From contig JAGOQJ010000001.1 in the NCBI GenBank assembly GCA_017991595.1, forward strand, positions 668,410 to 732,409: a DNA stretch of 64,000 nt. Reading direction: 5' to 3'. Position numbers and translations under genes: made by a program. The notes beneath the pieces were generated by a model. The model was not told where the DNA came from. It did not search any database and was given only the letters and a program-made list of their open reading frames with translations. The stretch comes from Candidatus Didemnitutus sp. (lineage in GTDB: Bacteria; Verrucomicrobiota; Verrucomicrobiia; Opitutales; Opitutaceae). Shown piece after piece: positions 1 to 64,000 of this stretch. Position 1 is the stretch's first letter; each line of letters opens with the position of its first letter.

Positions 1-1019
1 AAGCCGCGCTCGCCTCCGCCCGCGCCGCCAGCGTCCTCAGCCAGGCCCGCCTCACCAAGGCCGAACAGGATTTCCGCCAGGCCAACGACCTCTACCAGAA
101 GCAGCTCATCTCCGACGCCGAGTTCATCGCCGCGCAGACGAATCTCAACGTCGCCAAGGCTGACTACGATTCCTCCCTCGCCCAGATCCGCCGCACCGAG
201 GGCTCCGTCGACCAGTCGCGCGACCAGCTCGACAAGACCACCATCTACTCGCCGATGGACGGCACCATCAGCTCCCTCACCAGCGAGGTCGGCGAGCGCG
301 TCGTCGGCACCAACCAGTTCGCCGGCACCGAGATCATGCGCATCGCCAACCTCGATGCGATGGAAGTCCGCGTCCGCGTGAACGAGAACGACATCGTCAA
401 CGTCAAGGTCGGCGACCGCACCGTCGTCTCCGTGGACGCGTTTCCCGGCCGCAAGTTCGAGGGCGCCGTGGCCGAGATTTCCAGCTCCGCGCTGAGCACC
501 GGCGGTCAGAGTGCCGCCGCCCAGATCATCGCCTCCGCTTCCGACGAGGTCACCAACTTCCTCGTCAAGATCCGCATTAAGGAGCGCGATCTCCGCCTGC
601 GGCCCGGCATGAGTGCCACCGTCGACGTCGAGACGCAGACCGTTGAAAACGTCATCGCCGTGCCGATCCAGTCCGTGACCGTGCGCGCCGCCGGTGGCAA
701 GACCACCGAGGAGATCGCCGCCGCCGCCGCCAAGGAGGCCAAGGAACGCTCGGGCAACGACCTCGATGTCGCCAGCGAGCGCGACGAGGCCCGCCGTAAT
801 CGCGAGAAACTCCAGCGCGTGGTCTTCGTGAAGGACGGCGACAAGGTCGCCCTGCGCCAGGTCGAGACCGGCATCGCCGACAATTCCCACATCGAGATCA
901 AGAGCGGGTTGAAAGAAGGCGAGGAAGTCGTCTCCGGCAGCTACGCCGCCATCAGCCGCACGCTCAAGGACGGCTCCAAGGTGATGATCGAAAAGCGCAA
1001 GAAGGAGGAGGCCAAGTAA
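1..1019 (+). CDS. HlyD/MacA-type periplasmic adaptor subunit (5' end missing)
   Basis: The reading frame is open from base 3 and lacks its start, so only the C-terminal 338 or so residues are present. The visible part begins inside an Ala/Gln-rich alpha-helical hairpin ([19 protein letters not shown]), passes through the lipoyl-type half motif [14 protein letters not shown], and continues into the beta-barrel and membrane-proximal domains typical of HlyD/MacA/RND adaptors. These proteins bridge an inner-membrane ABC or RND pump to an outer-membrane channel. An ABC ATPase and two MacB-like permeases follow directly, so it is probably the adaptor of that export system. The 25-residue Ala/Lys/Glu-rich segment near residues 235-265 of the visible part is an unusual charged insertion. 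Substrate unknown. Confidence 0.9.
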
Positions 1020-1080
1020 CCCGGTGGCTCCGGCCCACTGCCTGAGCCACCCCGCCCGGCCTCCCTCCTCTCCTCCACCC

Positions 1081-1818
1081 ATGTCCGCCTCCTCCGCCGC
1101 TCCCGCCTCCACTCGCGAGCACCGCCCGCCCGGCCCGTTGGTCATCGACATCCGCGGCGTCACCAAGCTCTACAAGATGGGCGAAGAGATCGTGCACGCC
1201 CTCCGCGGCGTCGCGCTCCAGGTGCACCGCAACGAATACCTCGCCATCATGGGCCCCTCCGGCTCGGGCAAGTCGACGCTCATGAACATGCTCGGCTGCC
1301 TCGATACGCCCACCAGCGGCCACTACGAGTTCGCCGGCAAGGATGTCTCGAGCATGAGCGACGACGAGCTCGCCGACATCCGCAACCGCGAGATCGGCTT
1401 CGTCTTCCAGACCTTCAACCTCCTGCCACGCTCCACTTCGCTCGCCAATGTCGAGTTGCCGCTGATCTACGCCGGCATCCCTCCGCACCAGCGACGCGAG
1501 CAGGCGATCCAGGCCTTGCGCAACGTCGGCCTCGGCGAGCGCATGGGCCACAAGCCCAACGAGCTCTCCGGCGGCCAGCGCCAGCGCGTCGCCATCGCCC
1601 GCGCCCTCGTCAACAACCCCTCCATCATCCTCGCCGACGAGCCGACCGGCAACCTCGACTCCCGCACGGGCGAGGAGATCATGCAGCTCTTCGAGGACCT
1701 CTACGCGCAGGGCAACACCATCATCGTCGTCACGCACGAGGAAGATATCGCCCGCCACGCCCGTCGCATCGTTCGCCTGCGCGACGGCTTGATCGAGAGC
1801 GACGTGCGGCAACCCTGA
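1081..1818 (+). CDS. ABC transporter ATP-binding protein (MacB/LolD-like)
   Basis: A 245-residue nucleotide-binding subunit. Walker A (GPSGSGKST) is at about residues 58-66, the ABC signature LSGGQ at about 162-166 and Walker B ([11 protein letters not shown]) at about 182-192, the last being the form typical of the LolD/MacB/FtsE group. The ATG at 1081 is preferred. An in-frame GTG at 1024 would add 19 low-complexity Pro/Ser-rich residues ahead of the domain. It lies between the adaptor gene and two permease genes and ends 3 bases before the first permease. It should power export by the adjacent permeases. In E. coli MacB the ATPase and permease are one polypeptide; here they are separate. 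Confidence 0.93.
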
Positions 1819-1821
1819 CCG

Positions 1822-3072
1822 ATGAAACGGTTCCTCTACGAGTTCTCCGAGTCCGTGCGCATTGCGGCGACGCAGATTCGCGCGAACAAGATGCGCTCCG
1901 TCCTCACGGCCCTCGGCGTCATCATCGGCGTCGTGGCCGTCACGCTCATGGGCACCGCCATCCGCGGCATCGACAAGGGCTTCGCCAACAGCCTCGCCCT
2001 GCTCGGCGACGACGTGCTCTACGTGCAGAAATGGCCCTGGGGCCCCGTCGAGGATTGGTGGAACTACGTCAACCGCCCGAACCTCGCGCCCGACCACGCC
2101 GACAAACTCAACCGCATCATCGAGAGCACGCACGACTCGCTCCTCGCCTTCGCCGTGCCGGTCGTCGGACGCGGCTCCGTCATCAAGGTCGGCGATGCCA
2201 AGGTCAGCGGCGTCTTCACCATCGGCACCACCGCGCCCTATGCGCAGATGACCGGCACCGAATACAAGGAAGGCCGCCTCTTCAACGAGACCGAGGCCGA
2301 GTCCGGTGCGCAGGTTTGCGTGCTCGGCTACGACGTCGCCGAGGCACTGCTGCCCAATCGCGACCCGATCGGCGAGACCGTGCTTATCAGTGGCCAGCCC
2401 TTCAAGGTCGTGGGCGTCTTCGCCAAGCAGGGCGAATTCCTCGGTATGTTCAGCTTCGACAACCAGGCTGTCATCCCGCTGAAGGCGTTCCAGAAGCACT
2501 TTTCCACCCGACGCGGCGCCGAGATCCGCGTGAAGGTCATCGACAAGACGCAGCTCGCCGCCGCCAAGGACGAACTCACCGGCGCGATGCGCCGCGTGCG
2601 CGCCCAGCTCCCGGGCGAGCGGAATAATTTCAACATCAACGAGCAGGAGGCCTTCAAGGCCCAGCTCGATCCCGTGAAGGGCACGATCGCCACCATCGGC
2701 TTCGTCATCACCGGCCTCGCGCTCTTCGTCGGTGCGATCGGCATCATGAACATCACCTTCGTCTCCGTGAAGGAGCGCACGAAGGAGATCGGCACGCGCA
2801 AGGCCCTCGGTGCGCGCCGCCGGTCGATCCTGCTGCAATTCCTCATTGAGGCTGTCTCCATCTCGCTCATCGGCGGGCTCGCCGGCCTCGCGCTTACCAT
2901 GGTGCTCGTGCAGGTGGCGGCTCAGGCCTTCCCCAGTTTCCCGGTCAGCATTTCCCTCAGCATCGTGGCGCTGGCCGTCGGCACCTCGGTCTTCGCCGGC
3001 GTCGCCGCCGGCTTCGTGCCCGCCCTCGGCGCGTCGCGCCTCGATCCCGTCGTGGCCCTGCGTTACGAGTGA
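1822..3072 (+). CDS. ABC transporter permease, MacB/FtsX family (first)
   Basis: A 416-residue permease with the MacB layout: an N-terminal membrane helix (about residues 23-45, SVLTALGVIIGVVAVTLMG), a large periplasmic MacB_PCD-like domain, and three C-terminal helices carrying the FtsX core. The conserved segment KERTKEIGTRKALGARRRS couples the core to the ATPase. It starts 3 bases after the ATPase stop and is followed 7 bases later by a second permease of the same kind. The two presumably form a heterodimer rather than the MacB homodimer. The transported substrate cannot be told from sequence. Confidence 0.92.
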   Translation: MKRFLYEFSESVRIAATQIRANKMRSVLTALGVIIGVVAVTLMGTAIRGIDKGFANSLALLGDDVLYVQKWPWGPVEDWWNYVNRPNLAPDHADKLNRIIESTHDSLLAFAVPVVGRGSVIKVGDAKVSGVFTIGTTAPYAQMTGTEYKEGRLFNETEAESGAQVCVLGYDVAEALLPNRDPIGETVLISGQPFKVVGVFAKQGEFLGMFSFDNQAVIPLKAFQKHFSTRRGAEIRVKVIDKTQLAAAKDELTGAMRRVRAQLPGERNNFNINEQEAFKAQLDPVKGTIATIGFVITGLALFVGAIGIMNITFVSVKERTKEIGTRKALGARRRSILLQFLIEAVSISLIGGLAGLALTMVLVQVAAQAFPSFPVSISLSIVALAVGTSVFAGVAAGFVPALGASRLDPVVALRYE

Positions 3073-3079
3073 CCTCGCC

Positions 3080-4327
3080 ATGAAAATCACCGAAGTCTTC
3101 CGCATGGCCGTCGGCTCCCTCGGGGTGAACAAGCTCCGCTCGGGCCTCACGATGTTCGGCATCACCATCGGCGTGTTCACCGTCATCGGCGTCATGACCG
3201 CCGTGACCGCGCTGCGCAGCTCCATCGAGACCGGTCTGAGTTTCTTGGGGACGAACATGTTCCAGTTCGCCAAGTTCCCCGTCACGGGCGGCGGCGGCGA
3301 CGAGGGACCCCGGCGGCGCCGCCTCGAGTTGCGGCGCGATATCACGCTCGATCAGGCGATGCGCTACCAGCAGCTGATGGCCGAGACCACGAACGTCATC
3401 TGCCTGAAAGTCTTCAACAACGGCGCACCCGTGCACGCCACCTATGGCGGCCGCAAGACCCAGCCCGGCGTCACCTTTGGTGGCAGCAACGAGCACTTCC
3501 TCGCCGCCAACCAGTATACGATCGAAGCCGGCCGCAACTTCACCGCCGACGACATCGAATACGGCCGCCCCGTCATCATCATCGGGCAGGAGCTGGTCAC
3601 GCGCCTCTTCCCCTCGGAGAACCCGCTCGAAAAGATCATCAAGATCAAGGATCGCACCTACACGGTCATCGGCACCTTTGCCTCGAAGGGTAACGCCTTC
3701 GGCGGCAACAGCGATGCCATCGGCATGATTCCGATCACGCGCTTCATCACGGATTTCGGCGCCGAGCGCATGACCGTCAACATCGCCACCCAGGCGCCCA
3801 CGCAGACGCTCTACAACGAGACGCTCGACAAGGCCGTCACCGCCATGCGCATCGCCCGCGGCCTGAAGGCCGAGCAGGAAAACGATTTCGAGATCTACTC
3901 GAACGACTCGCTCCTCTCCGCCTTCGCCAAGGTGGCCGACGTCATCGCCGCGGGGTCGTTCCTCATCAGCGGCATCGCGCTGCTCGCCGCCGGCGTGGGC
4001 ATCATGAACATCATGCTCGTCAGCGTCACGGAGCGCACCAAGGAGATCGGCATCCGCAAGTCCCTCGGCGCCCGGCGCAAGTCGATCCTCACCCAATTCC
4101 TGATCGAGGCCGTCACCATCTCGCTCATGGGCGGCGTGGCCGGCATCCTGCTCGGCATCGGGGTGGGCAACGGCCTCGCGATGCTGCTCAAGGCGCAGGC
4201 CGTGATCCCGTGGGATTGGGCCGGCATCGGCCTCGTCGTCTGCTCGGGCATCGGCATCGGCTTCGGTTTTTATCCGGCCTGGAAAGCGGCGCGCCTCGAC
4301 CCGATCGAGGCCCTGCGCTTCGAGTGA
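3080..4327 (+). CDS. ABC transporter permease, MacB/FtsX family (second)
   Basis: A 415-residue paralogue of the preceding permease with the same plan: N-terminal helix (about residues 21-43), extracytoplasmic domain, three C-terminal helices and the loop TERTKEIGIRKSLGARRKS. The frame is open upstream into the first permease, but the ATG at 3080 fits the family and leaves a normal 7-base spacer. The periplasmic domain contains a short Gly/Asp/Arg-rich insertion (GGGGDEGPRRRR) near residues 70-85 that the first permease lacks. Last gene of the four-gene export operon. Confidence 0.91.
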   Translation: MKITEVFRMAVGSLGVNKLRSGLTMFGITIGVFTVIGVMTAVTALRSSIETGLSFLGTNMFQFAKFPVTGGGGDEGPRRRRLELRRDITLDQAMRYQQLMAETTNVICLKVFNNGAPVHATYGGRKTQPGVTFGGSNEHFLAANQYTIEAGRNFTADDIEYGRPVIIIGQELVTRLFPSENPLEKIIKIKDRTYTVIGTFASKGNAFGGNSDAIGMIPITRFITDFGAERMTVNIATQAPTQTLYNETLDKAVTAMRIARGLKAEQENDFEIYSNDSLLSAFAKVADVIAAGSFLISGIALLAAGVGIMNIMLVSVTERTKEIGIRKSLGARRKSILTQFLIEAVTISLMGGVAGILLGIGVGNGLAMLLKAQAVIPWDWAGIGLVVCSGIGIGFGFYPAWKAARLDPIEALRFE

Positions 4328-4432
4328 ACCGCCGCCGCGGCCCGGCGTGCTGCGGCGGGCGCGGTCGGTGACGCTCGCGACACAACTGCGCTATTGAAGC
4401 GGGCGGGCTCGTCCGGTTTGCTGGGCGCACCC

Positions 4433-6769
4433 TTGAAGCTCCAATTTAAGCTCAATCCCGCCCTGCGTCGCGACCTGGCCCCCGGTGACCGTCGACGCTG
4501 GTTCTTCAGCTCCATCGCGCTGCGCATCGATGTGCGCGCGGTGTCGATCTGGTCCTTCGAGATCTACTGGAAGCGACTCCTCCTTGGCACGTCGGTGCTC
4601 GCGGTGGTCGGCTACCTCACGCTCGTGACGGCGCTGTTCCTCTGGCTCGACCGCAACGAGGAGAACCGCGTCACCTGGCTTGACCTCGCCACCGCGCCGG
4701 TGCGTATGGAAAACCTACGCAAGAAGCGCGGCGAGACCGCGATCGAGACGGCCTTCGCCAAGTTCGAGGAGCGCGACTTCGTCGAGGGTTTCTACAACCT
4801 CCGCGTCGGCCTTTCCCGTGCGCAGGACAACGTCAAGGCCCGCGTCATGCTCGCGCGCCTTTACGCCGGCTCCGATCCCGCGCAGGCCCTCGCTACGCTC
4901 GAGACCGGCCTGAAGCACGCCGCCAACGACCCCGCGCTCCTCCGCGCGCTGTTCAGCTACTACGCGCAGTTGCAGGCCCAGGGCCGCGCCCTCGAGCAGA
5001 CCGAGAAGCTTCTCGATCCCAACCGCGTGCCGCCCATCACCGGCGAAGCCCGTGAATTTCTCACGGTCGTGCGCGCCGGGCTCGTGCTGGAGCGCGATCC
5101 CGCCGAGGCTGATCGCCTGCTCGCCTCGTTGGGAGAGTTGCAGAACAACGCCGACGCGCTCCGCGCCTACCGCTTCCGGCTCGATGCGCTCGTGAAGCTC
5201 GGCCGCGGTCTCGAGGCGCTCGCCCTGCCGCGCCCCGCCGCCGCCAAGGACTCCGACGACGCCTCCGAGCTGCGCGCCGAGGCGGAGATCGCGATCGCCC
5301 GCGAGGACGCCACCGCGCTCGACAGCGCCCTGCGCCGCTACAAGGCCACCGGCCCCGACCAGCCGCAGAACTACATCTACGCTTTCCAAGCTTGGCACCG
5401 CATGAAGCGCCTCACGCTCCGCGACTCGGTGGAGCAGGAGTATTACCGCGTATTCGGCGCCAACGACGCCGCGATGCAGCTCCTCGCCGCCTCCGCGGTG
5501 AACATGGGCCTCTCCGACGTCGTGCACCGCGCGATGCAGGTGGCGCAGCGCAACCGGCTCAGCACTTTCGCGTTCCGTGTTCACTTGACCGAACTGGCAC
5601 TCCGTCGCGGCGAATTCGACCAGGCTTTCCGCCTGCTCCGCGATTGGGAGCGCTCCGTGGAGACGCTCAAGCCGATGCAACGCTCCTACCCGGATCTCGT
5701 CAGCCGCCTCGTGCGCGCCTGCGTTACCGGCGGCGAGCAGCAACAGGCCGGTCTCATCTCCCAACTCGGCACGATGCGCGGCCGCTCCGGTCCGGCGCTC
5801 TACAGTTTCACTTCCGAGACGCTGGAACGAGCCGGCCACCTCGAGACGGCCCGCGACGTCCTGCAACTCGGCCTGCGCTTCTACCCCTACACCGACAACC
5901 TCGTGGAGTTGAATGAACGCGTCACCGGCCGCCTGGCCGAGCTCGCCGCCGCCGCCGAGAAGGCGAAGCCCGTCGTTGCCGCCGTGGAATTGCCCAACAC
6001 TGCCGCGCTCGCGTTGCAGCAGCTCGACGATCTCATCGCGGAGCAATCCTTCCTCGCCGCGCGCGAACTGCTCCGCGCCATCCGCACCGGCAAGCCCGCG
6101 TGGATCCAGCTCGCCGATCAGGACCTCGCCCTGCGCGAGGCCGAGGTCGCGTTGCTCACCCAGGATCCGCTCGCGGCGCGCGCCGTCGTCCGCTCGCACC
6201 TCGATCGCTTCCGCAGCGAAGAGGACGCGCTCAAGCTCATCCGTCTCGGCGAATCGCTGCTCAAGCGCGAGCGCGTGTCCGAGGCTCGCATCATCCACGA
6301 CGAGGTCGAAGCCCTGCGCGGGGCCGCCCCCGCCGTGGCCTCCGCGCTCCGCTGGATGAATCTCGGCGACGATCTGGCGGGCTCGTTGACCAGCCAAGCC
6401 GCCGGCTTGGCGGCCATTGATCGGGAGCTGGCCCAGAACCGTCCGGCCGAGGCTCTGCGCGTGCTCGATTACGTGCGGCAGAAGGCGCCCACCTGGCTCG
6501 CGCAGGCGCGCAACGACTTGCTGGCCCGCGAAGTTCGCATCCGTCTGCTGCTCGATCAGCGTCCGCTCGCGGTCGCCGCCTTGCGCGAACTCGTGCTGCG
6601 CGCCGGTGTGTCGCGTGCGACGGCGTTCAAGCTGGTGCGCGATTACCTCGCCGACCGCGAGGAGGAGCGTGCGCTGCTGCTCGCCCGCGAAATCGTGAAG
6701 CTGCTGCCCGGCGACGCCGCCGCGAAGAAGCTGCTCAGCGAAGCCGAGGCGCCGCGGCCGACGGATTAA
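4433..6769 (+). CDS. Membrane-anchored TPR protein, WKR-TM-TPR family (copy 1)
   Basis: About 778 residues. After a basic cytoplasmic stretch of about 48 residues ending in the motif EIYWKR there is one transmembrane helix (about residues 52-75). A very long alpha-helical region follows, with Ala/Leu/Arg-rich TPR-like repeats throughout, predicted to lie outside the cytoplasm. No catalytic motif was found. Two paralogues with the same start (basic tail, W-K-R, one helix, TPR solenoid) occur at 46279-47946 and 47997-49652. The TTG at 4433 is chosen because it puts W-K-R at residues 46-48, matching those copies (46-50); a TTG at 4394 would lengthen the tail by 13 residues. Function unknown; scaffold-like role inferred only from the fold. 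Confidence 0.75.
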   Translation: MKLQFKLNPALRRDLAPGDRRRWFFSSIALRIDVRAVSIWSFEIYWKRLLLGTSVLAVVGYLTLVTALFLWLDRNEENRVTWLDLATAPVRMENLRKKRGETAIETAFAKFEERDFVEGFYNLRVGLSRAQDNVKARVMLARLYAGSDPAQALATLETGLKHAANDPALLRALFSYYAQLQAQGRALEQTEKLLDPNRVPPITGEAREFLTVVRAGLVLERDPAEADRLLASLGELQNNADALRAYRFRLDALVKLGRGLEALALPRPAAAKDSDDASELRAEAEIAIAREDATALDSALRRYKATGPDQPQNYIYAFQAWHRMKRLTLRDSVEQEYYRVFGANDAAMQLLAASAVNMGLSDVVHRAMQVAQRNRLSTFAFRVHLTELALRRGEFDQAFRLLRDWERSVETLKPMQRSYPDLVSRLVRACVTGGEQQQAGLISQLGTMRGRSGPALYSFTSETLERAGHLETARDVLQLGLRFYPYTDNLVELNERVTGRLAELAAAAEKAKPVVAAVELPNTAALALQQLDDLIAEQSFLAARELLRAIRTGKPAWIQLADQDLALREAEVALLTQDPLAARAVVRSHLDRFRSEEDALKLIRLGESLLKRERVSEARIIHDEVEALRGAAPAVASALRWMNLGDDLAGSLTSQAAGLAAIDRELAQNRPAEALRVLDYVRQKAPTWLAQARNDLLAREVRIRLLLDQRPLAVAALRELVLRAGVSRATAFKLVRDYLADREEERALLLAREIVKLLPGDAAAKKLLSEAEAPRPTD

Positions 6770-6795
6770 GCGTCGACCAAGGTTTGCATTTTATC

Positions 6796-6822
6796 GCCGG
6801 GGGCGTTGCCCCCGGCTTTTTT
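6796..6822 (+). terminator. Rho-independent terminator after the TPR gene
   Basis: A perfect 9-bp stem (GCCGGGGGC at 6796-6804 with GCCCCCGGC at 6808-6816), a GTT loop and six T residues (6817-6822). It lies 26 bases after the stop at 6769 and ends plus-strand transcription before the convergent gene at 6872. There is no T-run in the opposite direction. Confidence 0.92.
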
Positions 6823-6871
6823 GCGTTGCCGACGGGGCGTCGGCCGCGCCGGTCGCTGCTGTGACGCGGGA

Positions 6872-8077
6872 TCAGCCGCGGCGCAGCTCGGACCCGCGGA
6901 AGCGGATCATGATGCGGTTCACCTTCTTTTGGCGGCAGGAAATCTTGCCCGTCTGGAGATCGAAGCGGTCGGGCACGTCGAGGCGGATGACATCCACGAC
7001 GGCGTGGTAGCCGCGCTCGGAGAAGATATCGATCAGCATCGCCAGCGCGCCGGGCTCGTCGAGCAGCGGATCCTCGCTGTTCACATGCGCGTGGCCGGAA
7101 ATGGCGTGGCGCAGGACGATGGGGAGAATCTTTTTCTCGATCAGGCCGATCACGCGGGCGAAGAGCTCGGGATGATTCAGCGCGTAGCCGTCGAGACGCT
7201 TCACCAGTTCCTGGCGGGCGTGGATGACGATCTCGCTGGCCAGCGGGAGGGAACGGAGTTGGTCGTAGGTGCGGGGATCGAGCTCAAGCGAACTCTGGTA
7301 GGCGAGCTCCTGCGCGATGTTGCCCTCGACCTCATGGATCGTGCCCTGCGCGTTGATCAGGTGGTAGTGGAAGATGTCCTTGAGCGAGAGCAGCGCGTCC
7401 CAAGTTTGCTCCTTGAATACCCGGTAGCGGCGGGCGGCGAGAGCCTCGTCGAAGTCCGTGGCGCGTTCCTCGAGCAATTCACCGCGGCCGGAGACGCGGA
7501 CCTCCTCGTTGTGCGCCTTGGACTCGCGGCCGCGCTTGAGCTGGCGGCTGATGGATTCCTTCTCGTCGACGAAGAGGACGACGATGTGCACCACGGGCTG
7601 GCGGAAGTGGATGCCGAGCGGCGTGCCGTAGAACTCGCGCCAGAGCTGGACCATCTTCTCGTAAAGCATCTTCAGGCAGTCGACCTGCACCTTGGTGCGC
7701 GGGAAGCCGTCGAGGATGACGCCGTCGCGATACTCGGGTTTGAGCAATTGGCGCAAGAGCACGGAGAGCACCTCGCGGTCGCCGATCAAGCTGCCGGCCT
7801 CCTTGAGGCGCTTCATCTCCGGCGTGTCGAGCAGCGCGCTCATGACGATGGGCTGGCAGGTGAGACCGCGGGCCTTGGAAATGTAGGGCGTGTTGGTGCC
7901 TTTGCCGGCGCCAGGCGCGCCACCGAGGAGGATGAGCTCCTTGGGGAAGCGGAGGTTCTCGCGGCCGTAGTCCGCCTCAAGGTCGGCCCAGATCGGTTCG
8001 AAGATCACCGCGGCATCCTTGATCTCCAGATCGTGGGGCGGCGGGGCTTTGGTGGCGGGCGGAACGGGCGAGCTCAT
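6872..8077 (-). CDS. Adenylate-kinase-like nucleoside monophosphate kinase, extended
   Basis: A 401-residue protein. A P-loop of the adenylate kinase type (GAPGAGKGT) is at about residues 53-61, and the family phrase DGVILDGFPRT lies about 75 residues later, so phosphoryl transfer between nucleotides is the likely chemistry. Ordinary Adk is about 215 residues; this one has about 40 extra at the N terminus and a roughly 150-residue C-terminal extension with no domain I recognise. The ATG at 8077 is used; a GTG at 8107 would add ten residues. It runs convergent to the TPR gene. It may be a specialised paralogue rather than the housekeeping adenylate kinase. Confidence 0.8.
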   Translation of the reverse strand: MSSPVPPATKAPPPHDLEIKDAAVIFEPIWADLEADYGRENLRFPKELILLGGAPGAGKGTNTPYISKARGLTCQPIVMSALLDTPEMKRLKEAGSLIGDREVLSVLLRQLLKPEYRDGVILDGFPRTKVQVDCLKMLYEKMVQLWREFYGTPLGIHFRQPVVHIVVLFVDEKESISRQLKRGRESKAHNEEVRVSGRGELLEERATDFDEALAARRYRVFKEQTWDALLSLKDIFHYHLINAQGTIHEVEGNIAQELAYQSSLELDPRTYDQLRSLPLASEIVIHARQELVKRLDGYALNHPELFARVIGLIEKKILPIVLRHAISGHAHVNSEDPLLDEPGALAMLIDIFSERGYHAVVDVIRLDVPDRFDLQTGKISCRQKKVNRIMIRFRGSELRRG

Positions 8078-8173
8078 TGGGTCGGGGGAGGCAGCGTAGG
8101 ACGGCACCCCGGCGAGGCGACAAAAAAGGCGGTCTTTCGTCCCTGCGCGGGCGCGCGGCGGACGTGCAGGCGG

Positions 8174-10786
8174 TCAAACCTTCTTGCGCAGGAGCTGGGG
8201 CGCGGCTTCCAACTGGCCGCGGGTGACGCCGAGCTGGTTGATGAGCTTGAACTCGCGCCAGAGCTCGGCGCCGCTGATCTCGCCGCGGAGCAGCTGGCGG
8301 TAGCGGGCCACGGTGCGCTGCAGCTCGTCGGCGGATTCGTTGAGGAATTCGATGCGGAAAGAGCGCGCGCCGAGGGCGATCAGGCGGTCGACGAACTCGG
8401 CACCGGTCTGAGCGCGGGCGTTGTAGACGGTGTTGCGGCAGCCGGCGTCGGCTTTCAGCGGATGCTCGGCGCCGATGCGATCGCGCAGACGCACGTCGTG
8501 CCGGTCGCAGGGACGGCCGCAGTTGCGGTAATCGGTGCCCGCGGAGAGGAAGGCGCAGAAGACGCAATGCTCCATGTGAAACATCGGCATGTGCTGGTGG
8601 AGGGTGATGTCGAACCAGCGGCCGGGCGCGCCTTGCAGCAGCGCTTCGAGCTGCGCGACATTCAGGTCGTAGGAGGCCGTGACGCGTTCGAGGCCGTGCT
8701 GGTTGACGTAGTAATCGGCCGTGAGCGGATTGGCGACGTTGAGCGAGAAATCCCCGCGCCGGCGGCGGCCCGCGAACCACTGCAGGTGGTCGTAATTGCG
8801 GACGAGGTAGCCGTCGGCCTCGCAGGAGAGCACCTGCTTGAGGATCCACTCCTCGCCGGGTTTGAAGATGCGCGGCGCGGCGACCCAGAAGGAAGACGGA
8901 TGCTCGCTTTTCGGATCTCGGTTCTCGCCCGGTTCGCCGGCGGTCGCCTGCAGTTCGCGGAAGCGCGCGACGGCTTCGCGGTATTTCTTCGGGTCCTCAA
9001 ACTCGGCGTAAATCGTGCGCGCGCCGGCAGCCCACGCAGCGTCGAGCTGGTGCAGGTGACGGATGACGACGATGAGTTCCGGCTCTCCGGTGACCGCTTG
9101 GTCGGCTGCGTTCCGCAGGCTGACCTTCGCGTGCTGCGGTTCCTGCATCGTCCAGCGTTTTGGGGCGGCGCGGCGAGCATCGAGCTCGGCCACGAGGCGA
9201 CGGCGCAGGTCGTTCAACTCGCTGAGCGCGAGAATGGCGTCACCTTCGAGCACATTCACCAACGTGCCGAGGGTGAACGGCGTGCCGCCGAGGCGGCCGA
9301 GCTGGTCGCGGAGGCGCTCGGTGGTGAGCGGCTGTTTTTCCGCGCGGGCGAGCGGTGTGGCCGAATCGGCGCGGGCGACATGGCCCTCGTCGTCACGCGC
9401 GAAGACGGTCAGCGGCGTGCCGACGGCTCCGTGGACCTCGACGTGCACCGGGCGCGTGAAACGGATTTTCTCTCCCTCGAAGGACTGGCGCAGACGGCGG
9501 TCGAGCTCGGGGTCGTTGGTTTTCCAGACAAGGTTGCCCGGGCGCACGCGCGCGAAGTCAATGTCGCCGCGGCCGAAGCGCAGCACGGTCTCCGCACCGC
9601 GCGGTTCCACTTGGTAGATGCGGCCGCCTTCCTCCTTTTCGTCCGGATGACCGCGGTCGAAGACGATGCCGTCGCCCGGCTTGAGAGGCGCGATCGGTTG
9701 CAACGCGACGAAGTCCGGACCGACGCGCGTGACTTCACCGAGGAACACGCCGCGCTTGGTGCCGAAGCGGGCGTGGGCGAGTTCCTGGTTGTTGATGCCG
9801 CGGAACCAACCCGTGTAGAGCCCGCGCGAGAAGCCCATCTCCAGATCGTAGCGGGCCGCGGCGGGGTTGAAATCGCCGCCGGGCGCCGCGCCCGGCTCGG
9901 AGCCGAGCTGCCGCATGACGTGATCCAGCGCCGTGCGATAAACGCGGGTGATGTTGGCGACGTATTCGGGGCTCTTGAGCCGGCCCTCGATCTTGAGCGA
10001 GGCCACGCCGGCGCGCACGAGGTCGGGCAGCACATCGAGGCCTGAGAGGTCCTGCGGGCTGAGGAGATAGCGGCGGTCGCCGAGGTCGACCTTGGTGCCG
10101 TCGGAAATCAGCTCGTAAGGCATGCGGCAGGCCTGCGCGCATTCGCCGCGGTTGGCGGAGCGTCCGCCGAGCGATTCGCTGGTGAGGCACTGGCCGGAGT
10201 AGGCGACGCAGAGCGCGCCATGGACGAAGACTTCGAGCGGCAGCCCGGTCCCGGTGTCCTTCGTCGCGGCCTGGATGGCGGCGATTTCCTTGAGCGAGTT
10301 CTCGCGGGCGAGCACGACGAGTTGCGCGCCAAGCTCGCGGGCGAAGGCCACGCCGGCGGCGCTCGTCACCGTCATCTGCGTGGAGGTGTGGATGGGAAAA
10401 TCCGGCGAGATGCTCCGGATCAGCCGGCAGATGCCCACGTCCTGCACGATGGCGGCGTCGACGCCGGCGGCGATGATGCTGCGGAGGTAATCCCCGGCGG
10501 CGGCGAGCTCGTCGGCGAAGACGAGCGTGTTGAACGTCACGTAGCCGCGCACGCCGCGCCGGTGGAGGAATTCCATCAGCTGCGGCAGGTCCGCGAGGGT
10601 GAAGTTGTGCGCGCGCATGCGCGCGTTGAAGCGCTCGAGGCCGAAGTAGATCGCGTCGGCGCCGTTTTCGACCGCAGCCCGGGCGCACTCCCAATCACCC
10701 GCTGGAGCGAGGATCTCCGGGCGCGCGCGCACCAGCGCCGGGGCGGCGGTGGAGATGGCGAGGGCGGAGGAGTGGGAGGGCGTCAC
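8174..10786 (-). CDS. U32 peptidase-family protein (RlhA/TrhP-like), long form
   Basis: An 870-residue U32 family protein starting at a GTG. The N-terminal catalytic barrel begins with PEILAPAGDWECARAAVENG and contains the family segments HTSTQMTV and FVHGALCVAYSGQC. A CGRPCDRH-type cysteine cluster is seen in the C-terminal third. Well-studied relatives (RlhA, TrhP/TrhO partners) act in tRNA or rRNA hydroxylation rather than proteolysis, and long versions carry an additional DUF3656-like region. This length fits the long class. The last step of its role cannot be assigned. It is transcribed away from a small secreted-protein gene. Confidence 0.88.
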   Translation of the reverse strand: MTPSHSSALAISTAAPALVRARPEILAPAGDWECARAAVENGADAIYFGLERFNARMRAHNFTLADLPQLMEFLHRRGVRGYVTFNTLVFADELAAAGDYLRSIIAAGVDAAIVQDVGICRLIRSISPDFPIHTSTQMTVTSAAGVAFARELGAQLVVLARENSLKEIAAIQAATKDTGTGLPLEVFVHGALCVAYSGQCLTSESLGGRSANRGECAQACRMPYELISDGTKVDLGDRRYLLSPQDLSGLDVLPDLVRAGVASLKIEGRLKSPEYVANITRVYRTALDHVMRQLGSEPGAAPGGDFNPAAARYDLEMGFSRGLYTGWFRGINNQELAHARFGTKRGVFLGEVTRVGPDFVALQPIAPLKPGDGIVFDRGHPDEKEEGGRIYQVEPRGAETVLRFGRGDIDFARVRPGNLVWKTNDPELDRRLRQSFEGEKIRFTRPVHVEVHGAVGTPLTVFARDDEGHVARADSATPLARAEKQPLTTERLRDQLGRLGGTPFTLGTLVNVLEGDAILALSELNDLRRRLVAELDARRAAPKRWTMQEPQHAKVSLRNAADQAVTGEPELIVVIRHLHQLDAAWAAGARTIYAEFEDPKKYREAVARFRELQATAGEPGENRDPKSEHPSSFWVAAPRIFKPGEEWILKQVLSCEADGYLVRNYDHLQWFAGRRRRGDFSLNVANPLTADYYVNQHGLERVTASYDLNVAQLEALLQGAPGRWFDITLHQHMPMFHMEHCVFCAFLSAGTDYRNCGRPCDRHDVRLRDRIGAEHPLKADAGCRNTVYNARAQTGAEFVDRLIALGARSFRIEFLNESADELQRTVARYRQLLRGEISGAELWREFKLINQLGVTRGQLEAAPQLLRKKV

Positions 10787-10880
10787 GTTGGCTGCACTCT
10801 GTTAGCCGCGGCGGGTGGGGCTGCAACTGCTATCCTGATGCGCGCTGGCGCCGGGACGGGAACGCGCGTAGAGTGAGAGC

Positions 10881-11249
10881 ATGAAAACCTGGTTGGTGCG
10901 GAAGTTGAAAGTCTTGGTCGCGTTCCTCGGCCTCCTCGCCGCGGCCGGCGTCTGGGCCGGCACCGATCCGCGTTTCCCGGATCTGGATGCGGCGGCGCGG
11001 GAGCATCAAGTGCAGGCGGCGCGGCTGGTGATGCAGAATTACCGGCGGGAGATCGCGGCCGCCGCCAAGGCTTTGCCGCCGGAAGACCGGCGCTACGAGC
11101 CGGCCCTCAAGCTGGTCGTGCAAGGCGAACGGTTGGTGCACCGGATGGTTTCGGCATCACAGGCCGAGCTGGCACAGGTGCAGGTGGCTTTCGATGCCAA
11201 CCGCGTGGCGCTCGAGCGCGAGCTCGGACGCGAACCGGCGAAACGCTGA
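10881..11249 (+). CDS. Small secreted or periplasmic protein, unknown
   Basis: A 122-residue protein with a clear signal sequence: MKTWLVRKLK, a hydrophobic core VAFLGLLAAAG, then a likely cleavage after VWAG. The mature part is alpha-helical and charged (Ala/Arg/Glu-rich) with no cysteine and no motif I recognise. It is divergent from the U32 gene, with 94 bases between the two starts, and convergent with the YqhA-like gene. Codon use matches its surroundings, supporting a real gene. Confidence 0.7.
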   Translation: MKTWLVRKLKVLVAFLGLLAAAGVWAGTDPRFPDLDAAAREHQVQAARLVMQNYRREIAAAAKALPPEDRRYEPALKLVVQGERLVHRMVSASQAELAQVQVAFDANRVALERELGREPAKR

Positions 11250-11268
11250 AGGGTTCGCTGGCGGAGGC

Positions 11269-11844
11269 TCAGTGTGCGGCGGAGTCGCCCGGTGCGTGCG
11301 GCACTCCGCTCATCATCACGCGGTCCGTCCACGCGAGGGCGATGGCGGAGAGCACGAAGACGGCGTGGATGATGACCTGCCACATCACGCCCTCATTGGT
11401 GAACGCGATGGAAGGCGAACGCACCTCGATGAAGGTCTTGAGCAGGTGGATGGACGAGATGCTGACGAGCGCCGTGGCGAGCTTCACCTTCAGCATGCCG
11501 GCGTTCACGTGGCTGAGCCATTCGGGCTGGTCCTCGTGGTCGTCGATGTGCAGGCGCGAAACGAAGGTTTCGTAACCGCCGATGATCACCATGATGAAAA
11601 GATTCGCGATCATCACGACGTCGATGAGGCCCAGCACGCCGAGCATGATGGCGGTGCTGGGGTCCTTGATGTCGGACGGGTTGCCGACGGCGACGTGGAT
11701 GAGGTGCCAGAGCTCGATGAAAAACTGATAGACGTAAACGCCTTGGGCGAGGATCAGGCCGACGTAGAGCGGGGCTTGGAGCCAGCGGCTGGCGAAGATC
11801 GTGCGTTCGAGCAGGCTCTCGGTGCGGGAATCGGGCTTGGGCAT
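11269..11844 (-). CDS. YqhA/UPF0114 (TIGR00645) family membrane protein
   Basis: A 191-residue integral membrane protein with four hydrophobic segments. It starts MPKPDSRTESLLERTIFASR and contains IMLGVLGLIDVVMIANLFIM, the signature region of the YqhA/TIGR00645 family. The function of the family is not established. The frame is open far upstream, but the ATG at 11844 gives the usual family length and start. It is the last gene of a minus-strand run hemN-queD-PH-PH-yqhA, separated from the PH gene by 47 bases. Confidence 0.85.
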   Translation of the reverse strand: MPKPDSRTESLLERTIFASRWLQAPLYVGLILAQGVYVYQFFIELWHLIHVAVGNPSDIKDPSTAIMLGVLGLIDVVMIANLFIMVIIGGYETFVSRLHIDDHEDQPEWLSHVNAGMLKVKLATALVSISSIHLLKTFIEVRSPSIAFTNEGVMWQVIIHAVFVLSAIALAWTDRVMMSGVPHAPGDSAAH

Positions 11845-11891
11845 GGAGGGGCGGAGAAGTGCGCAGGCCGCACTCCGGGTGCAAGCCGATA

Positions 11892-12815
11892 TCAGCCGAG
11901 TGCCTGGCGCAGCGCGCGGGCTTCGGCGAGCACTTGCTGTGCGGCGGCGAGCGCATCCGCGCCGCCCTCGGTCGTGGCTGCGACCGGAGACTCTGTGGCG
12001 GGCGCGGCGTGGTGATCGTCGGGGTCGCCGAGACCGGCGGCGCGGAAGTGGCGCAACCGGTCGAGGATGAGGTCGCGGATCTCGCTCGCGTTGTCGACGC
12101 CGTGGAAGACGCCGGTGTGTAGCGAGTCGTGGTGCTCGTGCCCCTTCACCTCGCCGCCGCCACCGCCGGCGGATTGCACGCGGACATCGGCGATGCCGAG
12201 CAGGCGTTGCAATGGGCCCTGCATGACCTCGACTTGCTGGAGGTTGGCGAAGCTCATGGTGGATTCCTGCAGCGACCAAAGACCGGCGCGGATGCGCAGG
12301 CTGCGGTCGGTGACGATATACCAGCGCAACTCCCAATCGAGACGCACGGCGGCGAGGGTGAACGGCAGTTGCGCGAGGAAGCCGACGATGGTGAGCAGCT
12401 CAATGACCGCGATGACGTCCATCGACCACGGCGGCAGGCGGTGGGCGATCTCGCGGAAGCGTTCCTCGCCCGAGCGGCGGGTGCGTTTTTTCTTCTTCGG
12501 GGCGGGCTCGCCCTCGGTCGGCGGTGTCACCGTCGTGGCGGCGGGGGTCGCGGCAGCGCTGGCGACGGGTGGTTCGGCCGCAGCGGCGGTGCGGACGGCA
12601 TCGAAGCCTTCGCGCAGCTGCGCGATGAAGAACACGGAGAAGGCGATGCCGAGCGCGGCGCCGACCTGGGTGAAGATCCAGCGGGCGAGGCGGACGTAGT
12701 AGAAATTACGCCCGGCGCGGAACGTGCGCACGGAGCCCGGTGCGCCGAGCGGCGGCTCGGGCTCGGCGGGCACGCGCATCCAGCGCAGGACGAGGGCACG
12801 CATGCGGTCAAACAT
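11892..12815 (-). CDS. PH-domain (bPH2/YdbT-like) membrane protein
   Basis: A 307-residue protein with two membrane segments (about residues 45-65 and 130-155) flanking an Ala/Pro/Thr-rich loop with a basic patch PKKKKRTRRSG. A bacterial PH-type domain follows (WYIVTDRSLRIRAGLWSL, then SFANLQQVEVMQGPLQRLLG), and the protein ends in an Ala-rich tail. The ATG at 12815 overlaps the end of the upstream PH gene by 8 bases, suggesting translational coupling. Pairs of such proteins (YdbS/YdbT in Bacillus) are known but their biochemical role is not. A basic, presumably cytoplasmic, linker of this kind is uncommon. Confidence 0.8.
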   Translation of the reverse strand: MFDRMRALVLRWMRVPAEPEPPLGAPGSVRTFRAGRNFYYVRLARWIFTQVGAALGIAFSVFFIAQLREGFDAVRTAAAAEPPVASAAATPAATTVTPPTEGEPAPKKKKRTRRSGEERFREIAHRLPPWSMDVIAVIELLTIVGFLAQLPFTLAAVRLDWELRWYIVTDRSLRIRAGLWSLQESTMSFANLQQVEVMQGPLQRLLGIADVRVQSAGGGGGEVKGHEHHDSLHTGVFHGVDNASEIRDLILDRLRHFRAAGLGDPDDHHAAPATESPVAATTEGGADALAAAQQVLAEARALRQALG

Positions 12816-13371
12816 CGGTGGAGCCTCCGGAGTTTTCGCGCCGGGCGGCGAGGGCGAGGCGGGTGGCGCGGAGTTCGAGCGCGACTTCGCGCAGCGCGGC
12901 GGCGAGTTCGGCGTCACGCCCGGCGGCGGCGAGGGTCGCGGCGGCGGTGGATGGGGATTGGCGCGCGGGCTCCTTCACGCCGCGCATGCGGGCGTAGAGG
13001 TAGTCGCGCAACGCCTCGAATTCCTTGATGCCCTCGATCGTCATCTCGGCGCTGGCGTTGCCGCTGGCGGTCTGCACGAGGATGCGGGCGAGGCCGAGCC
13101 AGCGTTCGACGAAATTGGAGCGCAGGTGGATGTCCTGGATGCGCGCGTATTGGATGATGACCTCGCGCCGGAAGAGGATGCCCCACCGCATCGAGATGCC
13201 CTCGTCGGTGAACTTGTAGCGCATCGTGTGGTAGCGAAAATACGCCGGCAGCACGAGGAAGGGGAAGGCCGGGGGGAAGACGAGGCAGCTGAGGAGGTAA
13301 TATTTCCACAGGTCCGGATGCGGACGTTCGATTGCGTGGATGGCGTCGTCGGTGAGGGGCGGCGGTTTCAC
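12808..13371 (-). CDS. PH-domain (bPH2/YdbS-like) membrane protein
   Basis: About 187 residues: a hydrophobic hairpin (LLSCLVFPPAFPFLVLPAYF) followed by a bPH2 domain (RYKFTDEGISMRWGILFRRE, YARIQDIHLRSNFVERWLGL) and an Ala/Glu-rich C terminus. The start is uncertain. The frame stays open to 13554, inside queD, but the part before KPPPLTDDAIHAIERPHPD looks non-coding, so the GTG at 13371 is taken. It pairs with the following PH gene, with which it overlaps by 8 bases. Confidence 0.75.
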   Translation of the reverse strand: MKPPPLTDDAIHAIERPHPDLWKYYLLSCLVFPPAFPFLVLPAYFRYHTMRYKFTDEGISMRWGILFRREVIIQYARIQDIHLRSNFVERWLGLARILVQTASGNASAEMTIEGIKEFEALRDYLYARMRGVKEPARQSPSTAAATLAAAGRDAELAAALREVALELRATRLALAARRENSGGSTDV

Positions 13372-13456
13372 GCCGCGAGGGATGACAGGTCCGCTCGGGG
13401 CCACAATCCCGCAGTGCGGAACGGTCGCGCCGCTGGTGCGGACGGTCTCAGAGGCC

Positions 13457-13470
13457 GGGACGGAAGTCCC
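13457..13470. repeat. Small palindrome GGGACGGAAGTCCC in the queD-PH spacer
   Basis: A 5-bp stem (GGGAC/GTCCC) with a GGAA loop. It lies in the 112-base stretch between the queD stop (13484) and the presumed PH-gene start (13371), which otherwise shows only GC-rich sequence. A similar element, GGGACG-GCAA-CGTCCC, sits at 47981-47996. Could be a degraded terminator or a REP-like dispersed unit; there is no T-run. Confidence 0.35.
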
Positions 13471-13483
13471 GTGCCGGTCCGGC

Positions 13484-13936
13484 TCAGACGCCGTATTCCG
13501 CCCAGCTGGAGCTGGTCTCGGTGACGCGGACGCGCTCGACGCGCACGGTGGCACCGATCCGGTAACCGGCGGGGTCCGGCAGGCCGGCGGCGAGACGGCG
13601 GGAAAGCTCTTCGAAGATGGTGCGGGCCATGACTTCGCTCGTCGGATCGGTCTGTTCGAACACGATGACGCGCTCGCCGTAGGTCTGGCGGAAGAAGGCG
13701 GCTTGCGGGTCAGCCGAGTTGATCGCGAGGGCGTGGTCCCAGCGGTCGAGGAACTGCTGGAGGAGGTGCTTCACGGCCTTGAAGTCGCAGACCATGTCGT
13801 TGGCATCAAGGGCGTCGGCGGCGAGCACGACCTCGACGCGCCGGCTGTGGCCGTGCGGGAAGCGGCACTTCTCCGGGTGCTTGCTGAGCAGGTGGCCGCT
13901 CTCGATCTCGAAGGTTTTGCAGATCCGATACGGCAT
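13484..13936 (-). CDS. queD: 6-carboxytetrahydropterin synthase (QueD/PTPS family)
   Basis: A 150-residue member of the 6-pyruvoyl-tetrahydropterin synthase fold. Zinc ligands H15 and the pair H28/H30 (FPHGH) are present. C24, in the KCRFPHGH context, is the usual catalytic cysteine. The enzyme converts dihydroneopterin triphosphate to 6-carboxytetrahydropterin, the second step of queuosine/preQ0 synthesis. It starts 4 bases after the hemN stop, so the two are co-transcribed. queA, a later step of queuosine formation, is elsewhere in this window (53656-54744). A PTPS role in another pterin pathway is possible but less likely. Confidence 0.88.
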   Translation of the reverse strand: MPYRICKTFEIESGHLLSKHPEKCRFPHGHSRRVEVVLAADALDANDMVCDFKAVKHLLQQFLDRWDHALAINSADPQAAFFRQTYGERVIVFEQTDPTSEVMARTIFEELSRRLAAGLPDPAGYRIGATVRVERVRVTETSSSWAEYGV

Positions 13937-13940
13937 CGCG

Positions 13941-15341
13941 TCACACGACCTTGGAGAATCCCGTGCGGCGCTTCTCGAGGTGCGCGTCGAACCGCATGGC
14001 GATGATGCGCAGGAAGAGCTGGCCGAGCTGGGTGATGGTCACACGGCCGGGCGTGCGCTCGATGAGGCCGTCGGCGGCGAGGTCGTCGAGTGAGGCGATT
14101 TCGGCGGCGTAGTGGGTCGCGAAGTCGTGGCCGAGCTTCTGCGTGAGCGCGGCGAAATCGAGGCCGCGGGCGCACATGATGTCGGTGATGATCGTGCGGC
14201 GGCGCTGGTCGTCTTCCGTGAGAAGGTATCCGCGCTCGATGGGCAGGCGGCCGTCCTTGATCGCGGCTTCGTAGTCGGGAAGTTCCTTGTAGTTTTGCCG
14301 GAAGGAACCGTCGGTCTGCGAAATCGAGGACATGCCGAAACCGTAGAGCGAGGCGCCGGCGCGGGTGGTGTAGCCCTGGAAATTGCGGTGCAGCGTGCCC
14401 TCGCGGAAGGCGACGGCCAACTCGTCCTCGGGGCGCGCGAAGTGGTCCATGCCGATCGTGGCGTAGCCGGCGGCGACGAGCTTCTGCGAAGCGGTCATCA
14501 GCATCGTGAGCTTGGCCTCGGTGCTGGGGAGTTGCTGGCGGTCGTCGAAGATCTTTTGCGCGGGCTTGATCCACGGCACGTGGGCGTAGCTGAAGACGGC
14601 GAGGCGGTCGGAGTTGAGCCCGATGACCTCGTCGACGGTCTGGCCGAAGGATTCGGGCGTCTGCAGCGGGAGGCCGTAGATGAGGTCGACGCTGACGGAT
14701 TGGTAACCAGCCTCGCGGAGCCAATCGATGGCCTGCTTGGTCATCGCCAGCGGCTGCCAACGGTGGATGGCGACCTGCACCTGCGGATTCGTGTCCTGCA
14801 CGCCGAGCGAGGCGCGGTTGCAACCGAGGCGGCGGAAGGCCTCGACGTGTTCCTTGGTCAGGCGGCGCGGGTCGATCTCGACGGAGATCTCGGCGTCGGC
14901 GGAGAACTTGAAATGCGCGTGGATGGCCGCGGCGAGGCGGTCGATCTCGGCGGGCGGGAGGAAGGTGGGCGTGCCGCCGCCGAAGTGCAGCTGCGTGACC
15001 GGGCGGCTGGTGTCGATCTGCGGGGCGGTCAGTTCGATCTCCTTGATGAGGAGGTCGACATACTCGCCGGCCGAGGCACGGCGGCGGGTGATGACGGTGT
15101 TGCAACCGCAATACCAGCACAGCGACTCGCAGAAGGGCAGGTGGAAGTAGAGCGACAGCGGCGTGGCGGCGTCGGCGTTGTCACGGCGGATTTCCGTGAG
15201 CAAGGCGTAGCGGTCGATCGCGTCGGAGAACTGCGGCGCCGTCGGGTAGGACGTGTAGCGCGGTCCGGGGATGTTGTATTTGCGAACCAGCTCAAGGGCA
15301 GGTTCGACGGCGGGAGAGACGGTGTAGCGTGGGGACACCAT
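13941..15341 (-). CDS. hemN: Oxygen-independent coproporphyrinogen III oxidase
   Basis: A 466-residue radical-SAM enzyme. The CxxxCxxC cluster motif is seen as C71-ESL-C75-WY-C78, followed by GC. HemN phrases GPRYTSYPTAPQF, QLHFGGGTPTFL and IYGLPLQTPESF are all present, and the C-terminal HemN domain is complete. It decarboxylates coproporphyrinogen III to protoporphyrinogen IX without oxygen. The GPRYTSYPT start marks true HemN rather than the HemW-like paralogues. The ATG at 15341 is the family start, although the frame is open further upstream. First gene of the minus-strand run with queD. Confidence 0.95.
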   Translation of the reverse strand: MVSPRYTVSPAVEPALELVRKYNIPGPRYTSYPTAPQFSDAIDRYALLTEIRRDNADAATPLSLYFHLPFCESLCWYCGCNTVITRRRASAGEYVDLLIKEIELTAPQIDTSRPVTQLHFGGGTPTFLPPAEIDRLAAAIHAHFKFSADAEISVEIDPRRLTKEHVEAFRRLGCNRASLGVQDTNPQVQVAIHRWQPLAMTKQAIDWLREAGYQSVSVDLIYGLPLQTPESFGQTVDEVIGLNSDRLAVFSYAHVPWIKPAQKIFDDRQQLPSTEAKLTMLMTASQKLVAAGYATIGMDHFARPEDELAVAFREGTLHRNFQGYTTRAGASLYGFGMSSISQTDGSFRQNYKELPDYEAAIKDGRLPIERGYLLTEDDQRRRTIITDIMCARGLDFAALTQKLGHDFATHYAAEIASLDDLAADGLIERTPGRVTITQLGQLFLRIIAMRFDAHLEKRRTGFSKVV

Positions 15342-15479
15342 AGTGGTATCACGGTAACCGAAGCCCGGGCGCAGGGCTCCGCATCCTTTGCGGTTTTTTT
15401 GGCCATCCGCACGGCGGGACGGGCGAAGGGACGGCTTGAGGATTGCGGTGGAGGGGCGGCGATTGCAGGCTCCAAGCCC

Positions 15480-16430
15480 ATGAATCGTCGCGATTTCCTC
15501 CAGCGGGGTGGCGCGCTCGCCTTGGGCGCCACCGTGGGCCTGACACCGACTTCCGCGCAAGCCGCGCCGCCGGCCGGCAGCCGTCGCGTGCTGCGGGTGG
15601 CGCACCTGACCGATGTGCATGTGGGGCCCGCGAACGATGCGCCGGGCGGCATGGCTGCGGCGTTGCGGCACGCGCAGGCGCAGGAGGACCGGCCGGAGCT
15701 GTTCCTGTTCGGCGGCGACTGCATCGGCGACGCGCTCGGCACGCCAAAGGCCCACGTGTTGGAACAATGGGACATCTGGAACCGCGTGCTCGCCGACGAA
15801 TTGAAGACGCCGGCCCGCATGTGCCTCGGCAACCACGATGTCCTCGGCTGGAACCGGCGCGACGACGCGGAGCTCCGGGCCGATCCGCACTACGGCAAGG
15901 CCCTCGCGCTCGAACGGCTCGGCATGCCGGCGCGCTATTATTCCTTCGACCAAGCCGGCTGGCACTTCGTGGTGCTCGACAGCATGGAGTTCTGGCACGG
16001 CAACAACCAGGGCTACCTCGCGCGGCTCGACGACGAGCAATTCGCCTGGCTCGACGCCGATCTCGCGAGTGCCGCCGGGCGGCCGGTGTGCGTGCTCTCG
16101 CACATCCCGATCCTGAGCGTGGCGGCGTTCCTCGACGGCGACCTCGCCGGCACCGGCACGTGGGTCGTGCCCGGCGCGTGGATGCACATCGACGCGCGGC
16201 GGATCAAGGACCTGTTCGCCAAGCACGGGAACGTGAAAGTCTGCCTGAGCGGCCACCTGCACATGGTGGACGACGTGACCTACCTCGGGGTGCGCTACCT
16301 CTGCAACGGCGCCGTCTGCGGCGGCTGGTGGAAGGGCAAGTGGCAGGAATTCGGGCCGACCTACGCGCTGCTCGATTTCTACGCGGACGGCAGCGTCCAG
16401 CGGACGATGGTGGATTACCGCGCGAGTTGA
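15480..16430 (+). CDS. Tat-exported metallophosphoesterase
   Basis: A 316-residue protein. A twin-arginine-type leader (MNRRDFLQRGGALALGATVG) with an Ala-x-Ala cleavage region suggests folded export. The calcineurin-like phosphoesterase metal motifs follow in order: LTDVHVG, GGDCIGD, LGNHDVLG, LSHIPIL and SGHLHMVD. Substrate unknown. The frame is open upstream on this strand through the hemN region, but the ATG at 15480 gives the leader directly. It is divergent from hemN and convergent with sufS. Confidence 0.9.
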   Translation: MNRRDFLQRGGALALGATVGLTPTSAQAAPPAGSRRVLRVAHLTDVHVGPANDAPGGMAAALRHAQAQEDRPELFLFGGDCIGDALGTPKAHVLEQWDIWNRVLADELKTPARMCLGNHDVLGWNRRDDAELRADPHYGKALALERLGMPARYYSFDQAGWHFVVLDSMEFWHGNNQGYLARLDDEQFAWLDADLASAAGRPVCVLSHIPILSVAAFLDGDLAGTGTWVVPGAWMHIDARRIKDLFAKHGNVKVCLSGHLHMVDDVTYLGVRYLCNGAVCGGWWKGKWQEFGPTYALLDFYADGSVQRTMVDYRAS

Positions 16431-16499
16431 GCCGCTGCGACGGAAGCGGGCGTAATCGCCGTGACGGTCACGCCGGCGCGACGGGAAGCCGCGCGGCGA

Positions 16500-17738
16500 T
16501 CAGCCGGCGAAGAATTTCTGGATCTTGCGCAGCGAGGCGACGAGGCGGTCGACCTCTTCCGTGGTGTTGTAGAGGTAAAAGCTGGCGCGCGTGGTGGAGG
16601 CGAGGCCGAGCTTGCGCATGAGCGGCTGGTTGCAGTGGTGGCCGCCGCGGAGCGCGATGCCGTCCTCGTTGGCGAAGGTCACGACGTCGTGCGCGTGCAC
16701 GCTGTCGAAGGCGAAGCTGATCAGCCCGCTGCGCGCGGCGCCGGCGCGCGGGCCGATGATGCGGATGCCGGGCAGCGTGGCGAGCTGGCCCATCGCATAC
16801 TGGACGAGTTGGTCGTCGTGCGCGGCGATGGCGGTGCGGCCGATGCTGTCGAGGTAGTCGCAGGCGGCGGCGAGGCCGATGGCGTCGGCGACGTTGGGCG
16901 TGCCGGCCTCGAAGCGCTCGGGGGCGGGCTTCCACGTGGCCGTTTCGTAGCTCACCTGCACGACCATGCCGCCGCCGGTCTCGTCGGGCGCGAGTTTGTC
17001 GAGGAGGGCGCGGCGGCCGTAGAGGACGCCGATGCCGGTGGGGCCGCACATCTTGTGGCCGGAGAAGGCAAGGAAGTCGCACCCGATCTCGCGCACGTCG
17101 AGCGGCACGTGGCCGATGGACTGCGCGGCGTCGATCACCGTCACGGCGCCGACGGCGCGGGCGCGGCGGCAGAATTCGGAGACGGGGTTGATCGTGCCGA
17201 GGGTGTTGGAAATGTGGGTGAACGCGAAGAGCTTCACCTGCGGCGTGAGCAGGGTGTCGAGCGCGGCGAGGTCGGGACCGCCTTCGCCGTCGGCGCCGAG
17301 GAGCGGCACGTATTTCAGCGTGGCGCCGGCGGCCTTGGCGGCCTGTTGCCAGGGCACGAGGTTGGAGTGGTGCTCGAACTCGGTGGTGAGCACGACGTCG
17401 CCCGGCTTCAGGTGGGCGTGGCTCCAACTGCGGGCGACGAGGTTGATGCTCTCGGTCGTGCCGCGGGTGAAGATGATCTCGGCGGGATCGGCGGCGTTGA
17501 TGAACTGGGCGATGCGGGCGCGAGCGCCTTCGTAGGCGTCGGTCGCGCGCATGGAGAGCGCGTGGAGGCCGCGGTGGACGTTGCTGTTGTCGCGTTCGTA
17601 GTAGCGGACGAGGGCGTCGATGACGGCGCGCGGTTTCTGCGCGGTGGCGCCGTTGTCGAGGTAGACGAGCGGCTGGCCGTTGACCTGCTGGTGCAGGATG
17701 GGGAAGTCGGCGCGGATTTTTTGCAGGTCGAGAGACAT
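16500..17738 (-). CDS. sufS: SufS-type cysteine desulfurase
   Basis: A 412-residue PLP enzyme. The Schiff-base lysine K229 lies in SGHKMCGPTG and the catalytic cysteine C369 in the group II motif RGGHHCNQP. It withdraws sulfur from cysteine for Fe-S cluster assembly. The sulfur-acceptor gene sufU is just upstream on the same strand, but a Sel1-repeat gene lies between them. The length and both active-site motifs match SufS rather than IscS or NifS. Confidence 0.95.
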   Translation of the reverse strand: MSLDLQKIRADFPILHQQVNGQPLVYLDNGATAQKPRAVIDALVRYYERDNSNVHRGLHALSMRATDAYEGARARIAQFINAADPAEIIFTRGTTESINLVARSWSHAHLKPGDVVLTTEFEHHSNLVPWQQAAKAAGATLKYVPLLGADGEGGPDLAALDTLLTPQVKLFAFTHISNTLGTINPVSEFCRRARAVGAVTVIDAAQSIGHVPLDVREIGCDFLAFSGHKMCGPTGIGVLYGRRALLDKLAPDETGGGMVVQVSYETATWKPAPERFEAGTPNVADAIGLAAACDYLDSIGRTAIAAHDDQLVQYAMGQLATLPGIRIIGPRAGAARSGLISFAFDSVHAHDVVTFANEDGIALRGGHHCNQPLMRKLGLASTTRASFYLYNTTEEVDRLVASLRKIQKFFAG

Positions 17739-17745
17739 ATTGTGC

Positions 17746-18648
17746 TCAATTCAATGAGCCAGATTTCAATTTTTCGTAGAGAATCCTTGTGCGCGCTTCG
17801 CCAGCCTTGACCTGTGCTGGAGAGAGCGTCTTACGCAACCCATCCAGCTCTCGGCGGATTCCCCATTTGGTCTGCATGTTGTCCTGCCAGCGTTGCGTGA
17901 TGAAGCGCGCAACATCGAGCCATGCATAGGCCTCAACAGGGTCGACCTGCGCACCGCGGCCATCACGGTAGGCCAATCCGATGTTGGCGATGCTCTCCAC
18001 GTCCCCTTGCGCCGCCGCCTTGCGATACCAATTTAGCGCAGCGACTGGGTCAGCAGTCACGCCCTCTCCGTTATACAGAAGATAGCCGGCGCGCCCTTGA
18101 GCGGCGGCGTGGCCGAGTTGCGCGGCTTTTTCGAACCACGCGAAGGCTACGTGCTTGTCGGGCGCGACTCCGCTGCCGGTTTCGTAACTCAATCCGAGAT
18201 TGTGCATCGCATTGGCATCGCCCAGCTCGGCGGCCTTCCTATACCAGTCGTTTGCCGCAACAGGGTCTTTAGTCACGCCCAAGCCATTGTCGTGCATCAG
18301 TCCGAGACTGCACAGCGCGTCCTTCTGGTTGTTTGCCGCGGCCTGATGGAAATACTCAAGTGCCTTCGGGAAATCCTGCCGCACGCCTTCGCCATTCAGA
18401 TAAAAGCATCCGATGTTGTTTTGCGCGAGAGCGTCGCCTGCCTTTGCCGCTCGCTCATACCATTTGAATGCTTCCTTAGGATTTCGCCTGACGCCAATCC
18501 CGTTGTCGTAACGCCCGGCTAGGATCATTTGCGATGCGACGTCGCCAGCTTTGGCTTTCGCTAGCAGTTCGTCGAAGCTTGGTTCGGTGGCGTTGAGCGC
18601 CACGCCCAGCACCAAAGCAAGCCAAACGACTCGGTGCAGGAAACGCAT
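17746..18648 (-). CDS. Sel1-repeat secreted protein inserted between sufU and sufS
   Basis: A 300-residue protein with a signal peptide (MRFLHRVVWLALVLGVALNA). About six 36-residue Sel1-like repeats follow, recognisable as A-x-x-x-W/Y-Y-x-K/R-A-A-x-x-G-x-x-x-A-x-x-N-x-G (for example AANDWYRKAAELGDANAMHN). Sel1 proteins act as protein-binding scaffolds. The gene is clearly less GC-rich than both neighbours and fits tightly between them (4 and 7 bases), which suggests a recently acquired gene. No catalytic residues seen; its link to Fe-S assembly may be positional only. Confidence 0.88.
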   Translation of the reverse strand: MRFLHRVVWLALVLGVALNATEPSFDELLAKAKAGDVASQMILAGRYDNGIGVRRNPKEAFKWYERAAKAGDALAQNNIGCFYLNGEGVRQDFPKALEYFHQAAANNQKDALCSLGLMHDNGLGVTKDPVAANDWYRKAAELGDANAMHNLGLSYETGSGVAPDKHVAFAWFEKAAQLGHAAAQGRAGYLLYNGEGVTADPVAALNWYRKAAAQGDVESIANIGLAYRDGRGAQVDPVEAYAWLDVARFITQRWQDNMQTKWGIRRELDGLRKTLSPAQVKAGEARTRILYEKLKSGSLN

Positions 18649-18652
18649 GCGC

Positions 18653-19105
18653 TCAGTCCTTGTGGGTCTCGGTGGTGGCGGGAGCCTCGTCGCCTTTCAG
18701 GGCGTTGAGGGCGGCGTGCCAGCCGAGCGTGGCGCACTTGATGCGGGCGGGGAAGGTGTGGACGCCGGCGAAGGCAGCGAGGTCGTTGATCTCCTCGGGC
18801 GGCTCGCCGGTCGTGACGATGTGGTGGAACTGGTCGTAGAGCTGCTGGGCCTCGGCGGCGGTCTTGCCCTTGAGCTGCGTGGTCATGAGCGAGGCGCTGG
18901 CCTGCGAGATGGCGCAGCCGGCGCCGTCGAAAGAGATGTCGGCGATGCGGTCACCATCGAGCCGGATGAAGACGCTGCACTGGTCGCCGCAGGTGGGATT
19001 GTCGCCGTGGGCGACGCGGTTGGCCGTGGGCAGTTTGCCGCGGTTCCGCGGGCGGCGGTTGTGGTCCAGAATGACGGACTGGTAGAGATCGGTGAGGTCG
19101 TGCAT
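18653..19105 (-). CDS. sufU: SufU-type Fe-S scaffold or sulfur-transfer protein
   Basis: A 150-residue IscU/SufU-fold protein. Three conserved cysteines with the SufU spacing are present: C39 with D41 (CGDQC), C64 (GAGCAISQASASL) and C124 (KCATLGW). SufU proteins carry zinc and accept sulfur from SufS; IscU proteins act as scaffolds. The insertion between the second and third cysteines points to the SufU branch. The ATG at 19105 (MHDLTDLYQ) is the family start. It heads the sufU-Sel1-sufS run. Confidence 0.9.
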   Translation of the reverse strand: MHDLTDLYQSVILDHNRRPRNRGKLPTANRVAHGDNPTCGDQCSVFIRLDGDRIADISFDGAGCAISQASASLMTTQLKGKTAAEAQQLYDQFHHIVTTGEPPEEINDLAAFAGVHTFPARIKCATLGWHAALNALKGDEAPATTETHKD

Positions 19106-19228
19106 CGGCCGGGTCGTGAAGGGTGAAAAGCTAGTGCGCACTCCGGGGTTGGCAAACAGAGTTTCCGTCCCGCGCCCCGCTGTGCCGGAGGATTGTCCGC
19201 GCGGCTGTGTGCGCGCGGCGGCCTAGGC

Positions 19229-21265
19229 TCAGGATTTGCTCGGAGCCGACGGCGCGGCCTGGAGCAGACGGGCGAGCAGGCGGCGGGCGCGGATTTGCCC
19301 GACGACGCGACGGGAGACAGGATCGCTGACCACGGGGAGCGACTTGTGGCCGTGCTCACGAAAGGCGGAGGCGGCGATCAAGGCGGTGTCGGTCGCGGCC
19401 ACCGCGGCGGGATTTTTCGCCATGAAAGCGTGGAGCGGTGTGTCCGGCGCGAGGCCGTCGGCTTGGGCGCGGAGCAGATCGGTGAGCGTCACGAGGCCTT
19501 CGAGCGCGCCTTCCGCGGACGTGACGTAGAAAACCTCGGTGGTGGTCGTGGCGAAGAGCTCGGTGACGTGGTGCAACGTGTCGGCCGGGCGCAACAGCGG
19601 TGCGGGGGCCGGCTCGATGAAATCGGCGAGCTGGAAGGTGCGGAGAGCGGCGAGGGCCTGCGGGCGTTCCTGCCAGAATTTACCCGAGCGGCGGGTGATG
19701 GCGGCGGTCAGCGCCGCGCGCAGCGGGGCGAGGGAACGCGAGATGGTGGAGAAGACGTTGCGTCCCATCACCACGACGTCGACCGGGCCGCGGGCGCGGA
19801 CGGAAGCCGAGCGCGGCTGCTGATTGATGAGCGCCTGCTCGCCGAAGAAGCTGCCCGGGCCGAGCGTCGCGATGACTTCGCCGTCGGGGCGTTCCGCGCT
19901 GGTGCGGACGATTTCCACCTCGCCGCGCTCGAGCACGTAGAAATTCGCCGGCGCCTCCCCTTGGCGGAGGATGTAGTCGCCCGCCTCGTAGTGCGCGTGC
20001 GTGACGCGCTCAGTCGGGTCGGTGCGCAGATGCGCGAGGTCGCGGGGAAACAGCAGCAGCCAAGCCCAGTCGGCGCCGACCTGGATGCGGCGTCCCCACG
20101 ACGGCAACTTGAAGAGATACACGCCGCGCCAGACGAACCACGCGAGGAAACCGCTGAGGCGCAGGCCGGCCAGCTCCGCGACGGCACGGTGGCCGCCGAT
20201 GGAGCAGAGTTGTCCGAGCACGCGGAAGGAGAAGGGGCGCGTCGGCTCCCCGTGGAGCGTGCGCAGGATGTTCTCCGCGCATTGGCGGCCTTGGCGCTCG
20301 GCGAACTGGCCCGTGGGCGGTGAGAGCTGGCCGTCGTGGGCGTTGCGGATGGCCGCGCAATCGCCCACGGCCCACGCGTTGGCGCGGCCGGGCAGGCGCA
20401 TGTCCGGCTCGGTGACGAGGCGGCCTTTCTCCCGCGGCGTGTCCATCCGCTCGACGATCGGCGCCGGGGAGCTGCCGATGGTGCACACGATGGTGCCGCC
20501 GCGGACGAAACCGTCGCCCGTGCCCACGCCGTCGCCGGTGGCCAGTTGCACGCGGCAGTTGAGCCGCAGCGTGACGCCGGCCGCCTGCATCTTCACGCGG
20601 GCAAACTCGCGCAGTGGCGGACTGATTTCCGGCAGGATCTGGTCGCGCGAGTGGAGCAGGGTGACCGTGACGTCGTCGGGCCGGATGTTGCGGAAGAAGC
20701 GGAGACTGCCGCGCACGAGATCGTTGATCTCGCCAGCCGCCTCCACGCCGCTGTAACCGCCGCCCACGACGATGAACGAGCAGAGCCAGCGCCGGCGCGC
20801 CTCATCTTCGCAGACTTCGGCGCGCTCGAGTTGCTGCAGCACCTGGGTGCGCAGGACGGCGGCGTCGCCGACGGTCTTGAGCGGGAACGCATGGTCGGCC
20901 ATGCCCGGCACGACGTTGAGGTTGGCTACGCTGCCGCAGGCGAGCACGACATGATCGTAAGCCATCCGTCGGGGCAGGCCGTCGTGGCTCTCGAACTCGA
21001 CCTCGCCGGCCGCGAGATCCACGTGCCGCACCTCCTCCGTGCGGCAGACGACGCCCGGCAGGAGTTGCCGGAGCGGCACGATGACGTCCTGCAGATTCAG
21101 CGAGGAACCGACGGCGTCGGCCAGGAGCGGGCTGAAGACGAGGTGGTTCTCGCGGTTGAAGAGGACGAGTTCCGCGTCGTTGCCGCGCAGCGCGGCGCGC
21201 AGGGTGCGGGCGCATGACACGCCGCCGAAGCCGCCGCCGATGATGACGATGCGTGTGCGTGGCAT
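19229..21265 (-). CDS. Type II NADH dehydrogenase fused to cNMP-binding and CBS modules
   Basis: A 678-residue three-part protein. Residues 1-410 are an NDH-2-like flavoprotein with two dinucleotide-binding motifs (IIGGGFGG near residue 10, VVGGGYSGVEAAGE near 165), the FAD motif WAVGDCAA near 298, and amphipathic C-terminal segments typical of membrane-bound NDH-2. Residues about 415-515 form a cyclic-nucleotide-binding domain (GSFFGEQAL, RSASVRA). Residues about 548-675 contain a pair of CBS motifs (LEGLVTLTDLL, HGHKSLPVV). The ATG at 21265 is used; upstream sequence in the same frame is antisense to the tRNA gene. Nucleotide binding could modulate NADH oxidation, but this is inference. Confidence 0.88.
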   Translation of the reverse strand: MPRTRIVIIGGGFGGVSCARTLRAALRGNDAELVLFNRENHLVFSPLLADAVGSSLNLQDVIVPLRQLLPGVVCRTEEVRHVDLAAGEVEFESHDGLPRRMAYDHVVLACGSVANLNVVPGMADHAFPLKTVGDAAVLRTQVLQQLERAEVCEDEARRRWLCSFIVVGGGYSGVEAAGEINDLVRGSLRFFRNIRPDDVTVTLLHSRDQILPEISPPLREFARVKMQAAGVTLRLNCRVQLATGDGVGTGDGFVRGGTIVCTIGSSPAPIVERMDTPREKGRLVTEPDMRLPGRANAWAVGDCAAIRNAHDGQLSPPTGQFAERQGRQCAENILRTLHGEPTRPFSFRVLGQLCSIGGHRAVAELAGLRLSGFLAWFVWRGVYLFKLPSWGRRIQVGADWAWLLLFPRDLAHLRTDPTERVTHAHYEAGDYILRQGEAPANFYVLERGEVEIVRTSAERPDGEVIATLGPGSFFGEQALINQQPRSASVRARGPVDVVVMGRNVFSTISRSLAPLRAALTAAITRRSGKFWQERPQALAALRTFQLADFIEPAPAPLLRPADTLHHVTELFATTTTEVFYVTSAEGALEGLVTLTDLLRAQADGLAPDTPLHAFMAKNPAAVAATDTALIAASAFREHGHKSLPVVSDPVSRRVVGQIRARRLLARLLQAAPSAPSKS

Positions 21266-21428
21266 GCGCGCGTGGGGGAGAACCGAAGTGTGCGGGCGCG
21301 CGTGGGCTTGGCAATGCGGCGCTGTGCGCGGGTCAGGTGAGGGAATTTTTCGCGGGATGGGCCGCGCGTGGGAATTTCCGTTGACCGCGGCGAGTCCAGC
21401 ACCCTTATTCGCCCTTCCTTTGTTCACT

Positions 21429-21516
21429 GGAGAGGTGGCAGAGTGGTCGAATGCGCGCGCTTGGAAAGCGCGTATACCGCAAGGTATCGGGGGTTCGAAT
21501 CCCCCCCTCTCCGCCA
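21429..21516 (+). tRNA. tRNA-Ser(GGA)
   Basis: The acceptor stem GGAGAGG (21429-21435) pairs with CCTCTCC (21506-21512). A G discriminator follows, and CCA is encoded (21514-21516). The anticodon stem-loop CGCGC-TTGGAAA-GCGCG gives anticodon GGA. A long variable arm (TATACCGCAAGGTAT region) and the T-loop GGTTCGAATCC mark it as a class II tRNA-Ser. It sits between the divergent NDH-2 fusion gene and the nuo operon. Confidence 0.97.
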
Positions 21517-21530
21517 CTTTCCCTGCATTG

Positions 21531-21552
21531 GGCGAAGGTAAACCCCTTCGCC
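21531..21552 (+). terminator. Hairpin downstream of tRNA-Ser, possible terminator
   Basis: An 8-bp perfect stem (GGCGAAGG at 21531-21538, CCTTCGCC at 21545-21552) with a TAAACC loop, 15 bases after the tRNA. There is no T-run, so it may be a processing or weak termination structure rather than a standard terminator. The remaining roughly 195 bases up to nuoB must hold the nuo promoter, which I could not place. Confidence 0.45.
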
Positions 21553-21748
21553 GACTTGCGAGGTGCGGTGCGCCGCGCGACCGCAGCCAGGCATGGAGGA
21601 TGGGGGCGGTTAAAGCCCGCCAATCAAAACCTGCACAGCGATTCCCAACGCGTGCGTCTTATGCAGAGCGGGTTGGCCCAAAAGACCCTTGCGCGACCCC
21701 TCTCGGTTGGTAGCGTGCAGCGTATTTTTACTTTCGCCTTTTTCCGAC

Positions 21749-22258
21749 ATGGTTTCTCCCAACACTGACCTGGCCTACGACAGCAAGATTGAGGGTGATG
21801 TCGTGGTCACGAAGCTGGACTCCGCCATCAACTGGATCCGCACCAACTCCATGTGGCCGATGCCCATGGGCCTGGCGTGTTGCGCCATCGAACTGATGGC
21901 CTCCGGCGGCGCAAAGTTCGACATCGCGCGCTTCGGTGCCGAAGTCATGCGCTTTTCCCCGCGCCAGTCGGACTGCATGATCGTGGCTGGCACTGTTACT
22001 TACAAGATGGCTCCGCAGGTCCGCCGCATCTACGACCAGATGGCCGCGCCGAAGTGGGTCATCGCCATGGGCGCCTGCGCCTCCACCGGCGGCATGTATC
22101 GCAGCTATGCGACGCTGCAGGGCGTGGACCGCATCATCCCCGTCGATGTTTACGTGAGTGGCTGCCCGCCGCGCCCCGAGGCGCTGCTCGACGCTCTCAT
22201 GAAGCTCCAGAACAAGGTCAAACGCGAGCGTTCGGCCTCCCGACTTTTCTCCGCCTGA
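21749..22258 (+). CDS. nuoB: NADH-quinone oxidoreductase subunit B
   Basis: A 169-residue subunit of the complex I peripheral arm. It carries cluster N2, with the adjacent cysteine pair C44-C45 ([10 protein letters not shown]) and two further ligands in GACASTGG and SGCPPRPE. It starts the operon here. nuoA, which normally precedes it, is not found in its usual place; tRNA-Ser and a divergent gene lie upstream instead. The ATG at 21749 is used. An in-frame ATG further upstream would add 20 residues that look non-coding. Confidence 0.96.
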
Positions 22259-22280
22259 GGCGCCCCGCGCCCCGCTCCCC

Positions 22281-22907
22281 ATGACCGCGAACGCCGACGT
22301 CATCGCCGCCGTCCAAGGCAGATTCCCTGCCGCGACTCCCCGCCCGACTTCCGACCACCCCGCGCTGAACGTGCCCGCGGCCGACGCGATCGCGTTGCTG
22401 CAGTTCCTCCGCGACGAGCAGGGTTACGATTTCCTGACCGACCTCACGGCCATCGATTGGAGCGCGGAGAAATCCCCGCGTTTCACCGTGGTCTGGCACC
22501 TTTATTCCAGCACCAAGCATGTCTGGGTGCGCGTCGCCGCGGATTGCCTCGACGACGCCCATCCCTCCATGCCGACCGCCTCCGGCCTCTGGGCCGGCGC
22601 CAACTGGCACGAACGCGAATGCTACGACCTGTTGGGCGTGAAGTTCGAGGGGCATCCCGACTTGCGCCGCATCCTCATGTGGGACGGCTATCCGCACCAC
22701 CCGTTGCGCAAGGAGTTCCCGCTCGCGGGCCTGCCCACCGACCTACCCGACGCGGAGATCGCCGCCGAGACCGGCACCGGCGTCATCGCCGCCCCGATGG
22801 CCGGCGGCCCCTTCGTCGCCACGCCCGGCGAGCCGATGAGCGACGCCGAGCCGCGCGCCAAGGACGAAGCCTGGAACGAACAGCGCCCCAAGCCTGACAA
22901 CGCCTGA
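22281..22907 (+). CDS. nuoC: NADH-quinone oxidoreductase subunit C
   Basis: A 208-residue 30-kDa-type subunit. It contains the family segment WHERECYDLLGVKFEGHPDLRRILM, split here as ANWHERECYDLLGV and GHPDLRRILMWDGY, and ends with an Ala/Pro-rich tail. NuoC and NuoD are separate genes here, not fused as in E. coli. It binds NuoD in the peripheral arm. It lies 22 bases after nuoB and 5 before nuoD. Confidence 0.95.
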   Translation: MTANADVIAAVQGRFPAATPRPTSDHPALNVPAADAIALLQFLRDEQGYDFLTDLTAIDWSAEKSPRFTVVWHLYSSTKHVWVRVAADCLDDAHPSMPTASGLWAGANWHERECYDLLGVKFEGHPDLRRILMWDGYPHHPLRKEFPLAGLPTDLPDAEIAAETGTGVIAAPMAGGPFVATPGEPMSDAEPRAKDEAWNEQRPKPDNA

Positions 22908-22912
22908 CACCG

Positions 22913-24172
22913 ATGGCCACCGAGCAAACTTTCCCTGACGCCTCCGCGAAAGCCGCCGCGAATCTCCGCCCTGAGCAAGTCGCAGGGTTCCCCAAGGAAT
23001 TCGACCCGGAGAAGATGTCCCTCTCGATGGGACCTTCGCATCCTTCCACGCACGGCGTGCTCCGCATCCAGTTCGAGCTCGACGGCGAGACGGTGACCAA
23101 GGCCGAGCCGGTCATCGGCTACCTGCACCGCGGCGACGAGAAGATCGCCGAGAACATGACCTACAACCAGTTCGTGCCCTACACGGACCGGTTGGACTAC
23201 ATCGCGCCGTTGGCCAACAACCACACCTTCGCGCACGCCGTCGAGCAGCTCGCCGGCCTGAAGATGCCCGCGCGCGTCGACGCCATCCGCGTGCTCACCT
23301 CGGAGATGGCGCGCCTCTCCTCGCACCTCCTCGGCCTCGGTGCCTTCGGCATCGATGTGGGCGCGTGGACGGTGTTCATGTATACCTTCACCGAGCGCGA
23401 GAAGCTCTACAGCCTCTTCGAGAAGCTCACCGGCGCACGCTTCACCACCAGCTACAGCCGCATCGGCGGCCTCTCGCGCGACGTGCCGCCGGGCTGGATC
23501 GAGGAGGTCGACGCGTTCTGCGACCACTTCATGCCGATCCTCGACGAGGTGCTCGCGCTCCTCTCGCGCAACAAGATCTTCATCGACCGCACGGTCGGCG
23601 TGGGCGTCATCACCAAGGAGGAGGCGATCGCCTACGGCCTGAGCGGCCCGAACCTCCGCGGCTCCGGCGTGCCGATGGATCTCCGCAAGGACCGTCCGTA
23701 TTGGGGCTACGACCAATACGAGTTCGACGTGCCGATCGGCTCGAAGGGCGACTGCTACGATCGCTACCTCGTCCGTGGCGAGGAGATGAAGCAGTCCGTG
23801 CGCATCATCAAGCAGGTGATCAAGAGCTTCCCCGCCGGCGATTATTACGCCCCCGAGGCGCGCCGCATCTTCGCCCCGCGCAAGGACAAGGTGCTCTCCT
23901 CGATGGAGGAGCTGATCAACAACTTCATGATCGTCACCGAGGGTCCGCAGATGCCCGCCGGCGAAGTCTATTTCGAGCACGAGAATCCGAAGGGCCTCCT
24001 CGGTTTCTACATCGTCTCGAAGGGCGGCGGCGTGCCTTACCGGCTCAAGATCCGCGGCCCGTCGTTCTGCAACCTCTCCATTCTCCCGAAGCTCTGCGTC
24101 GGCCACCTCGTGTCCGACGTCGTCTCCATCCTCGGCTCGCTCGACTTCGTCATGGGCGAGTGCGACCGCTAA
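22913..24172 (+). CDS. nuoD: NADH-quinone oxidoreductase subunit D
   Basis: A 419-residue 49-kDa-type subunit, which forms the quinone-binding pocket with NuoB. It contains the diagnostic GPSHPSTHGVLRI near residue 38, YLHRGDEKIAE near 66, and the C-terminal SILGSLDFVMGECDR. Length is normal for the family. A palindromic repeat element separates it from nuoE (24181-24268). Confidence 0.96.
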   Translation: MATEQTFPDASAKAAANLRPEQVAGFPKEFDPEKMSLSMGPSHPSTHGVLRIQFELDGETVTKAEPVIGYLHRGDEKIAENMTYNQFVPYTDRLDYIAPLANNHTFAHAVEQLAGLKMPARVDAIRVLTSEMARLSSHLLGLGAFGIDVGAWTVFMYTFTEREKLYSLFEKLTGARFTTSYSRIGGLSRDVPPGWIEEVDAFCDHFMPILDEVLALLSRNKIFIDRTVGVGVITKEEAIAYGLSGPNLRGSGVPMDLRKDRPYWGYDQYEFDVPIGSKGDCYDRYLVRGEEMKQSVRIIKQVIKSFPAGDYYAPEARRIFAPRKDKVLSSMEELINNFMIVTEGPQMPAGEVYFEHENPKGLLGFYIVSKGGGVPYRLKIRGPSFCNLSILPKLCVGHLVSDVVSILGSLDFVMGECDR

Positions 24173-24180
24173 GATTTTTG

Positions 24181-24268
24181 GCCCGCGAAACACACGAAAA
24201 GACACGAAATGAAAACCGCCGCACCGAACATCACCGCTCTTTCGTGTGATTTCGTGTGTTTCGTGGGC
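24181..24268. repeat. CACGAAA-type palindromic element, copy 1 (nuoD-nuoE spacer)
   Basis: An inverted repeat with 29-nt arms (24181-24209 and 24240-24268) matching at 26 of 29 positions, around a 30-base centre. The left arm reads GCCCGCGAAACACACGAAAA and ends in GACACGAAA; an ATGAAAACC follows it. The same arms and the same ATGAAAACC, with CCGAACA in the centre, recur at 26446-26537 in the nuoF-nuoG spacer. The palindrome would form a long hairpin in the nuo mRNA. This looks like a dispersed MITE- or REP-like element. Confidence 0.85.
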
Positions 24269-24285
24269 AATCCCTTCCTGCGTTA

Positions 24286-24774
24286 ATGAATCTCAAGCCT
24301 GAAACTTTCACCAAGATCGACGAGGTCATCACCCATTACCCGGTGAAGCGCAGCGCCACGCTCCCGCTGCTGCACCTCATCCAGGAGGATGCCGGCTATA
24401 TCTCCGACGCGGCGATCGAGTGGGTCGCGGCCAAGCTCGAGCTGCAGCCGATCAACGTCTACGAGGTCGTCACCTTCTACCCGATGTTCCGCCGGCAGCC
24501 GATCGGTCGCCGCCACATCAAGGTTTGTCGCACGCTCTCCTGCGCGCTCACCGGCGGCTACAAGGTCTGCGAGCGCTTCGAGAAGGAATTCGACACGCAC
24601 CGCGGCGAGATCTCGCCCGACGGCGAAGTCACGATCGAGTTCGTCGAGTGCCTCGCCAGCTGCGGCACCGGCCCGGTGGTGATGATCGACGACGACCTCC
24701 ACGAGAAGGTCGACGAAGCCAAGGTCAAACAGCTCGCGGACCAGATCCGCGCGGAGGCGAAAAAGCGGAAATGA
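24286..24774 (+). CDS. nuoE: NADH-quinone oxidoreductase subunit E
   Basis: A 162-residue thioredoxin-like [2Fe-2S] subunit. The four ligands have canonical spacing: C81-x4-C86 (KVCRTLSCAL) and C122-x3-C126 (ECLASCGTGP). The ATG at 24286 is used; an upstream in-frame ATG at 24256 lies inside the palindromic repeat and is unlikely. It overlaps the next gene by ATGA. Confidence 0.95.
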   Translation: MNLKPETFTKIDEVITHYPVKRSATLPLLHLIQEDAGYISDAAIEWVAAKLELQPINVYEVVTFYPMFRRQPIGRRHIKVCRTLSCALTGGYKVCERFEKEFDTHRGEISPDGEVTIEFVECLASCGTGPVVMIDDDLHEKVDEAKVKQLADQIRAEAKKRK

Positions 24775-25079
24775 AAAAAATCCGCCTCATGCACGTGCCG
24801 CCGATCCGGTTCGGGATCGTCCTCGGACTCATCAACGGAGTCATCGGGATGATCACCGCGCCGATCCTGCTCCTTTCGCTCGGGGCGGCTGCGACATGGG
24901 ACACGACGCTGCTCCCGAAATTCCTCGGCATTCCCTGGCTCTTCGCCGGTGGTGCCGCCCTCTTCATGCCCTTCATCCACTTGGTCGGCGGCTTCCTCGT
25001 CGGAGTGCTGTTGGCCATGATCTACAACCTCGCCTCCCGCTGGACCGGCGGGATCGAGATCGTGATCAAAGACAACTGA
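24771..25079 (+). CDS. Small membrane protein within the nuo operon, unknown
   Basis: A 102-residue protein starting MKKIRLMHVPPIRFGIVLG. It has two strong hydrophobic segments (about residues 14-40 and 58-85) and a short charged C terminus (WTGGIEIVIKDN). Its ATG overlaps the nuoE stop (ATGA) and nuoF starts 7 bases after it, so it is translationally coupled within the operon. It is not one of the 14 Nuo subunits: it does not resemble NuoA, which has three helices and different conserved acidic residues. It may be an accessory or assembly factor. I do not recognise the family. Confidence 0.75.
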   Translation: MKKIRLMHVPPIRFGIVLGLINGVIGMITAPILLLSLGAAATWDTTLLPKFLGIPWLFAGGAALFMPFIHLVGGFLVGVLLAMIYNLASRWTGGIEIVIKDN

Positions 25080-25086
25080 TTTTCCG

Positions 25087-26436
25087 ATGCCCGCTCCCCA
25101 ACAACGTCGCCTGATTTTCGCTCACATCGACGAGCCCGGCTACACCAACGACCTCGCCTGCTACGTGAAGCACGGCGGCTACGAGGTGCTGAAGCGCGCC
25201 GTCACGCGTCCGCCCGCGGAGCTGATCGACGAGGTCAAGAAATCCGGCCTGCGCGGCCGCGGCGGTGCCGGTTTTCCCTGCGGCGTCAAGTGGACCCTCG
25301 TCGACCGCAAGAGCGGCAAGCCCATCTACCTCGTCGTGAACGCCGACGAGTCCGAGCCCGGCACGTTCAAGGATCGCTACATCATCCACCAGGACCCGCA
25401 CCAGCTCATCGAGGGCATCATGGTCTCCTGCTGGGCGAACAACGTGAAGCAGGCCTACATCTACATCCGCGGCGAGATGCCCCACGGCGCGCGGATTCTC
25501 GAGAAGGCCATTCAGGAAGCGCGCGACGCGAACTTCGTCGGCAAAAACATCCTCGGGACTAGCTACAGCTGCGACATCTTCGTCCACCGCGGCGCCGGCG
25601 CCTACATTTGCGGCGAAGAAACCGGCCTGATCGAATCGCTCGAAGGCAAGCGCCCGTATCCGCGCATCAAGCCCCCGTATTTCCCCGCGGTCCTCGGCCT
25701 CTACCAGTGCCCGACGATCGTGAACAACGTCGAGACGCTCTGCCACGTGAAGCACATCGTGGACATGGGCGGCGACAACTACGCCAAGATCGGCACGCCC
25801 AACAACACCGGCACGCGCATCTTCTGCGTCAGCGGCCACGTGCAGCGCCCCGGTTATTACGAGTTCGAGACCGGCAAGATCACGATGGGCCAGCTGCTCA
25901 ACGAGGTCTGCGGCGGCCCGCTTCCGGGGCGCACCTTCAAGGGCGTCATTCCCGGCGGCTCCTCGGCCAAGGTCCTCCGCTTCGGCGAGAAATTCAAAAT
26001 CAAGCAGAAGGATGGTTCCGTCGTCGAGATGAGCGTGGAAGATCTTCCGCTCGACTTCGACACGCTCGCCGCGGCCGGCACGATGGGTGGCTCTGGCGGC
26101 GTGATCGTGATGGACGACACCGTCAACATGGTCGAGGCGCTCGGCAACCTGAACGCCTTCTACGCCCACGAGAGCTGCGGTCAGTGCACGCCCTGCCGCG
26201 AAGGTTCGCTCTGGATGAAGAAGATCACCGCGCGCATGGTCGACGGCCACGGCCGCGCCAACGACGGCGAGCTCCTCAAGAACGTCGCCGACCAGATCGC
26301 CGGCCGCACCATCTGCGCGATGGGCGAGGCCTGTTCGTGGCCGACGCAGAGCTTCGTCCTGAAGTTCCCCGAAGAGTTCAAAGCCTATCCCGAGACGCGC
26401 AAAACCAAGCCCGCCGACGCGCTCCCGATCGTCTGA
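25087..26436 (+). CDS. nuoF: NADH-quinone oxidoreductase subunit F
   Basis: A 449-residue subunit that binds NADH and FMN. The glycine-rich motif GRGGAGFP is at about residues 58-65, and the NADH-binding segment NADESEPGTFKDR follows. The [4Fe-4S] N3 ligands lie in ESCGQCTPCREG (about 364-370), with a fourth cysteine in the RTICAMGEAC region (about 408). It is followed by the second palindromic repeat and then nuoG. Confidence 0.96.
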   Translation: MPAPQQRRLIFAHIDEPGYTNDLACYVKHGGYEVLKRAVTRPPAELIDEVKKSGLRGRGGAGFPCGVKWTLVDRKSGKPIYLVVNADESEPGTFKDRYIIHQDPHQLIEGIMVSCWANNVKQAYIYIRGEMPHGARILEKAIQEARDANFVGKNILGTSYSCDIFVHRGAGAYICGEETGLIESLEGKRPYPRIKPPYFPAVLGLYQCPTIVNNVETLCHVKHIVDMGGDNYAKIGTPNNTGTRIFCVSGHVQRPGYYEFETGKITMGQLLNEVCGGPLPGRTFKGVIPGGSSAKVLRFGEKFKIKQKDGSVVEMSVEDLPLDFDTLAAAGTMGGSGGVIVMDDTVNMVEALGNLNAFYAHESCGQCTPCREGSLWMKKITARMVDGHGRANDGELLKNVADQIAGRTICAMGEACSWPTQSFVLKFPEEFKAYPETRKTKPADALPIV

Positions 26437-26445
26437 GATTTGATC

Positions 26446-26537
26446 ACCACGAAACACACGAAATACACGAAATGAAAACCACTCCGAACACCGATGCCGC
26501 GCGCCGCGCCTTTCGTGTGGTTCGTGTATTTCGTGGT
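26446..26537. repeat. CACGAAA-type palindromic element, copy 2 (nuoF-nuoG spacer)
   Basis: An inverted repeat with 27-nt arms (26446-26472 and 26511-26537) matching at 24 of 27 positions. The left arm reads ACCACGAAACACACGAAATA then CACGAAA. The centre starts ATGAAAACC and includes CCGAACA, as in copy 1 (24181-24268). The two copies sit in the only two long spacers of the nuo operon. Neither encodes a plausible protein. Confidence 0.85.
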
Positions 26538-26559
26538 TAACTAGATCGATTTTTCCGAG

Positions 26560-28245
26560 ATGTCTTCCGCTCCCGCCAAACCTGCCGACCTCGTCACCGT
26601 CAACATCGACGGCAAGGACATCGCCGTGCCGCGAGGCACGAACGTCATCGAGGCTGCCAAGCTCCTCGGCATCGAGATCCCGCACTACTGCTACCACCCG
26701 AAGCTGAGCGTCGTCGGCAATTGCCGCATGTGTCTCATCGAAATGGGCATGCCGGCTGTCGATCCCGCCACCAAGGCGCCGGTCATGGACCCCGCCACCG
26801 GCAAGCAGAAGATCAACTGGATGCCGCGCGCGCAGATCGGCTGTGCCACCAACGCCTCGCCCGGCCTGCACATCCGCACCAACACGCCGCTCGTCAAGGA
26901 GTGCCGCGAGGGCGTGACCGAGTTTCTCCTCATCAATCACCCGCTCGATTGCCCGATCTGTGACCAAGCCGGTGAGTGCAAACTCCAGGAACACTCCACC
27001 GCCTACGGCCGCGGCTACTCGCGCTTCGTCGAGAACAAGAACGTGAAGCCGAAGCGCACGCAGCTCGGACCGCGCGTCACGCTCGACGACGAGCGCTGCA
27101 TCCTCTGCTCGCGCTGCATCCGCTTCTCCAAGGAGGTCGCGAAGGACGACGTCCTCGGCTTCATCGACCGCGGCAGCTACAGCACGCTCACGTGCTACCC
27201 GGGCAAGAAGCTCGAGAACAACTACTCGCTCAACACCGTCGACATCTGCCCGGTCGGCGCGCTCACCTCGACCGACTTCCGTTTCAAGATGCGCGTGTGG
27301 TTCCTCAAGGAGACCCCGGGCATCGACACCGAGTCCTCCGTCGGCGCCAACACCGTCGTCTGGTCCCGCGAAGGCGTCATCTACCGCATCACGCCGCGCC
27401 AGAACGACGCCGTGAACGACACGTGGATGACCGATTCCGGCCGCCTCCTCTACAAGCAGGTGCGCGCCGAGGACCGCCTGCTCCAAGCCTCTTCGCCCGA
27501 TGCGATCGCGCAGGCCGCCGGACTGCTCCGCGCCGGCTCCGTCGCCATTGTCGGCTCCGGCCGCAGCTCCGTCGAAGAACAGTTTCTGACGAAGAAACTC
27601 GCCGCTGCGCTCAACGCGCCGGCCGCGCTCGTCAGCCGGGTGGGGCAGGGTGACGGCATCCTCCTCTCCGCCGACCGCAACCCGAACATCCGCGGCGCAC
27701 TCGTCACCGGCCTCATTTCCGCGCTCCCGACGCAGCAGCTCACGTCGCTCGCCGCCGACATCGACGCCGGCAAGGTGAAGACCGTCGTCGCGATCAACGA
27801 GGACCTCATCGCCGCCGGCCTCACCGCCGCGCAGCTCGCGAAGGTCTCCGTGATCTACCTCGGCACGCACAAGAACGCCACGAGTGCCGCGGCCAAGGTC
27901 GTCATTCCGACGCTCACCGTTTTCGAAAAGGCCGGCAGCTTTGTGAACCAGCAGTTCCGCCTGCAGAAGTTCGCCAAGGCCGTCCCCGGTCCAGAAGGCG
28001 TGGCCGACGATCTCGTCACGCTGGCCAACCTCGCCGCTGCTGCCGGCGCGGCCGCGCTCCCGTCCGATCTCACCGGCCTGTGGACCGCGCTCGCCGCCGA
28101 AGTTCCTGCGCTCGCCGGCCTCAGCCACGCGAAACTTCCCGCGACGGGCGTCGTGCTCGACCACGCTGCGTGGGCCGGGCTGCCCTTCGTCGAGGGCGAG
28201 ACCCTTCACTACAAGCCCGCCGCCTCCGCGGCCAGCAACGCCTGA
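26560..28245 (+). CDS. nuoG: NADH-quinone oxidoreductase subunit G (short form)
   Basis: A 561-residue Fe-S subunit. The N-terminal [2Fe-2S] ligands are in YCYHPKLSVVGNCRMC. The His/Cys N5 motif is HPLDCPICDQAGEC near residue 127. A further cluster is formed by CILCSRC with ICPVGAL. The C-terminal molybdopterin-like domain is much reduced compared with the 700-900 residues of many NuoG. It begins after an N-terminal extension and contains a repetitive loop (AVDPATKAPVMDPATGKQK). The short domain may be lineage-typical rather than a truncation, since the stop is followed normally by nuoH. Confidence 0.93.
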   Translation: MSSAPAKPADLVTVNIDGKDIAVPRGTNVIEAAKLLGIEIPHYCYHPKLSVVGNCRMCLIEMGMPAVDPATKAPVMDPATGKQKINWMPRAQIGCATNASPGLHIRTNTPLVKECREGVTEFLLINHPLDCPICDQAGECKLQEHSTAYGRGYSRFVENKNVKPKRTQLGPRVTLDDERCILCSRCIRFSKEVAKDDVLGFIDRGSYSTLTCYPGKKLENNYSLNTVDICPVGALTSTDFRFKMRVWFLKETPGIDTESSVGANTVVWSREGVIYRITPRQNDAVNDTWMTDSGRLLYKQVRAEDRLLQASSPDAIAQAAGLLRAGSVAIVGSGRSSVEEQFLTKKLAAALNAPAALVSRVGQGDGILLSADRNPNIRGALVTGLISALPTQQLTSLAADIDAGKVKTVVAINEDLIAAGLTAAQLAKVSVIYLGTHKNATSAAAKVVIPTLTVFEKAGSFVNQQFRLQKFAKAVPGPEGVADDLVTLANLAAAAGAAALPSDLTGLWTALAAEVPALAGLSHAKLPATGVVLDHAAWAGLPFVEGETLHYKPAASAASNA

Positions 28246-28251
28246 TGCGCC

Positions 28252-29508
28252 ATGGTTGAACTCTGGCAAAACCTCCACCCGGCCGCGCAGCTCTTCCTCA
28301 AGGGCCTCGCGGTGGTGCTCGTGATCTTCCCGCTCGGCGGCATCGGCTCGCTCGCGGAGCGCAAGATTTCCGCTTGGATCCAAAACCGCCCCGGCCCGAA
28401 TCGCGCGCTGCCGATCTGGTTCGCCTGGGTGCCCGTGCTCGGCCCGGCGCTCCAGCGTGTCGGCGCCTTCCACCTCATGGCCGACGGCCTGAAGATGCTC
28501 TTCAAGGAAGACGCGCTGCCCGGCCACGTGAACAAGGTCTACTTCGTGCTCGCGCCGATCCTCGCGATGATCCCGGCGCTCACGACCGTGTCCGCCGTGC
28601 CCTTCGGCGCCTACATGAACGACGCCGGCCAGATGGTGCCGCTCATCCTCGCCAACGTCGACGTCGGCATCCTCGCTGTGTTCGCCGTCTCCTCGCTCGG
28701 TGTCTATTCCCTCATCATCGCCGGCTGGGCCTCGAACTCGAAGTATCCCTTCCTCGGCGGCGTCCGCGCCTCGGCGCAGCTCATCTCCTACGAGCTCTCG
28801 ATGACGCTCTCCGTGCTACCCGTCTTCCTCTGGGTCAACGCCCCGGGCACGGGCGGCACGCTCAGCCTCTTTGACGTCGTGCAATTCCAGAGCGGCACCT
28901 GGCAGGGATTCGCCTCCGGCTCTTGGGGCGGCGTGTGGTTCCTCTTCCTCATGCCGGTCTCGGCCGTCGTGTTCCTCGTCTCGCTCTTCGCCGAGACCAA
29001 CCGCCTGCCCTTCGACATGGCTGAAGGCGAGGCCGACCTCGTCGGCGGCTTCCATACCGAATACGGCGCGTTCAAGTGGGGCCTGTTCTTCGTGGCGGAA
29101 TACGCGCACATGATCGTCGGCTCCGGCCTCTTCGTGCTGCTCTTCCTCGGCGGCTGGAATCCGCTGCCGTGGCTCCCGTTGGTGGAGGTGCTCGGCTGGT
29201 TCGGGCTCGCGGGTAATCCCATCGTCTTCGGCCTCGCTTCGATCGCCGTCTTCCTCGCGAAGGTGCTCTTCTTCATCTTCGTCTTCATGTGGGTGCGCTG
29301 GACTGTGCCGCGCTTCCGCTATGACCAAGTGATGAAACTCGGCTGGCAAAAGCTCCTGCCGCTCGCGATCGGCAACCTGCTCTTCTACGCGCTGGCCATC
29401 GCCATCATCGACCTCCAGCTCGGTGCCGCGGCCTGGGCCGCGCTCGTCGCCGGCACGGTGATCGCGCTCGTGCTCATCTTCCGGTCCACGCAACCGAAAA
29501 CCCTCTGA
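28252..29508 (+). CDS. nuoH: NADH-quinone oxidoreductase subunit H
   Basis: A 418-residue membrane subunit at the junction of the two arms, with about nine hydrophobic helices. The family phrases AERKISAWIQNRPGPNR, FAETNRLPFDMAEGEADLVG and GFHTEYGAFKWGLFF line the quinone channel. It is somewhat longer than E. coli NuoH (325), owing to extra loop sequence near residues 190-220 and a C-terminal helix. Confidence 0.95.
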   Translation: MVELWQNLHPAAQLFLKGLAVVLVIFPLGGIGSLAERKISAWIQNRPGPNRALPIWFAWVPVLGPALQRVGAFHLMADGLKMLFKEDALPGHVNKVYFVLAPILAMIPALTTVSAVPFGAYMNDAGQMVPLILANVDVGILAVFAVSSLGVYSLIIAGWASNSKYPFLGGVRASAQLISYELSMTLSVLPVFLWVNAPGTGGTLSLFDVVQFQSGTWQGFASGSWGGVWFLFLMPVSAVVFLVSLFAETNRLPFDMAEGEADLVGGFHTEYGAFKWGLFFVAEYAHMIVGSGLFVLLFLGGWNPLPWLPLVEVLGWFGLAGNPIVFGLASIAVFLAKVLFFIFVFMWVRWTVPRFRYDQVMKLGWQKLLPLAIGNLLFYALAIAIIDLQLGAAAWAALVAGTVIALVLIFRSTQPKTL

Positions 29509-29518
29509 CCTGCGAGCC

Positions 29519-30058
29519 ATGGCTTACGTCGTCGAACGCAAACCCCTCTCGCTCTCCGAGCGCCTTTACCTCCCCGCGATCTTCTCGGGGATGAAGACCA
29601 CGCTGCGACACCTGTTCCAGCCGAAGATCACGCTCGAGTATCCCGAGCAGCGCCCCGCCATCCCGCCCGGCTACCGCGGCGTCCCCACGCTCGTGAAGGA
29701 CCCGCACGGCCGCGAGAAGTGCGTCTCGTGCCAGCTCTGCGAATTCGTCTGCCCGCCCAAGGCCATCCGCATCACGCCCGGCGAGCTGCCGGCCGATTCC
29801 GCGCAGGCCCACGTCGAGAAGGGCCCCAAGGCCTTCGACATCGACATGCTGCGCTGCATCTACTGCGGCCTCTGCCAGGAAGTCTGCCCCGAGGAGGCGA
29901 TCTGGTTGCAGAACCAGTTCTCCATGTCCGGCTACACCCGCGCCGAGATGGTGAACGACAAGGCGCGCCTCTACGAACTCGGCGGCACGCTGCCCGACCA
30001 ACACTTCAAGTGGGACAAGAAGAAGGCCGCCGAAGAGCGCGGTAACGCCCACCACTGA
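29519..30058 (+). CDS. nuoI: NADH-quinone oxidoreductase subunit I
   Basis: A 179-residue ferredoxin-like subunit holding clusters N6a and N6b. The two CxxCxxCxxxCP motifs are CVSCQLCEFVCP (from C68) and CIYCGLCQEVCP (from C113). The N terminus is an amphipathic helix that docks to the membrane arm. It is flanked by nuoH (10 bases) and nuoJ (3 bases). Confidence 0.96.
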   Translation: MAYVVERKPLSLSERLYLPAIFSGMKTTLRHLFQPKITLEYPEQRPAIPPGYRGVPTLVKDPHGREKCVSCQLCEFVCPPKAIRITPGELPADSAQAHVEKGPKAFDIDMLRCIYCGLCQEVCPEEAIWLQNQFSMSGYTRAEMVNDKARLYELGGTLPDQHFKWDKKKAAEERGNAHH

Positions 30059-30061
30059 GCC

Positions 30062-30565
30062 ATGACCAACGTCCTCTTCCACACGTTCGCCCTCCTCACG
30101 GTCGTTTGCGCCGTGCTGGTCGTCGTGAACAAGAATCCGGTGAACGGCGCCATGTTCCTGCTTCTGTCGCTGGTCGGCATGGCGGGCCTCTTCGTGATGC
30201 TCGACGCCGCCCTGCTGGCCTTCGTCCTCCTGCTCGTCTACGCGGGCGCGGTCGTGGCCCTGTTCCTCTTCATCATCATGTTGCTCGACACCCGGCCGGA
30301 GCACCTGAAGCCGTTCAAGAAGATGAGCATCGTCGCCGCCACCATCGGTGGCGCGCTCCTCGCGCTCGGCGCGTGGACGCTCGTGGGTAAGGTCGAGAAC
30401 GTCCTGGCTCCGGAGGTCGCCGCCCCGACGCTAAAGAATTACGCGGAGTTGCTCTTCACGACCTATCTGCTGCCCGTGCAGCTCGTCGGCTTCATGCTCC
30501 TCATCGCCATGCTCGGCGTGATCGTGCTGAGCAAGAAATTCGCCCCGGTGGAGGACGCCAAATGA
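30062..30565 (+). CDS. nuoJ: NADH-quinone oxidoreductase subunit J
   Basis: A 167-residue membrane subunit with five hydrophobic helices. It contains the conserved [16 protein letters not shown] and the Gly-rich helix [19 protein letters not shown] that forms the pi-bulge region of the proton pathway. It overlaps nuoK by four bases (ATGA). Confidence 0.95.
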
Positions 30566-30903
30566 CACTCGGTTTTCTCATGAATGACGGCCCTTGGACT
30601 TTCATCGGCCTGAACCACTACATCGCCCTCAGCGCGATCCTCTTCGTGATCGGCTTCGCCGGCGTGCTGCTGCGCAAGAACACGCTCGTGATCTACATGT
30701 GCCTCGAGCTCATGCTGCTCGCCTCGACGCTCGCGCTGGTGGCCTTCTCGCGGTTCCACGGCACGCTGGACGGCGCGGTCTTCGTCTTCTTCATCCTCAC
30801 GATCGCGGCCGCCGAGGTGGCCGTCGGTCTCGCCATCATCGTCGCCCTCTTCCGCCGCCGCCACACGGTGCAGGTGGAGGAGTTGAACGCGCTCAAGCAC
30901 TGA
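30562..30903 (+). CDS. nuoK: NADH-quinone oxidoreductase subunit K
   Basis: A 113-residue subunit with three helices. The conserved membrane glutamates lie in [11 protein letters not shown] and [13 protein letters not shown], as in the antiporter-like Mrp/NuoK family. About ten residues longer than E. coli NuoK at the N terminus; an ATG at 30580 (MNDGPWTF) is an alternative start. One base separates it from nuoL. Confidence 0.95.
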
Positions 30904-30904
30904 C

Positions 30905-32779
30905 ATGTCCCCTGTCACTTCCGCCCTCGTCATCCTGCTGGCTCCGCTCGCCTCCGCGACGGTGATCGCGCTGTTCCTGCGGCGCCAGGGTGCGCTCGCC
31001 TCGTGGATTTCGGTCACGGCCGCCGCGGTCCTGTGCGTGCTGTCGCTCCAGCTCGTGTTCGCCGGCACCGACGTCAACGCCAGCCGCGAGTGGCTGCGCT
31101 TCGGCGACTTCGCGATCTCGCTCGGCTTCAAGATCGATGCGCTCGCGCGCCTGATGCTGTTCGTCGTGGCCTTCGTCGGTTTCCTCATCCACGTCTTCTC
31201 GCTCGGCTACATGCACGACGACGAGGCGCGGGCGCGGTTCTTCGGCGGCTTGTCCATCTTCATGTTCTCGATGCTCGGCATCGTCGTCGCCGACTCGCTG
31301 TTCATGATCTTCATCTTCTGGGAGCTGGTCGGCTTCAGCTCCTACATGTTGATCGGCCACTACCTCGACAAGCAGTCCGCGGCCGACGCCGCCAAGAAGG
31401 CCTTCATCGTCAACCGCGTGGGCGACTTTGGTTTCCTGCTCGGCATCGTGTGGACCTACTGGATGTTCGGCACCACCAACCTGACCGAGCTCGCCACGCT
31501 GGCGCCGACGGTCGGCACGATTTCCGCCGCGCTGCCGCTGCTGCTGTTCTGCGGCGCGATGGGCAAGTCCGCGCAGATGCCGCTGCACGTGTGGTTGCCG
31601 GACGCGATGGAAGGCCCGACGCCGGTCTCCGCGCTCATCCACGCCGCGACGATGGTCGCCGCCGGTATCTACATGCTCTGCCGCATCCAGGTCCTCATGG
31701 TGCCGGATGCGCTCACGGCCATCGCTTGGATTGGCACGATCACGGCGGTTTACGCCGCGCTCTGCGCCATCACGCAGCGCGACATCAAAAAGGTCCTCGC
31801 TTACTCCACGCTCTCGCAACTCGGCTACATGGTGGCGGCGTTCGGGCTGGGCTCGCTGGCGGTTTCGCACGGCGCGGGCGGTCATGAGGTCGTCATCGCC
31901 GCCGGCGTCGGCGCCGCGATGTTCCACCTCGTCACGCACGCTTTCTTCAAGGCCCTCCTCTTCCTCGGTTCCGGCTCCGTCATCCACGGCTGCCACCACG
32001 AGCAGGACATCTTCGCGATGGGCGGCTTGGCGAAGAAGATGCCGGTGACGTTCATCACGTTCACGCTCGGCGTCCTCGCGATCATCGGTTTCCCGGGTCT
32101 CGCCGGTTTCTTCTCCAAGGACGCGATCCTCTACCTCGCGATGGAGAACAACACGGCCATTTTCGCTGCGCTGACTTTCACGGCGATCCTGACCTCGTTC
32201 TACATGATCCGCATGTGGAAGATCGTCTTCTTCGGCGAGGCGCGTTCCGAACACGCCGTCCACGCGCATGAAAGCGGTCTGACGATGACGCTGCCTCTCG
32301 TGTTGCTTGCCCTCCTCTCGGTCGCCGGCGGCTACAGCGGCGTCTTCGGTCGCATCGCCGGCTCGGTCGCCGAGCTGGTCCCGGTCGCCCATGGCTCCGC
32401 GCACACGACGATCCTCGCGGTGTCGGTCGCGGTGATGGTCATCGGTGCCGGCGTGGCTTGGCTGCTTTATCCGACGGCCAAGACAGACGCCCTCGAGACG
32501 AAAGCCGGCGGCCTCTTCCGCGGCTTGGGCGCGCTGAAGGAATCGTTCGACACTGCCTACAATTACTACGTCGCGAAGATCCAGCAGCGTTTCGCGCTGT
32601 TCATTAATTTCCTCGAGCAGGTCGTGCTCGCGGGCCTGATCATCCGCGGACTTGCGGGCCTCGTCGGCCTCCTCGGTTACGGCGCACGGGCGCTGCACGT
32701 CGGCAGTCTGCACGCCTACGTTTACTGGTTCCTGCTCGGCACGGTGCTGCTGTGGGCCTTCGCCACCGGCATTTTCTAA
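30905..32779 (+). CDS. nuoL: NADH-quinone oxidoreductase subunit L
   Basis: A 624-residue antiporter-like proton-pumping subunit. The diagnostic stretch FIFWELVGFSSYMLIGHY is near residue 140, and KSAQMPLHVWLPDAMEGPTPVSALIHAATMV (split as QMPLHVWLPDAMEGPTPVSA) is near 220. The C terminus carries the long lateral-helix region. It precedes nuoM and nuoN in the usual order. Confidence 0.96.
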   Translation: MSPVTSALVILLAPLASATVIALFLRRQGALASWISVTAAAVLCVLSLQLVFAGTDVNASREWLRFGDFAISLGFKIDALARLMLFVVAFVGFLIHVFSLGYMHDDEARARFFGGLSIFMFSMLGIVVADSLFMIFIFWELVGFSSYMLIGHYLDKQSAADAAKKAFIVNRVGDFGFLLGIVWTYWMFGTTNLTELATLAPTVGTISAALPLLLFCGAMGKSAQMPLHVWLPDAMEGPTPVSALIHAATMVAAGIYMLCRIQVLMVPDALTAIAWIGTITAVYAALCAITQRDIKKVLAYSTLSQLGYMVAAFGLGSLAVSHGAGGHEVVIAAGVGAAMFHLVTHAFFKALLFLGSGSVIHGCHHEQDIFAMGGLAKKMPVTFITFTLGVLAIIGFPGLAGFFSKDAILYLAMENNTAIFAALTFTAILTSFYMIRMWKIVFFGEARSEHAVHAHESGLTMTLPLVLLALLSVAGGYSGVFGRIAGSVAELVPVAHGSAHTTILAVSVAVMVIGAGVAWLLYPTAKTDALETKAGGLFRGLGALKESFDTAYNYYVAKIQQRFALFINFLEQVVLAGLIIRGLAGLVGLLGYGARALHVGSLHAYVYWFLLGTVLLWAFATGIF

Positions 32780-32790
32780 CCTGATTTTCG

Positions 32791-34314
32791 ATGGAAGCCT
32801 CCTCCAACGCCCAACTCCTGCAGCTCGCGATCGCCACGCCGCTCCTCGCGGCCCTGGCCATCGCGCTCGGCCTGCCGAAGCGCCTCGCCACCGGATTGGC
32901 GGCGCTGGCCTTCGCGTTGCCCGCGGCGATCGCGCTGTGGCTGTGGTCGCAATTTCCGGCGGCCGCCGGCGCGGCCTATCAATTCGTCAGCAACACCAAT
33001 ACCGGCCTCCAGGGCTTCGGCATCAGCCTGAAGCTCGGCCTCAACGGCGTCGCGCTGCCGATGTTCCTGCTCGCCGCCATCGTCGGCCTCGCGGCCGGTC
33101 TCTATGCGCTGCGTTCGGGCGCGGAGCGGCTGACGACCTACCTCACGCTGCTGCTCGTGATGCAGGCGGGCTTGCTGGGCACGTTCGCGTCGATCGACAT
33201 CTTCTTCTTCTATTTCTTCCACGAACTCGCGCTCATCCCGACCTTCATCATGGTCGGCGTCTGGGGTGGACGGGACCGCAACTACGCGGCGATGAAGATG
33301 ACGATCTATCTCACGCTCGGCGCGATGCTGTCGCTCGCCGGTCTGATCGCCATCTACACGCAGAGCGGCGCGCAGTCCTTCGACTTGCAGACGCTGCGGG
33401 CCGAGCTGGCGGCGCACCCGCTCGGTGAGACGGCGCAGAAATACATCTTCGGCCTGCTGATGTTCGGTTTCGGCACGCTGGTCTCGCTGTGGCCGTTGCA
33501 CACCTGGGCGCCGCTCGGTTACGGCGCGGCCCCGAGCTCGGCGGCGATGCTGCATGCGGGCGTGCTCAAGAAGTTCGGCCTCTACGGTCTCATCCAGGTG
33601 GCGCTGCCGCTGCTGCCGGTCGGCGCCCAAGCCTGGGTCTGGCCGCTGGCCCTGCTCGCCGCGCTCGGCAACGTGCTCGTCGTCGGCTTCATCACCATGG
33701 CCCAGCGCGATCTCAAGCAGATGCTCGGTTACAGCTCGGTCATGCACATGGGCTACTGCTTCCTCGGCATCGCCACCTTGTCGGTCGTCGGTGCTGGTGG
33801 CGTTGTGCTGTTGATGGTGGCGCACGGTCTGTCCGTCGCGTTGCTGTTCCTGCTGGCGACCAGCATTCATCACCGCACGCAGACCTTCGATCTCGGCGAG
33901 ATGGGTGGGCTGGCGCGGCAGACGCCCGTGCTGGCGGCGTTCTTCGTCGCCGCCACCATGGCCAGCGTGGGCCTGCCGGGCTTCGCGAATTTCTGGGGTG
34001 AACTCACGGTTTTCGTCTCCGTGTGGCAGTTCTCCCCGTGGGTGACCGTCGCCGCCATCGCAGGCGTGATCATCTCCGCCATCTACGGTCTGCGCGCCGC
34101 CGCGCGGGTGTTCTTCGGTCCGCCGACGGAGCAACTGCAGGCCGTCCTCAAGGAACGCCCGGCCGCCGACCTCGCGTGGTCGGAGCGCCTGCCGGCCCTG
34201 ATCCTGCTCGTCGCGCTGCTCGTGCTCGGTTTCTGGCCGAAGGCCGTCTCCGACGGCGCCAGCCACGCGCTCGCCGCGACGCATTCCGCGCTCACGACCT
34301 CCTCCTCGCGCTAA
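32791..34314 (+). CDS. nuoM: NADH-quinone oxidoreductase subunit M
   Basis: A 507-residue antiporter-like subunit. Conserved charged residues for proton transfer are seen in FHELALIPTFIMVGVWGG (glutamate near residue 145) and in LWPLHTWAPLGYGAAPSSAA (near 235). It has about 14 hydrophobic helices and normal family length. It starts 11 bases after nuoL. Confidence 0.95.
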   Translation: MEASSNAQLLQLAIATPLLAALAIALGLPKRLATGLAALAFALPAAIALWLWSQFPAAAGAAYQFVSNTNTGLQGFGISLKLGLNGVALPMFLLAAIVGLAAGLYALRSGAERLTTYLTLLLVMQAGLLGTFASIDIFFFYFFHELALIPTFIMVGVWGGRDRNYAAMKMTIYLTLGAMLSLAGLIAIYTQSGAQSFDLQTLRAELAAHPLGETAQKYIFGLLMFGFGTLVSLWPLHTWAPLGYGAAPSSAAMLHAGVLKKFGLYGLIQVALPLLPVGAQAWVWPLALLAALGNVLVVGFITMAQRDLKQMLGYSSVMHMGYCFLGIATLSVVGAGGVVLLMVAHGLSVALLFLLATSIHHRTQTFDLGEMGGLARQTPVLAAFFVAATMASVGLPGFANFWGELTVFVSVWQFSPWVTVAAIAGVIISAIYGLRAAARVFFGPPTEQLQAVLKERPAADLAWSERLPALILLVALLVLGFWPKAVSDGASHALAATHSALTTSSSR

Positions 34315-34326
34315 TCTTCCGCCGCC

Positions 34327-35832
34327 ATGCCGCTCGAACTTCTCAAGGCCGCCGCCGAGTCCAATCAATGGGCAGCCCTCCTGCCCGAGGTCATCCTCGC
34401 CTGCTCGGCGCTCGGTCTCCTCGCGTTGGAGATCCTCCTGCCGCGCTCGTTGTATCGCTTCATCCCGGTCGTCGCCGTGCTGGCGCTTGCGGCCGTCCTG
34501 GTGACGGTGCTGGTGGATTTCAATTCCCTCTGGCTCGGTGAGGCCACGTTCGCCGGCTTGGTGCGCCACACGGTGCCCGGGCAGATCGCGCGGGTGTTCT
34601 TCGTGCTCACGGCGCTGCTCGTGTGCTTCATCGCCGGCTTGGTGCTGCCGCGCACGAAGCTGCCGCGCGTGGAGTTCTACGCGATCGTGCTGGTCGTGAC
34701 GGTGGCGATGATGCTGCTCGCGCAGAGCGACCACTTCGCGCTGTTCTTCGTCGCGCTGGAGACGGTGACGATCGGCTTCTACATCCTCGTTTCCTATTTC
34801 CGGAACAACCCGCTCACGCTCGAGGCCGGCCTGAAATACCTCGTGATGGGCGCCCTCAGCTCGGCGATCATGCTCTTCGGCATCGTGCTGCTCTACGGCG
34901 CGGTCGGCAGCGGCGCCGGCGTGGGGCAGAGCGGTTTCTCCTTCGACGCCATCACGGTCTTCCTCGCGGCCAATCCCGACAACCTGCTCGGCTTGGTCGG
35001 CGCGGTGTTGGTGCTGAGCGGCGTGGCCTTCAAGATCGGCGCGTTCCCGTTCCAGATCTGGATCCCCGATGTCTATCAGGGCGCGCCGACGCCGGTGACG
35101 GCGTTCCTCGCGGTCGGTTCCAAGGCCGCCGGCTTCGCCGTGCTGCTCACGCTGGTGCGCAACGTCTTCGCGCCGCTTGAGTCCGTGCTCGTGCCGCTGC
35201 TCTCGACGCTCGCGGCCGCCACGCTGATCTTCGGCAACGTGGCCGCGCTCAAGCAGCGCAACGCCAAGCGCCTGATGGGCCTCTCCGGCGTGTCGCACGC
35301 GGGCTTCCTGCTGCTCGGCGTCGTCGCCTCGCTCAGCGTCGCGTGGGCGCCGGGCGCGGTGTGGTTCTACTTGTTCACCTACCTGTTCGCCTCGATGGCG
35401 GTGTTCGGTGTCATGGCGCACCTCGCGGGCGAGGACGACACGGCGCAGGAACTCGACGGCTACATCGGTCTCGCGAAGGACAAGCCCTTCCTCGGTGCCG
35501 TGCTCGCGATCGGCGTGGGCTCGCTGGCGGGCATCCCGCCGCTGGCCGGGTTCATGGGCAAGCTGCTCGTGTTCATGGCTGCCTTCCAGGCCGGGCTCTA
35601 CGGCCTGCTGGCCATCGCCGTCGTGTGCGTCGTGATCTCGATCTATTACTACTTCGGCTGGATCAAGGCCGCGTGGTTCGAGACTTGGCGCCCGGAAGGC
35701 GAGGCCGCACCGGCCTTCACCGGCACGACGCCCGGCTTCGTCGGCACCGTGGTGCTGTCCGCTCTCGCCTTCACGACCGTGTTGCTCGGCTTCTTCCAAG
35801 AGCCGCTCACGCGCTGGCTGATGCTCCAATAA
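34327..35832 (+). CDS. nuoN: NADH-quinone oxidoreductase subunit N
   Basis: A 501-residue antiporter-like subunit and the last gene of the complex I operon. The conserved phrases FFVALETVTIGFYILVSYF, EAGLKYLVMGALSSAIMLFG and PFQIWIPDVYQGAPTPVTAF are present. A strong terminator follows at 35858-35886. Confidence 0.95.
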   Translation: MPLELLKAAAESNQWAALLPEVILACSALGLLALEILLPRSLYRFIPVVAVLALAAVLVTVLVDFNSLWLGEATFAGLVRHTVPGQIARVFFVLTALLVCFIAGLVLPRTKLPRVEFYAIVLVVTVAMMLLAQSDHFALFFVALETVTIGFYILVSYFRNNPLTLEAGLKYLVMGALSSAIMLFGIVLLYGAVGSGAGVGQSGFSFDAITVFLAANPDNLLGLVGAVLVLSGVAFKIGAFPFQIWIPDVYQGAPTPVTAFLAVGSKAAGFAVLLTLVRNVFAPLESVLVPLLSTLAAATLIFGNVAALKQRNAKRLMGLSGVSHAGFLLLGVVASLSVAWAPGAVWFYLFTYLFASMAVFGVMAHLAGEDDTAQELDGYIGLAKDKPFLGAVLAIGVGSLAGIPPLAGFMGKLLVFMAAFQAGLYGLLAIAVVCVVISIYYYFGWIKAAWFETWRPEGEAAPAFTGTTPGFVGTVVLSALAFTTVLLGFFQEPLTRWLMLQ

Positions 35833-35857
35833 CCGGCGCTCGCACCAGTCTGCTCCG

Positions 35858-35886
35858 AGGCGCGGCTTGAGTCGCGCCTTTTGTTT
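35858..35886 (+). terminator. Rho-independent terminator of the nuo operon
   Basis: An 8-bp stem with one G-T pair (GGCGCGGC at 35859-35866, GTCGCGCC at 35871-35878), a TTGA loop and the tract TTTTGTTT. It lies 26 bases after nuoN and before the ThyX-like gene, so the latter needs its own promoter. Confidence 0.9.
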
Positions 35887-35979
35887 GGCGCCGGATCGGT
35901 GTGAACAGGGTGCCGCGCCGGCGTTTTTCAGGGATTTTCTTCGCCACCGTGCGGGAATGTGTTTCGGCTGGGCGCACGC

Positions 35980-37326
35980 ATGAAGGTCACTGGCATCGCC
36001 CTCGTTCCGCCCCCGTCGGCGGCTGATTTGCCCAAGGTCACGCCGGAGTTGCTGGCGTCCGTGCTCGCCCGCTATTCGCGCAGCAACGACGGGCTCGCGA
36101 CCATCCTCTCCAAGGTCGACCTCGCCCACCCGGACGAGTCCATCGACCGCATCCTGAAGTTCGTCGACTACGGCCACGCGTCGATCGGCGGCCTGACGGG
36201 CGGTCTCGCCATCGCGCTGGACGGCGTCTCGATGTGGCTCGCCTATAAAATCTTCGAGATCGCGCAGATGGCCGACGGTCAGGAATCGAGCACGCGCTAC
36301 ATCACGATGGACGCCACCGGCCTGCCGACGCCCGCCGAGCTCGGGCTCCCGGACGATCTGGCCGCGCGCTGGACCGAGGTGATGGCGAAGTCGTTCGCTG
36401 CCTACCACGCCGAGTATGCGCGCCTCGACGCGCTCGGTCAGGCGCAGCCCGAACTCATCCGCCTGCCGCCGAATGCGAAGCCCGCCGTGGTCAACCGCAT
36501 CCGCAAGAACTACGCGCTCGACCGCGCCCGCTACTTCATCCCGCTCGCCACTCGCACCAACCTCGGCCTCGTGCAGAGTTCGCGCATGTGGGCCGCGACG
36601 GTGAAGCATCTCGATTCTCTCCCGCAGCCTGAGGCGCGCGCGGCGGCGCAGCTCATCCGCGACGAATTGCTCAAGCAGTCGCCCCGCCTCATGCGCCACA
36701 GCACGGCGGAGAAATCCTACGAGGAGCAGGCGCGGCAGGAACTCGCCACCTCGCTCCGGCTCGGGCTCGCCCGCCTCTCGACCGCGCCGCTGCGCGACGA
36801 GGTGTGGGTGAAAGTCGACCGCGATACGCCGCCCTGGCTGCGCGAGGAACAGCCGGTGGGCGAGGCGCTCCGTCACCGCGCCAACCGCTACGGTTACCAA
36901 GGCACCGCGACGCGACGCATGCGCGTGACCTTTGCGTGGAACAATCTCGCGATCGCCGAGCTGCGCGACCTCAACCGCCATCGCACCGGCCATCGCTACA
37001 CGCCGCTCATCCAGGCTGGCTTTTACCTGCCGCCGGAGATCACCCATGCCGCGCACCAAGCCTTGCTCGACGAGCAGGCCGCGCTGACGCGCGAACTGAT
37101 GCAGCGCGGCAGCGGTAGTTACGTTTATTCGCTGCTGCTCGGCGCGCAGACGCCGTTCGAGCACAGCACGCAGGCCGACAAATTCATCTACGAGGCCGAG
37201 CTGCGCACCGGCATGGGCGCGCATTTCCGCTACGCCGAGCATCTCTCCGCTGCGCTGCGGGAATTCCGTGCGCAAGTGCCTGAATCCTCTGCGCACATCG
37301 TTGAGGGCACGGCCGAACCGGAATAA
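35980..37326 (+). CDS. ThyX-like FAD-dependent thymidylate synthase, tandem-domain form
   Basis: A 448-residue protein, about twice the length of ordinary ThyX. The N-terminal half aligns with the ThyX core (GHASIG, then AxxxGQESSTRY ending at Y107), keeping E102, S104, R106 and Y107. The RHR of the ThyX motif is replaced by I94-A95-Q96. The C-terminal half has a second such region with RHR intact (LRDLNRHRTGHRYTPLIQAG). It probably arose by duplication and split its active-site residues, as in long ThyX-like proteins of related bacteria. Whether it makes dTMP is unproven. The ATG at 35980 is preferred to a GTG at 35959. Confidence 0.8.
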   Translation: MKVTGIALVPPPSAADLPKVTPELLASVLARYSRSNDGLATILSKVDLAHPDESIDRILKFVDYGHASIGGLTGGLAIALDGVSMWLAYKIFEIAQMADGQESSTRYITMDATGLPTPAELGLPDDLAARWTEVMAKSFAAYHAEYARLDALGQAQPELIRLPPNAKPAVVNRIRKNYALDRARYFIPLATRTNLGLVQSSRMWAATVKHLDSLPQPEARAAAQLIRDELLKQSPRLMRHSTAEKSYEEQARQELATSLRLGLARLSTAPLRDEVWVKVDRDTPPWLREEQPVGEALRHRANRYGYQGTATRRMRVTFAWNNLAIAELRDLNRHRTGHRYTPLIQAGFYLPPEITHAAHQALLDEQAALTRELMQRGSGSYVYSLLLGAQTPFEHSTQADKFIYEAELRTGMGAHFRYAEHLSAALREFRAQVPESSAHIVEGTAEPE

Positions 37327-37448
37327 ATTGGCTTGCTGCAAAGAGGGTCGAGGCAAGCATCCAACTCATTGCTGCGTATGGCCCCATGCGTTAATTTTGG
37401 CCCCTTGTGCACTGACGGGCGCGCCGCCACCTCCAACGGGCAACGCAG

Positions 37449-38222
37449 ATGAGTCGCTTCAAAGTCCTGCAGTTCAACATGCAGTTCGGCCAGGTCTGGC
37501 GCGAACACGACCCGGACAACGCACCGCTCGACCTCGCGCAGAGCATCGCGGAGATTCAGGCGCACGATGCCGACATCATCCTCTTGCAGGAAGTGGAGCG
37601 AGCCCTGCCCGGCGGCGTGCAACCCGCCGTGCCGCCGAACTACACGCGCCTGCAGGCCGCGTTGCCCGGCTACCACGGATTTTTCTCCTACCCGAGACCG
37701 GATCCGCGCGAGCTACCCTTCGGCGTGGGTCTGGCGATCTTCTCGCGCACGCCTTTGGTGGACACCTTCCGCGTCGACCTGCCTTCGCCGCCCGTGGAGT
37801 TTGAGTTCCTTGGGGAAAAGAAGACGCCGACCGATCGCGTCCTCATCGGCGCCTTCACGGAGATCGGTGGCAGAAAACTCCGCCTGCTCAACACGCACCT
37901 GCTCGCGCTCTTCATGCTGCACTCGAGCAGCGAGGTGCACAACGGGCAGCGGCAACGCGTGGCCGAGGAACTGCAACGGCACGCGGGGCCGACGATCCTC
38001 ACCGGTGATTTCAACGTCAGCCGTCACGAATCGCTCGTGCGGCAGTTTGCCGCGGTGGGCTACCGCACGGTGCAGAGCAGCGAGGTCACCTGGCGCCGCC
38101 GGCCCTACGTGCTCGACCATATTTTCTACAACGCGCCGCTGCGTCCCGTGAGCCACGCCGTGCGCCCGACGCCCGCCTCGGATCACCACGTGCTGGTGGC
38201 CGAGATGGAATTCGCGGAGTAG
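37449..38222 (+). CDS. Endonuclease/exonuclease/phosphatase (EEP) family protein
   Basis: A 257-residue EEP-fold hydrolase with the metal and catalytic motifs in order: FNMQF (Asn), LLQEVE (metal Glu), LLNTHLLA (His), TGDFNVS (Asp/Asn) and SDHHVLVAE (Asp-His pair). No signal peptide is apparent. Members cleave nucleic acids, lipids or phosphoesters, and the substrate cannot be set from these motifs. The 122-base spacer upstream shows no recognisable site. Confidence 0.9.
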   Translation: MSRFKVLQFNMQFGQVWREHDPDNAPLDLAQSIAEIQAHDADIILLQEVERALPGGVQPAVPPNYTRLQAALPGYHGFFSYPRPDPRELPFGVGLAIFSRTPLVDTFRVDLPSPPVEFEFLGEKKTPTDRVLIGAFTEIGGRKLRLLNTHLLALFMLHSSSEVHNGQRQRVAEELQRHAGPTILTGDFNVSRHESLVRQFAAVGYRTVQSSEVTWRRRPYVLDHIFYNAPLRPVSHAVRPTPASDHHVLVAEMEFAE

Positions 38223-38279
38223 GCCCGGCCTGCGTCCGGGCGAAAAGGATACGCCGATGCGCGACCGGGCGTGCCGGTG

Positions 38280-38558
<279 letters not shown>

Positions 38559-38579
38559 CGCCTGCGAAGATTGCCGGCT

Positions 38580-40223
38580 TCACTCAAACTTCACGCCCAA
38601 AATCAGCACGAGCCCCAGCGCCGCGACCGGCAGCCAGAAACCCCACGGCCACCGCCAGCGCCGGTCCGCTGCGAGCAGCATCGTGCCGAGCAGGATCACG
38701 AGCGACGCGCCGGTCATCCAGCCGGCGTGGAAGCTCGCGGTGAAATACATGCCGGGCAACGCCGCGCCTTCGAGCACCATCGCCTCCATGGTCGTGATCA
38801 GCACGCCGGCGGCGTGGTTGAACAGCAGACTCACCGGTATCAGGCCGATCAGGCCAGCCAAGAGCGAGACGAAGCCCGCGGCGATCGCCAGTGAGGCCAG
38901 CGGCACCACGAGCAAGTTGGCCAGCAACGCCCCGGGGGAGAACAGGCCGAAATTGCCGATGCTGCTCGGCGTGCTCGCCAACAGCGCCGCGCAGGTGATG
39001 GCCAGGCCGCCGAGCAGCGCGCGGCCCAGCGTGCGCACGGCGTGTTGTCGCCAGCTCCAATCCGCCTCGGGCAGGTCGCGCCACGGTTGCCAAGCCTGTT
39101 GCCAGTGCTCGCTCAGCGGGATGCCCATGACGATCAACGCCACGACCACGGAGTAGGACATCTGGAATCCCGTCGTGAACAGTTGCCGCGGTTCGAGCAG
39201 CAGCGTCGTGCCGGCCGCGGCGGCCAGCGCAGCGAGCAGGTTGCCCGGCAGGCGCAGCATTTGCGTGGCGGTGGCGAAGGCGATCATCAGGAAGGCCCGC
39301 TCCGCCGGCGTGCTGCCGCCCGTCACCTGCACGTAAAGCCAGAGCGTCGCGAGCCCGGCGATCGCGCCCGCGTGACGGGGCACTCGCAATAGCGTGAGCA
39401 CGCTCATGATTGCCAGTGCGATGGCAGCCACATGGAGCCCGCTGATGCTGAAGATGTGGAAGACCCCCGTGCGCATGAACGCGTTCTCCTGCTCGGCGCC
39501 GAGCACTGCCTTTTCGCCAAGCAGCATCGCCAGGTAGAGCGAGATCAATTGCGGATGATCTTCCAAGCCGTGTCGCAGGATATCCTCCAGCCGAGCCTCC
39601 GCGCGGCGGCAAAAACGCCGGAAGGCGGTCGGCGGCCGCGTCTCTTCCCGCAAGTGCCCGCGCATGATGCGCACGTGCACGCCCTGCGCGGCGAGGTATT
39701 GCTCGAACCCGCGGCCGTCGCCGGCCTCCGGCACCGCCTCGATGACGCCGCGGAAACGGTAATGCCCGGAAATTTCCGGCTGCGTGCTGATTCGCCGGAT
39801 CGCCGCGAAATACACGCGTTGCCCGCGGATGACCGCAGCCGGTCCCTCGGCGTCCACGACGCGGGCGAGCCCGCTGAAGGTTTTGCGCTGGGGCAGGGGA
39901 GGGAAGACTTGTTCGATCTCCAGCACCACATTCACCTCGCGGGGCGGATGCGTCCACGCGATCCGCGGCGGCGAGCGCAACGGCAGCCACACGTAACCCA
40001 GCAACAGGCCGCACCCGAGCAACGCCGCACCGACGGTCCGCTCCGCCCAGCGGTGCGGGCTGCGCGTCAGGAGGACGGTGGCCCCGGCGACCGGCAGGAG
40101 CGCCCAGGCGAGCGGGCGCCACAGGTCGGGTGCAGGCGGAAACGCGTCGGCCAGCACCAAGCCCGCCGCGAACGGCAACAGCAGCCACAGGAGCGGGGTG
40201 CGCAGGGAATCGGGCGAGGACAT
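38580..40223 (-). CDS. comEC: ComEC/Rec2 family membrane protein
   Basis: A 547-residue polytopic protein. An N-terminal DUF4131-like region with about three helices is followed by the ComEC competence domain, recognisable by FHIFSISGLHVAAIAL and AERAFLMIAFATATQM. ComEC forms the channel for single-stranded DNA in natural transformation. The C-terminal metallo-beta-lactamase domain of long ComEC is absent, as in many short versions. No other competence genes are near. It is divergent from rarA. Confidence 0.87.
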   Translation of the reverse strand: MSSPDSLRTPLLWLLLPFAAGLVLADAFPPAPDLWRPLAWALLPVAGATVLLTRSPHRWAERTVGAALLGCGLLLGYVWLPLRSPPRIAWTHPPREVNVVLEIEQVFPPLPQRKTFSGLARVVDAEGPAAVIRGQRVYFAAIRRISTQPEISGHYRFRGVIEAVPEAGDGRGFEQYLAAQGVHVRIMRGHLREETRPPTAFRRFCRRAEARLEDILRHGLEDHPQLISLYLAMLLGEKAVLGAEQENAFMRTGVFHIFSISGLHVAAIALAIMSVLTLLRVPRHAGAIAGLATLWLYVQVTGGSTPAERAFLMIAFATATQMLRLPGNLLAALAAAAGTTLLLEPRQLFTTGFQMSYSVVVALIVMGIPLSEHWQQAWQPWRDLPEADWSWRQHAVRTLGRALLGGLAITCAALLASTPSSIGNFGLFSPGALLANLLVVPLASLAIAAGFVSLLAGLIGLIPVSLLFNHAAGVLITTMEAMVLEGAALPGMYFTASFHAGWMTGASLVILLGTMLLAADRRWRWPWGFWLPVAALGLVLILGVKFE

Positions 40224-40326
40224 GACAGCGGCCTCGGCCCGTGAGGAGACTGCCGCGCGAGCAAAGCGAAGCGCGCGGCGGCTTCAAACTTGTTTCGTGC
40301 GCCCGGCCCGCGCACATTGGCCGGCC

Positions 40327-41685
40327 ATGGCACGCGGTGACGATCAAACTTCGCTCTTCGGCGACGATTCGCCGGCGGAGCCGCGCCCGGAGGCCGCGAC
40401 GGGGTCGGACTCGCTGGCGCACCAGCCGCTCGCCGCCCGCATGCGCCCGCGCGCGCTGGCGGAAGTCGTGGGGCAGGATCACGTCACGCGCCCCGGCGGG
40501 CTCCTGCCGCGGTTGATCGCGACGAACCGTTTCGGCAGCCTGATCTTCTACGGCCCGCCCGGTTGCGGGAAGACCAGCATCGCCGAGGCCATCGCGCGCG
40601 AGACGAAGAGCCGTTTCGTGCGCGTGAACGCCGTGATGAGCAACGTCGCCGAGTTGCGCGAGATCCTCGCCGTCGCGCGGCGCCGGCCCGAGGCGCGCAC
40701 GCTCCTCTTCATCGACGAGCTGCACCGTTTCAACAAGTCCCAGCAGGACCTCCTGCTCCCCGACGTCGAGGAAGGCAACGTTCGCCTCATCGGCGCCACG
40801 ACGCACAACCCCGGTTTCTACGTCAACCCGCCGCTGCTCAGCCGCAGCCATCTTTTCCGCCTCGAGCCTCTGGCCACGGCGGCCGTCGCCGGCGTGTTGC
40901 GTCGCGCGCTCGACGATCCCGAGCGCGGGCTCGGTGCCCGCGGGCACACGGCGGACGACAAGATCCTCACCGACCTCGCCGTGCTCTGCGATGGCGACCT
41001 GCGCCGTGCGCTGAATGCGCTCGAGGTCATCGCCCTTTCCCTGCCCGAGCAGGCGCCCCTCACGGAGGCGGAGCTGGAGGTGTTCGCCCGCGAGCGCCGC
41101 ATCCGCTACGACGCCGACGAGGACGAGCACTACGACACCATCTCCGCCTTCATCAAGAGCTGCCGCGGCAGCGATCCCGATGCGGCGATGTATTGGCTCG
41201 CCAAGATGCTGGCCGGCGGCGAGGACCCGCGCTTCATCGCGCGGCGGCTCGTCATCCTCGCCAGCGAGGACGTCGGTCTCGCCGATGCGCTCGCGCTCCC
41301 GCTCGCCGTCGCTGCGCACCATGCCTGCGATTTCATCGGTCTTCCCGAGGCGGAGCTCACGCTCGCCCACGCCACGCTCTACATCGCCGCGGCGCCGAAG
41401 AGCAACTCGGCCACCCTCGCGCTTGCCGAGGCGCATCGCGCCCTGAAGGAACAGCCCGTGCAGCCGGTGCCGCTGGCGTTGCGCGACAAGAGCGGCAAGG
41501 CCAGCAAGCAGGCGGGCCACGGCAAGGGTTACCTCTATTCGCACGACTTTCCGGAGAACATCTCCGGCCAGGCCTATCTCGAGCGCCCGCTCACACTCTA
41601 CACGCCCAAGCCGGTCGGCATGGAAGCGAAGATCGCCGACCGCCTCGCGCGCTGGCAGGAACTGCGCGCGCACCTGCGGCGTTGA
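40327..41685 (+). CDS. rarA: Replication-associated recombination protein RarA/MgsA
   Basis: A 452-residue AAA+ ATPase. Domain order is usual: LAARMRPRALAEVVGQDHV, Walker A in FYGPPGCGKTSIAEAIA near residue 75, Walker B LLFIDELHRFNKSQQD near 128, sensor IGATTHNPGF, and the C-terminal RarA-specific region with CRGSDPDAAMYWLAKMLAGGEDP. It acts on stalled forks and recombination intermediates. The ATG at 40327 is the family start; the frame is open upstream into comEC's opposite strand. The N terminus has SLFGDD, resembling the clamp- and SSB-interaction ends of such proteins. Confidence 0.94.
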   Translation: MARGDDQTSLFGDDSPAEPRPEAATGSDSLAHQPLAARMRPRALAEVVGQDHVTRPGGLLPRLIATNRFGSLIFYGPPGCGKTSIAEAIARETKSRFVRVNAVMSNVAELREILAVARRRPEARTLLFIDELHRFNKSQQDLLLPDVEEGNVRLIGATTHNPGFYVNPPLLSRSHLFRLEPLATAAVAGVLRRALDDPERGLGARGHTADDKILTDLAVLCDGDLRRALNALEVIALSLPEQAPLTEAELEVFARERRIRYDADEDEHYDTISAFIKSCRGSDPDAAMYWLAKMLAGGEDPRFIARRLVILASEDVGLADALALPLAVAAHHACDFIGLPEAELTLAHATLYIAAAPKSNSATLALAEAHRALKEQPVQPVPLALRDKSGKASKQAGHGKGYLYSHDFPENISGQAYLERPLTLYTPKPVGMEAKIADRLARWQELRAHLRR

Positions 41686-41842
41686 GCGGCAACGACGGCC
41701 AAGACCGCGGACGGCGCCTGCGCGCCCGGTCGCCGCGCACCTTGCTCCTGCGCCGGTCGGGAACGCGAAACGCTCGTGAATCCCTGTGCGGGCCGGCGAT
41801 GGCGGCTTGCGACTGGCGCGTCCCGCGGTATGTCTTCCGCCC

Positions 41843-42307
41843 ATGAAACTGCGGCTCGCGTTCCTCCTCGCCTGCGTCCTCGGTGTCGGTTCGTTGCTGG
41901 CGCAGCCCGCGCCGAAATCACCCGGTGCGAAGACTGCCGCGCCCGCAAAGTCGCCGGCAAAGAAGGAGGCGGTCAAAAAGGAAGAGCCCAAGATCGAGGG
42001 CACCGTGCTCAATCGCCCTGACGGCACCTTCCTCGGACTCACGTTGCAGGACGGCAAATACAAGCTCTCCTTCTACGACAAGGACAAGAAACCGATGCCG
42101 GTGAACGTCCTGCGCGGCGTCGCCCGCTGGCCCAATCCCCACGGCCCCGGTCAGAACCGCACGGTGCTGAACCGCGCCGGCGACGGCACTTATCTCCTCG
42201 GCGCGCTTTTCGTGCGCGGCCCGCACAGCTTCCGCCTCATGCTCACGCTAGTGAAGAGCGAGGACGGGCAGGATGTGGAGAATTACGCCGTGGATTTCCG
42301 CGGCTGA
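41843..42307 (+). CDS. Secreted protein of unknown function
   Basis: A 154-residue protein with a signal peptide (MKLRLAFLLACVLGVGSLLAQ). A Lys/Ala/Pro-rich low-complexity linker follows (about residues 22-50). The globular part is a beta-rich domain with the pattern EGTVLNRPDGTFLGLTLQDG and ends YAVDFRG. No known catalytic motif. It is preceded by a 157-base spacer in which I see no clear promoter and is followed by ribB after 84 bases. Confidence 0.75.
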   Translation: MKLRLAFLLACVLGVGSLLAQPAPKSPGAKTAAPAKSPAKKEAVKKEEPKIEGTVLNRPDGTFLGLTLQDGKYKLSFYDKDKKPMPVNVLRGVARWPNPHGPGQNRTVLNRAGDGTYLLGALFVRGPHSFRLMLTLVKSEDGQDVENYAVDFRG

Positions 42308-42391
42308 GACGCCGGGGTCCGGCGCCGGCGGACGCGCGCCACGGGATTTGACAGCCGGCGCGGTCGCGCGGATGCTGCCAGCCCTTTGCCC

Positions 42392-43471
42392 ATGTCCACC
42401 ACACCGTTCGACTCCGTTGAGACCGCGATCCAGACCATCGCCGCTGGCGGCGTGGTCATCGTGACCGACGACGAAGGACGCGAGAACGAGGGCGACCTCG
42501 TCTTCGCGGCCGAGAAGACGACGCCGGAGCTCGTGAACATGATGATCCGCCACGCGCGCGGGCTCATCTGCGTGCCGATGACGGAGCCCCAGCTGAAGCG
42601 GCTCGGCATCAATCCCATGGTGCAACAGAACCGCGAGGCGATGCGCACGGCGTTCACCGTCTCGGTCGACGCTGCCGAGGGCATCACGACCGGCATCAGC
42701 GCCTTCGACCGCGCCCGCACCATCAAGCTGCTGGCCGAGCCGGCCACGCGCCCCGACGAGCTGGTGCAGCCCGGCCACATTTTCCCCCTCTGCGCGCGCC
42801 CCGGCGGCGTGCTTGAGCGCGCCGGCCACACCGAGGCAGGCGTGGACCTCGCCGCCTTGGCCGGACTCCGTCCCGTGAGCGTGATCTGCGAGATCCTGAA
42901 CGAAGACGGCACGATGGCGCGCCTCCCGGAATTGGTGGAGTTCAAGCGCCGGCACAACCTGCCGCTCATCTCCATCGCCTCGCTGATCGAATACCGGCAC
43001 AAGCGCGAACGCCTCGTCGAGTGCGTGAGCACGCGCCCCTTCGCCTCCGAGTATGGCGACTTCATGCTCCATGTCTTCCGGAGCAAGGTCGACGGCCGGC
43101 ACCACCTCGCTTTCACCATGGGACAGCTCGACGCCTCGCCCGCCTTGGTGCGCGTGCACACCGAGAACCTGCTCAGCGACGTTTTCCACGGCCGCGAGAT
43201 GGGCAGTCATCGCTCGCTTGTCGCCTCGCTCCAGCGCGTCGCCGAGGCGGGACACGGCGCCGTCGTTTACATGGAGCAGACCGGGCGCATGCAGGAAGCC
43301 GTGCTCAGCGACGCCAAATCCGCACAGGCCAATCTCCGCGATTACGGCACCGGCGCGCAGATCCTCACGGCGTTGGGCCTCCGCAAGATCCGCCTCATGG
43401 CGCACTCCAGCCGCCGCGTGGTCGGCCTCGACGGTTACGGCATCGAGATCGTCGAACAGGTTCCCGTCTGA
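42392..43471 (+). CDS. ribB: 3,4-dihydroxy-2-butanone-4-phosphate synthase with degenerate GTP cyclohydrolase II domain
   Basis: A 359-residue RibBA-type protein. The N-terminal DHBP synthase domain is intact: DDEGRENEGDLVFAAE, HARGLICVPM, RPGHIF-type QPGHIFPL and GHTEAGVDLAALAG. The C-terminal GTP cyclohydrolase II-like domain has lost the three zinc cysteines. Normal ECLTGDVFGSLRCDCG is here TENLLSDVFHGREMGSH. The protein therefore probably makes only 3,4-dihydroxy-2-butanone-4-phosphate, like the RibBX group. A TTGACA (42348-42353) and GATGCT (42371-42376) 17 bases apart are a possible promoter. The ATG at 42392 is used. Followed by ribH. Confidence 0.93.
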   Translation: MSTTPFDSVETAIQTIAAGGVVIVTDDEGRENEGDLVFAAEKTTPELVNMMIRHARGLICVPMTEPQLKRLGINPMVQQNREAMRTAFTVSVDAAEGITTGISAFDRARTIKLLAEPATRPDELVQPGHIFPLCARPGGVLERAGHTEAGVDLAALAGLRPVSVICEILNEDGTMARLPELVEFKRRHNLPLISIASLIEYRHKRERLVECVSTRPFASEYGDFMLHVFRSKVDGRHHLAFTMGQLDASPALVRVHTENLLSDVFHGREMGSHRSLVASLQRVAEAGHGAVVYMEQTGRMQEAVLSDAKSAQANLRDYGTGAQILTALGLRKIRLMAHSSRRVVGLDGYGIEIVEQVPV

Positions 43472-43526
43472 GCCGACGGATTTCTGGTTGCCGAACCCGG
43501 GTTTGGCCGCGCCAATAGACCCTTCC

Positions 43527-44012
43527 ATGAGTTTCCATCCTCCCAGCGTCACCGCCATCGAAGGCACCGGACTGCGCTTCGGCGTGGTGGCCGCGCGCTT
43601 CAACGAGAAGCTGGTGGACGGCCTGCTTGACCGCGCCCTCCTCACGTTTTCGGCCGCGGGCGTCCGCGGTCGCGACGTGCAGATCGTCCGCGTGCCCGGC
43701 TCGCACGAGGTGCCTTGGGCCGCGCAGCAACTCGCCGGACTCGGGCGCTTCGACTGTATCCTCGCCCTCGGCGTGCTCATCGGCGGCGACACCAATCACC
43801 ACGAGATGGTCGGCGACAGCGTCTCCCACGCCCTGCAACAGGTCGCGCTCGGCACCGGCACGCCCGTCATCAACGGCGTCATCGTCACTCCCACCGCCGC
43901 GCTGGCCCGGGCCCGTTGCCTCGGCCGGATCGATCGCGGCACGGAATTCGCGCGCGCGGCACTGGAAATGGCGGCCCTCCGCCGCACCCTCCGCGGCCAC
44001 AAAAAATCATGA
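43527..44012 (+). CDS. ribH: 6,7-dimethyl-8-ribityllumazine synthase
   Basis: A 161-residue lumazine synthase. It combines the butanone phosphate from RibB with the ribityl-uracil intermediate, giving the direct riboflavin precursor. The family features FGVVAARFNEKLVDGLLDRA, RVPGSHEVPWAAQQLA and VLIGGDTNHHEMVGDSVSHA include the catalytic histidine. It overlaps nusB by ATGA and follows ribB after 55 bases, so the three are one operon. Confidence 0.95.
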   Translation: MSFHPPSVTAIEGTGLRFGVVAARFNEKLVDGLLDRALLTFSAAGVRGRDVQIVRVPGSHEVPWAAQQLAGLGRFDCILALGVLIGGDTNHHEMVGDSVSHALQQVALGTGTPVINGVIVTPTAALARARCLGRIDRGTEFARAALEMAALRRTLRGHKKS

Positions 44013-44455
44013 GCAGCCAGTTCACCCAACGCCGGGCCAGTCGCGCCGCCGCCCTCCAGTTCCTCTACGCGTGGAGCATCAACAAGCCCGCGAACATCAC
44101 CGAGGACCTGCGCCTGTTCTTCGAGAGCCTCGAACACCCGCGCGACCACTACGCCTTCGCCGAGGAGCTGATCGACGGCGTGATCACGAACATCGAGGAG
44201 ATCGACGGCCACATCCGCACCCTGGCGCACAACTGGGAGTTCGATCGCATCGCACGCATCGACCTCGCCATCCTCCGCCTCGCCATTTTCGAGATGCTCC
44301 GCCGCAAGGACATCCCGCCCGTCGTCTCGATCAACGAGGCCATCGACCTGAGCAAAAATTTCTCCACCGCCGACTCGAAGCGTTTCATCAACGGCATCCT
44401 CGACCGCATGAAGGACAAGCTCGGCCGCGACGCCCGCAAGGCGGCCACGGAATAG
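44009..44455 (+). CDS. nusB: Transcription antitermination protein NusB
   Basis: A 148-residue all-helical NusB with the RxxR-type start (QRRASRAAALQFLYAW), the C-terminal signature IARIDLAILRLAIFEMLRR, and NEAIDLSKNFSTADSKRFINGIL. It works with NusE/S10 and boxA RNA in rRNA antitermination. The ribH-nusB pairing is common in bacteria. The GxxExxY cassette follows immediately. Confidence 0.95.
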   Translation: MSSQFTQRRASRAAALQFLYAWSINKPANITEDLRLFFESLEHPRDHYAFAEELIDGVITNIEEIDGHIRTLAHNWEFDRIARIDLAILRLAIFEMLRRKDIPPVVSINEAIDLSKNFSTADSKRFINGILDRMKDKLGRDARKAATE

Positions 44456-44467
44456 TCGTCCCCGCAG

Positions 44468-44492
44468 AATCTGGAACTCAGGAAATCAGGAA
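44468..44492. repeat. Left arm of inverted repeat framing the GxxExxY gene
   Basis: A 25-base arm whose core is GGAACTCAGGAAATCAGGAA (44473-44492). It matches the reverse complement of 44875-44899 at 23 of 25 positions. Its last base is the A of the start codon of the enclosed gene. Confidence 0.88.
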
Positions 44493-44881
44493 TGACCGAA
44501 CTGGGTAACCGGGATCTGAGTGGCAGGGTTATCGAGGCGGCGATCGAAGTGCACCGCGCGCTGGGTCCGGGATTTTTAGAATCCATTTATGAGAGCGCGC
44601 TTAGTGTTGAGCTTTCCCGGCGCGGCATCCGCTTTGAGCGACAGAAGACGATCAAGATATTCTATCAGGGCGTCGAAGTTGGAGAGCACCGGTTGGACCT
44701 CCTGGTGGAAGAGTGTCTCATGGTGGAGCTGAAGGCCGTGCGGCAACTGGACGACATTTTCTTTGCCATTGGGCGCTCCTACTTGAAGGCGGGCAAAATT
44801 GAGGACGGACTGCTGCTGAACTTTGCCACCATGCCATTGACGATCAAAAGAATCGGCCGGGAACGTAACCCGGTTTCCTGA
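44492..44881 (+). CDS. GxxExxY-family protein (PD-(D/E)XK-like), in inverted-repeat cassette
   Basis: A 129-residue protein. The family name motif appears as GFLESIY in GPGFLESIYESAL near residue 27. The PD-(D/E)XK-type core is visible as HRLDLLVEECLMVELKA (D, then E-x-K), so a nuclease fold is expected. It is slightly less GC-rich than its surroundings. Its start and stop codons both lie in the 25-bp inverted repeat arms (44468-44492 and 44875-44899), marking it as a discrete cassette inserted between nusB and ftsY. The cellular role of the family is not established; mobility is inference. Confidence 0.9.
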   Translation: MTELGNRDLSGRVIEAAIEVHRALGPGFLESIYESALSVELSRRGIRFERQKTIKIFYQGVEVGEHRLDLLVEECLMVELKAVRQLDDIFFAIGRSYLKAGKIEDGLLLNFATMPLTIKRIGRERNPVS

Positions 44882-44899
44882 TTCCCTGAGTTCCAAATT
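44875..44899. repeat. Right arm of inverted repeat framing the GxxExxY gene
   Basis: The core reads TTCCTGATTCCCTGAGTTCC (44875-44894) and pairs with the left arm at 19 of 20 core positions (23 of 25 overall). The stop codon TGA (44879-44881) lies inside it. ftsY begins ten bases further on. Confidence 0.88.
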
Positions 44900-44909
44900 A
44901 ATCCCGCCC

Positions 44910-45827
44910 ATGTTTTCGCTCTTCAAGAAATTCAAGGAAGGCCTGACCAAGACCGTCGCGGCCATCGCGGCCAAGACGCACGGGCTCTTCGGCGGGCGCA
45001 AGATTGACGTGGCCTCGCTCGACGAGCTCGAGGAGGCGCTCTACACCGCCGACTTCGGCGTCGAGACGACCACCGAGATCCTCGAGGAGATCAAGACCGC
45101 CTACCGCAAGGATCCGTCGCTCCAAGGCCGCCAGGCCGCCGAGATCGGCGCCGCCGTGCTCAAGCGCGTGCTCGCCGGCGCCGAGGGCGCGCTGCCCGCG
45201 CCGTCCACCAAGCCCGTTGTCATCGCGATGATCGGCGTCAACGGCTCCGGCAAGACCACGACCACCGCCAAGCTCGCGCACAAGCTGAAGGGCGACGGCC
45301 AGTCCGTCATCGTCGCGGCCTGCGACACCTTCCGCGCCGCGGCGGTCGAGCAGCTCAAAAGTTGGGCCACGCGCCTCGACATCGAGATCGTCGCCAGCCA
45401 CACCGGCGCCGATTCAGCGGCGGTCGCTTTCGATGCCTGGCAGGCGGCGAAGACGCGCGGGCACGACTGGCTCATCGTCGACACCGCGGGACGCCTGCAC
45501 ACGAAGAGCAACCTGATGGACGAGCTGGCGAAGATCCGCCGTGTCCTGCAGAAGAACGACTCCACCGCGCCGCAACATCGCTGGCTCGTGGTCGACGGTT
45601 CCCTCGGCAGCAACTCGATCGAGCAGGCGAAGGTGTTTCACCAGAGTTTCGGGCTCACCGGCCTCGTCGTCACCAAGCTCGACGGCACGAGTCGCGGCGG
45701 TGCGATCGTTGGCATTTACCGGCAGTTGAAGATTCCGATCTACTTCATCGGCCTCGGTGAGCAGCCGGACGACCTGCAGCCGTTCTCGATCGAGAATTAC
45801 AGCCGCGCGGTCTTCGGTCTGGAGTGA
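44910..45827 (+). CDS. ftsY: Signal recognition particle receptor FtsY
   Basis: A 305-residue SRP GTPase of the short type: N domain, then G domain with P-loop GVNGSGKTTTTAKLA near residue 110, the DTFRAAAVEQL motif, IVDTAGRLHTKSNLMDEL, and TKLDGTSRGGAIV. The acidic A-domain of E. coli FtsY is missing, as in many bacteria. It docks ribosome-SRP complexes at the membrane. It runs on into a DUF4864-type gene with a 2-base gap. Confidence 0.95.
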   Translation: MFSLFKKFKEGLTKTVAAIAAKTHGLFGGRKIDVASLDELEEALYTADFGVETTTEILEEIKTAYRKDPSLQGRQAAEIGAAVLKRVLAGAEGALPAPSTKPVVIAMIGVNGSGKTTTTAKLAHKLKGDGQSVIVAACDTFRAAAVEQLKSWATRLDIEIVASHTGADSAAVAFDAWQAAKTRGHDWLIVDTAGRLHTKSNLMDELAKIRRVLQKNDSTAPQHRWLVVDGSLGSNSIEQAKVFHQSFGLTGLVVTKLDGTSRGGAIVGIYRQLKIPIYFIGLGEQPDDLQPFSIENYSRAVFGLE

Positions 45828-45829
45828 AC

Positions 45830-46282
45830 ATGAAGGCGTGGTGCGCCTTGCTGCTCGGGTGCTTGATCGCCGTCACGCCCCTGGCTGCGTCGGAGCGTGC
45901 GACCGACGCGGAATGGCGGCTCAGCGAGCGCGCCGTGCGCGAGGCCGTGCGGGCGACCGTCTCCGCCCAGCTCGCCGCGCTGCAACGCGAGGATTTTTCG
46001 GCTGCATACGCGTGGGCGGCGGAGGGCATCCGGCGTCAATTCACGGAGCCGGTTTTCGCGGCCATGATCCGACGCGGTTATCCGGAGCTGCTCCGGCATG
46101 AATCGGCGGAGCTTGGCGTCGTGCGCGATTCCGGTGATGGTCGGGCCAGTGTTGTGGCGACGGTGCGACCGGAGCGCGGTCCCGGTGTGCGCTACCGCTA
46201 TCTGCTCCAGCTGGAGGAAGGGTGCTGGCGCGTGGCGGGCGTGCTCGTGGATGAGCGCCCGCCGGAACGCGGCGACGCTTAG
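45830..46282 (+). CDS. Secreted DUF4864-type protein
   Basis: A 150-residue protein with a signal peptide (MKAWCALLLGCLIAVTPLAA). The mature region matches the DUF4864 pattern: SAQLAALQREDFSAAYAWAAEGIRRQF (split here as QREDFSAAYAWAAEGIRRQF) and MIRRGYPELLRHESAELGVV. It starts 2 bases after ftsY, so it is likely co-transcribed. Its 3' end overlaps the convergent TPR gene by 4 bases. Function of the domain is unknown. Confidence 0.8.
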   Translation: MKAWCALLLGCLIAVTPLAASERATDAEWRLSERAVREAVRATVSAQLAALQREDFSAAYAWAAEGIRRQFTEPVFAAMIRRGYPELLRHESAELGVVRDSGDGRASVVATVRPERGPGVRYRYLLQLEEGCWRVAGVLVDERPPERGDA

Positions 46283-47946
46283 AGCCCGGGCTCGGGGTTG
46301 GCGGTCAGGCGGGTGACGGCCTCGGCGATGGCGCGGCGCAGTTCCGCGCGGGCTGGCGTGGCGTCATTGAGCGCGGAAAACGCCTCCTGCAGCACGCTGC
46401 GCGACGGCTTGCTCATCGCGAGCAGACGCGGGAGGTGCTCCTCGAGTCCGGCGAGATTGCCGCTCTGCGTGTCGAGGCGGATGAGACGGGTGAGAGCGGC
46501 TTGATTGTCCGGCTGGCGTTGGACGAGCGCGGCGAGCAGGCGGCGGGCGGCCGCGCTGGCGCCGACACGCTCGAGCGGATCCGACATGGTGAGCGCCTCG
46601 CTGCCGCGCAGATTGACGTCGCCGATGAAGGCTTGGAGCAGGATTTCGCCGTTGGTCGGATCGCGATCGCCGAAGGCGGCCACGGCGCGCCAGCCGGCGA
46701 GCAGGCGTCCGGCCGGCGTGTTGGCGGGGTAGGCGGACTGCAGGGCATCGGCCATGACGCGGGCCTCGTGGTAACGCTCGGCATTGATGAGGGCCTCGAT
46801 CTCGGAGATTTGGAACGGCGCGCTGGTGACATCCTCGGCCTTGGCCCGCGCGGCGGCGCGGCGGGCGAGATCCACGATGCCGAGATCGGCGCCGAGCCGG
46901 GCGAGCAGCAGCACGGCGGCGGGATCGTGGCCGAAGTCGCGGAAATACAGATCGGTCTCGCGCGCGAATCGCTCCGTTTGACGGAGCATGTGCAGGGAAT
47001 GGAGCAGGTCAACGCGCGGGCCGGGGCTGAGCGGATCACCGCTGACGCGCACGAGGGCCTCTTGGTGCGCGCGGTTGTGGTCGCCGAGTTCGCGGTAGAA
47101 GCGGATGAGCTGGAGCGGCAGTTCGTCACGACCGGGATAATCGTCGCGCACGCGTTCCAGCCGCACGAGCGCGAGGTCGGGGTAGCCGCGTTCCCAGTCG
47201 CAACGGGCGAGCAGCAGCACGCCTTCAAGGCTGCGCGCGAGCTGCCATTCGCTGGCGATCGCCTCGGCGGCGTCGTAGCGGCCGAGGCGGAAATGCGCGG
47301 TGGCGGCCTGTAGCGCGATAAAGGCCTCGGTGACGACTTCGGTGCGCTGGGGCTGGCCGTAGCGCACCGCGAGTTCGATCACGTCCTCCTCGCGTTGGAG
47401 TTCGAAGAGCAGAGTGAAGGTGTGGCGCAGGTATTCGAGATCGGTGTGGCCGCGATCGAGACCGGCGATGAGGATGCGGGCGGCGATCGGCGCGCGGCCG
47501 AAGCGTGTGTTCAGCACCGCGAGTTGGCGGCGGGCCTCAAGATCCTCGGGCACGCGGCTGACGCCGGCCGTGAGATGATAGAGCGCGTCGACGGGGCGTC
47601 CTTCGCGCAGGTCCGTGCGCGCCATCGCGAGATAGTGGCGGCCGAGGGCGCGCCGGTGTTCCGGCCAGCGGTGCGGCAGGACGAGGTTGAGGTAACTGAT
47701 CTCCTTGAAGTCGTGCTTCTGCTGCAGGAACACGTAGGCGGCAGCGGCCAGCGAGCACCAGCCGAGGAGCGCGAGTGTCACGAGCAGCGCGACGATGCGT
47801 TTCCAGAAGACCACGTAGCGCTGTTTGCCATCCGCTTCCTTGACGCTCACCCAGAGCTTCCATCGGTAACGCTGATCCGTGGGGGCGAAGATCAGAGGCT
47901 GCTGCTTGATGGGGGCGTCGTCGTTTCGGGGTGACACAGCACTCAT
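46279..47946 (-). CDS. Membrane-anchored TPR protein, WKR-TM-TPR family (copy 2)
   Basis: A 555-residue protein. The cytoplasmic tail ends VVFWKRIVALL (W-K-R at about residues 48-50). One transmembrane helix follows, then a linker QQKHDFKEISYLNLVLPHRW and a long TPR-like solenoid ending RLTANPEPGL. The ATG at 47946 is used; a GTG-type extension upstream would run into the neighbouring gene. It is clearly homologous along its whole length to the adjacent upstream gene, suggesting a local duplication. Function unknown. Confidence 0.8.
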   Translation of the reverse strand: MSAVSPRNDDAPIKQQPLIFAPTDQRYRWKLWVSVKEADGKQRYVVFWKRIVALLVTLALLGWCSLAAAAYVFLQQKHDFKEISYLNLVLPHRWPEHRRALGRHYLAMARTDLREGRPVDALYHLTAGVSRVPEDLEARRQLAVLNTRFGRAPIAARILIAGLDRGHTDLEYLRHTFTLLFELQREEDVIELAVRYGQPQRTEVVTEAFIALQAATAHFRLGRYDAAEAIASEWQLARSLEGVLLLARCDWERGYPDLALVRLERVRDDYPGRDELPLQLIRFYRELGDHNRAHQEALVRVSGDPLSPGPRVDLLHSLHMLRQTERFARETDLYFRDFGHDPAAVLLLARLGADLGIVDLARRAAARAKAEDVTSAPFQISEIEALINAERYHEARVMADALQSAYPANTPAGRLLAGWRAVAAFGDRDPTNGEILLQAFIGDVNLRGSEALTMSDPLERVGASAAARRLLAALVQRQPDNQAALTRLIRLDTQSGNLAGLEEHLPRLLAMSKPSRSVLQEAFSALNDATPARAELRRAIAEAVTRLTANPEPGL

Positions 47947-47980
47947 GCAAGCGGGCTTGGCACCCGCCCGCAAGCGCAAG

Positions 47981-47996
47981 GGGACGGCAACGTCCC
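47981..47996. repeat. Small palindrome between the two TPR paralogues
   Basis: A 6-bp stem, GGGACG/CGTCCC, with a four-base loop, immediately after the stop codon of the upstream minus-strand TPR gene. It resembles the palindrome at 13457-13470. No T-run; a weak terminator or dispersed repeat. Confidence 0.35.
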
Positions 47997-49652
47997 TCAA
48001 CTGCCGGGCTCGGGGTTGGCGGTCAGGCGGCTGATCGTCTCGCCGACAGTCCGTCGCAGGGCGGCCCGCGTGGGCGTGGCGTCATTGAGCGCAAAAAATG
48101 CCTCCTGCAGCACGGCGCGCGAGGGTTTGCTGAAAGTGAGCAGGCGCGGGACGTATTCGTCGAGCCCCTCGAGGTTTCCCTGCGAGGCATCGAGGCGGAC
48201 GAGGCGGGTGAGGGCTGATTGATGCAGGGGCTGCTGCTGCACCAAGGCGGCGAGCAGGCGGCGGGCGGCGGGGTAGGCGCCCGCGCGTTCGAGCGTCGTG
48301 ACCATGGGCATGGCCTCGCTGCCGCGGAGGCCCGTGTCGCTGGTGAAGGCTTGGAGCAGCACGTCGCCCTTGGTGGCGTCGCCCTCGGCGAAGGCGGCAA
48401 CCGCGCGCCAGCCGAGCAAGGTGCGTCCGGGGCCGGATTGGGGTGGGTTCTCCGCTTGCAGGCTCTCGGCGAGCTGGCTCGCCTCCTTGAAGCGGTCGGC
48501 CGAGATGAGCGACTCGACTTCGAGCATCGCGAAGGCGGTCTGGTTCACTTCGAGGCCGGAGACTTGGCGACGCGCCTCGCGCGTGAGCTCGACCTCGCCG
48601 AGATCGGCCGAGACGCGAGCCAGCAACAGCAGTGCCACAGGATCACGGGCGAACTCGCGCAGGTAGGCCTGCGTCTCGCGCTTGAATTGCGCGGTGTCGC
48701 CCACGATGTGAAGCGAGTGCAGCAGGTCGATGCGCGGCCCCGGGCTGAGCGGATCGCCGCTGACGCGCATGACCGCCTCCTGCAGTGCGCGCGGGTGGTT
48801 GCCGAGCTCGCGGTAGAAGCGGAGCAGTTGCAGGGCGAGCGCATCGCTGCCGGGGAAGCGGTCGCGGGCGCCTTCCAGTCGGAGCAGCGCAAGGTCAGGG
48901 TAACCGCGCTCCCATTCGCAACGCGCGAGCAGCAGCACGCCTTCGACCTGTTGGTCGAGCTGCCAGTGACGAAGGATCTTCTCGGCCTCGTCGTAACGAC
49001 CGAGTCGGAAATTCGCGATGGCGGCCTGCTGGGCGAGAAACTGCTCCGCCGCCACTTTGGTCGGGGTGGCGGGCAGGTGCTGGGTGATGAGTTGCAGGGC
49101 CTCCTCCTCGCGTTGCTGCTCAAAGAGCACGGCGAAGGTTTGCCGCACATACTCGATGTCCGTGCGACCGTGTGGAAATCCCGCGATGAGGAGCTTGGCG
49201 GCGACGGCGCTGCGTCCGATGCGGCTGTTGATCGCGGCGAAGAGCCGCCGTGCTTCGATGTCCTCCGGAGCGCGGCTGACGCCTGCGCTGAAGAAATGGT
49301 AAGCGTCGGCGATGTTGCGGTCGTTCAGCGCCTGTTTGGCCTTGGCGATGTAGTGGTGGCCGAGGGCGCGCCGGTGCTCCGGCCAGCGGTGGGGCAGGAC
49401 GAGATTGAGATAACTGATGTCCTTGAAGTCGTGCTTCTGCTTCAGGAACAGGTAGGCCGCCAGAGCCAGCGACATCCAACCGGCCACGGCGAGCAGGCCG
49501 AGCACCACGAGGATGCGCTTCCAGTAGATTTTGACGCGGGTGCGTCCGCCGCGCAGACGGGCGCGAACCCACAGACGCCAGATGCTGGTCCGGCTGGAAT
49601 GGCTGGAGAAGCGCGCGCGCTTCTGGGATTGCTCCGGGGGCAGGTCGGTCAC
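47997..49652 (-). CDS. Membrane-anchored TPR protein, WKR-TM-TPR family (copy 3)
   Basis: A 551-residue protein. The basic tail ends VKIYWKRILVV (W-K-R at 44-46), followed by one transmembrane helix, the linker KQKHDFKDISYLNLVLPHRW and TPR-like repeats ending RLTANPEPGS. It is a close paralogue of the next gene downstream (46279-47946) and a more distant one of 4433-6769. A GTG at 49652 gives a tail of the same length as the paralogues. The frame continues upstream to 49844, but that part overlaps the TonB gene. Function unknown. Confidence 0.78.
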   Translation of the reverse strand: MTDLPPEQSQKRARFSSHSSRTSIWRLWVRARLRGGRTRVKIYWKRILVVLGLLAVAGWMSLALAAYLFLKQKHDFKDISYLNLVLPHRWPEHRRALGHHYIAKAKQALNDRNIADAYHFFSAGVSRAPEDIEARRLFAAINSRIGRSAVAAKLLIAGFPHGRTDIEYVRQTFAVLFEQQREEEALQLITQHLPATPTKVAAEQFLAQQAAIANFRLGRYDEAEKILRHWQLDQQVEGVLLLARCEWERGYPDLALLRLEGARDRFPGSDALALQLLRFYRELGNHPRALQEAVMRVSGDPLSPGPRIDLLHSLHIVGDTAQFKRETQAYLREFARDPVALLLLARVSADLGEVELTREARRQVSGLEVNQTAFAMLEVESLISADRFKEASQLAESLQAENPPQSGPGRTLLGWRAVAAFAEGDATKGDVLLQAFTSDTGLRGSEAMPMVTTLERAGAYPAARRLLAALVQQQPLHQSALTRLVRLDASQGNLEGLDEYVPRLLTFSKPSRAVLQEAFFALNDATPTRAALRRTVGETISRLTANPEPGS

Positions 49653-49667
49653 CGCGCCATATGAAAG

Positions 49668-49704
49668 GGGAGCCTCCGGGCATGCAAGAGCAACGGAGGC
49701 TCCC
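49668..49704 (-). terminator. Hairpin after the TonB receptor gene
   Basis: An 11-bp perfect stem (GGGAGCCTCCG at 49668-49678, CGGAGGCTCCC at 49694-49704) with a 15-base loop, starting 6 bases beyond the TonB gene stop. On the minus strand it is followed by CCTTTCATAT, a weak T-run. It probably separates the receptor from the TPR genes downstream. Confidence 0.65.
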
Positions 49705-49710
49705 GCCCAG

Positions 49711-51789
49711 TCAGAAGGCGAACCGTAACCCGGCCGTGACGTCGCGGCCGGGGAGCGGAGCGATGTCCTTGAGGAACGAGGTATGCAGGCGGCCCGTGCG
49801 GTCGAGCAGGTTGCTGCCGCGCAGGAACAGCTCCGCGTCGGCACGACCGAGCTTCAGGCGGCGGCTGACCGCCACGTTCAAGCTGCTGAAGGCGTCCGTG
49901 ATACTTTCGCCCGGTGCCGTGCGGTCCGCCCGAGCGCTCCGGCGCAACTCGGCGGTGAACGCCCAGCCGGGCACGCGGTAATCCAGCGCCCACGCGACAC
50001 GCAGCGGCGTGATGCGCGGCAGCGGCGTGCCGTCCGTGCGGTTGGTGCCGCGCACGGAGTCGAGCGTGACGCGGAAGTCCGCCTGGTGATGCCGGCTCTC
50101 GTGGAGGTGTGCGATGAGCTCAAGCTCCACGCCCGCGAAACACGCGTCGCGCTGCACGAAGCGGTAGATGGGCAACTCCTCGTCCACGGAGACGAGCCCC
50201 GTGTCCTGCTCGAAGATATAGCCGGAGAACCGGCTTGCGAAGAGCGTGACGCTGCCGGTGAACCGGTCCTGCCGGCGGCGCAGGCTGAGGTCGACGCCGA
50301 GCGAGCGCTCGAGCCCGAGCGCGGCGTCGCCGATCTCGTAGCTGCCGGTGCCGGCGTGCGGGCCGTCGGCGTAGAGCTCCTGCGCGTTGGGTGCGCGCTG
50401 GCTGCGTGTGACCGAAAGCGCGAGCGTGTGGCGTTCGTCGAGTTTTCGGATCCAGCCGGCGGACCAGCTCACGCCCGTGTGGCGACGCGGGGCGTCGGCG
50501 GAGTCGGGATCGATCTCCTGGCGCTCCACGCGCCCGCCGAGTTGCCATGTGCCGGAAGCGAGCGCGATTTCCTCGTAGAGGAACACAGCTTGGTTGCGCG
50601 TGACCGAGGGCGGCACGAAGGCCTCATCCCCGGCGGCCTCGAAGTCGCTGCGCGAGACCTGGACGCCGAGCGTCCCTTCGGCCGCGCCGATCTTCTCGTG
50701 CAGGAACTCGAGCCGGCCCTCGTGGGCACGGTTGCGGAAACGCGTGCCGATCTCGTCGCCTTCGAGTTCGTCGTGGCGGTAACGCGCCGCGCCTAACTGG
50801 AGCTTCACCGCGCGCAGCCAGGCCGCCGGCTCAAGCCATTCCGCGTGCAGATCGACGCGGCGCTGGCGCAGGTCGAGGCGCACGCCTTCCTCCTCGTGGT
50901 CATGATCGGGGTCAGGCGGCGCGCCGCCGTGGTCCTCGTGGTGCGTGTGACCGGGCACGCCGTAGAGCGCATCGAGGCCGGTGTAGGACAACCCGACGTG
51001 ACCGCGCTCGCCAATAAACGATACGCCGAGGCCGGCGCCGCTCGTCTCGCTGGCGGTGTTGGGCAGGATGTCGCGGGCGGGCGGACCTTCCTCGGCTGCG
51101 TCGTGGTCGGCGAGCAGCGCCGCGGTCTCGGCATAGTCGGGGATGCGGACATCGTCCGTCGTGCGGCGGAAGCCATCCAGCCGCCACGCGAGGCGTCCGG
51201 CCGCGCCGGTGAGCACGGCGGCGCCGGCGCGTTCCTCGGCCGCGCTGCCCAGCCGGGCTTCGACGCGGCCTTGCAACGGGGCGGCGGGCAGGGATTCCGG
51301 GATACGCGCGTCGATGACGTTCACGACCCCGCCGATGGCGGAGCCGCCGTAGAGCAGCGTGGCGGGGCCGCGCACGATCTCGATGCGGTCGATGAGCAAC
51401 GGATCGATGCTCACGGCGTGGTCGGGGCTGATGACCGAGGCGTCGAGCGTGCCGATGCCGCCGGTGAGCACGCGGATGCGGTCGCCGCCAAGGCCGCGGA
51501 TCACGGGCCGGCTCGCGCCGGGACCGAAGTAGGTGGAGGAGATGCCGGGTTGACCGGCGAGAGTCTCGCCGAGCGAGGCTTGGCGGGCGAAGATCAACCG
51601 TTGGCCCGCGAGCACCGAGGTCGGTTGGACAATCTCGTCCTGCGCGCGCCCGAACGGGCTCGCGGAGACGACGAACTCCTCGAGGCTGACCGGTTCATGT
51701 TCCGGAGGCAGCGCGGGAGCGGGTGGCATTTGGGCGCAGGCGAGGCCGGCGCCGAGAGAAAGGCAGGGAAGGAGGGAAAGTTTTTTCAT
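49711..51789 (-). CDS. TonB-dependent outer-membrane receptor with His-rich loop
   Basis: A 692-residue receptor. A signal peptide (MKKLSLLPCLSLGAGLACA) leads to a plug domain with FVVSASPFGRAQDEIVQPTS, IRGLGGDRIRVLTGG and IEIVRGPATLLYGGSAIGGV. The beta-barrel ends in an aromatic residue (TAGLRFAF). An extracellular loop at about residues 281-300 is packed with His/Asp/Glu (HTHHEDHGG, DPDHDHEEEG), as in ZnuD-type zinc receptors, so a divalent metal such as zinc is a likely substrate. The ATG at 51789 is used. It lies downstream of the His/Cys-rich gene on the same strand. Confidence 0.9.
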   Translation of the reverse strand: MKKLSLLPCLSLGAGLACAQMPPAPALPPEHEPVSLEEFVVSASPFGRAQDEIVQPTSVLAGQRLIFARQASLGETLAGQPGISSTYFGPGASRPVIRGLGGDRIRVLTGGIGTLDASVISPDHAVSIDPLLIDRIEIVRGPATLLYGGSAIGGVVNVIDARIPESLPAAPLQGRVEARLGSAAEERAGAAVLTGAAGRLAWRLDGFRRTTDDVRIPDYAETAALLADHDAAEEGPPARDILPNTASETSGAGLGVSFIGERGHVGLSYTGLDALYGVPGHTHHEDHGGAPPDPDHDHEEEGVRLDLRQRRVDLHAEWLEPAAWLRAVKLQLGAARYRHDELEGDEIGTRFRNRAHEGRLEFLHEKIGAAEGTLGVQVSRSDFEAAGDEAFVPPSVTRNQAVFLYEEIALASGTWQLGGRVERQEIDPDSADAPRRHTGVSWSAGWIRKLDERHTLALSVTRSQRAPNAQELYADGPHAGTGSYEIGDAALGLERSLGVDLSLRRRQDRFTGSVTLFASRFSGYIFEQDTGLVSVDEELPIYRFVQRDACFAGVELELIAHLHESRHHQADFRVTLDSVRGTNRTDGTPLPRITPLRVAWALDYRVPGWAFTAELRRSARADRTAPGESITDAFSSLNVAVSRRLKLGRADAELFLRGSNLLDRTGRLHTSFLKDIAPLPGRDVTAGLRFAF

Positions 51790-51908
51790 CTGGCTGAGTG
51801 GAAGAGACGCCACGCGGCCGGCAGGGCCGGACGTGACAGAGGGAATCGGCGCAGACGCGCCGGCAGAGGACAGCCCGCAGGCTTGTCCTTCGTTGGGTTA
51901 TCCTCGAC

Positions 51909-52265
51909 TCAGCAGGCCGGCGGGCCCCGGCCCGGCGGCAGACGCGCCGGAGCAGTGGCTTCCGGCCATTGATCGCGCGACCTTGGGAGGGCGACCGCTC
52001 GCACTTGCGGCACCGGCAGAGGTGCCGGCAACAGGTCGGCGGGGTTGTCGGCTCCCTGGTGAAAGAGATCGATGACGCACTCGTGGTGCTCGTCGCCACA
52101 GTCCTCGTGCATCTCGTGGTGGAGATCCGGACTGTAGGCGAGGACGCCGAGCAACCAGACCACGAGGGCGCACGCGAGCCCGACGCCGCGGGCGAAGCGC
52201 GATCCAGACGACGCCAGCAGGCGGCGGCGGAAGGGATCGGCAGGCAGGGCGCGGGCGGACGTCAT
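51909..52265 (-). CDS. His/Cys-rich small membrane protein
   Basis: A 118-residue protein with one hydrophobic helix (GVGLACALVVWLLGVLAY, about residues 27-44). A dense metal-ligand cluster follows at residues 49-69 (HHEMHEDCGDEHHECVIDLF), then a Pro/Arg-rich tail. It starts 4 bases after the TPR gene stop and lies just ahead of the TonB receptor with the His-rich loop. The arrangement suggests metal sensing or handling. It resembles small DUF2946-type proteins, but I am not certain of the family. Confidence 0.7.
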   Translation of the reverse strand: MTSARALPADPFRRRLLASSGSRFARGVGLACALVVWLLGVLAYSPDLHHEMHEDCGDEHHECVIDLFHQGADNPADLLPAPLPVPQVRAVALPRSRDQWPEATAPARLPPGRGPPAC

Positions 52266-52269
52266 CCGT

Positions 52270-52644
52270 TCAGAGGCTTTTGGGCGCGCTGGGGTTTTTC
52301 AACTGCTCTTTCCAACTGGCGATCTTGGCTTGGGCGCCGAAGTGCTCGGCTTTGGGCTTGTCGCCTTTTTCCATCCAGACGCGCGAGAGCGTGGTGTTGA
52401 TGAAGAGGTCGTCGGGGCGCAGCGCGTGCGCCCGTTCGGCGGCAGCGAGCGCGGCGTCGAAGCGGCGCAGGCTGAAATTCACCTCGGCGAGCGCGTGCCA
52501 CGCGGCGAAGGAACCGGGCGCGGCCGCGGTGGCGCGTGCGAGCTTCTCCAGCGCGACGTCGTGGTCGCCCATCGTGAAGTCGAAGGTGGCGTCGTCGATG
52601 AGGTGCTGGAGAGCGTCGTCGGTCACGCGCGGGACGGTAGCCAC
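52270..52644 (-). CDS. Small TPR protein
   Basis: A 124-residue cytoplasmic protein of about three TPR motifs (for example ALEKLARATAAAPGSFAAWHALAEVNFSLRRF, with the classic A-W-H-x-L-A pattern). The start is uncertain: GTG at 52644 or GTG at 52626 (VTDDALQHLI). It is the first gene of a run with the His/Cys-rich protein and the TonB receptor. TPR proteins mediate protein contacts; the partner is unknown. Confidence 0.75.
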   Translation of the reverse strand: MATVPRVTDDALQHLIDDATFDFTMGDHDVALEKLARATAAAPGSFAAWHALAEVNFSLRRFDAALAAAERAHALRPDDLFINTTLSRVWMEKGDKPKAEHFGAQAKIASWKEQLKNPSAPKSL

Positions 52645-52651
52645 CCGGCGG

Positions 52652-52681
52652 AAAAAAGAAAGGACGGCCTTGCGGCCGTCC
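52652..52681 (-). terminator. Rho-independent terminator after yceI
   Basis: An 8-bp perfect stem (GGACGGCC at 52662-52669, GGCCGTCC at 52674-52681) with a TTGC loop. On the minus strand it is followed by a T-rich tract (the complement of GAAAAAAGAAA, 52651-52661). It ends the small membrane protein/YceI transcript before the TPR gene. Confidence 0.88.
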
Positions 52682-52712
52682 TTCGTGCGTGGAGGGAAAT
52701 ATTGCGGCTAAC

Positions 52713-53333
52713 TCAGGCTTGGGGCGCGCTGCCGACGAGGCCGAAGGTGAGCTTCACCTCCGGGTTGACCTTGTCTTCGTTCTTGCCGGGCTGGATGCCG
52801 TAGTCACCGCGCGCGAGGGTGAACTCGCCGCGAACGACGAGCAGGTCGCCCTTGATCTCGGGCTTGTTGATGCGCTTGCCGAACGCGCCGGCGAGGTGCG
52901 TGAGCTTCACGGGGACGCTGATCTCCTTGGTGACGCCCTTGAGCGTGAAGCTGCCGTGCGCGACCGCGCTGGTGGTGTTGCCGGAAGTCTGGATGTCGGT
53001 GAGCTTCGCGATGGTGAAGGTGATCTCCGGGTGCGCGGCGGCGTCGATCCAGTTGGCGCTGTGGAGATGCTCGGTCATCATGTTGTTCGACGTGGCGAGC
53101 GACTTGGCGGCGACGACGATCGCACCGGTGGTGGCGGCGGGATTCGCCGGGTCGAAGCTGACGGTGCCGCTGACGCCGCTGGCCGTGCCGGCGATGGGCT
53201 CGAGCAGCGAGTCGAGGTGGAACTGAATGGCGTTGACGCCCTTCGGGTCCTTGAAATCGAAGGAGACCGGCGCCGCGGCGAGCGCGGCGGACGTGGCGAG
53301 GGCGAGGAGGGAGGTGAGGAGCGGGTGTTTCAT
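52713..53333 (-). CDS. YceI family periplasmic protein
   Basis: A 206-residue protein with a signal peptide (MKHPLLTSLLALATSAALA). The YceI lipocalin-like barrel shows FDFKDPKGVNAIQFHLDSLL, SNNMMTEHLHSANWIDAAAHPEITF (shown in part) and GSFTLKGVTKEISVPVKLTH. YceI proteins bind isoprenoid-like lipids, and some are induced by stress or high pH; a role in quinone or isoprenoid handling is plausible only. Its start overlaps the upstream small gene (ATGA), so they are coupled. Confidence 0.92.
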   Translation of the reverse strand: MKHPLLTSLLALATSAALAAAPVSFDFKDPKGVNAIQFHLDSLLEPIAGTASGVSGTVSFDPANPAATTGAIVVAAKSLATSNNMMTEHLHSANWIDAAAHPEITFTIAKLTDIQTSGNTTSAVAHGSFTLKGVTKEISVPVKLTHLAGAFGKRINKPEIKGDLLVVRGEFTLARGDYGIQPGKNEDKVNPEVKLTFGLVGSAPQA

Positions 53334-53590
53334 GTGGTGGAGTTTTTCTTTTTGGACAGGAAAAGGGAGACACCGGCGAGCGCGGCGGCCAGGCCGAGTC
53401 CGGTGCCGAGCACGTCGATGCCCGGCACGTAGCGGTCCTCGTAGGTGATGTGCTCGAGGCCGGTGACCTCGTCGACCTGCTTGACCGGCACGCGGTTCTG
53501 CGTCCAGCCGGTGTGCGCGCCCTTGGCCGCCCAGAAACCAGTGGTGGCGAGGGCGAGAAAGAGGGCGAGGAATTGGAGGGTGCGGCGCAT
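53330..53590 (-). CDS. Small membrane protein coupled to YceI
   Basis: An 86-residue protein with an N-terminal hydrophobic helix or signal (MRRTLQFLALFLALATTGFW). A short extracytoplasmic segment (VDEVTGLEHITYEDRYVPG) and a C-terminal helix followed by a basic tail (LFLSKKKNSTT) complete it. Its stop overlaps the yceI start by four bases, so the two are translated together. The ATG at 53590 is preferred although the frame is open to 53737. Family not recognised. Confidence 0.7.
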   Translation of the reverse strand: MRRTLQFLALFLALATTGFWAAKGAHTGWTQNRVPVKQVDEVTGLEHITYEDRYVPGIDVLGTGLGLAAALAGVSLFLSKKKNSTT

Positions 53591-53627
53591 GGCGGGAGCG
53601 GGGATGGACCGCACAGAAGGCGAGATT

Positions 53628-53641
53628 GTTGCAGATGCAAC
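53628..53641. promoter_or_regulatory. Dyad GTTGCA-GA-TGCAAC upstream of the small-protein/yceI operon
   Basis: Perfect 6-bp arms around a 2-base centre, 38 bases upstream of the start at 53590, in the 65-base gap after queA. The position fits an operator or a queA terminator without a T-run. It is not a site I can match to a known regulator. Confidence 0.3.
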
Positions 53642-53655
53642 TAAAATCTTTTCGC

Positions 53656-54744
53656 CTACAGGATCAGCATGGCGTCGCCGTAACTGAAGAAGCGGTATTC
53701 GCGCGCGACGGCTTCGGCGTAGATCTCCTTCAGCCACGCGATGCCGTCGGTCGAGCCGGGCGCGAGGAACGCCGACACGAGGCAGAGCAGGGTGGAGCGG
53801 GGCTGGTGGAAATTCGTGATCAGGGCGTCGACGCCGCGGAAAGCACGGGGAGGGTAGATGAACAGATCGGCCTCGGCGAAATGATCGCGCTCGAGCGGGG
53901 CGGCGTGGTCGCGGAGGAAATGCTCGATCGTGCGCACGGAGGTGGTGCCGACAGCGATGCGGCGGCCGCGCGGCGAGCCGGCCGGTGGCGCCGCGAACAG
54001 CGCCTGCTGCGTGGCGGCGGAGATCTCGTAGAACTCGCGGTGGATGGCGTGGGCCTCGATGTGTTCGGTGGCGATCGGGCGGAATGTGCCGAGGCCGACG
54101 TGGAGCGTGAGGTCGGCGCAGCGCACGCCGGCGCGGGCGAGTTGTTCGAGGAGCTGCGGAGTGAAGTGCAGCCCGGCGGTCGGGGCCGCCGCGGCGACTT
54201 GGTGCGCGCGGTCCGCGTAAACGGTCTGGTAGCGCTCGCGGTCGATTTGGCGCGCGGTGTCGTCAGCGCGTCCCGCGATGTAGGGCGGGAGCGGCATCTC
54301 GCCGATGCGGTTGGCGACGGCGAGGATGTCGTCCTCCGGGCGGGCGCAGGCGAACGCGACGCGGAATGTGCCTTCGGCGTTCTTCTCGCGCACGGTGGCG
54401 GTGAAGAGGCCGTCGAGGCCGAAGGTTTCGCCGGGCGGGAGCTTACGGCCGGGACGCAGCAGGCACCACCACTCACCGGCGGTCGCGGCGGGACGCAGCA
54501 GAAGGCACTCCACCTGGCCGCCGGTCGGACGGCGGGCGTGCAGACGCGCGGGGATGACGGCGGCGTTGTTGCGGAAAAGGATGTCGCCGGCACGGAGGTA
54601 TTCGCCGAGTTCGCGGAACTGCCGGTGCTCGAGGCGCCGCTCCGCGCGGTGCACGACGAGCAGGCGCGAGTGGTCGCGCTGCTGCGCCGGAGTCTGCGCG
54701 ATGAGGCGTTCGGGAAGCGGGTAGTCGAAGAGATCGGTTTTCAA
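53656..54744 (-). CDS. queA: tRNA preQ1(34) S-adenosylmethionine ribosyltransferase-isomerase
   Basis: A 362-residue QueA, which forms epoxyqueuosine at the tRNA wobble position from preQ1 and the ribosyl group of AdoMet. It carries the family phrases MKTDLFDYPLPERLIAQTPA, NNAAVIPARLHAR, AAPTAGLHFTPQLLEQL, HVGLGTFRPI and NFHQPRSTLLCLVSAFLA. queD, an earlier step, is at 13484-13936. The other queuosine genes are outside this window. Confidence 0.95.
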   Translation of the reverse strand: MKTDLFDYPLPERLIAQTPAQQRDHSRLLVVHRAERRLEHRQFRELGEYLRAGDILFRNNAAVIPARLHARRPTGGQVECLLLRPAATAGEWWCLLRPGRKLPPGETFGLDGLFTATVREKNAEGTFRVAFACARPEDDILAVANRIGEMPLPPYIAGRADDTARQIDRERYQTVYADRAHQVAAAAPTAGLHFTPQLLEQLARAGVRCADLTLHVGLGTFRPIATEHIEAHAIHREFYEISAATQQALFAAPPAGSPRGRRIAVGTTSVRTIEHFLRDHAAPLERDHFAEADLFIYPPRAFRGVDALITNFHQPRSTLLCLVSAFLAPGSTDGIAWLKEIYAEAVAREYRFFSYGDAMLIL

Positions 54745-54889
54745 AGCGGGCGGGTGGGGAGAGAACCACAGGCGCGCGCGGGGACAAAGCAGAAAGCCGC
54801 TCGCGGTGCGGGCTTGGTCGGGTGGGGCAGGACGGGGCGTCCGCGTTTAGGGGCTGGAATCCCGGGCGCGCGACTGACATCCCTGCGCG

Positions 54890-55822
54890 ATGCCTGTCGT
54901 CGTGCCCACTTGGAAAATCGCGCTGCTGTGGCTGGTTGCCGCGGCGTGCGCGTTGCCGTGGGTGACGCCGCCGCTGGCGTTGTTGGCGGGGCTTTTGTTC
55001 GCGCTGTTCATCGGCAACGGCGACGCGGCGCGCGCGGGGCGGGTGCAGAAATATCTGCTGCAGGCCTCGGTGGTCGGGCTCGGGTTCGGCATCCCGTTCG
55101 CGGCGGTCGTGCAGGCGGGCTCGACGGGCGTGGTCACGACGGCGGCGACACTGGCGGGCACGCTGGCGCTGGGTGTGTGGCTGGCGCGTCGGCTGGCGGT
55201 GGAGCGGACTACGGGTTGGCTGATCTCCACCGGCACGGCGATTTGCGGTGGGAGCGCGATCGCGGCGATGGGCCCTGTGCTCGGGGCGGAGGGGCGCACG
55301 ATGTCCGTGGCGCTTGGTTGCGTCTTCGTGCTCAACGCCGTGGCGCTGTTTGTCTTTCCGCCGATCGGGCACTGGGTCGGGCTGACGCCGGAGCAGTTCG
55401 GTTACTGGGCGGCGATCGCGATCCACGACACCAGCTCGGTGGTGGGCGCGGCGGCGCGGTATGCGCCCGAATCGCTGGCGATCGCGGTGCCGGTGAAGCT
55501 GGCGCGCGCGTTGTGGATTTTACCCTTGGTGGCGTGGATGGCGTGGCGCGAAAAGCAGCGCGGGGCGAAGGCGGCGATGCCGTGGTTCGTGCTGTTGTTC
55601 CTCGCGTCTTCGTTGCTCGCTTCGTGGGTGCCGGCGGGTGCACCGTTCTATGTCTGGCTCGTGCGCGCGGCGAAGGCCGGGCTGGCGATCACGCTCTTCC
55701 TTATCGGCGCGGGTCTCTCCCGGGAAAACCTGCTGCGCGTGGGCTGGCGGCCGTTCGCGCTCGGCATAGCCTTGTGGCTGGTGGTGAGCGGGGTGGCGCT
55801 GATTATTGTGCGCGCGGCGTGA
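54890..55822 (+). CDS. YeiH/UPF0324 family putative permease
   Basis: A 310-residue membrane protein with about ten hydrophobic helices. The family signatures are seen: LIGFGIPFAAVVQ-like GLGFGIPFAAVVQAG, STGTAICGGSAIAAMGPVLG, and AIAIHDTSSVVGAAARYAP. The family is often called sulfate exporter-like (YeiH), but transport has been shown for few members. It reads away from queA and ends about 100 bases before the ilv leader. Confidence 0.88.
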   Translation: MPVVVPTWKIALLWLVAAACALPWVTPPLALLAGLLFALFIGNGDAARAGRVQKYLLQASVVGLGFGIPFAAVVQAGSTGVVTTAATLAGTLALGVWLARRLAVERTTGWLISTGTAICGGSAIAAMGPVLGAEGRTMSVALGCVFVLNAVALFVFPPIGHWVGLTPEQFGYWAAIAIHDTSSVVGAAARYAPESLAIAVPVKLARALWILPLVAWMAWREKQRGAKAAMPWFVLLFLASSLLASWVPAGAPFYVWLVRAAKAGLAITLFLIGAGLSRENLLRVGWRPFALGIALWLVVSGVALIIVRAA

Positions 55823-55891
55823 AAATGCCGCCGGGCGCGCGTGCTGCGGTGCCTTGTCATAATGGGAATACGCCGTTGACCGCGTGTTTTC

Positions 55892-55897
55892 TAATAT
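55892..55897 (+). promoter_or_regulatory. Possible -10 element (TAATAT) of the ilv leader transcript
   Basis: TAATAT lies 28 bases upstream of the leader ATG in an unusually AT-rich stretch. A TTGACC at 55876-55881 is only 10 bases away, too close for a standard sigma-70 -35 pair, so the promoter is not settled. Confidence 0.3.
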
Positions 55898-55925
55898 CCA
55901 TGCATTAGGCCGTCTCTCGCATCGA

Positions 55926-56027
55926 ATGACCCACAGCTTTCAGCTGCCGCTCAACGTCCTCGCCGCCCTTATTATTGCGGTCGTCATTCTGCTTACCCCC
56001 TCCACCGGGCGGCTTTCGCACACTTAA
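55926..56027 (+). CDS. ilv leader peptide
   Basis: A 33-codon frame from ATG 55926 to TAA 56025-56027. The peptide begins MTHSFQLPLNVL and contains the run LIIAVVILL at residues 15-23, that is, Leu, Ile and Val control codons (55968-55994) just as in E. coli ilv leader peptides. The run is followed by TPSTGRLSHT. It lies directly ahead of the ilvD gene and of the attenuator hairpins. It would be translated to sense charged tRNA for Ile, Val and Leu. Too short to be a functional enzyme; the role follows from context and codon content. Confidence 0.85.
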   Translation: MTHSFQLPLNVLAALIIAVVILLTPSTGRLSHT

Positions 56028-56094
56028 AGAGACCATCAAATTCCTCTCCAAAGTATCGAAAAGGCCGCCCAAAACCGGGCGGCTTTTGTTTTTT
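55962..56094 (+). promoter_or_regulatory. Transcription attenuator of the ilv operon
   Basis: Four segments can pair alternately. Segment 1 is GCCGCCC (55962-55968), 2 is GGGCGGC (56007-56013), 3 is GCCGCCC (56064-56070) and 4 is GGGCGGC (56077-56083). Pairing 3:4 is the terminator and pairing 2:3 the antiterminator. The control codons follow segment 1, and the leader stop lies 11 bases after segment 2. A ribosome stalled at the control codons masks segment 1 and frees 2 to pair with 3; one that reaches the stop masks 2 and lets 3:4 form. This is the logic of amino-acid attenuation. Direct experimental evidence is not available. Confidence 0.82.
56060..56094 (+). terminator. Attenuator (intrinsic terminator) in the ilvD leader
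   Basis: The stem GCCGCCC/GGGCGGC (56064-56070 with 56077-56083) is extended by a G-T and three A-T pairs, with the loop AAAACC. It is followed by TTTTGTTTTTT (56084-56094). It sits 66 bases before the ilvD start and is an unusually strong terminator inside an operon leader, as expected for attenuation. Confidence 0.9.
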
Positions 56095-56159
56095 CCGATG
56101 AAAACGCACCCTGCCTCCTCCACCTCCAACCGCGCGCTCACGACGCGCCGCTCCTGCGC

Positions 56160-57830
56160 ATGAACGATCTCCGCAGAAATTCCCGCGTCGTCACCGAAGG
56201 TCCCCACCGCGCACCCGCGCGCGCCATGATGAAGGCGGTCGGCTTCACCGACGAGGACCTCCAGAAGCCGCTCATCGGCATCGCCAACACCTGGACCGAA
56301 ATCGGGCCCTGCAATTTCCACCTCCGCGAACTCGCCGAGCACGTGAAGGCCGGCATCCGCGCCGCCGGCGGCACGCCGCTCGAGTTCAACACCGTCTCCA
56401 TCTCCGACGGCATCACGATGGGCACCGAGGGCATGAAGACCTCGCTCATCTCCCGCGAGGTCATCGCCGACTCCATCGAGCTCGTCGCGCGCGGCAACTC
56501 CCTCGACGGACTCGTCTGCCTCTCCGGCTGCGACAAGACCAACCCCGGTGTCATGATGGCGCTCGCGCGCGTCGACATCCCCGGGCTCGCTCTCTACGGC
56601 GGCTCGATCAACCACGGCGAACACAACGGCAAGGCCCTCACCGTGCAGGATGTCTTCGAAGCCGTCGGTGCGTTCTCCGCCGGCAAGATCGACGCGAAGG
56701 AATTCGCCTGCGTCGAAAACTCCGCCTGCCCGACCGCCGGCTCCTGCGGCGGCCAGTTCACCGCCAACACCATGGCCACTGTCATGGAGGCGATCGGCAT
56801 CTCGCCCGCCGGCGCCAACGGCATCCCTGCGGTCGATCCGGCCAAGAGCGCCGCGGCCCGTCGCTGTGGCGAACTCGCCGTCGAGCTCGTCCGCCAGGAC
56901 CTGCGTCCGTCGAAAATCTTCACCCGCCCGGCCTTCGAGAACGCCATCGCGGCCGTCGCCGCTTCCGGCGGCTCGACCAACGCCGTGTTGCACCTCCTCG
57001 CGCTCGCCCGTGAGGTCGGCGTGCCGCTGACGCTGGAGGACTTCGACCGCATCAGCGCCAGCACGCCCACCATCGCCACGCTCAAGCCCGGTGGTCTCTA
57101 CACTGCCACCGAGATGCACGCCGCCGGCGGCATGACGCTCCTGCTGCGCCGCCTGCTCGAGGGCAACTTCCTCACCGGCGGTTGTCCGACCGTGACGGGT
57201 CAATCGCTGGCCGCCGAAGTGCGCAACGCGCCCGAGACGCCCGGCCAGCTGGTCATCCGTCCGACCGACAAGCCCTTCAAGGTGCAGGGCGGCCTCGTCA
57301 TCCTCCGCGGCAACCTTGCCGAGGAAGGCTGCGTGCTCAAGGTCGCCGGCAGCAGCGTGCAGAAGCACCGCGGCCCGGCGCGCGTCTTCAATTGCGAAGA
57401 GGATGCGATGGCCGCCGTCAGCGCGCAAAAGATCAAGGCGGGCGACGTCGTCGTCATCCGCTACGAAGGGCCCAAGGGCGGCCCCGGCATGCGCGAGATG
57501 CTCGGCGTCACCGCCGCCCTCGCCGGCGCGGGTCTCGCCGACTCGGTCGCGCTGCTCACCGACGGTCGTTTCTCCGGCGCCACTCGCGGCATGTCGATCG
57601 GCCACGTCGCCCCCGAGGCGGCCGTGGGCGGGCTCATCGCCTTCGTGCACGAGGGCGACATCATCGAGATCGACGTCGCCGCGCGCCGCCTGCACCTCGA
57701 CGTGCCCGCGGTCGACTTCAATTACCGCCGCCAGGGCTGGACGCGCCCGACGCCCCGCTACACGCGCGGGGTCATGGCGAAATACGCCGCCACCGTCTCG
57801 TCCGCCGCCGAAGGCGCCGTGACGACCTGA
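56160..57830 (+). CDS. ilvD: Dihydroxy-acid dehydratase
   Basis: A 556-residue IlvD/Edd-family enzyme. It dehydrates 2,3-dihydroxy-isovalerate and 2,3-dihydroxy-3-methylvalerate to the 2-oxo acids of valine and isoleucine. Fe-S ligands are in SGCDKTNPG and CPTAGSCGGQFTANTM; the C-terminal phrases ALLTDGRFSGATRG and IGHVAPEAA are complete. First structural gene of the operon, behind the attenuator. The ATG is at 56160. Confidence 0.96.
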   Translation: MNDLRRNSRVVTEGPHRAPARAMMKAVGFTDEDLQKPLIGIANTWTEIGPCNFHLRELAEHVKAGIRAAGGTPLEFNTVSISDGITMGTEGMKTSLISREVIADSIELVARGNSLDGLVCLSGCDKTNPGVMMALARVDIPGLALYGGSINHGEHNGKALTVQDVFEAVGAFSAGKIDAKEFACVENSACPTAGSCGGQFTANTMATVMEAIGISPAGANGIPAVDPAKSAAARRCGELAVELVRQDLRPSKIFTRPAFENAIAAVAASGGSTNAVLHLLALAREVGVPLTLEDFDRISASTPTIATLKPGGLYTATEMHAAGGMTLLLRRLLEGNFLTGGCPTVTGQSLAAEVRNAPETPGQLVIRPTDKPFKVQGGLVILRGNLAEEGCVLKVAGSSVQKHRGPARVFNCEEDAMAAVSAQKIKAGDVVVIRYEGPKGGPGMREMLGVTAALAGAGLADSVALLTDGRFSGATRGMSIGHVAPEAAVGGLIAFVHEGDIIEIDVAARRLHLDVPAVDFNYRRQGWTRPTPRYTRGVMAKYAATVSSAAEGAVTT

Positions 57831-57866
57831 TTCATCACCCCCTCCAACTCAAAACCACGCAGTTTC

Positions 57867-59627
57867 ATGAAACTCACCGGAGCAGAAATCATCTGGGAAT
57901 GCCTCATCCGTGAAGGCGTCGACGTCGTGTTCGGTTACCCGGGCGGAGCCATCCTCCCAACCTACGACGCGATGACGAAATACCCGCAAATCCATCACGT
58001 CCTCACCCGCCACGAGCAGGGCGCCACGCACATGGCCGACGGCTATGCGCGCGCCAGCGGCAAGGTCGGCGTCGCCATCGCGACGTCCGGCCCTGGCGCG
58101 ACCAACATGGTCACCGGCATCGCCACCGCGATGATGGACTCCTCGCCGATCGTTTGCATCACCGGCCAGGTCGGCTCGAAGGCGCTCGGCACCGATGCGT
58201 TTCAGGAAACAGACGTCACCGGCGTCACGCTGCCCGTCACGAAGCACAACTACCTCGTCACTCGCGCCGGCGACATCGCCCGCGTGCTGCGCGAGGCGTT
58301 CTACATCGCCAAGAGCGGGCGTCCCGGCCCCGTGCTCGTCGACATCACCAAGGACGCGCAGCAATCCACCGCCGAGTTCGATTGGGACGGCGTCGCGCCG
58401 AAGCTCCAGGGCTATCGCCCGAACCTCCGCGCCTTGCCGACGGAATACGCGCGCGCCCTCGATTTGATCAACTCGGCCAAGCGCCCCGTCATCCTCGCCG
58501 GCCAGGGCATCAAGCTCTCGGGCTCCACCGCGCAGGTGCTGAAGTTTGCCGAGACCGCGCAGATCCCGATCGCCGTCACGCTGCTCGGCCTCGGTTCCGT
58601 GCCGGCCGCGTCGTCGCTCAACCTCGGCATGATGGGCATGCACGGCGAGGCGTGGGTCAACTCCGCCATCCAGCAGGCCGACTTGCTCATCGCGCTCGGC
58701 ATGCGTTTCGACGATCGCGTCACCGGCAACCTCAAGACCTACGCGCCGCACGCGAAGAAGATCCACGTCGAGATCGATCCCTCCGAGGTGAACAAGAACG
58801 TGCCGATCGACGTCGCCCTCATCGGCGACCTCCGCGAGGTGTTGGAGGAGATCCAGCCCGCCGTGAAGGCCGCCGACCGCGCCGAGTGGTGGGCCAAGAT
58901 CGCCGAGATGAAGGGCGACTCCGCCGTGCGCGACATCCAGTCGTTGCCCGACAACGGCCACCTCTACGCCGCGCACGTCATCAACGACCTCTGGCGCGCC
59001 ACCAAGGATCGCGACACCATCGTCGTCACCGACGTGGGCCAGCACCAGATGTGGGAAGCGCAGTATTACCGCCACGAGAAGCCGCGCTCGCTCATCACCT
59101 CCGGCGGCCTCGGCACGATGGGCTTCGCGCTCCCCGCCGCCATTGGCGCCAAGTTCGCCTGCCCGGAGAAGGATGTGTGGGTCGTCGTCGGCGACGGCGG
59201 CTTTCAGATGACTTCGTGCGAGCTCGCCACCGCGGAGCAGGAAGGCATCAAGGTCAACGTCGCCATCATCAACAACGCCTTCCTCGGCATGGTGCGTCAG
59301 TGGCAGGAATTTTTCTACGACAAGCGCTACGCCGCCACGCCGATGACCGGTCCCGACTTCGTCAAGCTGGCCGAGGCTTACCGCCTCACCGGTCTGCGTT
59401 GCGACAAGCGCCCCGACGTCAACGCCACCGTGGCGAAGACTCTCGCGGACAAAAAGACGGTCGTCGTCGACTTCGTCGTCGAGAAGGAAGACGCCGTTTT
59501 CCCGATGGTCCCCGCCGGCGCCGATCTCGACAAGATGATCCGCCGTCCGAAGCAGGACGTCATGCTCGAATCCGGCTCCGACAAGGAGTGGGAGATGCCC
59601 TCCGCCCCGGCGACCAAGAACCGCTAA
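57867..59627 (+). CDS. ilvB: Acetolactate synthase, catalytic (large) subunit
   Basis: A 586-residue thiamine-diphosphate enzyme. The conserved glutamate of the N-terminal domain is in LTRHEQGATHMADGYARA, the central FAD-binding-like domain follows, and the TPP-Mg motif is GDGGFQMTSCELAT...NN near residue 448. It makes acetolactate and acetohydroxybutyrate, the first common step. The regulatory subunit follows 12 bases downstream. Length and motifs are normal. Confidence 0.96.
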   Translation: MKLTGAEIIWECLIREGVDVVFGYPGGAILPTYDAMTKYPQIHHVLTRHEQGATHMADGYARASGKVGVAIATSGPGATNMVTGIATAMMDSSPIVCITGQVGSKALGTDAFQETDVTGVTLPVTKHNYLVTRAGDIARVLREAFYIAKSGRPGPVLVDITKDAQQSTAEFDWDGVAPKLQGYRPNLRALPTEYARALDLINSAKRPVILAGQGIKLSGSTAQVLKFAETAQIPIAVTLLGLGSVPAASSLNLGMMGMHGEAWVNSAIQQADLLIALGMRFDDRVTGNLKTYAPHAKKIHVEIDPSEVNKNVPIDVALIGDLREVLEEIQPAVKAADRAEWWAKIAEMKGDSAVRDIQSLPDNGHLYAAHVINDLWRATKDRDTIVVTDVGQHQMWEAQYYRHEKPRSLITSGGLGTMGFALPAAIGAKFACPEKDVWVVVGDGGFQMTSCELATAEQEGIKVNVAIINNAFLGMVRQWQEFFYDKRYAATPMTGPDFVKLAEAYRLTGLRCDKRPDVNATVAKTLADKKTVVVDFVVEKEDAVFPMVPAGADLDKMIRRPKQDVMLESGSDKEWEMPSAPATKNR

Positions 59628-59639
59628 CCCACAACCGTC

Positions 59640-60212
59640 ATGTCGAAACACACTCTCATCGCCTACGTCGAGGACGTGCCCGGTGTCCTGAACCGCGTCG
59701 CCTCGCTGTTCCGCCGCCGCAACTTCAACATCGATTCCCTCACCGTCGGCCGCACCGAGCAGCCGGGCGTGTCGCGTCTCACCGTCGTCGTCGACACCAC
59801 CGCGTCCGGCGCCCGCATCGTCGAGGCCAACCTCTATAAACTCGTCAACGTGCTCCGCGTCGACGACCTCACGCACAAGCCCGCGCTCACCCGCGAACTC
59901 GGCCTCGTGAAGGTCAAGGTCGCCCCCGAGACGCGCGCCCAAGTGTTGCAGCTCGTCGATGTCTTCCGTGCCCGCGTGGTCGACGTCGACGAGGAGTCGC
60001 TCGTCATCGAGGTCACCGGCACGCCGGAAAAGATCGGCAAGTTCGAGATGGTGCTCCGTCCCTACGGCATCCTCGAGCTCGTCCGCACCGGCAGCGTCTC
60101 GATGGCCCGCGGCCACGATCCGCTCACCGCCAACCCGCCGCTCGTTCGCGCGGAGGTGAATGGCCTCTCCGCCGAGGAGCACGCCGAGCCCGGCGTCTCC
60201 ATGTCCGTTTAA
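59640..60212 (+). CDS. ilvH: Acetolactate synthase, regulatory (small) subunit
   Basis: A 190-residue subunit. The N-terminal ACT domain ([41 protein letters not shown]) confers valine feedback sensitivity in relatives. The C-terminal domain contains [21 protein letters not shown]. It partners the IlvB product. The C terminus is somewhat extended. The symbol ilvH versus ilvN cannot be decided from sequence alone. Confidence 0.94.
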
Positions 60213-60252
60213 CCCACCATCGAATCCCACCAACCCTCACTCCTCTTTATCC

Positions 60253-61263
<1,011 letters not shown>

Positions 61264-61349
61264 TTTAGTGTGTTGTCTGCTCGGGGCGGGTGCGGCTCCA
61301 CGCCCGCCCGCCCCTTTCCCGCCTCGTCCTGTCCCGACCCGTCTCGCCC

Positions 61350-61562
61350 ATGAATCTGACCTCCTCCTCTCCGGCTGAAGACTACCGCGTCTTCGATCTC
61401 TTCTCGCCCAACGACTGGTTCGGCGGCTCGACCGCCGCTCCCCGCGGCACCGAGTCCGAGCGCGCAGCCGCTCCCTCGCACGTCAATCCCGGCGCCGCCC
61501 GCGACGCCTTCGTCTTCGTCAACCCGCTCTTCGCGCCCGCGCGCTCCGAGCAGAAACGCTGA
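61350..61562 (+). CDS. Small hypothetical protein between ilvC and leuA
   Basis: A 70-residue frame starting at ATG 61350: MNLTSSSPAEDYRVFDLFSP, with a Phe/Trp/Gly-rich middle and no membrane segment. Codon third-position bias is as strong as in its neighbours, which supports coding. It lies 86 bases after ilvC and 45 before leuA. It has no recognisable domain. Could be a lineage-specific small protein; a non-coding spacer remains possible. Confidence 0.5.
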   Translation: MNLTSSSPAEDYRVFDLFSPNDWFGGSTAAPRGTESERAAAPSHVNPGAARDAFVFVNPLFAPARSEQKR

Positions 61563-61607
61563 CCCCGCCCGGCCCGCGCCGGCGATCTATCGTTCCCATT
61601 TTCTCTC

Positions 61608-63211
61608 ATGTCCTCGAATTACATTCGCATCTTCGACACCAGCCTGCGCGACGGTGAGCAAGCTCCCGGCGCCTCCATGACCTCGGCCGAAAAGCTTGAG
61701 GTGGCCCGGGCGCTGGCGCGACTTGGCGTGGATGTGATCGAGGCGGGTTTCCCGGCGGCGTCGCCCGACGACCTCGCTGCCGTGCAGGCCATCGCCGCCG
61801 AGGTTGGGCAGGCTCCGGTCGAGGGCCGTCCGCAGTCCGAGCCGCCGATTGTCTGCGGTCTCGCGCGCTGCACGCGCAACGACATCCAGACCGCGTGGGA
61901 GGGCGTCAAGGGCGCCAAGCACCCGCGCATCCACACGTTTCTCGCGACGAGCGACATCCATCTCCAGCACAAGCTCCGCATGACGCGCCCGGAGGTCGTC
62001 GCGCGCGCGACGGAGATGGTCGCCTTCGCCAAATCGCTCTGCGCCGACGTCGAGTTTTCCCCCGAGGACGCCGGCCGCAGCGATCCGGAGTTTCTCTACG
62101 AAGTGCTCGCCGCCGTCATCAAGGCCGGCGCGACCACGCTCAACATCCCCGACACCGTCGGTTACACGCTGCCCGACGAGTTCGGCGCGCTCATCGCCGG
62201 CATCATCGCCAACACGCCGGGCGCAAAGGACGTCATCATCTCCGTTCACTGCCACGACGATCTCGGCATGGCCGTCGCCAACAGCCTCGCCGGTCTCCGT
62301 GCCGGCGCGCGTCAGGCTGAGGTCACCGTCAACGGCATCGGCGAACGCGCCGGCAACGCCTCGCTCGAGGAACTCGTCATGGCGCTCCGCACGCGCGCCG
62401 ACAAACTCGGCCTGCAGACTGGTATCGACGCCAAGCAGCTCTTCCGCGTCAGCAAACTCATCTCCCGCACCACGAGCTACCCCGTCCCGCCGAACAAGGC
62501 CATCGTCGGCGCCAACGCCTTCGCGCATGAGTCCGGCATCCATCAGGACGGCATGATCAAGAACGCGCAGACCTACGAGATCATGCGCCCCGAGGACGTC
62601 GGCGCGACGCAGACCACGCTCGTGTTGGGCAAGCATTCCGGTCGCAACGCCGTCTCGAAGCGTCTCGCCGAGCTCGGTTATCCGCTCGAGGGCGAAGCAC
62701 TCGCGCGCGCCTTCGCCGAGTTCAAGAAACTCGCCGACCGCAAGAAGTCCGTGCACGACGCCGACCTCATCGCGCTCGCCAGCGACGAGCGCACGCAGGC
62801 GCCCGAGCTCTGGACGCTCCAGGATCTCCAAGTCGCCTGCGGCACCACCGGCCTCCCGACCGCGACCGTCCGTCTCAAGGGCCCAGACGGCAAGTTGCAT
62901 GTCCAGGCCGCCGTGGGCACGGGCCCGGTCGACGCCACTTACAAGGCGATCGACCACATCGTCCGCACGCACGTGCAGCTGCTCGAGTTCGTCGTCAGCG
63001 CCGTCACCGAGGGCATCGACGCGCTCGGCGAAGTGTCCGTGCGCGTGCGCCAGGACGACCAGCGCTCCAGCCACGGGCACGGCACCGACACGGACATCAT
63101 CGTCGCCAGCGCGAAGGCCTACCTTGCCGCGGTGAACCTCGTGCTCTCCCGCCAGACCGGCGCGCCCGTGCACGCCCAGAAGTCCAGCGTTCCTGCCGAT
63201 CAACCTGTTTC

Positions 63212-63215
<4 letters not shown>
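61608..63215 (+). CDS. leuA: 2-isopropylmalate synthase
   Basis: A 535-residue LeuA, the committed enzyme of leucine synthesis, condensing 2-oxoisovalerate with acetyl-CoA. The catalytic barrel begins [13 protein letters not shown]; the HMGL signature is [15 protein letters not shown]-like ([18 protein letters not shown]) and the motif [14 protein letters not shown] follows. A C-terminal LeuA dimer/regulatory domain is complete. It overlaps the following cimA by ATGA, indicating coupled expression. Confidence 0.95.

Positions 63216-64000
<785 letters not shown>

Follow-up and report, generated by a model that had tools for sequence, protein, structure and literature searches.

Attenuation of transcription through the translation of a leader peptide is known mostly from enteric bacteria and actinobacteria. 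In enterobacteria, the ilv leaders encode a peptide that is led by a Shine-Dalgarno sequence and carries a run of Ile, Val, and Leu codons, with its stop near segment 2 and an antiterminator formed by segments 2 and 3. An excerpt of PMC1183508 names ilvGMEDA and ilvBN as attenuated operons of enterobacteria. For the IlvL leader of ilvBNC in Corynebacterium (ilvB-II motif), excerpts of PMC11857589 and PMC10272879 place the start codon one nucleotide from the transcription start, and describe leader translation and control codons that were proven by mutation and a terminator that overlaps the antiterminator. The ilvB-OMG motif has 41 representatives in various phyla and contains probable BCAA/Thr uORFs, for which attenuation has been proposed (excerpt of PMC10272879). 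In Actinobacteria, the ilvB leaders include short ORFs in which Ile, Val, and Leu codons form runs, together with a terminator, and in Streptomyces coelicolor the replacement of codons that might be regulatory was without effect (both from an excerpt of PMC1262725). Finally, the Veillonella ilvD motif (73 representatives, Veillonella only) is given in part of PMC8632094 as a weak riboswitch candidate with little covariation. In open-licence PubMed Central, we found no paper on such leaders in Verrucomicrobia, Opitutaceae, or Anaerolineae, and none in Chloroflexi or Chloroflexota among the matches listed; a 2010 survey of attenuation (Lopatovskaya et al., as cited in an excerpt of PMC4833913) may mention them. 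The main text of a survey of premature terminators (PMC2965389) has no word starting with chloroflex, verrucomicrob, opitutus, or ilv.

The window analysed here is a stretch of 64,000 nucleotides from Candidatus Didemnitutus sp. (Opitutaceae, Verrucomicrobiota); its IlvD shares 99% identity with the IlvD of a metagenome-assembled genome that bears the name Candidatus Didemnitutus. Its sequence and the modelled folding of its RNA point with high probability to a ribosome-mediated transcription attenuator in control of an ilvD-ilvB-ilvH-ilvC-leuA-cimA cluster (Table 1). An earlier note on this DNA had proposed that an operon starting with ilvD, likely verrucomicrobial, is preceded by an attenuator with a leader peptide. 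This core of the proposal stands. The system extends beyond Verrucomicrobiota: in Anaerolineae, ilvD is widely preceded by leaders of this type. The 33-codon leader with the run LIIAVVILL is present as claimed. Among the ORFs of 12-40 codons on both strands of the 64 kb that have at least seven Ile, Leu, or Val in nine residues, it is the only one followed by a terminator; the two other starts that pass this test belong to one ORF near 38.7 kb, which lacks a terminator. All three Ile codons of the leader are ATT, a codon that accounts for 4.9% of Ile in seven genes of the window, where CTT accounts for 3.7% of Leu. Past the end of the window lie leuB, a LysR-type regulator on the opposite strand, leuC, and leuD. 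On the other side of the leader, a yeiH-like gene (113.7 bits against a family cut-off of 232.6) has its end at 55822, some 240 nt short of the hairpin.

Table 1. Features of the putative attenuator and of the downstream genes, in coordinates of the window.
Feature	Position	Strand	Remarks
TGTCATA element, 14 nt before the TTGAC box	55855..55861	+	no second TGTCATA-N(8-26)-TTGAC in the window; none in 100 shuffles
TTGACC, probable -35 box	55876..55881	+	
Leader ORF	55926..56027	+	33 codons and TAA (56025-56027); peptide MTHSFQLPLNVLAALIIAVVILLTPSTGRLSHT
Segment 1 of the earlier note, GCCGCCC	55962..55968	+	present in the window; not conserved
Control codons CTT ATT ATT GCG GTC GTC ATT CTG CTT (L I I A V V I L L)	55968..55994	+	
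Candidate upstream partner of segment 2 (alignment consensus), GCGGTC in the window	55977..55982	+	mostly GTCGTC in the Lacunisphaera-like group
Segment 2, GGGCGGCT (GGGCGGC at 56007), antiterminator 5' arm	56007..56014	+	within Gly-Arg-Leu codons
Intrinsic terminator hairpin, -20.3 kcal/mol	56060..56087	+	segment 3 GCCGCCC 56064-56070; segment 4 GGGCGGC 56077-56083
T-rich terminator tail	56084..56094	+	
ilvD, dihydroxy-acid dehydratase, first structural gene	56160..57830	+	
ilvB, acetolactate synthase large subunit	57867..59627	+	
ilvH, acetolactate synthase small subunit	59640..60212	+	
ilvC, ketol-acid reductoisomerase	60250..61263	+	
leuA, 2-isopropylmalate synthase	61608..63215	+	
Citramalate synthase-like gene (cimA)	63212..64000	+	extends past the window end; visible part 382 bits against a cut-off of 450

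The leader is conserved in the family. A search with 301 bases of leader DNA matched 13 of 57 genomes, i.e., 12 of the 13 genomes of the genus (the window's own included) and one of another genus, where the match (L013) is short and looks unrelated. Eleven of the 12 congeneric matches precede an ilvD of the window's type, and in G002 a related leader lies ahead of another gene; G012, a genome that is 74% complete, matched neither the leader nor IlvD. When loci were instead recovered through relatives of IlvD, all 20 from Opitutaceae had the leader. The alignment of orthologous leaders that the earlier note had called for comprises 25 distinct Opitutaceae sequences, 23 of which were trimmed for structure analysis. 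Every one of the 25 has an in-frame ORF of 32-34 codons rich in Ile, Leu, and Val, GGGCG in its last third, and a terminator; the same ORF and terminator occur in 11 further strong matches of the family search, some of which apparently repeat the same species. At the control positions Ile, Leu, and Val replace one another among relatives, and the residues before the run vary more widely. One Ile position is ATT in all 13 Lacunisphaera-like and all 11 Didemnitutus-like rows. Within the ORF, the larger gaps of the alignment measure 3, 9, and 15 nt, all multiples of three, whereas the spacer between the stop and segment 3 varies from 22 to 36 nt, which argues that the ORF was kept as a reading frame.

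All 25 Opitutaceae ilvD leaders have TTGAC upstream, at a distance of 39-51 nt from the ATG, but lack a good -10 box. In the window, a sigma-70 scan of 55700-56300 returned no full promoter, and the best -10 hexamer after TTGACC matches three of six positions. A simple pattern for Shine-Dalgarno-like motifs found none before any of the 25 leaders. With neither this motif nor a full sigma-70 promoter found, the transcription and translation of the leader are presumptive; its 5'UTR is likely short, judging by the sequence. GTCATA or TATGAC, in either orientation, lies within 110 nt upstream of 19 of the 25 ilvD leaders and five of nine DAHP synthase leaders (see below), mostly 19-29 nt ahead of TTGAC, start to start, and is possibly an activator site or a promoter part.

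We built an RNA model from the Opitutaceae leaders only (R1). Its 20 places above 90 bits in a search of 200 genomes of the family all have the leader and a window-type ilvD, and 95 of the 200 genomes match at E ≤ 0.05. We also read 20 weaker places by eye: a DAHP synthase-like gene follows the leader at 13 of them, ilvB follows it at one (L188), another place lies ahead of a small DUF6538-like gene (L199), and L192, L193, L195, L196, and L197 resemble ordinary terminators. In 387 Verrucomicrobiota genomes, R1 matched 39 at E ≤ 1e-3, 15 of them in the family, and the nine places above 100 bits are all within two Opitutaceae genera. We read 15 loci of this phylum search: four are from Opitutaceae (DAHP synthase follows at L170, L172, and L275, ilvB at L171) and 11 from outside the family, ten of which look by eye like ordinary terminators after an ORF, the other one (L271) being misplaced on a cut contig. 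The L188 locus (2569-2667; G021, another Opitutaceae genus) has a BCAA leader, MNFVVVSLILGLVLVIIGTHDQLDGKEVRVTR, and a terminator ahead of an ilvB whose product is 77% identical to the window's IlvB; this genome has no IlvD match at E ≤ 1e-100. The leaders ahead of the DAHP synthase-like gene are rich in Phe and Tyr (e.g., MLRSFAYYFFAFAGFFAPRIPGGCLEA), are followed by a GCCGCCC...GGGCGGC-type terminator, and occur in several Opitutaceae genera (L180-L187, L189-L191, L194, L198, L275). At L198, the one locus run, the gene scores 276 bits against an HMM cut-off of 335. A script detected a Phe/Tyr leader at 11 of 30 DAHP loci, one of them doubtful, and missed at least two that are visible by eye. 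The window's own genome has no match to DAHP synthase at E ≤ 1e-60.

The small DUF6538-like protein (Pfam score below cut-off; L130:5653-6105, L131:4398-4820, and L132:4490-4804 on the minus strand) occurs in 30 of 57 genomes, with the consensus NPNHHLWNNNGTWYVHYTVHPTPxTKxRIRxSL...ARxRRD. The window's own genome has three copies: one after the leuD that ends the ilv-leu cluster, one behind a riboswitch-like region, and one behind a leader peptide. A single family is thus found downstream of several amino-acid sensors. A SAM-I/IV riboswitch-like element precedes the gene at L136:4171-4306 (minus strand; 37.9 bits against 41.1 in Rfam) and is similar by eye to regions of L131, L135, L138, L139, L142, L145, L146, L148, and L149; at gathering score, no SAM element was found in the ten loci searched. 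Between yeiH-like and DUF6538-like genes, L009, L014, and L015 carry a related leader (e.g., NDTTSKHVVVILFAPIAGRLSHT) whose tail and terminator are the same, and in L017-L019, L132, and L134 a different leader with a TPW(Y/F) motif precedes the DUF6538-like gene.

The four seven-base segments that had been described in the window, the last two forming a terminator with a T-run, were all found where they had been placed, and a terminator scan returned an 11-pair stem at 56060-56087 followed by GTTTTTT. The leader region folds with a z-score of -2.78 relative to shuffled sequences, only one of 200 being equally good. Its minimum free energy structure has 2:3 nested in 1:4, and its centroid has 1:2 together with 3:4; the energy of the antiterminator in the window is -23.9 kcal/mol and that of the terminator is -20.3 kcal/mol. 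In the Opitutaceae alignment, segments 2 and 3 are paired in 97.7% of cells (4/176 unpaired), and the terminator is paired in 99.2% and has two pairs that are doubly changed. Since segments 2 and 3 are nearly invariant in this family, covariation is uninformative there. The geometry put forward earlier holds for the control codons, their spacing to segment 2, the stop codon, and the terminator, and fails for a conserved segment 1 at 55962. The region 55956-56020 folded alone does form the expected 1:2 helix (-17.7 kcal/mol). Yet in longer RNA free of ribosomes the probability of this pairing is 0.00-0.02, and in the alignment only 78.6% of its cells are paired, one pair is unpaired in 12 of 22 sequences, and none is doubly changed. 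In the RNAalifold consensus, segment 2 is instead paired with the region of the Val codons (99.1% of cells paired, no double changes). Folding of the window does not support this conserved pairing (probability of 0.00 in its own ensemble), which leaves the region a candidate only. Because both partners have near-zero probability in the folding of the window, no segment 1 is established, and any protector helix is conjectural.

We then modelled transcripts that end before segment 4, taking as the first free base the one 12 nt past the first A-site base. In the window, the probability of 2:3 is 1.00 with the A site at codons 12-24, 0.55 at codon 25, and 0.00 from codon 26. The flip falls between the last control codon (23) and the stop (34). 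In this model, the position of the ribosome switches the antiterminator off between the control codons and the stop. This is the case in 25 of 25 Opitutaceae leaders when the main control run is considered (in L034 and L037 the script had mistaken a stray Val behind the run for the last control codon): the last codon with a probability of at least 0.5 is 22-27, and the stop is 33-35. The aromatic leaders behave similarly, as all eight that were computed flip three codons past the last Phe/Tyr codon (nine were given; L190 was left out because the script found no terminator). When no ribosome is present, a transcript that extends as far as segment 3 adopts 2:3 with a probability of 1.00, and the model therefore predicts read-through when translation is absent. 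In textbook attenuators, the lack of leader translation leads to termination. Once segment 4 is present, the terminator is favoured at equilibrium even behind a stalled ribosome (probability of 3:4 of 0.79-0.89), so that the switch must be kinetic.

Comparison and computation show the ORF with its codons, segments 2-4 and the spacing between them, and, in homologues, the covariation of the antiterminator. With these parts, regulation probably proceeds as follows. RNA polymerase would make a short 5'UTR and the leader ORF, with a ribosome trailing behind. When Ile-, Val-, and Leu-tRNA are charged, the ribosome would reach the TAA at 56025 and mask segment 2, letting segment 3 pair with segment 4 and transcription terminate in the T-run at about 56090. 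When Ile, Val, or Leu is scarce, the ribosome would stall on the codons at 55968-55994; segment 2 (56007-56014), just past its footprint, would be free to pair with segment 3 before segment 4 exists, and the polymerase would continue into ilvD. The efficiency of termination and the identity of the most important amino acid are presumptive in this scheme.

In Anaerolineae (Chloroflexota), this type of leader recurs upstream of ilvD at L038, L039, L040, L042, L043, L045, and L049; its runs are exemplified by LIVVVLIVVLII, and a terminator is present as well. Applied to 40 of the 60 non-Opitutaceae IlvD loci, the Opitutaceae model R1 finds all seven of these leader-bearing type A loci, with E from 1.6e-9 to 1.3e-3. 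It also matches L047 (1.4e-4), which has a terminator and no leader. Six of the seven leader loci score better than that; therefore, the weakest one (L038) does not count alone. With a second model made from the seven Anaerolineae leaders (R2), 130 of the 396 Anaerolineae genomes searched gave a match at E ≤ 1e-4. When we read 27 new loci, ilvD (23) or ilvB (3) was downstream in all but L310, which has no ilv gene in reach, and the leader ORF was present in 24, the exceptions being L300 and L316 (cut, with shifted coordinates) and L308 (no ATG start). Among weaker second matches in the seed genomes (L287-L289), all with no ilv gene in reach, L287 has an I/L/V-rich leader and the others look like plain terminators. 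In many Anaerolineae leaders, segment 2, GGTTAGGATGGC, pairs with GCCGCCCTAACC, which is the 5' arm and loop of the terminator. The two arms change jointly: GTTTGAGGCGGC goes with GCCGCCTCAAAC in L308, and GGTTGGG goes with CCCAACC in L038, L039, L305, and others. In 29 leaders, with relatedness ignored, the pairing of each segment 2 with its own segment 3 has a mean of -20.0 kcal/mol, compared with -16.7 (sd 0.39) for permuted partners, and none of 20,000 permutations was as low; this test included L310 and omitted L300 and L316 (cut) as well as L312, L313, and L315 (ahead of ilvB). The covariation expected of orthologous leaders is thus borne out by these Anaerolineae homologues, the Opitutaceae being almost invariant. 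A large upstream helix is also predicted in Anaerolineae. Of 22 leaders given to the ribosome scan, 20 were computed (L042 and L305, the latter with no terminator detected by the script, were left out): the last codon with a probability of at least 0.5 is 21-35 in 17 of them, and 0.5 is never reached in three. TTGAC-16-TATAAT is found in all 17 Anaerolineae leaders scanned for promoters (the table left out L039, L040, L042, L298, and L305-L315), with an implied start 11-17 nt before the ATG. L039 has no TTGAC within 110 nt upstream, and L040 has a single one, at -11. In two Thermoflexales loci, L046 (about 3050-3245) and L047 (about 272-451), ilvD is preceded not by a BCAA leader but by a terminator and then an ORF of some 60 residues; the ORFs of the two loci are similar and end in WV.Q(Q/R)MFDHYNG.

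The distribution of the leader over two phyla raises the question of its origin. Outside Opitutaceae, the nearest IlvDs are those of Anaerolineae, 65-72% identical to the window's; the other Opitutales genera that had a match reach only 45-50% identity with their best IlvD. In the IlvD tree, the 21 window-type rows form one clade (support 100), joined by eight Anaerolineae rows (99) and then by L046 and L047 (95); 19 rows of other Opitutales and 23 second-type Anaerolineae rows stand apart (100). This is a quick tree with SH-aLRT support only, made from 90 of 130 rows (seven duplicates and two thirds of L050-L099 were dropped), and the program warned of long branches meeting between distant groups. 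The order ilvD-ilvB-ilvH-ilvC-leuA is common to both phyla where the loci extend that far. As the window's IlvD groups with some Anaerolineae and is far from other Opitutales, operon and attenuator probably crossed together, either from an Anaerolineae-like donor or both from a third party. Joint transfer is the simplest reading of tree and gene order, not a proved one, and we infer its direction from the nesting and from the spread of the element in Anaerolineae. IlvC is 67-68% identical to the window's in L039 and L040 only and 30-32% identical in the other Anaerolineae loci reaching it, so parts of the operon have been exchanged. Moreover, the Anaerolineae leader precedes both types of IlvD, and it is therefore not tied to one lineage.

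A rival account, which we regard as unlikely but worth weighing, is that the attenuator arose separately in Opitutaceae and Anaerolineae, with only the operon genes, or ilvD, being transferred. Segment 2 does differ between the two (GGGCGGC and GGTTAGGATGGC), the presence of the leader before two distant Anaerolineae IlvD lineages makes it separable from one ilvD type, and the match of R1 to the leaderless L047 means that weak matches can be mere terminators. Against this, a model that knows only Opitutaceae leaders recovers all seven Anaerolineae ones, six above L047, and the place of the leader, the composition of its core, and the gene order are common to both. On balance, we lean slightly towards the transfer of a complete ribosome-sensing attenuator with ilvD-ilvB-ilvH-ilvC-leuA as one cassette between Anaerolineae and Opitutaceae, which would have kept its logic on arrival together with a nearly leaderless translation start devoid of a Shine-Dalgarno motif, and whose architecture would have been reused for aromatics (DAHP synthase) in Opitutaceae. 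Such logic would survive transfer, because it needs only the ribosome, RNA polymerase, and aminoacyl-tRNA, and no trans-acting factor. After acquisition, the antiterminator probably became shorter, a helix that had extended into the loop of the terminator being reduced to GGGCGGC:GCCGCCC. We hold the transfer of the cassette for less likely than we otherwise would because L039 and L040, the nearest by IlvB and IlvC, lack the TTGAC-TATAAT promoter of the others.

Other readings question the attenuator itself. The leader could encode a small functional membrane peptide, the terminator being incidental: its core is strongly hydrophobic, and the Didemnitutus-like rows are largely conserved, silent sites included. 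However, the residues vary within Ile, Leu, and Val in the run and more widely before it, the GGGCG of the Gly-Arg codons is kept at the RNA level in 25 of 25 leaders, and the DAHP synthase leaders have the same architecture and carry Phe/Tyr instead, all of which makes this reading very improbable. Even less credible is the choice between 2:3 and 3:4 by a riboswitch or an RNA-binding protein, with the ORF in a secondary role. Such a device would fit the 2:3 state of ribosome-free RNA, the sub-threshold SAM-I/IV-like element ahead of another gene in the same genus, and the control of ilvB by ppGpp riboswitches in some bacteria (excerpt of PMC10272879). Yet the conserved part upstream of segment 2 is a reading frame, and at gathering score Rfam gave only tRNA in the window, with no leader, T-box, or riboswitch family, and only a SAM element elsewhere in L045 among eight related loci. 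Below threshold, there were only sub-threshold matches at E ≤ 10 in the window region and L10_leader, Phe_leader, and RcsR1 at E ≤ 1 in L290, L308, and L312. No ilv-named family appeared for the window, L038, L039, L042, L045, and L049 at gathering score, or for L290, L308, and L312 at E ≤ 1, in a copy of Rfam that may lack ilvB-OMG. We rejected a riboswitch or a known leader family on this lack of Rfam matches. Finally, it is just as hard to credit that the hairpin terminates the yeiH-like gene upstream and that the ORF is a chance frame: such a gene was found upstream at only five of the 25 aligned loci (the window, L002, L003, L005, and L006), leader and terminator persist at the other 20, where none was found in the 0.6-4 kb or so examined upstream, the ORF is in frame in all 25, and in Anaerolineae it covaries with the terminator.

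Our study thus describes a conserved, covarying family of putative leader-peptide attenuators in two phyla for which we found no earlier report. It offers a likely case of regulation carried with its operon across phyla, a testable example of attenuation with no Shine-Dalgarno motif, and a means to annotate leader peptides and BCAA/aromatic regulation in many uncultured genomes. How does it compare with known systems? It resembles the enterobacterial ilvGMEDA and ilvBN leaders in 1) the run of Ile, Val, and Leu codons; 2) a terminator before a BCAA operon; 3) the stop near segment 2; and 4) the 2:3 antiterminator. It differs from them in that the leader has no Shine-Dalgarno-like motif and probably a short 5'UTR, the operon starts with ilvD and includes leuA, no segment 1 is established, and no Rfam family matches. 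The likeness to enterobacteria drawn in the earlier note is hence right as to the logic of attenuation, whereas the features of the translation start are more like those of Corynebacterium ilvL. With the latter, as far as the excerpts describe it and by description rather than sequence, the system shares a BCAA leader and an overlapping terminator and antiterminator, but IlvL is a 15-codon peptide ahead of ilvB in another phylum. From the same partial sources, ilvB-OMG has in common a BCAA-rich uORF and proposed attenuation but sits ahead of ilvB, the actinobacterial ilvB ORFs, unlike the window's, overlap the candidate terminator (PMC1262725), and the Veillonella ilvD motif is likewise a cis element with a possible terminator ahead of ilvD. 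The mechanism looks classical, as in known attenuators; what looks new is the family, together with its hosts and its transfer.
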